A DNA stretch of 12,030 nt, taken from Methanosarcinaceae archaeon (GTDB lineage Archaea > Halobacteriota > Methanosarcinia > Methanosarcinales > Methanosarcinaceae). Position 1 is the stretch's first letter. Each line of letters starts with the position of its first letter. The stretch lies in NCBI GenBank assembly GCA_020793555.1, contig DQIO01000270.1, positions 1-12,030 of the forward strand. The letters are read 5' to 3'. The position numbers were made by a program, and so were the translations under genes. Under the pieces are notes generated by a model. It did not search any database. It had not been told where the DNA came from and saw only the letters and a program-made list of their open reading frames with translations. Below, piece after piece: positions 1 through 12,030 of the stretch.

Positions 1-2155
1 CACCGGTTGGCGGGCGTTTGTGATAGGTTATGGTCAAGTTCTCGGTCTCTATTTCAGTATGAGACCATGATTCGGAATTCAGTTTACTTGTCGATGTCGA
101 TTTTGAACCGGTGCCGGTGTCATAATTGGTGCGGTATATTTTACCGGTCATATTCACCGGATCCCTGTAACCCACAAAAGTTCTCCAACTATATGTATAA
201 GTATAATCATAATTGATCGACCATGTTGTCTTAATATTATAATTAATACCATACCTGATAAGCCAATCAAACTTGTGTTTTTCCCAATCCAGATAACCAT
301 CTGTACGTTGAAAATCAGTTATGTTGTCACCACCTGCATAAGTGTAGTATGGGGTTGCTTTTGTATCCGTAACATCCACTGAATTTAAACTAACCGAAAC
401 ATCGGTAATTCTCCATGACACCAAATTATATCCGGGTAACGAGATTCCTGGATTTACTGTTTGTGAATATGAGTTCGTCTCAGAATCGCTCCAGTCATAT
501 GACGATACAAGTGCACCTGTATGCTTTCCAGATACCGCGTATGACTCACCCCAACTAACAGTATGCCCGCCATACGAAACCGAGCCTGAACTTGCCGATA
601 TGTCCGGGTCGGATTGTATTATATTATCAAAACCATCCCGTGTGATCTGTACCTGCACGTCCGCCTTATACATCTCATTCGTGATATTATGCAGCAGGTC
701 AGGATGGTCTGCCAGCCATTCAACACGGTCATTGAATACCCAACCGTCAAGCACACCCTGAGTATAATCGGATGCAGCCACAGTTATTTTGGATTCATCG
801 GAAACCTGCGTGAGTGTCGTGCCTGAATCAACCATGGAATCATTGATTCCGCCTTCCACATCGATACTGAAGGACTTGTCGGCTGCCAGATCGTTGAATG
901 TGGTCGTGAGATTGACCGACTTTTCTGCATCGTATGATCCGGCATCACCACGCACGTCCTGGTACAATACCTTGCCGTTGTAATAGGTGGTGAACATCAG
1001 TGCCCACGGGTCTACCGAGTCGAATATCTTCTTTTGTGCATAGACCGTGCCTGCGTTTATTGCGCTTGCCAGCGCCGGGTTTGTGAGTATGTTAAGCGGA
1101 CCTTTTGCGTAATGCTGCCACGGGCCGTATGAAAAGGTGCGTATGTTTGCGGCGCCCATTACGATGTACTGTGTGGAACCGCTGTTAAGTTCGGTCTCGT
1201 ATTCGGTCGCAAGTTCTGCCAGCAGGGGTTCCCGGGATGTGATGAGGGATGATATTGTGGTGGTGTGATTGGTGGTCTCATTTGTTCCAAGGTCAACAAG
1301 TGTATAGTTGAGGTCCTTGATCGTGAATGTGTAATAGATGGTGTAGACCTTGTTAGTGGGGTTGATCTCGCGGTCAAGCGTGCCGTTAATTTTTCGTATG
1401 ATGATCTGTTCAGGTTTGATATCCGGCTCAACGTTGATCGCGTACTGGTAGAATGTATGGAGGTTGTGCTGGTAATTGCCTGCTATCAGTTTGTTCAGGT
1501 AGTCGGCTGCGATGTCCTTGACCGGACTCGTGCCGATGGTGAACCAGTCTGTGGCTTTAGTATCATTCCCGCATTTGAGTTCAACTGATCCGTAACCGGC
1601 CGATGCCGAGTCAGGAATAGTGATGAACTCATCAAAACATCCATTATTCCAAGTGTTTGCAGCTTCGCCGTAGTCGATCGTTTCAAGTGGCGTGTCGGAT
1701 GAGTCGCGTAATGTGAGAGTTATGTTCTTGTCCGTGTACAGCTCTAGAATGTTAATTGGGACATACGGCAGTTTGATGCTGATTCGTACCGTGTCGCCGG
1801 GTTCGAGGTCGCGAGTGGCGACCGTGGCTGAATATCCGTCCTGCGACATCTGTTCGACCGATGTGCCCTCCGGCTGGATGATGGGGTGCTCGCCCTGCCA
1901 TTTGAGAGCTTCCATGCCTGCGTAGTTAAGGCAACGGGAGAGGTCTGCGGCTGCGAAGTTGGTGGCGGTTTGTTTTGGGTTGGTAAGGTCGGTGTCGTAT
2001 ATTGTTTGCGCAATTTCATAATCCATTTTTACAAAATAGACGGATGTGAGGGTTGCTCCGAGGACGATGAAGATGCCGATGACGGCGAAGGGGATGTAGG
2101 CGTCGGTGTTTTTTAGGAGAGATGTTTCTGTTTTTTGCATGCTGTGATTGGCCAT
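1..2155 (-). CDS. Large pilin-like / surface membrane glycoprotein, partial (3' end outside window)
   Basis: An open frame of 718 codons runs from the ATG at 2155 to the left edge without a stop, so the C-terminus is missing. Residues about 18-43 form a single hydrophobic segment (AYIPFAVIGIFIVLGATL) after a short polar N-terminus. It is followed by EIAQTIYDTD and NFAAADLSRCLNYAGMEALK, a layout like large archaeal type IV pilin-like or secretion-associated proteins with one N-terminal anchor and a long exterior domain. At least ten N-x-S/T sequons (for example NIT, NDT, NYT, NET, NHT, NLT) are visible, consistent with a glycosylated exterior protein. The last 200 or so residues are rich in Tyr, Ser and Thr. 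No clear Shine-Dalgarno lies before 2155; an in-frame ATG at 2140 is an alternative start. A TATA-like TTAAGTATTT lies upstream on the same strand. The gene diverges from the mannose synthase gene. Exact family and function are not recognised; the pilin-like assignment is inference. Confidence 0.8.
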   Translation of the reverse strand, partial: MANHSMQKTETSLLKNTDAYIPFAVIGIFIVLGATLTSVYFVKMDYEIAQTIYDTDLTNPKQTATNFAAADLSRCLNYAGMEALKWQGEHPIIQPEGTSVEQMSQDGYSATVATRDLEPGDTVRISIKLPYVPINILELYTDKNITLTLRDSSDTPLETIDYGEAANTWNNGCFDEFITIPDSASAGYGSVELKCGNDTKATDWFTIGTSPVKDIAADYLNKLIAGNYQHNLHTFYQYAINVEPDIKPEQIIIRKINGTLDREINPTNKVYTIYYTFTIKDLNYTLVDLGTNETTNHTTTISSLITSREPLLAELATEYETELNSGSTQYIVMGAANIRTFSYGPWQHYAKGPLNILTNPALASAINAGTVYAQKKIFDSVDPWALMFTTYYNGKVLYQDVRGDAGSYDAEKSVNLTTTFNDLAADKSFSIDVEGGINDSMVDSGTTLTQVSDESKITVAASDYTQGVLDGWVFNDRVEWLADHPDLLHNITNEMYKADVQVQITRDGFDNIIQSDPDISASSGSVSYGGHTVSWGESYAVSGKHTGALVSSYDWSDSETNSYSQTVNPGISLPGYNLVSWRITDVSVSLNSVDVTDTKATPYYTYAGGDNITDFQRTDGYLDWEKHKFDWLIRYGINYNIKTTWSINYDYTYTYSWRTFVGYRDPVNMTGKIYRTNYDTGTGSKSTSTSKLNSESWSHTEIETENLTITYHKRPPTG

Positions 2156-2173
2156 CCATTTTTTTGTATAATA

Positions 2174-2214
2174 CCACTTTGAAGTGGATTTTATGAAGGG
2201 GGTGAAATACTTAA
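2174..2214 (-). promoter_or_regulatory. Promoter and palindrome upstream of the surface-protein gene
   Basis: On the minus strand TTAAGTATTT (2214-2205) is TATA-like. An archaeal start site about 25 nt downstream would fall near 2185, inside the inverted repeat CCACTT-tg-AAGTGG at 2174-2187. The palindrome lies about 18 nt before the ATG. It could be an operator or a hairpin at the very 5' end of the mRNA. Only the sequence symmetry is seen; the function is inferred. Confidence 0.4.
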
Positions 2215-2323
2215 GGGTTTTGATTTTATTTTGTTTGATTTTTATTACGACTAAGAAAAATTGTGAAATAATAAATAGGTGTGGCTTTATTTGTTATAAA
2301 TACAAAATCAAGAGGTCTAAAAA

Positions 2324-3040
2324 TTGCGTATTTCGATAGTCATTCCCACATACAACGAAAAAGAAAACCTACCTGAATTGATTAATAAGATTTTCAATGT
2401 TTTTGAGAAGAATCAATTAAATGGCAATGTTATTATTGTGGATGATAACTCGCCTGATGGCACAGGACACATTGCTGACCAACTTTCAAAAAAAGACCAT
2501 AGAATACAGGTGATCCATAGAAAAGAAAAACTTGGGATCGGAACTGCGCATATCGCCGGATTTAAGCATGCAATCGAAGTAAACCATTCCGATCTGATCT
2601 TTTCAATGGATTCCGACCTCTCGCATGATCCAAAATATCTGCCGAATTTCATTGAACTGCATGAGAACGGATGCGACGTTGTAGTGGGTTCCAGATATGT
2701 AGAGGGAGGAGGTGTTGTAAATTGGGGATTGTACAGGAAAGCTGTTAGTAAAAGTGCAAATCTACTGGCAAGTACATTACTTGGGGTCAAAGTTCATGAT
2801 ATGACCACAGGTTATCGGTGCTATGACAGAAAGGTGCTTGAGAAACTAGACCTCGATTCCATCAGATCGAATGGGTATTCCTTTTTAGAAGAGATCTTGT
2901 TCCATTGTAACAATGAAGATTTTAGTATTGGTGAAACACCCATTATATTTGTGGATCGAACTCATGGAAAATCGAAATTGTCCAAAAATGAAATGGTTAA
3001 GTTTTTCCTTACTATTTTGAGGTTGAAATTCAAACGATGA
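2324..3040 (+). CDS. Polyprenol (dolichol) phosphate mannose synthase-like glycosyltransferase, family GT2
   Basis: The predicted 238-residue enzyme would transfer mannose from GDP-mannose to a polyprenyl phosphate on the inner face of the membrane, giving the lipid donor used by GT-C mannosyltransferases. Diagnostic DPM1-type motifs are all present: VIPTYNEKEN (6-15), VDDNSPDGT (39-47), MDSDLSHDP (95-103, metal and nucleotide binding), GSRYVEGGG (122-130), TGYRCYD (162-168), GYSFLEE (184-190) and FVDRTHGKSKLS (209-220). There is no C-terminal membrane or GtrA-like extension, so it is the short single-domain form, with normal length for it. The start is TTG at 2324, supported by AGAGGT at 2311-2316 with a 7-nt spacer and by the usual family N-terminus. 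TATAAATA-type sequence lies just upstream. Neighbouring GT39 and GDP-mannose genes fit this role. The sugar could differ (for example glucose); mannose is favoured by motifs and context. Confidence 0.88.
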   Translation: MRISIVIPTYNEKENLPELINKIFNVFEKNQLNGNVIIVDDNSPDGTGHIADQLSKKDHRIQVIHRKEKLGIGTAHIAGFKHAIEVNHSDLIFSMDSDLSHDPKYLPNFIELHENGCDVVVGSRYVEGGGVVNWGLYRKAVSKSANLLASTLLGVKVHDMTTGYRCYDRKVLEKLDLDSIRSNGYSFLEEILFHCNNEDFSIGETPIIFVDRTHGKSKLSKNEMVKFFLTILRLKFKR

Positions 3041-3243
3041 ACTTACGGTACATAAAAAAACAGTATTTGTTTAGCTATCTAATTCGCCATCATTGGGCTT
3101 GATTGATCAAATTTGAGATCATCATATTATTTGTTTGAATGTTCTTGTTGCCATCGTTTTTGAATATAGGTACTTCGATCATTACCGAATTTGGACATAA
3201 TGATGTGGTCGCTTGCTATCGATTTATTGATCTAAACAAATAC

Positions 3244-3249
3244 AAAAAA
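3244..3249 (-). terminator. Possible oligo-T terminator after the GT39-like gene
   Basis: The minus strand has a run of six T (A6 on the plus strand) about 37 nt past the stop codon at 3286-3288, inside an AT-rich stretch between two convergent genes. Archaeal intrinsic termination often uses such T runs without a hairpin. I see no other feature in 3041-3285. Confidence 0.25.
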
Positions 3250-3285
3250 TATTTATCGCACACACCACTGAACTGTTATTCTTTT

Positions 3286-4848
3286 CTAAACCTTTGGCGC
3301 TGTAAATATATAAATACCAGTCACCTGATTCACAAAAGTTGCATTATTTTGCAGCCATCTAACTGCTGAACCATCAGGGTTTGCTGCACTTATGTCCCAA
3401 GTGACCATGAACCATACCCTCCCATGTTTCTCTACAAATGAAGATAAACCACTTTCCGAATATGGTGGATTTACTTGATATGTCCCATCTGAACTGTTGT
3501 CGTAATAATATGTCAATGCCTGAAACATATATCCAGGTAGCGTTGCGACTGTATCACCTGACTGCGTCAAACCTTCAATATAATCACTTGCAACTCTCCA
3601 ATCGTTTTTTTGCGGTACTGAATAATACTCCGTGATAAGCGGGAAACTTATCAGCAAAAAAAGAAGTGTAATAATGGCTATAGATGTGTGCCTTTTTTTA
3701 ATAGTGTCTTTACTCGGACTGCTGTTAGATGAATAGAGAGTATTTGAAACAGCAGTTATTCCACGCGCAACCAGTATCAGATAAGCCGGCAGCAAAAATA
3801 GAAGGTATCTCGGACTGAATGGCATTTTGGCAGCAAGGATGTAACTTGCAGTGAAAGGTATAGCCAGATATAGTCCCAGAAATGCGAACTGGTCCTTTTG
3901 GTGCAGAGCAATTGCAACCAGACCGATAGCAAATAGCAACATGAACAGATACGACGTTTTCGGTTCACGAGTACTAAAGTGTATCAGCATTGTCGGTATA
4001 AAACTGAGTGATTGCCCAATTCCCCATGTGGGGGCAGACGATGTTCTTGAAAGTGATTGCGCCACAAATGGAATGAACAAGGGTAGAATAGATATAAAGA
4101 AAGCACCCATGCCAACAATAAACATTCGGACATTTTGCCAGTCTTCCACAGAGATCTTACCGATTTTTATGGACGGCACTGCAACTTTTGCCCATATATA
4201 GTAAACAACTTCAGGGATGAACACGAAAATTGTGTAATAATGAGTATAAAAAGCAAGCGAGGACGAGACTGCGAAAAACACCCAATCCTTTTTTGAATTC
4301 GTTTTGGTTGCACAGTAGAAAAAATACAGGGATGCCAGTGAAAATAAAAGCATCTGTGCGTACATTCGTGCTTCCTGGGAATACCACAGGTGCATCATCG
4401 AGATCGAAAGTAGAAATGCACTTATTATGCCTTCCTCTTTTCCGAACAAACGCTCACCCATCGCATAAATAAGTGGGATACTTAAAATTCCGAATATTGC
4501 AGACGGGAACCGCAACGAGAATTCACTTGAACTGAAAAATGTCATGAAATGCATTACTACCATATGAAGTGGTGCTTGTGCTGCATCTACAGAAGTGCGC
4601 CATGTGCCTAAAATTGTATCTTGAATATATGAATAGCTTGCACCTTCATCCAACCATATCGATTGAGTACCAAGATTGTGGATGCGCAAATATGCACCAA
4701 GAAGAGTTATTGCAGTCAAAATGAGCAAATACTTATCAGAAAGTATCTTTTTGTGGAATGGTGCCGGTGCAACATCTATTTCTTCCAATTTTTGCTTTTG
4801 GATTGTTTTGTTTATTTTTTTATTTGCCTTTTTTGATCTGCCACCCAT
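3286..4848 (-). CDS. Polytopic GT-C glycosyltransferase, GT39/PMT-like (dolichyl-P-mannose-type donor)
   Basis: The predicted 520-residue membrane protein begins with a Lys-rich cytoplasmic tail (1-37) and a first membrane helix (about 40-53). It then carries SIWLDEGAS (63-71), the acidic D-E motif in the first outside loop that acts in catalysis in PMT/ArnT-type enzymes, followed by QAPLHMVVMH (91-100) and WYSQEARMY (155-163), both typical of bacterial and archaeal GT39-like proteins. About ten further hydrophobic segments follow, with a soluble C-terminal domain of about 100 residues. It would move a sugar from a polyprenyl-phosphate donor to a glycan or protein on the outer side of the membrane. 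An in-frame ATG at 4905 exists, but ATG 4848 is chosen because AGGTGGG (4863-4857) lies 8 nt before it and the 19 extra residues look unlike protein. It is convergent with the mannose synthase gene that probably makes its donor and divergent from the flippase-like gene. Exact sugar and acceptor are unknown. Confidence 0.85.
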   Translation of the reverse strand: MGGRSKKANKKINKTIQKQKLEEIDVAPAPFHKKILSDKYLLILTAITLLGAYLRIHNLGTQSIWLDEGASYSYIQDTILGTWRTSVDAAQAPLHMVVMHFMTFFSSSEFSLRFPSAIFGILSIPLIYAMGERLFGKEEGIISAFLLSISMMHLWYSQEARMYAQMLLFSLASLYFFYCATKTNSKKDWVFFAVSSSLAFYTHYYTIFVFIPEVVYYIWAKVAVPSIKIGKISVEDWQNVRMFIVGMGAFFISILPLFIPFVAQSLSRTSSAPTWGIGQSLSFIPTMLIHFSTREPKTSYLFMLLFAIGLVAIALHQKDQFAFLGLYLAIPFTASYILAAKMPFSPRYLLFLLPAYLILVARGITAVSNTLYSSNSSPSKDTIKKRHTSIAIITLLFLLISFPLITEYYSVPQKNDWRVASDYIEGLTQSGDTVATLPGYMFQALTYYYDNSSDGTYQVNPPYSESGLSSFVEKHGRVWFMVTWDISAANPDGSAVRWLQNNATFVNQVTGIYIFTAPKV

Positions 4849-5022
4849 ATTATCGACCCACCTAGATGCATAGTAAAAATAACAGGACTTAATACAGATA
4901 AACATGCATCTACTGCCATAAACGTTTACACAAGTAGTATTTTTACATAACTATTTAATAATATCGGATTTATCATTATATCCACTCAGGAATAACATTT
5001 ATTCAATTTTGGATGATATTCA
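4849..5022. promoter_or_regulatory. Divergent promoter region between GT39-like and flippase-like genes
   Basis: This 174-nt AT-rich spacer serves two divergent genes. For the minus gene AGGTGGG at 4863-4857 is a strong ribosome binding site. For the plus gene GGATGA at 5011-5016 lies 6 nt before the ATG, and AT-rich TATA candidates lie near 4950-4980 (ctatttaataat, catttatcattata style sequence). No inverted repeat stands out. Confidence 0.45.
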
Positions 5023-5985
5023 ATGAATGACAAAAACCCACTGAATACCCACATCCTTCTAAACAAAAAAACGATCATTTCATTTATCGTTTCCTTTGCG
5101 ATCCTTTATTTTCTAATAAAAAATATAGACATCAATGGTGTGATCGCAGTATCCAAAAACCTGGATATATCCATATATGTTCTTGCGATTGTAGTACATT
5201 ACTCATCTTTTTATGTTCGGGGATTGCGATGGAAAAAACTGCTGAATACAATACAAATACGGGCTAGCACTCCTGCACTTACAGAAATGGTATTCTTATC
5301 ATGGTTTGCCAACAGTATTGTTCCCGCAAAGATTGGGGATGTGTACAGAAGTTATTTGCTTAAGAAATATAACAGCGTACCAATATCAACTTCACTTGGC
5401 ACCATAGTGGTAGAACGTATATTCGATATAGCGGTCCTGCTGATATTATTAAGTGTCAGTGGAGCAATTCTTTTTAAAGACAAAATACCCGGACAGATCC
5501 TGCAATCCCTTGAGGTCGGGTATATCCTGCTCGGACTTGTGATATTGGGACTGGTTTTACTGAAGGTTTTCAAAGACCATATTATACGGATAGTTCCAAA
5601 CAAATTCGTCGTAATTTTTGAAAACCTGCACAGGAGCGTATACGATTCGTTTTCAAATACCAGCACCTTTGTGAATGTGTCAATCTTGACAATCGTTTCA
5701 TGGTTTTTGGAATCCGGACGGTTCTTGCTTGTCACAAGAGCACTCGGAGTAGATCTGGACCTGCCTGTAATCATCTTTGTTGTTCTGGCGGCATCGCTAT
5801 TGACCGCGATACCACTGACACCTGCCGGTCTTGGCGCTGTTGAAGTATCTATAGTCGGCATCCTGGCGATCATGGGAATTGACACTGCTGTCGGCACATC
5901 AATAGCATTGCTGGATAGGTTGATCAGTTACTGGAGCATACTTGCTGTTGGTGCGATAGTGTATGCAATTAGCGACAAGACGTAA
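5023..5985 (+). CDS. Flippase-like integral membrane protein (UPF0104 / TIGR00374, AglD C-terminal-domain type)
   Basis: A 320-residue protein with about eight hydrophobic segments. Family signatures are visible: RGLRWKKLL (66-74), NSIVPAKIGDVYR (97-109), the GTIVVERIFD block (126-135), IPLTPAGLGAVE (263-273) and LDRLISYW (297-304). The family (lysylphosphatidylglycerol synthase membrane-region-like, also the C-terminal part of haloarchaeal AglD) occurs in glycan and lipid-modification loci and is often annotated as flippase-like, but its chemistry is not well established. The start at 5023 has GGATGA six bases upstream. The length is normal for the stand-alone form. Its place between a GT39-like transferase and a GDP-sugar operon suggests a role in assembling or moving lipid-linked sugars; that role is inferred from context. 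Confidence 0.85.
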   Translation: MNDKNPLNTHILLNKKTIISFIVSFAILYFLIKNIDINGVIAVSKNLDISIYVLAIVVHYSSFYVRGLRWKKLLNTIQIRASTPALTEMVFLSWFANSIVPAKIGDVYRSYLLKKYNSVPISTSLGTIVVERIFDIAVLLILLSVSGAILFKDKIPGQILQSLEVGYILLGLVILGLVLLKVFKDHIIRIVPNKFVVIFENLHRSVYDSFSNTSTFVNVSILTIVSWFLESGRFLLVTRALGVDLDLPVIIFVVLAASLLTAIPLTPAGLGAVEVSIVGILAIMGIDTAVGTSIALLDRLISYWSILAVGAIVYAISDKT

Positions 5986-6144
5986 TAGATAATGAAAACA
6001 TGATTGAAATAATAACACAATCGAACATTCACAAGCAATTAATATATGCTAAGTTATATAAGAAATATCATATATTTGAACTTGTAATATCCAAATTCTA
6101 TTGATGTTAGTTTATAACTCATATTCATAAAGGAGCTGAAACCC
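5986..6144 (+). promoter_or_regulatory. Promoter and ribosome binding site of the GDP-sugar genes
   Basis: This 159-nt AT-rich spacer holds several TATA-like sequences (TTAATATATG near 6040, AGTTATATAAG near 6052). AAGGAG at 6130-6135 is a strong Shine-Dalgarno site. It sits 9 nt ahead of the ATA at 6145, and its position decides the start of manC, because the next in-frame ATG is 78 nt further on. Confidence 0.55.
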
Positions 6145-7521
6145 ATAAAATCCATAATCCTCGCAGGTGGTTCAGGTACACGTCTTTGGCCGCTTAGCCG
6201 CGAACAGTATCCAAAGCAATTCTTGAAATTAGGCGAAACATCATTCTTCCAGGACACATTTCTCAGATGTCTTGAAGTATCGGAGATATTAGACATATTT
6301 GTCGTAACCAATGAGTTCCAGAAGTTTTTCGTGATCGGGCAGATCAAAGAACTCGAATACGACATCCCGATCGATAATATACTTATAGAACCCGTGGGAA
6401 AAAATACCCTTCCAGCAATCTGTTTTGGAATGCGCGAGATTGTAAAAATATCCGGTCGATCCGTTGTGGGGGTATTCTCATCCGACCACATACTGGACAA
6501 AAGTGCAATGGAAACGATCAAAAATGCCGAGACATTGGCATCAGACCACCTTGTAACATTCGGAATTGTTCCAAAGTCCCCTCACACAGGATATGGATAT
6601 GTAAAACCTGCTGAGGCGCTTGGTGTTGGTTATAAAGTATCGGAATTCAGGGAAAAGCCGGGACTTGAGGATGCTAAAAAATATATCGAAGAAGGATGCC
6701 TCTGGAACAGCGGGATGTTTGTTTTCGATACTAATGTGTTTTTTGCCGAACTGAAAAACCATGCACCTGATATTTTTGATGCATTTGACATGTATGGTAA
6801 AACATCAGACATTGTAGAAACTTACAATCTCCTGCCATCAGTCTCGATAGACTATGGGATCATGGAAAAATCGAATAAGGTGGCAGTCGTCAAACTCGAC
6901 CAAAAGTGGAGCGATCTTGGAAATTTCAATGCTATATATGATGAGTTTGAAAAGGACGGAAATGGAAATGTTGTGTACGAATGTGACGGTGTCCTGATCG
7001 ATTCGACTGACAATTTGATATACTCAAAACCCGACAAGATCGTATCATTGATCGATGTCAACGACATGGTAGTGGTGGACACCCCTGATGCCCTGCTTGT
7101 TTGTCCGCGAGAGAGCAGCCAAAAAGTGAAAGATGTCGTGACTGCGCTTAAAGACTGCAATGATGAGAGGGCATACCTTCACCAGACTGTGTACAGACCG
7201 TGGGGTTCATACACGATACTTGAGAAGGCGGACAGGCACAAGATCAAGAATATCATGGTCATGCCTGAAAAATCACTGAGTCTGCAAATGCACCACCACC
7301 GTAGTGAGCACTGGGTTGTTGTGAAAGGGATGGCATGTGTGCAGGTCAACGGAAAAAAGTCATTCCTGCGGCAAGGCGAGAGTTCTTTTATACGGGCAGG
7401 AGAGAAACACCGGCTTTCAAACCACGGGAAGATACCGCTTGAGATCATTGAGGTGCAACTTGGGGAATGTGTTGATGAGGGCGATATTGTTCGGTTCGAT
7501 GATGATTATGGACGGGTATGA
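6145..7521 (+). CDS. manC: Mannose-1-phosphate guanylyltransferase / mannose-6-phosphate isomerase, apparent ATA start
   Basis: The predicted 458-residue enzyme makes GDP-mannose from mannose-1-phosphate and GTP, with a C-terminal cupin that would interconvert fructose-6-P and mannose-6-P. The nucleotidyltransferase motifs are AGGSGTRLWPLSRE (7-20), EPVGKNTLPA (82-91), SSDH (112-115), SPHTGYGY (145-152; the family usually has Glu where His147 is), FREKPG (168-173), WNSGMF (187-192), SIDYGIMEKS (234-243) and WSDLGNF (255-261). The isomerase part starts at YRPWGSY (350) with metal-site HHHRSEHW (383-390). The reading frame opens after a TAA at 6115 and holds no ATG, GTG or TTG before a TTG at 6208 and an ATG at 6223, both of which would delete the essential GGSGTRLWP loop. 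ATA 6145 lies exactly where the family's initiator Met stands (x-KSIILAGG) and 9 nt after AAGGAG. So this is either a rare AUA start or a G-to-A mutation. It is the first gene of the GDP-sugar set; gmd follows after 77 nt. Confidence 0.9.
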   Translation: MKSIILAGGSGTRLWPLSREQYPKQFLKLGETSFFQDTFLRCLEVSEILDIFVVTNEFQKFFVIGQIKELEYDIPIDNILIEPVGKNTLPAICFGMREIVKISGRSVVGVFSSDHILDKSAMETIKNAETLASDHLVTFGIVPKSPHTGYGYVKPAEALGVGYKVSEFREKPGLEDAKKYIEEGCLWNSGMFVFDTNVFFAELKNHAPDIFDAFDMYGKTSDIVETYNLLPSVSIDYGIMEKSNKVAVVKLDQKWSDLGNFNAIYDEFEKDGNGNVVYECDGVLIDSTDNLIYSKPDKIVSLIDVNDMVVVDTPDALLVCPRESSQKVKDVVTALKDCNDERAYLHQTVYRPWGSYTILEKADRHKIKNIMVMPEKSLSLQMHHHRSEHWVVVKGMACVQVNGKKSFLRQGESSFIRAGEKHRLSNHGKIPLEIIEVQLGECVDEGDIVRFDDDYGRV

Positions 7522-7586
7522 TCAATAGAACATTCCTATACGGCAATTGTGTAAACTTGAAGTCAAATGAGATTTAAATTCATTGA

Positions 7587-8561
<975 letters not shown>

Positions 8562-8573
8562 TCGAGGAAAAAT

Positions 8574-9491
8574 ATGGACCTAAACGGCGCATCAGTACTG
8601 GTGACAGGGGCTACTGGATTTGTTGGCCCATATCTTGTGCAGGCACTTTGTAGAAAGGGTGCGCGGGTAAAGATATTGTCCTTAAGCGAGGGTGATGTTT
8701 CTTCGGATCTGCGTGCTGCTGATCTGGAAATTGTAACAGGAGATATTACAAAACCTGAAACGCTTGATTTAGTTACAAAAGGTGTAGATATTGTGTTCCA
8801 CCTTGCTGCAATAGCGAATGTGGATTATGCAATACAAAACCCTGTGAAAACGTATGATGTGAATGTTCGAGGCACACTGAATCTTCTCGAAGAGGTGCGG
8901 AAATATCAGGTAAAGAAATTCGTGTATGTCAGTTCATCCCATATTTATGGAATACCGCAGTACATTCCAGTGGATGAGAAACACCCAATCGCGCCGCGTG
9001 AACCATATTCAGCAAGCAAGGCTGCGGCCGAGAATATTGTGAACAGTTATTCCAATACATATGGAATTAATACCGCGGTCGTACGACCTTTTAATATATA
9101 TGGACCGGGGCAGGATGAGAGTTTTTTAATCCCTTCTATTGTAAAACAGGCGCTTTATGGTAATGCTATAATGGAAGTTGGGAATCTTGAACCTACCCGG
9201 GATTTCACATATATCACTGATATAGTGGCTGGTTTTTTGAAGATCGCTGAATCCGGATCCGGAGTATATAATATTGGATCCGGAGTTGAGGTGAAGGTCG
9301 GCGATGTTGTTCATAAGATCGTAGATATTATTAATCCTGATATTGAAATTCGGCCTGTTGTTGACAGGCAGCGGTCCGGTGGGGTGGAGATACCGCGGTT
9401 GTGTGCGGATATTTCGAGGTTGAAGGGGATTGGGTGGGAACCTAATGTTGGGTTGGATGATGGATTAAGAAAAATGATCAATATGATATAA
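8574..9491 (+). CDS. rmd: GDP-4-keto-6-deoxy-D-mannose reductase-like SDR (GDP-D-rhamnose synthesis)
   Basis: The predicted 305-residue extended SDR has the Rossmann signature TGATGFVG (11-18), NVRGTLNLLE (97-106), serines 120-122 in VSSSHIYG and Tyr145/Lys149 in PYSASK. RPFNIYGPGQ (171-180) and VGNLEPTRDF (202-211) resemble RMD reductases, which use RPFN-x-x-GPGQ and VGNL-x-x-RDF. With gmd only 12 nt upstream, the likely reaction is reduction of GDP-4-keto-6-deoxy-mannose to GDP-D-rhamnose. Start 8574 has GAGG at 8564-8567 with a 6-nt spacer. Alternatives are a GDP-6-deoxy-talose-forming reductase or a UDP-sugar 4-epimerase-like enzyme; the family split within SDRs is fine, so the substrate call leans on context. 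Confidence 0.8.
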   Translation: MDLNGASVLVTGATGFVGPYLVQALCRKGARVKILSLSEGDVSSDLRAADLEIVTGDITKPETLDLVTKGVDIVFHLAAIANVDYAIQNPVKTYDVNVRGTLNLLEEVRKYQVKKFVYVSSSHIYGIPQYIPVDEKHPIAPREPYSASKAAAENIVNSYSNTYGINTAVVRPFNIYGPGQDESFLIPSIVKQALYGNAIMEVGNLEPTRDFTYITDIVAGFLKIAESGSGVYNIGSGVEVKVGDVVHKIVDIINPDIEIRPVVDRQRSGGVEIPRLCADISRLKGIGWEPNVGLDDGLRKMINMI

Positions 9492-9717
9492 TGTTCTTAA
9501 TAATATGATAAAATGTGGATTGGATGAACTGCGCGCGCTTTGCGCGGGATGGATGTGTTGGGATTGTTGATCTTAATCGTTATACCCCGCAGCTCTGCTG
9601 CGATTGGGTGTGCCGTCGCAACGTTTGACCGTTGGCTGAACCTGTAACGAATAATCCACCATGGTTTTGTGGCACTGGTTATATATACTCATATAGATTA
9701 ATTTATAGCGGTATAAA
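9492..9717. other. Hairpin-rich spacer after the GDP-sugar genes
   Basis: This stretch holds no convincing gene. It has four short inverted repeats in a row: CGCGC-gcttt-GCGCG (9532-9546), CGCAGC-tct-GCTGCG (9588-9602, with flanking CCC/GGG at 9585-9587 and 9606-9608), CAACG-tttgac-CGTTG near 9619-9634, and CCAC-n9-GTGG near 9657-9672. The first and second are GC-rich islands in an AT-rich spacer. They could end or protect the upstream mRNA, belong to a small RNA, or be remains of a mobile repeat. The segment GATGAACT followed by a GCGC hairpin resembles the repeats at 11637 and 11806. TTATATATA at 9679-9687 is a good TATA box for the next gene. Confidence 0.45.
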
Positions 9718-10038
9718 ATGTTTCTTGAACACGATCGTCTCAAAGATTTGTTTTTAAATGATAGATTCATCATTTCAAATCATGCAAGGATCAGGATGTT
9801 TCAAAGAAATATATCAACTGCAGATATCAGGGAAGTAACAAGCCGTGGTGAAATTCTAGAGGAATATCCGGACGATGAGCCATGTCCGGCAGCATTGTTC
9901 TTGGGATTTCCAAATGGACGTCCCTGCCATGTTGTAGTAGCGCAGTGCGAGGATCATGCAAGGGTCATAACTGTTTATTCGCCTGAAAAAGAGAAATGGA
10001 TCGATTATAAGGTAAGGAGAAGTAATGATGAAACCTGA
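9718..10038 (+). CDS. DUF4258 domain protein, probable toxin-like partner of YgiT-type protein
   Basis: A 106-residue protein with the DUF4258 pattern: SNHARIRMFQRNIS (20-33, His22, Arg24, Arg30), a central GEILEEYPDDEPCP (44-57), LFLGFPNGRPCHVVVA (60-75, His71), then ITVYSPEKEKW (84-94). DUF4258 proteins have a RelE/BrnT-like small fold and are often found paired with small zinc-ribbon proteins, as here. RNase activity is presumed from this arrangement, not proved. The gene has its own TATA box (9679-9687) and a short leader with GCGGTAT ahead of the ATG. Its last 14 nt overlap the start of the next gene, so the two are translationally coupled, with the toxin-like gene first. Confidence 0.8.
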   Translation: MFLEHDRLKDLFLNDRFIISNHARIRMFQRNISTADIREVTSRGEILEEYPDDEPCPAALFLGFPNGRPCHVVVAQCEDHARVITVYSPEKEKWIDYKVRRSNDET

Positions 10039-10282
10039 TAGATGTACTTTCTGCAAAGGAAAACTTATTGAAGGCAAAACCGAATTCGTAGTGAAAGTTG
10101 GTGAAAAGGTACTTACTGTTAAAGATATTTCTGCATATATCTGTGAAGAATGTGGTGAAGCTTATTATACACCGGAAGTGTCGGAAAAGATCGATCAACT
10201 CATGAAGAAATTCCATGAATCTACACTGCTTATGCATCCGGTTGCAGCAGGTGAGTTGAGTTTGGGCGAAGCGGTGGCATAG
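10025..10282 (+). CDS. YgiT-type zinc-finger protein (MqsA-like, N-terminal domain only)
   Basis: The predicted 85-residue protein has two Cys pairs, C7-x-x-C10 and C40-x-x-C43 (YICEECGEAYYTPE), that form the zinc ribbon of YgiT/MqsA antitoxin N-terminal domains. Residues 51-85 are a short helical tail (EVSEKIDQLMKKF). The C-terminal HTH (Xre) domain of classical MqsA is absent; short forms like this are common next to DUF4258 genes. The first ATG is 10025, and a second ATG at 10028 is equally possible. Both lie within the 3' end of the DUF4258 gene, so expression is coupled. Likely role: antitoxin or partner binding of the DUF4258 protein (inference from gene pairing). Confidence 0.85.
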   Translation: MMKPDRCTFCKGKLIEGKTEFVVKVGEKVLTVKDISAYICEECGEAYYTPEVSEKIDQLMKKFHESTLLMHPVAAGELSLGEAVA

Positions 10283-10323
10283 TAATTATGATCGAACATG
10301 AAATGTGAGATATTTGCGTTTGA

Positions 10324-10440
10324 TCAGAACCCAACCTCGCGCCCGCTTTTCACTGACTCCAGCGCCGCTTCTGCCATTTTCACGGCGCTCAGACCGATTT
10401 TCCCGTCCGATATCGGGGTCGAACTGTTGTTCACGCACTT
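10324..10440 (-). pseudogene. 3' remnant of a Gfo/Idh/MocA-type oxidoreductase gene
   Basis: Minus-strand codons from about 10440 to the TGA at 10326-10324 read KCVNNSSTPISDG, then KIGLSAVKMAEAALESVKSG and REVGF. That matches the usual C-terminus of sugar-nucleotide Gfo/Idh/MocA dehydrogenases (WbpB/WlbA-like: x-ISDG-x-x-GL-x-AVKMAEAA). The reading frame meets a TAA at 10449-10447, so only about 38 codons remain and the rest of the gene is absent. Base composition is GC-rich compared with its surroundings. The final codons recur at 11711-11752. Family identity is from the motif only. Confidence 0.6.
10328..10365. repeat. Left copy of a 38-nt direct repeat (oxidoreductase gene end)
   Basis: The 38 nt match 11715-11752 in the same orientation with no gaps: AACCCAACC identical, a 5-nt block with four differences (TCGCG versus GTCCA), then 24 identical bases (10342-10365). 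The two copies start 1387 nt apart and enclose the broken relBE and intact hicAB modules. Confidence 0.85.
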
Positions 10441-10512
10441 ATAAGATTAGTATACAAGATGTTGCATAATTATTAATATTAAGCAATCCAGTTTCAATAA
10501 AGAGGCAAGATA

Positions 10513-10784
10513 ATGACAGCTTATGCAGTTGACTACAAAAGAAAAGCAATTGAAAAATTGGACCTCTTATCACCAAGTAGATTAAAAGTGGTTCTTGATT
10601 TTACCGAGGATTTCTATTGAAATCCTCTATAGAATATCTCGAACAAAAAGAAGACCTTGATGCTACTCTGAAAATTGTGGCGGATGAAAATTCAATGCGA
10701 AATCTAAGAGCAGCCGATCAGGCATGGGAAGCAGGAAGAGTGCAGGAATTCACTTCATGGAACAAAGTGAAGCGCCATGTATGA
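10513..10784 (+). pseudogene. RelB-like antitoxin gene, frameshifted
   Basis: From ATG 10513 (AGAGG at 10501-10505, 7-nt spacer) the frame reads MTAYAVDYKRKAIEKLDLLS, then PSRLKVVLDFTEDFY, and meets a TGA at 10618-10620. One base back, a second frame goes on as KSSIEYLEQKEDLDATLKIV and ends WEAGRVQEFTSWNKVKRHV at the TGA 10782-10784. The joined product (about 90 residues) looks like the small archaeal antitoxins that precede RelE genes, with an N-terminal LSPSRLKVVLDF helix and a C-terminal G-R-x-x-x-W-x-x-VKR tail. I read it as one gene broken by a single-base indel near 10605-10620; no classic slippery site is present. The second part could still be made from TTG 10617. The downstream partner is also broken, so the pair is likely dead. 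Confidence 0.65.
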
Positions 10785-10854
10785 GATTATTCTTTACGAT
10801 CGAGCGGTGAAGTATACTAAATATGTTACAAAATTATGCATCACTTGGCATTAA
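10777..10854 (+). pseudogene. RelE-type toxin gene, 5' remnant
   Basis: ATG 10777 overlaps the antitoxin's stop codon (coupled start). The frame reads MYEIILYDRAVKYTKYVTK and stops at TAA 10852-10854 after 25 residues. MYEIIL-x-x-RAVK is the usual first strand and helix of RelE/ParE toxins, which are normally about 85-95 residues, so all catalytic parts are missing. The remnant ends at the point where the minus-strand hicB gene ends (10851), suggesting that hicAB arrival or a deletion cut the toxin. Confidence 0.6.
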
Positions 10855-11075
10855 GCAATTGCAGTTACACTCACATTTCCAATGACAAATTCCTTATTAA
10901 TTTGTATCTCTTGAAGATCTTCTTTTAGAGCTGTTATGTGAACCTCGATTGCTTCTTTCATATTTTCCATTGTTTCTTCCACAGTTTCGCCTTGGGAAAA
11001 ACAACCGGGAAGTACCGGAACCTCTCCCCAAAAACCTCCATCTTCGTCTTTATAAACCAATACAGTATATTCCAT
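10851..11075 (-). CDS. hicB: HicB-family antitoxin, short form
   Basis: The predicted 74-residue protein has the HicB core: MEYTVLVYKDEDGGFWGEVP (1-20), LPGCFSQGETVEETMENMKE (22-41) and AIEVHITAL (42-50). This partial RNase H-like fold binds and blocks HicA. The C-terminal part (51-74) is short and shows no clear HTH or ribbon-helix-helix, as in many archaeal short HicBs. ATG 11075 has AGGAGA at 11088-11083 with a 7-nt spacer, and this site overlaps the hicA stop region, so the two genes are coupled (11-nt gap). The stop codon TAA is at 10853-10851 and overlaps the broken RelE gene on the other strand. Confidence 0.92.
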   Translation of the reverse strand: MEYTVLVYKDEDGGFWGEVPVLPGCFSQGETVEETMENMKEAIEVHITALKEDLQEIQINKEFVIGNVSVTAIA

Positions 11076-11086
11076 GACATTCTCTC

Positions 11087-11308
11087 CTATTTCATCAATT
11101 TCTGAAAATCTTCTACTGTCAAGCCGGATTTTTGAATGGCTGCTCTGAGCAAGCCAACTTTCAGGTCACTTGAACAAGGTAATGTGAGAATCTGACCGTT
11201 CGGCATCTTTATATTAATATGATCTCCTTTGCCTTTTCGTATGATGCCTCCTGCTTTTGTAAAAGCTTTTATTGCTTTTTTGCAGTTGATCCTCCTAAGT
11301 TGACCCAC
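11087..11308 (-). CDS. hicA: HicA-family mRNA interferase toxin
   Basis: The predicted 73-residue toxin has the dsRBD-like HicA fold: INCKKAIKAFTKAGG (7-21), RKGKGDHINIKMPNG (24-38) with the catalytic His30 in the G-D-H motif, LTLPCSSDLKVGLLRAAIQK (41-60) and the SGLTVEDF tail (61-68). It would cleave mRNA and tmRNA-like targets until bound by HicB. The start is GTG 11308, with AAGGAG at 11321-11316 and a 7-nt spacer; length is typical for the family. It is the first gene of the hicAB operon. No damage is visible, so the module looks functional. Confidence 0.92.
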   Translation of the reverse strand: MGQLRRINCKKAIKAFTKAGGIIRKGKGDHINIKMPNGQILTLPCSSDLKVGLLRAAIQKSGLTVEDFQKLMK

Positions 11309-11330
11309 GTATATTCTCCTTGGTTTGTTT

Positions 11331-11378
11331 TATGTATTTACGTAATACATAGTCTTTTTTGTGTATTTATTATTTTCG
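11331..11378 (-). promoter_or_regulatory. hicAB promoter with 21-nt palindromic operator candidate
   Basis: On the minus strand CGAAAATAATAAATACAC (11378-11361) looks like BRE plus TATA box. Positions 11331-11351 form an inverted repeat with perfect 8-nt arms (TATGTATT and AATACATA) around TACGT. The expected transcription start falls in or near this palindrome, and it ends 22 nt before the hicA GTG. The place fits autorepression by a HicAB complex, although this short HicB shows no obvious DNA-binding domain. Confidence 0.5.
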
Positions 11379-11636
11379 TAGTATCCTTACAAAATGACGG
11401 AAAATAACCATACAAAAAAATAGATTGCTTGATATAACACATGCGATGATTAACCTTATTCTTTGATCTGACAGATTATTTGTTGGCGTGTGATTTTATG
11501 ATGTGTAGTGTTTCAGGATGATCTTGAAAGGCGCATATTTGAGTATTATGCCATGCAAGCTTTATATTTTTGATTACTACTCGTGCAAACTGTGTTTTGG
11601 TTGCCGATCTTGCCGGGTCTTTTGGATCAGTGTGTC
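11379..11636. other. Non-coding AT-rich stretch upstream of hicAB
   Basis: No supported gene on either strand. A small perfect inverted repeat ATCTG-a-CAGAT lies near 11465-11475. Short open frames on both strands show no recognisable protein sequence. From about 11594 the sequence begins to resemble that from about 11762, as the outer part of the pair of repeats described separately. Confidence 0.4.
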
Positions 11637-11692
11637 GAGATGATATTTGTGCTTCTTTTTGTAGGTCATGGAACGTGCCGCGCTCTCGAGCG
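11637..11692. repeat. Imperfect direct repeat, copy A
   Basis: The 56 nt match 11806-11861 without gaps at about 43 positions. Shared blocks are GAGATGA, TTTGTGCTTCTTTTT, GGTNATGG and CCGCGCTCT, ending in a GC-rich hairpin (CGCTC-tc-GAGCG here). Weaker similarity goes on upstream (TTTGGTTGNCG at 11596 and 11764). On the minus strand the core codes for Lys/His-rich text (YKKKHKYHL), but I see no full gene. Confidence 0.65.
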
Positions 11693-11710
11693 GGATTGTA
11701 GCACATCTTA

Positions 11711-11752
11711 CTAAAACCCAACCGTCCACCCGCTTTTCACTGACTCCAGCGC
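11711..11752 (-). pseudogene. Second, shorter 3' remnant of the same oxidoreductase gene end (right copy of the 38-nt repeat)
   Basis: Minus-strand codons ending at TAG 11713-11711 read ALESVKSGWTVGF, against ALESVKSGREVGF in the copy ending at 10324. The DNA match is 34 of 38 nt (11715-11752), in the same frame relative to the stop, although the stop codon differs (TAG here, TGA there). Upstream of this segment the two copies are unrelated. It lies between repeat copies A and B. Confidence 0.55.
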
Positions 11753-11805
11753 GATTTGTGTGATTTGGTTGTCGGTGCTGCATTGTTTTTTGGGTTTGGT
11801 TTGTT

Positions 11806-11861
11806 GAGATGAACTTTGTGCTTCTTTTTATGGGTTATGGGGTCCACCGCGCTCTTGCGCG
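11806..11861. repeat. Imperfect direct repeat, copy B
   Basis: Partner of 11637-11692, 169 nt away in the same orientation; ends in a GCGC-tctt-GCGC hairpin. On the minus strand its core reads PITHKKKHKVHLNK, similar to copy A. The pair brackets the second oxidoreductase remnant. Confidence 0.65.
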
Positions 11862-11890
11862 CCATGACAAGAAGTTATATCACAAATTGC

Positions 11891-12025
11891 CTCACGGTTA
11901 CTCCTTCCATTTGGAGTAATCCTGCTGTGAGATGCGTCAATGGTAACGTTGGGGTTTTAAGTTCACAGGATAACTCGGAAAAACCCGAAAGTCCAATTCG
12001 GCTTAACTGCAAGGATAAGGAAACT
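11891..12025 (+). other. Structured leader or possible left end of an IS200/IS605-type element
   Basis: Several stems are packed ahead of the ATG at 12026: a two-part hairpin with outer CTCAC/GTGAG (11891-11895, 11927-11931) and inner TTACTCC/GGAGTAA (11898-11904, 11913-11919, loop of 8); GGGTTTT/AAAACCC (11952-11958, 11980-11986); and CCGAA/TTCGG (11985-11989, 11997-12001). The last two share C11985-C11986, so they compete in part. Such a hairpin at the left boundary plus a structured leader fits a tnpB-type IS200/IS605 element, but a cis-regulatory RNA of another gene is also possible. The following gene is cut off, so this stays open. Confidence 0.4.
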
Positions 12026-12030
12026 ATGAA
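12026..12030 (+). CDS. Start of an unidentified gene at the right edge
   Basis: ATG at 12026-12028 is preceded by AAGG at 12017-12020 (5-nt spacer) and a second AAGG at 12011-12014, and it follows the structured leader. Only the first codon and two bases of the second are in the window. Identity unknown; a tnpB-like transposon protein is one guess from the leader. Confidence 0.4.

Follow-up and report, generated by a model that had tools for sequence, protein, structure and literature searches.

The manC frame in the window (the whole 12,030-nucleotide stretch of Methanosarcinaceae DNA analysed here) raises the question of the codon from which it is translated. This frame remains open over 6118-7521, and in the window sequence there is no in-frame ATG, GTG or TTG between the TAA that precedes it and a TTG at 6223. 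The original prediction had proposed an ATA (AUA) at 6145 as the start, and on re-reading the sequence we could confirm the lack of an upstream canonical codon, the closing TAA at 6115, the AAGGAG motif at 6130-6135 and the 9 nt that separate it from the ATA. The rest of manC is intact as described, running to a TGA at 7519-7521 with its GGSGTRLWPLSR loop (Table 1). Two codons had been misread: 6208 carries no TTG, and 6223 carries TTG rather than ATG. Other in-frame codons upstream of 6145, namely CTG at 6136 and ATA at 6121 and 6127, all abut or precede the Shine-Dalgarno (SD) sequence, in which GGAGCTGA is one base off GGAGGTGA, the sequence that we take to be the complement of the 16S tail.

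Table 1. Features of the manC start region in the window.
Feature	Position	Strand	Basis
Closing in-frame TAA upstream of manC	6115..6117	+	Sequence read
Shine-Dalgarno (SD) AAGGAGCTGA	6130..6139	+	AAGGAG core 6130-6135
ATA, proposed manC start codon	6145..6147	+	AUA/AUU/AUC at homologous column; onset of codon periodicity
manC, bifunctional mannose-1-phosphate guanylyltransferase / mannose-6-phosphate isomerase, 458 aa from ATA	6145..7521	+	TIGR01479, PF00483, PF22640, PF01050
GGSGTRLWPLSR loop	6166..6201	+	Lost with translation start at TTG 6223
TTG, first canonical in-frame codon (codon 27)	6223..6225	+	P0001/P0002 homologues start at same residue

The choice of start codon matters for the product. 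The 458-aa form scores 468.5 bits against TIGR01479 (cutoff 372.95) and covers profile positions 2-467 of 467, and the 432-aa form from TTG 6223 also passes the cutoff with 413.0 bits. A start at this TTG shifts the beginning of the PF00483 match from profile position 1 to 30, with the first 29 positions lost, and the GGSGTRLWPLSR loop, which we take to bind the nucleotide, is part of the product only if translation begins further upstream. The guanylyltransferase chain of structure 2x5s, presumably the Thermotoga maritima protein, aligns from ManC residue 2 through the GGSG loop. Two sugar-nucleotide dehydratase/epimerase genes follow manC at 7599-9491 (+), the first of them GDP-mannose 4,6-dehydratase-like, and manC may therefore feed a deoxysugar pathway. 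Further along the window, a HicA toxin-like gene (PF07927) pairs with a HicB-like antitoxin gene (PF15919) at 10854-11308 (-), and at 9718-10282 (+) a DUF4258 protein is followed by a small protein with weak, below-cutoff similarity to the MqsA antitoxin, the two being possibly a toxin-antitoxin pair.

We then compared the manC start among relatives. A search of 99 relatives matched 68 of them (E up to 1e-3), a search of 237 genomes of the class, overlapping with the former set, matched 125 (E up to 1e-60), and a search of contig sequences returned 53 loci. The start regions were read codon by codon, and removal of duplicates and outgroups left 131 distinct Methanosarcinales manC starts. The codon at the start column is AUA in 71, AUU in 31, AUC in 8, AUG in 17, GUU in 2, GUC in 1 and GUG in 1. 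AUH (AUA, AUU or AUC) is found in 110/131 start regions, in 17 of the 19 genera and all three families with a readable start. Among the starts of the window's genus, AUH is carried by six G-coded rows and by an additional G001 copy (read from L031), and AUG by a further copy, L063, whose equal coordinates match it to G006. The tree of 127 proteins requires at least eight changes between AUG and AUH. The comparison indicates that AUH is present at this column more than by chance and across the order. Three Methanolobus rows (L014, L018 and L182) have GUU or GUC at the column; L182 has a stop 9 codons upstream, an ATG 20 codons downstream and nothing canonical between, and its start may be the GUC or a nearby AUU.

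The SD is similarly widespread. A GGAG lies within 20 nt upstream in 90/110 AUH rows, and in 88/110, the window included, it ends 8 or 9 nt before the AUH codon. Most of the other AUH rows have an upstream ATG or GTG or a different SD form, as described below. At canonical starts, taken from rough gene calls made in this analysis, GGAG spacing of 8-9 nt was seen in 35/61 Methanococcoides cases, where it forms the peak, and in 14/54 Methanosarcina and 10/35 Methanoperedens cases; the match with the AUH spacing is clear for Methanococcoides and loose for the other two genera. The median SD duplex energy is -9.0 in the 110 AUH rows versus -4.3 in the 17 AUG rows (Mann-Whitney p = 2.3e-5, uncorrected for relatedness), and values of -7.5 or lower occur in 92/110 and 2/17, respectively. 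A trade-off between SD and start codon cannot reach significance on the tree, since it offers only six independent pairs, of which about four agree, none disagrees and two show no difference (p 0.125-0.25).

Altogether, the comparison of sequences shows where the start lies, that it persists across the order, that many species lack any canonical alternative, and how the SD is spaced. The AUA start of manC is very likely real and old, and we are confident in proposing that manC would be translated from AUA 6145 via the ordinary initiator Met-tRNA. The CAU anticodon of this tRNA would read AUA through a third-position mismatch, while the strong SD 8-9 nt upstream would place the ribosome on the codon and probably make up for its weakness. 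Across Methanosarcinales, any of the four bases would then be acceptable at the third position of the start codon. Met would be the first ManC residue and initiation at the AUA would be weak, so that manC output may stay modest and may respond to aIF1, an initiation factor involved in start-codon checking.

It is tempting to go a step further and ask whether selection maintains the weak AUH start for the sake of regulation, tying manC output to start-codon stringency (aIF1/aIF1A/aIF2) by analogy with bacterial infC. This reading, which would add to initiation at the AUA rather than exclude it, appears rather doubtful. The persistence of AUH across the order is consistent with it, and strong SDs with AUH and weaker SDs with AUG suggest a balanced output; PMC6237735 reports that aIF1 promotes discrimination against non-canonical starts. 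In contrast, changes at the third base are about as frequent as at neighbouring silent sites, with 22 on one tree versus 34 and 24 at those sites, and this similar rate gives no clear sign of selection for AUH itself. G occupies the third base in 12% of starts versus 22% of fourfold sites over the whole gene, and at neighbouring codons 6-8 it is found in 2-3 of about 120 sequences (2% at codon 7). Tolerance of any AUN accounts for this pattern no less well than would selection in favour of a weak start. The at least eight switches between AUG and AUH also speak against a regulatory role, as does the region around the start, where Rfam yields nothing at E up to 1 (window positions 5700-6500) and folding is no better than in shuffles (z = +1.35); on these results we rejected an RNA element at the manC start. 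Regulation of GDP-mannose supply by start-codon stringency would be a possibility.

Alternatively, the column could be an internal isoleucine, with the true start lying upstream in frame at an ATG, GTG or TTG, or at CTG 6136 in the window. We consider this improbable, even though the swaps among AUA, AUU and AUC, together with the GUU and GUC of the three Methanolobus rows, do resemble Ile/Val codons. An in-frame ATG is present 3 codons upstream in 30/110 AUH rows, mainly in Methanosarcina and mostly touching the GGAG, and 2 codons upstream in 10/110; in these rows initiation may occur there or at the column. However, 46/110 AUH rows have no ATG, GTG or TTG between the in-frame stop and the column, and in 14 of these 46 the stop lies within 6 codons, leaving stretches as short as TGC-AAC-ATC (L179) or GGA-GAT-GAA-AAA-ATA (L102). 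The upstream CTG of the window and the ATG of Methanosarcina touch the GGAG without a spacer, and a spacer of 8 nt, 1 nt shorter, shifts the GGAG-adjacent ATG out of frame, as in Methanosarcina L153, L158, L159 and L162-L164 and in L115 of the window's genus. Among the 20 AUH rows lacking GGAG, 12 have an in-frame ATG or GTG within 8 codons upstream, which may have taken over and left the column as an internal Ile, and most of the others have a different SD form, for example GGGG or GGTG.

Codon periodicity also argues against an upstream start. We calculated the mismatch per codon position over 4609 pairs among 105 AUH manC genes. Codons -11 to -1 gave a mismatch of about 0.5-0.65 at all three positions, whereas codons +2 to +9 gave 0.018/0.018/0.496. 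Within the start codon itself, the first two bases show zero mismatch because the rows were chosen as AUH. As periodicity is absent upstream and full from codon 2 onward, coding constraint starts at the AUH codon.

Initiation by the ordinary initiator tRNA at this codon was also weighed against a second initiator tRNA with another anticodon reading AUH, which we regard as very improbable. The 47 tRNA genes found in the complete Methanosarcina genome G048 include three with a CAU and two with a GAU anticodon, and one of the CAU tRNAs resembles an initiator, judged by features that we take to be initiator hallmarks. No UAU-anticodon tRNA was found in G048 among the 150 of 228 first-look candidates that were scored, which included no tRNA-Trp; on this incomplete list, a special initiator tRNA is unlikely.

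The original prediction had left open a choice between a real AUA start and a recent ATG-to-ATA change, and only the former stands. A recent mutation or a sequencing error crippling manC here, which would concern the single manC copy found in the window genome (G000, 93% complete), is extremely unlikely, since AUH occupies the homologous column in three families and 17/19 genera and the comparison with close relatives shows that the separately assembled G001, with a 95% identical protein, also has ATA. We likewise attach next to no weight to an out-of-frame ATG in GGAGATG combined with a frameshift, or to a mini-ORF feeding re-initiation at the AUA: many rows do have GGAGATG, with its ATG frame ending at a TAA that overlaps the AUA, but the window and the majority of Methanococcoides rows read GGAGCTG instead, an ATG beside the GGAG is lacking from Methanolobus rows such as L010 and L135, and the overlapping stop is absent from AUU and AUC rows.

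Further candidates were found in scans for a strong SD followed by AUH in a Methanosarcina genome (400 kb) and a Methanoperedens genome (340 kb), and four from Methanosarcina were followed in relatives. The first is a GH15-like gene (L219:8016-10025 (-), L252-L278) of Methanosarcina and relatives. We read 30 loci, of which two were too partial and one was a distant paralogue; AUH is present in 25 of the 27 readable ones (AUU 15, AUA 7, AUC 3, besides one ACG in L268 and one AUG). An in-frame TGA directly precedes the AUU in L252-L254, and a GTG lies three codons upstream, inside the SD, in seven rows. The bactofilin-like gene (L226:17956-19083 (-), L339-L367) has AUU in 19 and AUC in 10 of 29 rows, 14 of them with a GTG three codons upstream that could mislead annotation.

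Methanogenesis marker protein 11 (TIGR03280; L217:9845-10837 (-), L312-L338) matched in 27/30 genomes, and AUU is found in 27/27 Methanosarcina rows, 14 of them with a TGA directly before it. A downstream start must be considered for this family, since the TIGR03280 model covers only residues 27 onward, entries from Methanolobus and Methanococcoides mostly have a length of 302-303 aa and a GTG occurs after 25 codons in many rows. However, in L312, L314, L316 and L338 there is no canonical codon for 75 codons, and coding constraint is present over codons 10-25. Silent sites in the 8 codons after the marker 11 start have a mismatch of 0.05, versus 0.38 in codons 10-25, hinting at a constraint at the RNA level.

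The fourth candidate, the aldo/keto reductase, was rejected as a fixed AUH gene (ATG in 25/30 loci, ATA in 5/30). Scan candidates L196, L205 and L224 are, in our judgement, probably false hits inside genes, L222 has an ATG directly before the AUH, and L241 has one two codons after it. N-termini resembling secretion signals by eye were seen behind strong SDs at L223:11597-12298 (+) and L238:14065-14466 (+), both with ATA, L233:8145-8852 (-) with ATT and L242:6646-10224 (-) with ATC; in L233 and L238 the codon is also preceded, at a distance of a few codons, by a TTG or GTG. In the Methanococcoides sample, which was chosen to include manC, manC is the sole convincing AUH case. A genome-wide excess of AUH at SD-phased positions was not significant in three genomes covering about 1.14 Mb (1/14, 3/16 and 1/8 hits), and a second test gave ATH 11/2296 versus 46/16213 (p = 0.089), with GAH as high at 13/2320. 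In 45 named loci AUH accounts for 7/30 SD-phased hits (p = 0.039), a set biased by having been fetched through manC. As the genome-wide excess is not significant, we limit our claim to the families checked in relatives. We can suggest only tentatively that Methanosarcinales tolerate any AUN start with a strong SD and might use AUA, AUU or AUC in perhaps tens of genes per genome. If true, third-base start checking would be looser in Methanosarcinales than in other archaea, and such starts would often be misannotated.

For manC, the presence of AUH at the same spot in most relatives means that gene finders can mark the start wrongly. The expectation that automatic annotation would begin at 6223 is borne out by two 432-aa database proteins, P0001 and P0002 (95% and 91% identical), which start at the residue of this TTG, whereas two NCBI-sourced entries begin at the AUH column: P0021 from Methanolobus profundi (corresponding contig L135, ATA) and P0105 from Methanosarcina horonobensis (L158, ATT). 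Gene finders limited to ATG, GTG and TTG can thus drop the ManC active-site loop, as in the 432-aa entries, and ribosome profiling pipelines with the same restriction would miss AUH starts. The order may serve as a natural system for studying archaeal start-codon checking and the balance of SD strength and codon strength.

The literature on archaeal initiation names AUG, GUG and UUG as starts in PMC7531240, and a word search for AUA or AUU found neither there nor in PMC8211752. Ribo-seq of M. mazei (PMC11456600) places unannotated small ORFs at ATG, TTG, GTG and CTG, and the same word search found no AUA or AUU in that text. AUA, AUU or AUC starts in Methanosarcina, or a conserved archaeal AUH start, appeared in no title or abstract returned by full-text searches of the literature outside subscription papers. 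In PMC4611024, AUU, AUC and AUA are non-canonical bacterial starts that are discriminated by IF3, unlike AUG, GUG and UUG; these are the same triplets as in manC, but in bacteria. Such starts have been described as bacterial rarities, and here an archaeal order keeps them at one codon in many genera.

The protein itself is ordinary, belonging to the same enzyme family as TIGR01479 (GMP_PMI) and 2x5s, and only its start codon is unusual. The closest parallel is bacterial infC (and pcnB), a gene normal in other respects whose AUU start is shared among species; these starts act through IF3, and infC regulates itself. manC is likewise normal apart from its conserved AUH start, whose middle base is U, and like infC it has no usable AUG, GUG or UUG N-terminally, a conserved column and a correctly spaced SD. 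In contrast, it is archaeal, encodes no initiation factor and swaps AUA, AUU and AUC freely. The AUA of manC is thus very likely a conserved, SD-supported non-canonical start, new in archaea, of a kind known from bacteria.
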